Positions 1 through 7,889 are shown, counted from the stretch's first letter. The stretch is DNA of 7,889 nt from Candidatus Rokuibacteriota bacterium (GCA_016188625.1 JACPHL010000110.1:1-7889); one strand, 5' to 3'. Notes: generated from the sequence alone by a model not told the origin. Numbers and translations are program-made.

Positions 1-1
1 G

Positions 2-70
2 TCACCCCGCTGTCGGGCTCACGCTCGGGTACGCCTCGAGGCAGCGCTCACACACCCCGTCCTCGCTCAC
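2..70 (-). CDS. Possible 22-residue CxxC mini-protein coupled to Rrf2
   Basis: A very short frame begins with GTG whose last two bases lie in the Rrf2 stop (GTGA overlap). This is the usual arrangement for translational coupling. The end of the Rrf2 gene supplies a purine-rich ribosome site, GGAAGAGG, a few bases upstream. The peptide is 22 residues and holds one Cys-x-x-Cys near residues 7-10, which could bind metal or be redox active. It stops at positions 4-2, at the window edge. I recognise no family. It could be a real small protein, the truncated start of a larger gene, or chance. The good ribosome site and overlap are the only support. Confidence 0.3.
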   Translation of the reverse strand: MSEDGVCERCLEAYPSVSPTAG

Positions 71-465
71 TGCGCCACCTCTTCCAGCGTGGTTCGTGCC
101 AGCAGCTCCTGGAGCTTCGGTCTGATCGCGGCCCACCGGTCGTGGAGGACGCACGGGGTCTTGCCGTTGCAGTGCCCGGACCAGAACACGCACTCGCCGA
201 GGAAGTCGGGACTCTCGATGGCCTCGAAGACCTCCCGCAAGGTGATCCGGGCCGCGGGCCTCGCCAGCGAGTACCCGCGGATCGCGCCGCGATGCGACGC
301 CACCACGTTGTGGCGCCTGAGCTTCTGGAAGATCTGCGACAGAAAGCGCGGAGGGAGATGGCCCGCTTTCGCAATCTCGTCGAGGAGCATGATCCTCCCC
401 TCGGGCTGCCGCGCCAGCACGATCAGCCCCTCCACCCCATACTCGCTCGCTCGGCTGAGTCTCAC
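67..465 (-). CDS. Rrf2-family Fe-S-type transcriptional regulator
   Basis: This is a 132-residue cytoplasmic DNA-binding regulator of the Rrf2 family (IscR, NsrR, RsrR relatives). It opens with the family hallmark MRLSRASEYG, followed by a winged helix (about residues 10-75) and a dimerisation helix. Cysteines at 92, 99 and 105 (C-x6-C-x5-C) plus His108 (CxxH) match the three-Cys, one-His pattern of IscR, so a [2Fe-2S]-type cluster sensor is likely; which signal it senses is not visible. I chose the GTG at 465 because it gives the family N-terminus; a TTG at 483 is also open. No clear ribosome site precedes the GTG. A TATTTT box ends seven bases upstream, so a leaderless transcript is possible. 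The gene lies 74 bases after the PAS-LuxR gene and shares a promoter element with it. Confidence 0.9.
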   Translation of the reverse strand: MRLSRASEYGVEGLIVLARQPEGRIMLLDEIAKAGHLPPRFLSQIFQKLRRHNVVASHRGAIRGYSLARPAARITLREVFEAIESPDFLGECVFWSGHCNGKTPCVLHDRWAAIRPKLQELLARTTLEEVAQ

Positions 466-478
466 CGGAGTCAAAATA

Positions 479-504
479 GCCAATGGATCTGTTGACGATA
501 CTGG
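479..504 (-). promoter_or_regulatory. Operator-like element upstream of Rrf2 (imperfect copy)
   Basis: On the plus strand, positions 480-504 match 1309-1333, upstream of the PAS-LuxR gene, at 20 of 25 bases. The core has symmetric ends, CAA-x2-GATC-x2-TTG (481-494). The shared block also includes CAGTAT on the minus strand and, further out, GGGGTC. The element lies directly upstream of a TATTTT box (478-473) and of the Rrf2 start. A bound regulator would therefore touch the promoter. The binding protein is not known; the neighbouring LuxR-type regulator is the best candidate. Confidence 0.55.
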
Positions 505-539
505 ACCCCTACGGAACCGAAGTCCATCCGACGAACCCT

Positions 540-1247
540 CTAATTTTCTCGGGCGATCGACCTACTGTCGCCGGAGATGGGCCGGTGGGGGCGCTGTAGG
601 CCCGCCGTGGCCACCAGACCGTGGCTCATCGCGTACGCCACCGCCTGGAGGCGACTGTGGACGCCCAGTTTCCCGAGCATGTTCTGAACATGGTTGCGCA
701 CGGTGGCCGAGCTGATGTGGAGCCTCTCGGCGAGCGTCTTGGTGCCGGCGCCCTGCGCCATCAACCGCAGGATCTCCAGCTCGCGCCTGGTGAGGGGAGC
801 CAGAGCGGCCTCGTCTCCCAGCAAAGGCAACCGGCGCTCGGCCAGCCGCTCCCGGATCAGTCGCTCCAACTCGCGGGCGATGGTGACGTCGCGGAAGAAG
901 TGGACGATGCTCGCCGGTCTGGCGGCGCCCGGGATGACCAGCGTGCTCACGTCGATCCAGATCGGCTTCCCCGCCTTGGTATGGGTGGCCATGTCGAAAT
1001 GCTGAACGGGTTCACCACCCCGGGCCAGCGTCATGGTGGGACAGCCCGGGTAGCAGAGACGATTCCCCGCAGTATCCCGGCCTCCGAAGACCTCCCAGCA
1101 TGGCCTGCCGAGCACCTCCTCGGCGGAATAGCCCAGAATCCTCTCCGCTCCGCGGTTGCACACGACGACCCTGCCACGCGGATTGACCGCGAAGACGCCG
1201 TCGGCCGTGTTGGTCAGGACCGTGCCGAGATCCTGGCGACCCCCCAT
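540..1247 (-). CDS. PAS-domain LuxR/GerE-type transcriptional regulator
   Basis: This 235-residue cytoplasmic regulator has an N-terminal PAS domain (about 8-125), a short linker helix and a LuxR/GerE helix-turn-helix (about 152-206). The helix-turn-helix has the typical LTRRELEIL start and a recognition helix around SATVRNHVQNML. There is no receiver domain, so it probably senses through PAS directly. Cysteines at 30, 50, 65 and 69 include GRPCWEVF and LCYPGCP, a pattern seen in some PAS sensors that could hold a cofactor or act as a redox switch. I chose the ATG at 1247 because GAGAGGGGAG lies five bases upstream; a longer frame reaching 1328 lacks such support and crosses the palindrome at 1308-1325. 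The gene follows the beta-oxidation operon with a 187-base gap and its own promoter element, and may control that operon, Rrf2 or itself. Confidence 0.88.
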   Translation of the reverse strand: MGGRQDLGTVLTNTADGVFAVNPRGRVVVCNRGAERILGYSAEEVLGRPCWEVFGGRDTAGNRLCYPGCPTMTLARGGEPVQHFDMATHTKAGKPIWIDVSTLVIPGAARPASIVHFFRDVTIARELERLIRERLAERRLPLLGDEAALAPLTRRELEILRLMAQGAGTKTLAERLHISSATVRNHVQNMLGKLGVHSRLQAVAYAMSHGLVATAGLQRPHRPISGDSRSIAREN

Positions 1248-1307
1248 GGTCTCCCCTCTCCCCGGGCCGGGCTCGACCCGCGCGACCGCCCCTCCAGGTC
1301 CGGGGCA

Positions 1308-1333
1308 CCCAACAGATCTGTTGGGCATACTGG
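1308..1333 (-). promoter_or_regulatory. Perfect 18-bp palindrome, LuxR-box-like, upstream of PAS-LuxR gene
   Basis: CCCAACAGATCTGTTGGG (1308-1325) is a perfect palindrome 61 bases upstream of the PAS-LuxR start. The adjoining bases to 1333 are shared with the element before Rrf2. The central CAGATCTG is the same core as the tra box bound by the LuxR-family protein TraR, and the length (18 bp) also matches. This makes a GerE-type regulator, most simply the PAS-LuxR protein itself, the likely ligand. The minus strand just upstream carries CAGTAT and GGGGTC, also present before Rrf2, and may include the promoter. Confidence 0.65.
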
Positions 1334-1434
1334 CTTGACCCCTTGGTTTTTGCTACGTCCGAAATGCTCATTTTTCTGGTGCGTTCGCCTCACGGGGAAG
1401 GCGCGGCGGCCGGGGAGCCCGATAGCTTGACTAC

Positions 1435-2238
1435 TCAGTGGCCTTTGAACACCGGCCTTCGTTTCTCCGCGAAGGCCCTGGGCCCCTCATCGGCGTCCCG
1501 GGTCCCGCGCAGGGTGAGGGAGAGCATCAGCTCCAGACGCAGGCCGTCATCGAGGCTCATCCCCAGCCCGCGGACGATGGCCTCCTTGGCGGCCCTCACG
1601 GCCAGGGGACCCCGCTCCATGATCGTCTCGGCCCACTGGAGGGCTGCGGGCATCACCTCTCTGGCCGGGACCACGCGGTTGACGAGGCCGATACGATGGG
1701 CCTCCCGGGCGTCGATCATCTCTCCGGTGAGGATCATCTCCATGGCCGTGGCCAGGGGCACCGCGCGGGGCAATCGCTGGGTCCCCCCCGCGCCGGGGAT
1801 GAGGGCCCAGCGCACCTCCGTCAGGCCGAAGGCCGCGTGCTCCGCCGCCACGCGGAGGTCGCAGGCCAGGGCCAGCTCCAGTCCCCCGGCCAGGCAGAAG
1901 CCGTTGATCGCCGCGATCAGCGGCTTCCAGATCTGGAGCCCCCGCGTGATCCCCCCGAGGCCGAGCTCCTTCGCTGCCTGCTCCCTGGCCACAGCGGTTG
2001 AGACCTCCCGCCCGAAGGCCAGGGGGATGAGCTTCTTGAGGTCGGCGCCGGCGCAGAAGGCCTTCTCCCCCGCCCCGGTCAGGATGGCCACCCACACGTC
2101 CGGATCGTCCCGGACGTCGGTCCAGACGTCGATGAGCTCGCGGTGGGTCTCCGGGTCGATGGCGTTCATGGCCTCAGGCCGGTTGATGGTGACGATGGCG
2201 AGCCTGTCGCGCTTCTCGTAGAGGACGTTGTTGGGCAT
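1435..2238 (-). CDS. Enoyl-CoA hydratase (crotonase family), intact
   Basis: This 267-residue protein has the normal length for a crotonase. It adds water across the trans-2 double bond of enoyl-CoA, the second step of beta-oxidation, in the cytoplasm. The first oxyanion-hole segment is FCAGADL (about 61-67), and the second lies in [17 protein letters not shown] (about 111-127). Both hydratase glutamates are present, Glu121 and Glu141, spaced exactly 20 residues apart as Glu144 and Glu164 are in rat mitochondrial crotonase. [12 protein letters not shown] follows. A ribosome site GGGGGA precedes the ATG. It is the last gene of the operon after the acyl-CoA and hydroxyacyl-CoA dehydrogenases and starts 21 bases past the remnant stop of the damaged crotonase. 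The exact chain length or aromatic origin of the substrate cannot be read from sequence. Confidence 0.93.
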
Positions 2239-3715
2239 GGGTGTCCCCCAGCCTTTCCCTCATCGCCCGGTGAACCGGGGCGGCCGCTTCTCGGTAAAGG
2301 CCCGGTAGAACTCCTTGTGGTCCTCGCCCATCAGGAGGAGGGCCTGGGCCTGGGCCTCGGCCTCGATGGCCGCCAGGGGGTTCATCCCCCACGATGGTGT
2401 CCCCCAGCATCAGGAGCTCGGTGGCCTTGCCGAACCCGACGATCCTGGGCAGGAGGTAGACGGCCCCCATGTCAGCGCCTGTCAGGCCGACCTTCGTGAA
2501 GAGGAGGGCAAACCTGGCCCGATCGGAGAAGATCCGGAAGTCCGCCGCCAGGGCCAGGACCGCCCCGGCCCCGGCGCAGGTGCCGTTGATGGCGGCGATC
2601 ACCGGCTTCTCCAGCATCCGGAGGTTCCGGACCACGGCGCCCGTCATGCGGGTGAAGGCGAGCATCCCCTTGACGTCCCGCTTGAACAGCTCGCCGATGA
2701 TCTCGTGCACGTCGCCGCCGGAGCAGAATCCCCTGCCGGTACCGGTGAGGACCAGGACCCTCACGGCCTCGTCGGCCTCGAGGTTCCACGCCAGGCGCTC
2801 CAGTTCCTCGTAGACCTCGAAGGTGAGGGAGTTCAGCGTGTCGGGGCGGGTGAAGGTCTCCCTTCGCGTCTGGGAATAGTCGTAAAAGCCGTGACCCGCC
2901 TTCCGGCCCAGGTGGCCCGCGTTCACCATCCGCCTGAGGAGCGGGGTGGGGCGGAAGCGGTCCCCCAGCTCTTCCTCCATCGACTTCAGGATCGAGAGCT
3001 CCACGTCCAGCCCGATCAGGTCCGCCAGCTGAAGCGGCCCCATGGGGTAGTTGTAGGCGAGGCGCACGGCGCGGTCGATGTCCGCCGCCGTGGCCACCCC
3101 CTCTTCGAGGCAGCGCATGGCCTCGCTCATGAAGGCCTGGCCGATCCGGGTGGTGACGAAGCCGGGGTAGTCCCTGACCACCACCGTCTCCTTCCCGAGG
3201 TCCCGGCAGAAGGCCTCGGCCCGCCGGACGGTCTCGTCGGAGGTCTGGAGCCCCCGGACGATCTCCACCAGCTTCATGACGGGGGCGGGGTTAAAAAAGT
3301 GGGTACCGATGACCCGCTCCGGGTGGCCTGTGGCCGCGGCGATCTTGGTGACGGAGAGGCCGGACGTGTTGGTGGCGAGGAGGGCGTCTGGCGCGCAGAA
3401 GCGGTCCAGGGCCGCGAAGATCTCCTCCTTCAGCGAGAGCTGTTCCGGGACCGCCTCGACGACCACCTCCGCCTTCGCCAGCTCGTCCATTCGGGTCGTG
3501 GTGAGGATCCGGCCGAGCCACTCCGCCACCTCCGCCTCGGCGGCGAGGCCCCGCTTCACCGCCCGCTCCCCGTAGCCCTCCATGGCCGCCCGCCCGCGGG
3601 CCAGGATCTCGTCAGAGACGTCGCAGACGACCACCTCTCCGGGCAGGTGCGAGGCCGCCACATAGGCGATGCCGGTCCCCATGGTCCCGGCCCCCACGAT
3701 CCCCACGCTCTTCAT
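2174..3715 (-). CDS. 3-hydroxyacyl-CoA dehydrogenase fused to a damaged crotonase
   Basis: The open frame encodes 513 residues. Residues 1-282 are a complete 3-hydroxyacyl-CoA dehydrogenase, which oxidises 3-hydroxyacyl-CoA to 3-ketoacyl-CoA with NAD+. The NAD site is VGAGTMG (7-13) with Asp32 after the second strand. The catalytic dyad is His139 and Glu151 in [18 protein letters not shown] is at 116-119, and the C-terminal domain ends at [10 protein letters not shown] chose the ATG at 3715 for its AGGAGG ribosome site; the upstream extension to 3796 lies inside the acyl-CoA dehydrogenase gene. From about residue 285 the frame continues into a crotonase lacking its first strand. After residue 442 the frame is out of register and yields Pro/Gly/Arg-rich nonsense that runs into the next gene. 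The dehydrogenase half should work if the fused tail is tolerated. It lies 13 bases after the acyl-CoA dehydrogenase stop. Confidence 0.85.
2260..2866 (-). pseudogene. Damaged second crotonase (enoyl-CoA hydratase/isomerase family)
   Basis: This stretch would be a separate crotonase of about 260 residues. The N-terminal ~16 residues, its start and the dehydrogenase stop are missing, and [10 protein letters not shown] joins directly to the dehydrogenase end. The middle is sound: [12 protein letters not shown] and [17 protein letters not shown] form the oxyanion hole. At about 2385-2390 the frame breaks. Beginning at 2385 another frame reads the expected crotonase C-terminus, from [12 protein letters not shown] through [12 protein letters not shown], to a stop at 2260. 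Compared with the intact neighbour, about 50 residues are missing at that junction. Both lesions look like deletions, real or from assembly. The two hydratase glutamates are replaced by Val and Phe, so even intact it was probably an isomerase-like or other crotonase. Confidence 0.75.
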
Positions 3716-3728
3716 GATCGCCCTCCTC

Positions 3729-4877
3729 TCACTCGCGCGACCTCCCCAGGAGGTCCTTGGCGATGACCAGGCGCATGATCTGGTTGGTCCCTTCAAAGAT
3801 CTGGGTAACCTTGGCGTCGCGCATGAACCGCTCCACCGGGTAATCCTTCAGGTAGCCGTATCCCCCCAGGATCTGCACGGCGTCGGTCGTCACCCGCATG
3901 GCGGTATCCGAGGCGAAGAGCTTCGCCATGGCGGAGAGCGCCGGCGACGGCACCCCCTCGTCATGACATGCCGCGGCCCGATACAGGAGGGCCCGGGCCG
4001 CCTCCACCGCCGTCGCCATCTCCGCCAGCATGAACCTGATCCCCTGAAACGACCCGATGGGCTGACCGAACTGCTCCCGCTCCATGGCGTATCGAACGGC
4101 GGTGTCCAGCGCGCCCTGGGCCAGCCCCACGGCCTGGGCGGCGATGGTCGGGCGCGAGGCGGTCAGTGTGGCGGTGAGGAGGGCAAACCCCTGCCCTTCA
4201 GCGCCGATCCGATGGGCGGCCGGAATCCGGACCCCCTCGAGGAAAAGATCGGTCGTCGGGGAGGCGCGAAGGCCCATCTTGTTCTCGCGCTTCCCCACGC
4301 TGAGGCCGGGGCTCCTGGCAGGGACGACGAACGCGGTGAGCCCTTTTCGGCCGGGTCCGGTGCGAGCGAAGGCGAGGTAGTAGTCGGCGATCCCGCCGTT
4401 GGTGACGAAGCGCTTCCGGCCTGAAAGGACGCAGTCGTCGCCTGCCGGCTCGGCCCGCGCCGCGATCGCAGCCGCGTCGGAGCCGGCGTGGGGCTCGGTG
4501 AGGGCGAACGCGAACAGACGCCCCTGCTCCACGACCGGGCCGAAGAAGGCTCGGCGCTGTTCCGGGCTGCCGGCCAGGAGGAGGGGGCGGAGGGCTGTGG
4601 CGTGGGCCTGGACAAACACGGCGATCGAGGCGTCCCATCGGGCGAGCTCCTCGATCACCCGGCAGAGATCGGTCAGGGAGGACCCGAGCCCGCCATGGGC
4701 CTCCGGCACGACGAGGGTCAGCAGCCCCAGCTCCGTCAGGAGGCCCCGGACCGAGTCAGGGAATTCCTGGGTTTCGTCCATGTGGGGGAGCAAGGGGACT
4801 ACCTGCTCCCGCAGGGCCCGCCGAAGACTCTCCAGGGCCAACGCGAGGTCGGAGGGTTTACCCATCGGGGCCGCCAT
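3729..4877 (-). CDS. Acyl-CoA dehydrogenase
   Basis: This 382-residue flavoprotein has the standard length for short/medium-chain acyl-CoA dehydrogenases. It introduces the alpha,beta double bond in acyl-CoA and passes electrons to ETF, the first step of beta-oxidation. An N-terminal helical domain is followed by the FAD/substrate segment [11 protein letters not shown] (124-134) and RFVTNG (156-161). The C-terminal helical domain carries [14 protein letters not shown] (267-280) and [16 protein letters not shown] (335-350). The probable catalytic base is Glu362 in [11 protein letters not shown]. The ATG at 4877 has only a weak ribosome site; an in-frame ATG at 4865 is possible. It leads the operon, with a 13-base gap to the hydroxyacyl-CoA dehydrogenase. 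Substrate type is undetermined; the unusual companion crotonase hints at branched, cyclic or aromatic-derived acyl-CoAs. Confidence 0.94.
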
Positions 4878-4896
4878 CGCCGAGCACCATTCCCGA

Positions 4897-4912
4897 TCGA
4901 ACGACCATTCGA
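4897..4912. promoter_or_regulatory. Inverted repeat before the acyl-CoA operon
   Basis: TCGAA-x6-TTCGA forms a 16-bp inverted repeat 20 bases upstream of the acyl-CoA dehydrogenase start. The sequence CGAACGACCATTCG closely resembles the CNAACG-x2-CGTTNG consensus I recall for the TetR-family phenylacetyl-CoA regulator PaaR of Thermus. An acyl-CoA responsive TetR repressor is therefore a reasonable guess, but none is encoded here. The site could also be chance. Confidence 0.35.
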
Positions 4913-4990
4913 ATCCCCTGAAGATGGTGACCCGAGGCAGGGCCGGAGTCTATCCGGCAAGGGGCTTATTTTCCTGGAACGATTGACTCA

Positions 4991-5038
4991 GCCGGCCCTG
5001 CCGGGCCGGCGATCCCGGAGGCGACGAGCCGGCCCGGC
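4991..5038 (-). terminator. GC-rich hairpin set after the hemerythrin gene
   Basis: GCCGGCCC (4991-4998) and GGGCCGGC (5003-5010) form a perfect 8-bp stem with a TGCC loop. A longer 11-bp pairing is possible between 5000-5010 and 5028-5038 with a 17-base loop. The two structures share the middle arm and cannot form together. On the minus strand the promoter-proximal pairing is the long one and the 8-bp hairpin comes second. There is no clear T run after it, so intrinsic termination would be weak. Position fits the end of the hemerythrin unit, about 70 bases past its stop. Confidence 0.45.
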
Positions 5039-5080
5039 CGGGGCCGCCCTCCTGGCCGAGCCCGCGCGCGAGGCCCGCCC

Positions 5081-5653
5081 CTACGCCCCTCGGGCTTCGA
5101 GCCGCGCCAGCTCGGCCAGGAGCCGCTCGTGGACGCCGGGGCCGGCCACCGCCTCCTCCACTGCCTCGAAGGCGTGGAGGAGCCCGCGCTGCTCGGTCTC
5201 CGGGAGGAGCTGCTCGGCCATGGGGAAGAGGACGCCGTTCTCCTTCTCGATGTGGGCCCGGAGGAGCGCGACGTATCCGCGGATGGCCTCGGCGACCTGC
5301 CGGTCCTCCCCCTGCGCCATGGCGCGGACGAGCGCCCGGCCCTCCTCGTGCTCCCGGAGCATCACCCCCAGCGGCCCCCCCTCCCGCGGCATACCGTGCC
5401 GCTCCAGGGCCGGGAAGAGGTGCTGCTCCTCCTTGCCGTGGTGGCAGCGGTCGGCGAAGGTGCCGAAGAAGGTCCGGAGCCACGCCAGCCCGTCGCGATC
5501 CACGGCCTCGCCGGCCTCCAGCGCCCGGCCGAACCGCTCCAGGAGCGCCAGGGCCCTCAGGATCACCTCGTGCTCCTCACGGAGCCTGGCGGTCGGGGTG
5601 GTCGCCGTGTGATGCGAGTGGGCGGCCTGGGTGAGCGGGATTTGCGTCTTCAT
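5081..5653 (-). CDS. Hemerythrin HHE-domain protein
   Basis: This 190-residue cytoplasmic four-helix-bundle protein is likely to carry a non-heme di-iron site that binds O2, NO or peroxide. After a His-rich start (AAHSHHT, 10-16) the hemerythrin domain runs from about 24 to 165. Candidate ligands are His28 (REEH), His72, Glu76 and His78 in CHHGKEEQHLFP, His102 (REHEEGR), and His134 with Glu138 in HIEKENGVLFP. The tail is acidic and helical. I chose the ATG at 5653 because AAGGAGGA lies four bases upstream; the longer frame to 5857 runs through promoter DNA and the oxidase-gene remnant. An FNR-like inverted repeat lies 66 bases upstream of the start. Neighbouring Crp/Fnr, Rrf2 and oxidase-like genes fit a role in oxygen, nitric oxide or iron-related stress. 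The exact ligand is not determined. Confidence 0.93.
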   Translation of the reverse strand: MKTQIPLTQAAHSHHTATTPTARLREEHEVILRALALLERFGRALEAGEAVDRDGLAWLRTFFGTFADRCHHGKEEQHLFPALERHGMPREGGPLGVMLREHEEGRALVRAMAQGEDRQVAEAIRGYVALLRAHIEKENGVLFPMAEQLLPETEQRGLLHAFEAVEEAVAGPGVHERLLAELARLEARGA

Positions 5654-5718
5654 GGTCTCCTCCTTGGCGATGGGTTCGATCCTCGCCCCCAGTGTCGCCC
5701 CTGAGGAGACCCGCCAGA

Positions 5719-5734
5719 TATGATCCCGGTCATA
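5719..5734 (-). promoter_or_regulatory. FNR/CRP-like inverted repeat upstream of hemerythrin
   Basis: TATGATCCCGGTCATA contains ATGA-x6-TCAT with the TGA...TCA core spaced as in FNR/DNR boxes (TTGAT-x4-ATCAA); only the outer base of each half differs from FNR. It is 66 bases upstream of the hemerythrin start. A GACACT hexamer at 5696-5691 is at about the right distance for a -10 element if the site acts from near -41. The partial Crp/Fnr gene at the window end is a natural candidate regulator. Confidence 0.5.
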
Positions 5735-5805
5735 AGGGTCTAGCGGGGCCGCCGACGGCCGGAGCGCTCGAGCCGCACGGGCGGGCCCGGGTCCGACGGC
5801 GACCG

Positions 5806-5878
5806 GCGAAGCCCGGTCAGGGCTCCCGGAGGGTCGAGGGGGCTCGGACCCCACCAACGCCTGCCCGGGGCCGCCCCG
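5806..5878 (-). pseudogene. Remnant copy of the oxidase-like gene 3' end
   Basis: Positions 5811-5850 match 7261-7300 at 37 of 40 bases, and 5849-5868 match 7330-7349 at 17 of 20. The 31 bases in between are absent here. The matched part covers the last codons (VRAPSTLREP and stop) and the sequence just past the stop of the oxidase-like gene. The missing 31 bases break the frame, so this is a decayed fragment rather than a gene. It is in the same orientation as the intact copy, and the two flank the Rrf2 and BFN genes. Confidence 0.7.
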
Positions 5879-5941
5879 GTCCTTCGGCTCATAAGCCGGG
5901 GTGGACCGATCCTTTCACCCGTCGGGGTCGCCCTAACGCAC

Positions 5942-5962
5942 CTGGTGTGAGACCCACACCAG
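5942..5962. repeat. 8-5-8 inverted repeat, CTGGTGTG / CACACCAG
   Basis: Perfect arms CTGGTGTG (5942-5949) and CACACCAG (5955-5962) are separated by AGACC. It could be an operator or a transcript hairpin about 90 bases past the BFN stop. No T run follows on either strand, which argues against a simple terminator. No regulator is recognised for it. Confidence 0.45.
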
Positions 5963-6003
5963 TACTCGAGCTCGTCGGCACCACCCCGGCATCAGGCGGG
6001 AGA

Positions 6004-6031
6004 GGTGGACATCGGCATGCCCATCTCCACC
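6004..6031. repeat. Composite palindrome around GGCATGCC
   Basis: GGTGGA (6004-6009) and TCCACC (6026-6031) flank a central perfect palindrome GGCATGCC (6014-6021), all sharing one centre. The two arms are separated from the core on each side by the same unpaired CATC. As RNA it would be an interrupted hairpin 20 bases beyond the BFN stop; as DNA it could be a protein site. Confidence 0.4.
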
Positions 6032-6051
6032 CCTTCCGTAGACGAAGCGCC

Positions 6052-6516
6052 TTAGAAATCTTCCGGCTTCACCCGCTCAAGCCACTCCCTTAAGTCAGCA
6101 GGGGCGGATGGCGGCGCATCATCGGGGGAGAGAGGCTCTGCATGCGCGAGGGCACCTGCCGTGGCGTAGATGGGGACTCTGGCCCTGAGCGCAAGGGCGA
6201 GGGCGTCGGGCGGATAGCAGGGAAGGGCGATCTCCAGCCCTTCACGTTCCAGACAGACAACGGCCCGAATGGACCGTAACCCGGCGTCGTCGAGCACGAC
6301 GTGAGTGATCGTAGCCCGAAGGGCACGCAGGAGGGCGTGAACAAAGTCGTAGACGGGATTGCAGGAGCACCGGGCGCGCCCCATCTCCCTCGCGAGCCGC
6401 TCGGCCTCGTGAGGATCCGTGCAGAATTTCAGCCGGAACCGGTGCTCCACATCCTCCAGCACGATCAGGGTTCGCTCGTGGGAGCGGCTCAGTTCCATCA
6501 CGCTCATCAGGACCAC
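6052..6516 (-). CDS. Divergent bifunctional-nuclease (BFN/DUF151) domain protein
   Basis: This is a 154-residue protein of the BFN/DUF151 family, described in the literature as having DNase/RNase activity in some members. The domain starts at MELSRSHERTLIVLED (about 7-22). The family core appears as VVLDDAGLRSIRAVVCLE (73-90) and ALPCYPPDALALALRARVPIYA (97-118). The C-terminus LREWLERVKPEDF is typical. The usual ARPSDA segment is PCYPPDA here, and five cysteines (32, 50, 52, 88, 100) include a CSC pair, so activity may differ. I favour GTG at 6516 because GGAGGG lies seven bases upstream; ATGs at 6507 and 6498 are alternatives. It begins 23 bases after the Rrf2 stop, so both are probably one transcript under the promoter at 7140-7168. 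Confidence 0.82.
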   Translation of the reverse strand: MVLMSVMELSRSHERTLIVLEDVEHRFRLKFCTDPHEAERLAREMGRARCSCNPVYDFVHALLRALRATITHVVLDDAGLRSIRAVVCLEREGLEIALPCYPPDALALALRARVPIYATAGALAHAEPLSPDDAPPSAPADLREWLERVKPEDF

Positions 6517-6539
6517 CGAGGAACCCTCCGCGATAGCTC

Positions 6540-7019
6540 TTATCGGGGCGTCCCGGGGTATCGATCGGCGGGGAGTCCCAGACCGGCTGGATGGACCGGG
6601 GCCGGGGCCTCCTGAGAAGCACGGATGAGATCGGCAAGGGTCACCGTGTCCAGGCTCGCGATGACCTTCCGGTGGACCGCCCGCATGGCCTCGATGATGG
6701 CGCAGACCGAGAGGCGGGGACAGTGGCCGATCTCGGGCTCGACGCACTCGACGAGCCGCACCGGGTCATCCATGGCGCGGAAGACATCGGTAAAGGTGAT
6801 CTCCGCCGGCTTCCGCGTCAGACAGTACCCCCCGTAAGGACCCTGCTTGGATTCGACGAGGCCAGCGCGCGAGAGCTTCTGGAGGATCTTGGCCAGGAAG
6901 TCGTACGGCATGCTGAGCAGGGTGGCAAGGTCGTCGCAGGAGATCACGCGACCTCGCTCTTGACCGCTGAGAAAAACGAGGACCACGAAGGCGTAGTCGC
7001 ACTCCCGCGTCAGGCGCAT
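6540..7019 (-). CDS. Rrf2-family transcriptional regulator, three-cysteine type
   Basis: This 159-residue Rrf2-type regulator has a canonical start MRLTRECDYAFVVLVFL, a winged helix (about 10-75, with the wing GPYGGYCLTRKP) and a dimer helix. Cysteines 92, 100 and 106 form C-x7-C-x5-C, two bases-of-spacing away from the NsrR/IscR pattern; no CxxH follows, unlike the other Rrf2 protein in the window. An Fe-S cluster is likely, with NO, O2 or redox as plausible signals given the hemerythrin, Crp/Fnr and oxidase-like neighbours. The C-terminal ~25 residues are Pro/Ala-rich and probably disordered. The ATG has no clear ribosome site and abuts an inverted repeat. A strong promoter lies about 120 bases upstream. 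Confidence 0.92.
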   Translation of the reverse strand: MRLTRECDYAFVVLVFLSGQERGRVISCDDLATLLSMPYDFLAKILQKLSRAGLVESKQGPYGGYCLTRKPAEITFTDVFRAMDDPVRLVECVEPEIGHCPRLSVCAIIEAMRAVHRKVIASLDTVTLADLIRASQEAPAPVHPAGLGLPADRYPGTPR

Positions 7020-7035
7020 GATCGGGGTCCCGATC
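7020..7035 (-). repeat. Inverted repeat touching the Rrf2 start codon
   Basis: GATCGGGGTCCCGATC has 7-base arms GATCGGG and CCCGATC around GT and ends one base before the ATG on the minus strand. It could be an autoregulatory operator or, in the mRNA, a small hairpin that hides the start region, where no Shine-Dalgarno sequence is seen. Confidence 0.45.
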
Positions 7036-7139
7036 GAACTAACCAGGCCAGGGGGGGAACCTCATCGATCCATCCAACCGGCCAGCATCGGAGGGGAGGT
7101 GCCGCGCACCAGGACTTCCTTGGATGACGGCCATATCCA

Positions 7140-7168
7140 TGCATAGTCGAGTTCGTGCGGGGTGTCAA
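7140..7168 (-). promoter_or_regulatory. Sigma70-type promoter for Rrf2-BFN unit
   Basis: On the minus strand TTGACA (7168-7163) is followed by exactly 17 bases and then TATGCA (7145-7140). This is a perfect -35 and a good -10 with ideal spacing. Initiation would fall near 7133, giving a leader of about 114 bases to the Rrf2 start. Confidence 0.75.
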
Positions 7169-7171
7169 CCG

Positions 7172-7186
7172 ATTTGTGTCACAAAT
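7172..7186. promoter_or_regulatory. Perfect 7-1-7 palindrome next to the -35 box
   Basis: ATTTGTGTCACAAAT is a perfect palindrome with one central base, AT-rich in a GC-rich setting, three bases upstream of the -35 TTGACA. The location suits an activator or a repressor of the Rrf2-BFN promoter. It carries TTTGTG half-sites, not the TGA core of FNR boxes. The cognate protein is unknown; the Rrf2 protein itself or the Crp/Fnr protein are candidates. Confidence 0.65.
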
Positions 7187-7266
7187 AGGATCGTTTTTGT
7201 CCGATTAGTTCCCGCCAGAGTTTCCGGCGGAGTCCGATCCGGCGAGAGTCGGGCGGCGAGGCCCGA

Positions 7267-7704
7267 TCAGGGCTCCCGAAGGGTCGAGGGGGCGCGGACC
7301 CGGACCCACATGTTATAGACGAAGAGGAACCCCGCCAGCGCCTGCCCGAGCCCGCCCGCGGCGATGAGGACCCGGAGGCCCCGCCCCGGCTGCCAGGCGG
7401 CCAGGATCTCGGCGGCGAAGCGGAGGGCGGTGGCGAGGGTGAGGATCCAGTAGATCCCCTCGGCGAGCCCGGCGCGATAGCGCGCGTCCCCCTGGGCCGG
7501 CCGGGGGAACATCCAGGTGGCCACACCGATGATCAGCATGAGGACGAACCCGACGAGGAGCGCGTGGACGTGGGCGACGATGAGGAGGAGCGGGACGGTG
7601 CGGCCGAGGAGGTTCTGGTTGACCGTGAGGACGGCCCCCATGAGGAGCCCCAGCAGCAGGAAGACGAAGGCGGTCTTGACGTAGCGCCGGACCAGGGGCG
7701 GCAT
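7267..7704 (-). CDS. Small four-helix membrane protein, heme-copper oxidase subunit I-like
   Basis: This 145-residue integral membrane protein has four predicted helices (about 11-31, 38-66, 82-103 and 110-133). Helix 2 reads AHVHALLVGFVLMLIIGVATWMFP and resembles a His-bearing helix of cbb3/NorB-type oxidase subunit I, with His45 and His47 as possible heme ligands. It is far too short for a catalytic subunit, which needs twelve helices and more histidines for copper. A single-heme or purely structural/sensory role is therefore more likely. The ATG at 7704 follows the Crp/Fnr stop by 13 bases with a modest GGGACGG ribosome site, so the two form an operon. A decayed copy of its 3' end lies upstream of the hemerythrin gene. 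The family assignment rests on helix 2. Confidence 0.7.
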   Translation of the reverse strand: MPPLVRRYVKTAFVFLLLGLLMGAVLTVNQNLLGRTVPLLLIVAHVHALLVGFVLMLIIGVATWMFPRPAQGDARYRAGLAEGIYWILTLATALRFAAEILAAWQPGRGLRVLIAAGGLGQALAGFLFVYNMWVRVRAPSTLREP

Positions 7705-7717
7705 GGCGCCGTCCCGC

Positions 7718-7889
7718 TCAGGGCTCGGCCGAGCCGTCCCCGGCCAGGGCCCGGAGCGCCGGGAGGTCCCGCAGGAGGAGGTGCCCCTCCTCGTCGGCGA
7801 TGAGGCCCTCCCGCCCCCAGCGGCCGAGGACCCGGATGGTCGTCTCCACCGTGGTCCCAGCCAGCTCGGCCAGATTCTGGCGGGTCAAC
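7718..7889 (-). CDS. Crp/Fnr-family regulator, C-terminal part
   Basis: Only the last 56 residues are in the window; the start is beyond its end. They form the Crp-type helix-turn-helix: LTRQNLAELAGTTVETTI, then RVLGRWGREGLIADEEGHL and a terminal helix. The recognition helix carries Glu-x-x-x-Arg (VETTIR), as in FNR and CRP, where those residues read the G and A of TGA half-sites. The position of FNR's Ser212 is Ile here, so the outer half-site base may differ from FNR. The ligand-binding domain is not visible, so O2, NO, heme or cyclic-nucleotide sensing cannot be told apart. It is directly upstream of the oxidase-like gene and probably co-transcribed. Confidence 0.9.
   Translation of the reverse strand, partial: LTRQNLAELAGTTVETTIRVLGRWGREGLIADEEGHLLLRDLPALRALAGDGSAEP

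Follow-up and report, generated by a model that had tools for sequence, protein, structure and literature searches.

The exact molecular function of the BFN/DUF151 domain was described as unknown in a 2020 paper (PMC7249048). In TM0160, Thr57, His58 and Asp115 have been proposed to form a catalytic triad, and the DUF151 protein Rv1829/Cor has been tied to CO resistance. In Azoarcus, the benzoyl-CoA genes are activated by the FNR/CRP-type regulator AcpR when oxygen is lacking, and the enzyme of this pathway that is sensitive to oxygen is benzoyl-CoA reductase (PMC6678401). An association of DUF2249, hemerythrin and oxidase-like proteins has been described in work on denitrification (PMC11218638, PMC6282519).

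The window, the whole stretch of 7,889 nucleotides analysed here, is the entire contig C234 of a Rokubacteriales MAG (84.5% complete). Read along the minus strand, it carries the C-terminus of a Crp/Fnr regulator, a small oxidase-like membrane protein (hereafter OX), an Rrf2-family repressor, a BFN protein and a hemerythrin-like protein (hereafter HEM), all five of which are present. Beyond HEM lie genes for an acyl-CoA dehydrogenase, a 3-hydroxyacyl-CoA dehydrogenase/enoyl-CoA hydratase, another enoyl-CoA hydratase, a PAS-LuxR regulator and a second Rrf2-family protein. The last of these (67‒483), at the opposite contig end, also has three conserved Cys residues. The fused 3-hydroxyacyl-CoA dehydrogenase/enoyl-CoA hydratase ORF (2174‒3796) is seemingly out of frame in its last part (from ~2380), and its ECH match ends at profile position 163 of 251, reflecting a real frameshift or a sequence error. 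Searches of the window for a tRNA, an Rfam family or the sigma-70 consensus gave no match. With moderate confidence, we consider the locus a composite that joins two separately conserved pieces rather than a single conserved module: a Crp/Fnr-OX-hemerythrin redox set, and an inserted Rrf2, responsive to an Fe-S cluster or iron, that controls a metal-binding, probably non-nuclease BFN protein.

The most interesting part of the locus is the cysteine-bearing BFN branch (hereafter Cys-BFN) and its Rrf2 partner. Cys-BFN (~6052‒6516, minus strand) is a divergent BFN/DUF151 protein that matches PF02577 with 41.9 bits against a cut-off of 27 bits. Its cysteines are C44, C46 and C94 in the numbering from the ATG at 6498, and a GTG at 6516 is preceded by GGAGG. 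The AlphaFold model, of moderate quality (pLDDT 75), retains the BFN fold, matching TM0160 (1sj5/1vjl) with an E-value of 7e-7 and a TM-score of ~0.67. The proposed nuclease triad is not retained: the positions of Thr57 and His58 are hydrophobic or Tyr in Cys-BFN, while Asp115 is kept, and both RP motifs are also replaced. All 13 Cys-BFN members possess a C-x-C pair plus a Cys ahead of [YH]xxDA[LI]ALA. Since the Thr and His are lost and three cysteines are gained, we predict that Cys-BFN binds a metal or an Fe-S species and does not act as a nuclease. Standard BFN occurs in nearly all of the 60 genomes of the order; Cys-BFN is found in six of the 60 and in seven genomes of a single genus that belongs to a neighbouring family of the class, with scores clearly separated. 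No related BFN was present in the plasmid collection. A scan of the contig collection returned four Rokubacteria only, using patterns that would miss the Methylomirabilis forms.

The partner gene (6540‒7019, minus strand) encodes an Rrf2-family repressor (PF02082, 120.9 bits) that scores 111.7 bits against the 73.3-bit cut-off of the superfamily model TIGR00738 and contains the three cluster cysteines, arranged as C92-X7-C100-X5-C106, together with Asp8. It is assigned neither to NsrR (65.8 against an equivalog cut-off of 182 bits) nor to RirA (79.8 against 193 bits). Because Asp8 is present as in the NO sensor NsrR, this Rrf2 may be read as responding to NO. An NO reading of the locus is possible. 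Close orthologs in the phylum were found only in this genome (G000) and in G025, each directly beside Cys-BFN.

The wider neighbourhood of Cys-BFN points to iron, and 10 of the 13 members lie near iron-uptake-type genes. FTR1 is located within ~7 kb of Cys-BFN in G046, G047 and G009, that is, in all three Cys-BFN genomes having FTR1, and no standard BFN was seen on an FTR1 contig when contig names were compared by eye. The 10 loci carry varied combinations of genes for P19-type Iron_transport and ferritin-like proteins, Fur-family regulators, ABC transporters and multicopper oxidases. The substrate of the ABC transporter is uncertain, two of its subunits best matching 2-aminoethylphosphonate models below cut-off; the clade with FbpABC-like transporters seems to be Methylomirabilis. 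The other three members (this genome, G019 and G025) lie near an Rrf2 gene, a different one in G019, and ~0.3‒7.5 kb from PAS-LuxR. In G025, the Rrf2-BFN pair is flanked by TetR-BcrC-BcrB-like genes and PAS-LuxR. The three mutually closest Cys-BFN genes, including that of the window, have no iron transporters directly beside them. Depending on the lineage, the branch is thus associated with either iron-uptake-type genes or an Fe-S-type repressor, and its place among iron-uptake genes elsewhere provides a testable clue to its function. We tentatively propose that, in the Cys-BFN branch of Methylomirabilota, a metal or Fe-S site has taken the place of the proposed nuclease site, and that these proteins, in three genomes encoded near an Rrf2 repressor and the redox set that accompanies O2-sensitive degradation of aromatics, function in iron/redox control.

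The Rrf2-BFN pair differs from its surroundings in composition. GC content is 60‒66% across ~5880‒7250, against 72‒74% for OX and HEM, and third-position GC is 0.74 for BFN and 0.82 for Rrf2, against 0.95‒0.97. The pair is flanked on one side by OX and on the HEM side by a partial and decayed repeat of the OX 3′ end (5804‒5876, minus strand, upstream of HEM), from which ~31 bases are missing; the OX 3′ end itself (7254‒7357, minus strand) and this copy align as two direct repeats, D1 at 92% over 48 bases and D2 at 86% over 29 bases. In the simplest reading, Rrf2-BFN was inserted between OX and HEM, and the OX end was duplicated in the process. A probable promoter of the pair, TTGACA-N17-TATGCA, lies at 7140‒7168 on the minus strand (first base 7168), and this region includes a 41-base block conserved with G025 at 27 of 41 bases, a level reached in 2 of 1000 shuffles. 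Just upstream of the promoter is a perfect palindrome, ATTTGTGTCACAAAT (7172‒7186), a candidate operator that does not exceed chance expectation in this region. It was not seen in G025 and was rejected as an Rrf2 operator common to both genomes. A perfect 7+2+7 inverted repeat, GATCGGGGTCCCGATC, is found at 7020‒7035, immediately ahead of the Rrf2 start codon.

A low-GC insert with a decayed flanking repeat, from a subfamily linked to iron, would also be expected if the position of Rrf2-BFN between OX and HEM were accidental and the pair served as an iron-homeostasis cassette only, functionally unrelated to its neighbours. We regard this as somewhat unlikely: PAS-LuxR is no more than ~7.5 kb away from each of the three closest Cys-BFN genes, and Cys-BFN of G025 adjoins bcr-like genes.

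The composite reading that we prefer assigns the remaining genes to a redox set. The Crp/Fnr-family regulator (~7719‒7889, minus strand) is represented by its C-terminal 57 residues (translation LTRQNLAELAGTTVETTIR...), truncated by the contig end, and a full-length homologue matches the cNMP_binding and HTH_Crp_2 domains. OX was searched for in 119 relatives, and 20 loci were inspected; a Crp gene adjoins or lies near OX in 12 of these 20. No Crp/Fnr-type site was detected in the search upstream of the Crp-OX operons. OX (7267‒7704, minus strand) is a membrane protein of 145 aa that resembles part of heme-copper oxidase subunit I. Its matches are weak: 24.4 bits to COX1, under the 34.8-bit cut-off, and 24.2 bits to ccoN, far under the cut-off of 583, so that it does not classify as subunit I or ccoN. 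Its H45-x-H47 motif is invariant, with both His residues in all 19 aligned proteins covering the region. Among relatives, DUF2249 genes and a COX1-like gene are found beside OX. One such COX1-like gene, of 434 aa (L090:4831-6135), lies near OX and DUF2249 in several genomes. In four genomes (L076, L077, L078 and L092), a weakly matching BFN-family gene is located ~2.7 kb from OX on the opposite strand, within a common block with MFS, AAA and peptidase genes.

HEM (5081‒5653, minus strand) is a 190-aa hemerythrin-like protein (PF01814, 81.7 bits against a cut-off of 25.3). It was rejected as a RIC/YtfE iron-sulfur repair protein (TIGR03652, 26.6 against 204.7 bits). Upstream of HEM is a Crp/Fnr-type candidate operator, TTATGACCGGGATCATA (~5717‒5735, minus strand), which has good comparative support. 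Its core TGAN6TCA is found within 200 bp ahead of 13 of 24 HEM homologues, against 0.57 expected and a maximum of 3 in 500 simulations; homologues in the more distant loci are ~42‒54% identical, so that some may not be orthologs. In the 2.6-Mb assembly of this genome, the exact form ATGAYNNNNRTCATA is present at one location only, and the C-variant of the site at none. The sequence-only reading had noted operator-like sites between the genes. This holds for the TGAN6TCA site; the inverted repeats are mostly at chance level, the probability of at least one arm of 8 or more being 0.17 upstream of HEM and that of at least one arm of 7 or more being 0.125 upstream of Rrf2. The 8+5+8 inverted repeat CTGGTGTGAGACCCACACCAG (5942‒5962), between BFN and HEM, falls within the former chance (~0.17), and intergenic inverted repeats by themselves were rejected as operators.

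The PAS-LuxR regulator (540‒1328, minus strand) lies outside the five-gene set and co-occurs with HEM and OX. It is linked to bcr-like genes in many Rokubacteria. The distributions of OX, HEM and PAS-LuxR are mutually correlated (p ~9e-7 to 3e-8), and these three co-occur with HGD-D genes in the 60 genomes of the order (p 8e-6 to 4e-10), the strongest pairs being HGD-D/HEM (p = 4e-10) and OX/HEM and PAS/HEM (p = 3e-8), although these Fisher p-values overstate independence because the genomes are related. Several of the co-occurring genes are also linked on contigs. For the HGD-D genes, the best matches are BcrC and BcrB of benzoyl-CoA reductase, at 290‒322 bits and thus below the cut-offs of 421‒487, and G003 possesses two activase-type ATPases. 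In this genome, the bcr-like genes are on a different contig, C127, and the benzoyl-CoA link is one of co-occurrence. Given the co-occurrence, and partial linkage, of HEM, OX and PAS-LuxR with benzoyl-CoA reductase-like genes, an anaerobic aromatics pathway sensitive to O2 is the probable setting, and AcpR in Azoarcus provides a precedent for a Crp/Fnr-type regulator near a benzoyl-CoA pathway.

The five genes had first been read as one NO/O2 response module, with conservation of the neighbourhood named beforehand as its refuting test. On this test the five-gene set fails: with 119 relatives searched for OX and 20 loci inspected, the order is seen in this genome alone. OX and HEM are adjacent in G025, and Rrf2 and BFN are adjacent there too, but on a separate contig, so that Rrf2-BFN is missing between OX and HEM. 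The two flanking genes also share a contig, 6‒22 kb apart, in G009, G058, G036 and G024. What stands of that first reading is the gene content, the common minus strand and a plausible redox/gas context, in which OX, HEM and Crp repeatedly occur as neighbours and DUF2249 genes join them in relatives. The reading as a single unit is not supported, Rrf2-BFN differing in composition and having its own promoter-like block. The wider surroundings of BFN indicate iron and not NO; a connection between BFN and gas toxicity has a precedent in Rv1829/Cor.

A single NO/O2 response operon, with BFN as a nuclease or RNA regulator within it, accordingly seems unlikely to us. The common strand, the three Cys residues and Asp8 of Rrf2 as in NsrR, the association of hemerythrin and DUF2249 with denitrification and the tie of Rv1829/Cor to CO resistance would all favour it, but it is opposed by a gene order confined to this genome, by the separate promoter block and composition, and by the distribution of BFN, which is not shared with PAS-LuxR (p = 0.67) and tracks HEM without strength (Fisher p = 0.07). 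That the join is an assembly artefact is very improbable: one short contig, an incomplete MAG (84%) and the composition shift are compatible with it, but both flanks, OX and HEM, are already neighbours in G025, which makes a random chimera unlikely.

In the composite that we favour, Crp/Fnr, OX and hemerythrin would form a redox set of Rokubacteria that co-occurs with PAS-LuxR and benzoyl-CoA reductase-like genes. The probable role of this set is to sense or buffer O2 (or NO) for an anaerobic aromatics pathway sensitive to O2. The Crp/Fnr-type protein would act at the putative TGAN6TCATA site ahead of hemerythrin. Rrf2 and Cys-BFN would represent a cassette of two genes, distinct in composition and with a promoter of its own, that was inserted between OX and hemerythrin. 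For Rrf2, the prediction is that its three Cys residues and Asp8 ligate an Fe-S cluster and that it represses its own promoter, releasing it upon cluster loss caused by low iron, O2 or NO. Cys-BFN under its control, with the BFN fold kept, may bind a metal or an Fe-S species and function in iron handling, not as a nuclease. In this reading, the computed results comprise the gene identities, the partial synteny, the repeat, the composition, the operator enrichment, the residue changes and the linkage to iron genes, whereas the history of insertion, the binding of metal, the ligand sensed and the direction of regulation are inferred from them. BFN/DUF151 proteins are widespread, and the three-Cys branch provides a concrete test of whether the fold can form a metal or redox module. 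It would further hint at the way in which Rokubacteria protect an aromatics pathway that is sensitive to O2.

Compared with the described BFN/DUF151 proteins (TM0160, Arabidopsis BBD1/2 and M. tuberculosis Rv1829/Cor), Cys-BFN shares the Pfam domain, the predicted fold and the triad Asp. It differs from them in the changed Thr, His and RP motifs, in the gain of three conserved cysteines and in its linkage to iron genes or Rrf2. The window Rrf2 has the Rrf2 fold and three cluster cysteines in common with NsrR, RirA and IscR, and Asp8 in common with NsrR of S. coelicolor. However, its cysteine spacing is C-X7-C-X5-C in place of the C-X5-C-X5-C of ScNsrR, its score for each of the three equivalogs is far under the cut-off, and its neighbour is a BFN gene. 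As in the AcpR system, the genome region that contains the Crp/Fnr-type regulator is associated with a benzoyl-CoA pathway sensitive to O2; AcpR acts on the benzoyl-CoA genes, whereas the candidate site here precedes hemerythrin instead. The DUF2249/hemerythrin/heme-copper-oxidase-related sets of denitrifiers, such as those with the Thermus Drp proteins, have like associations in relatives of the window, but the window itself has no DUF2249 and its setting is linked to bcr-like genes.
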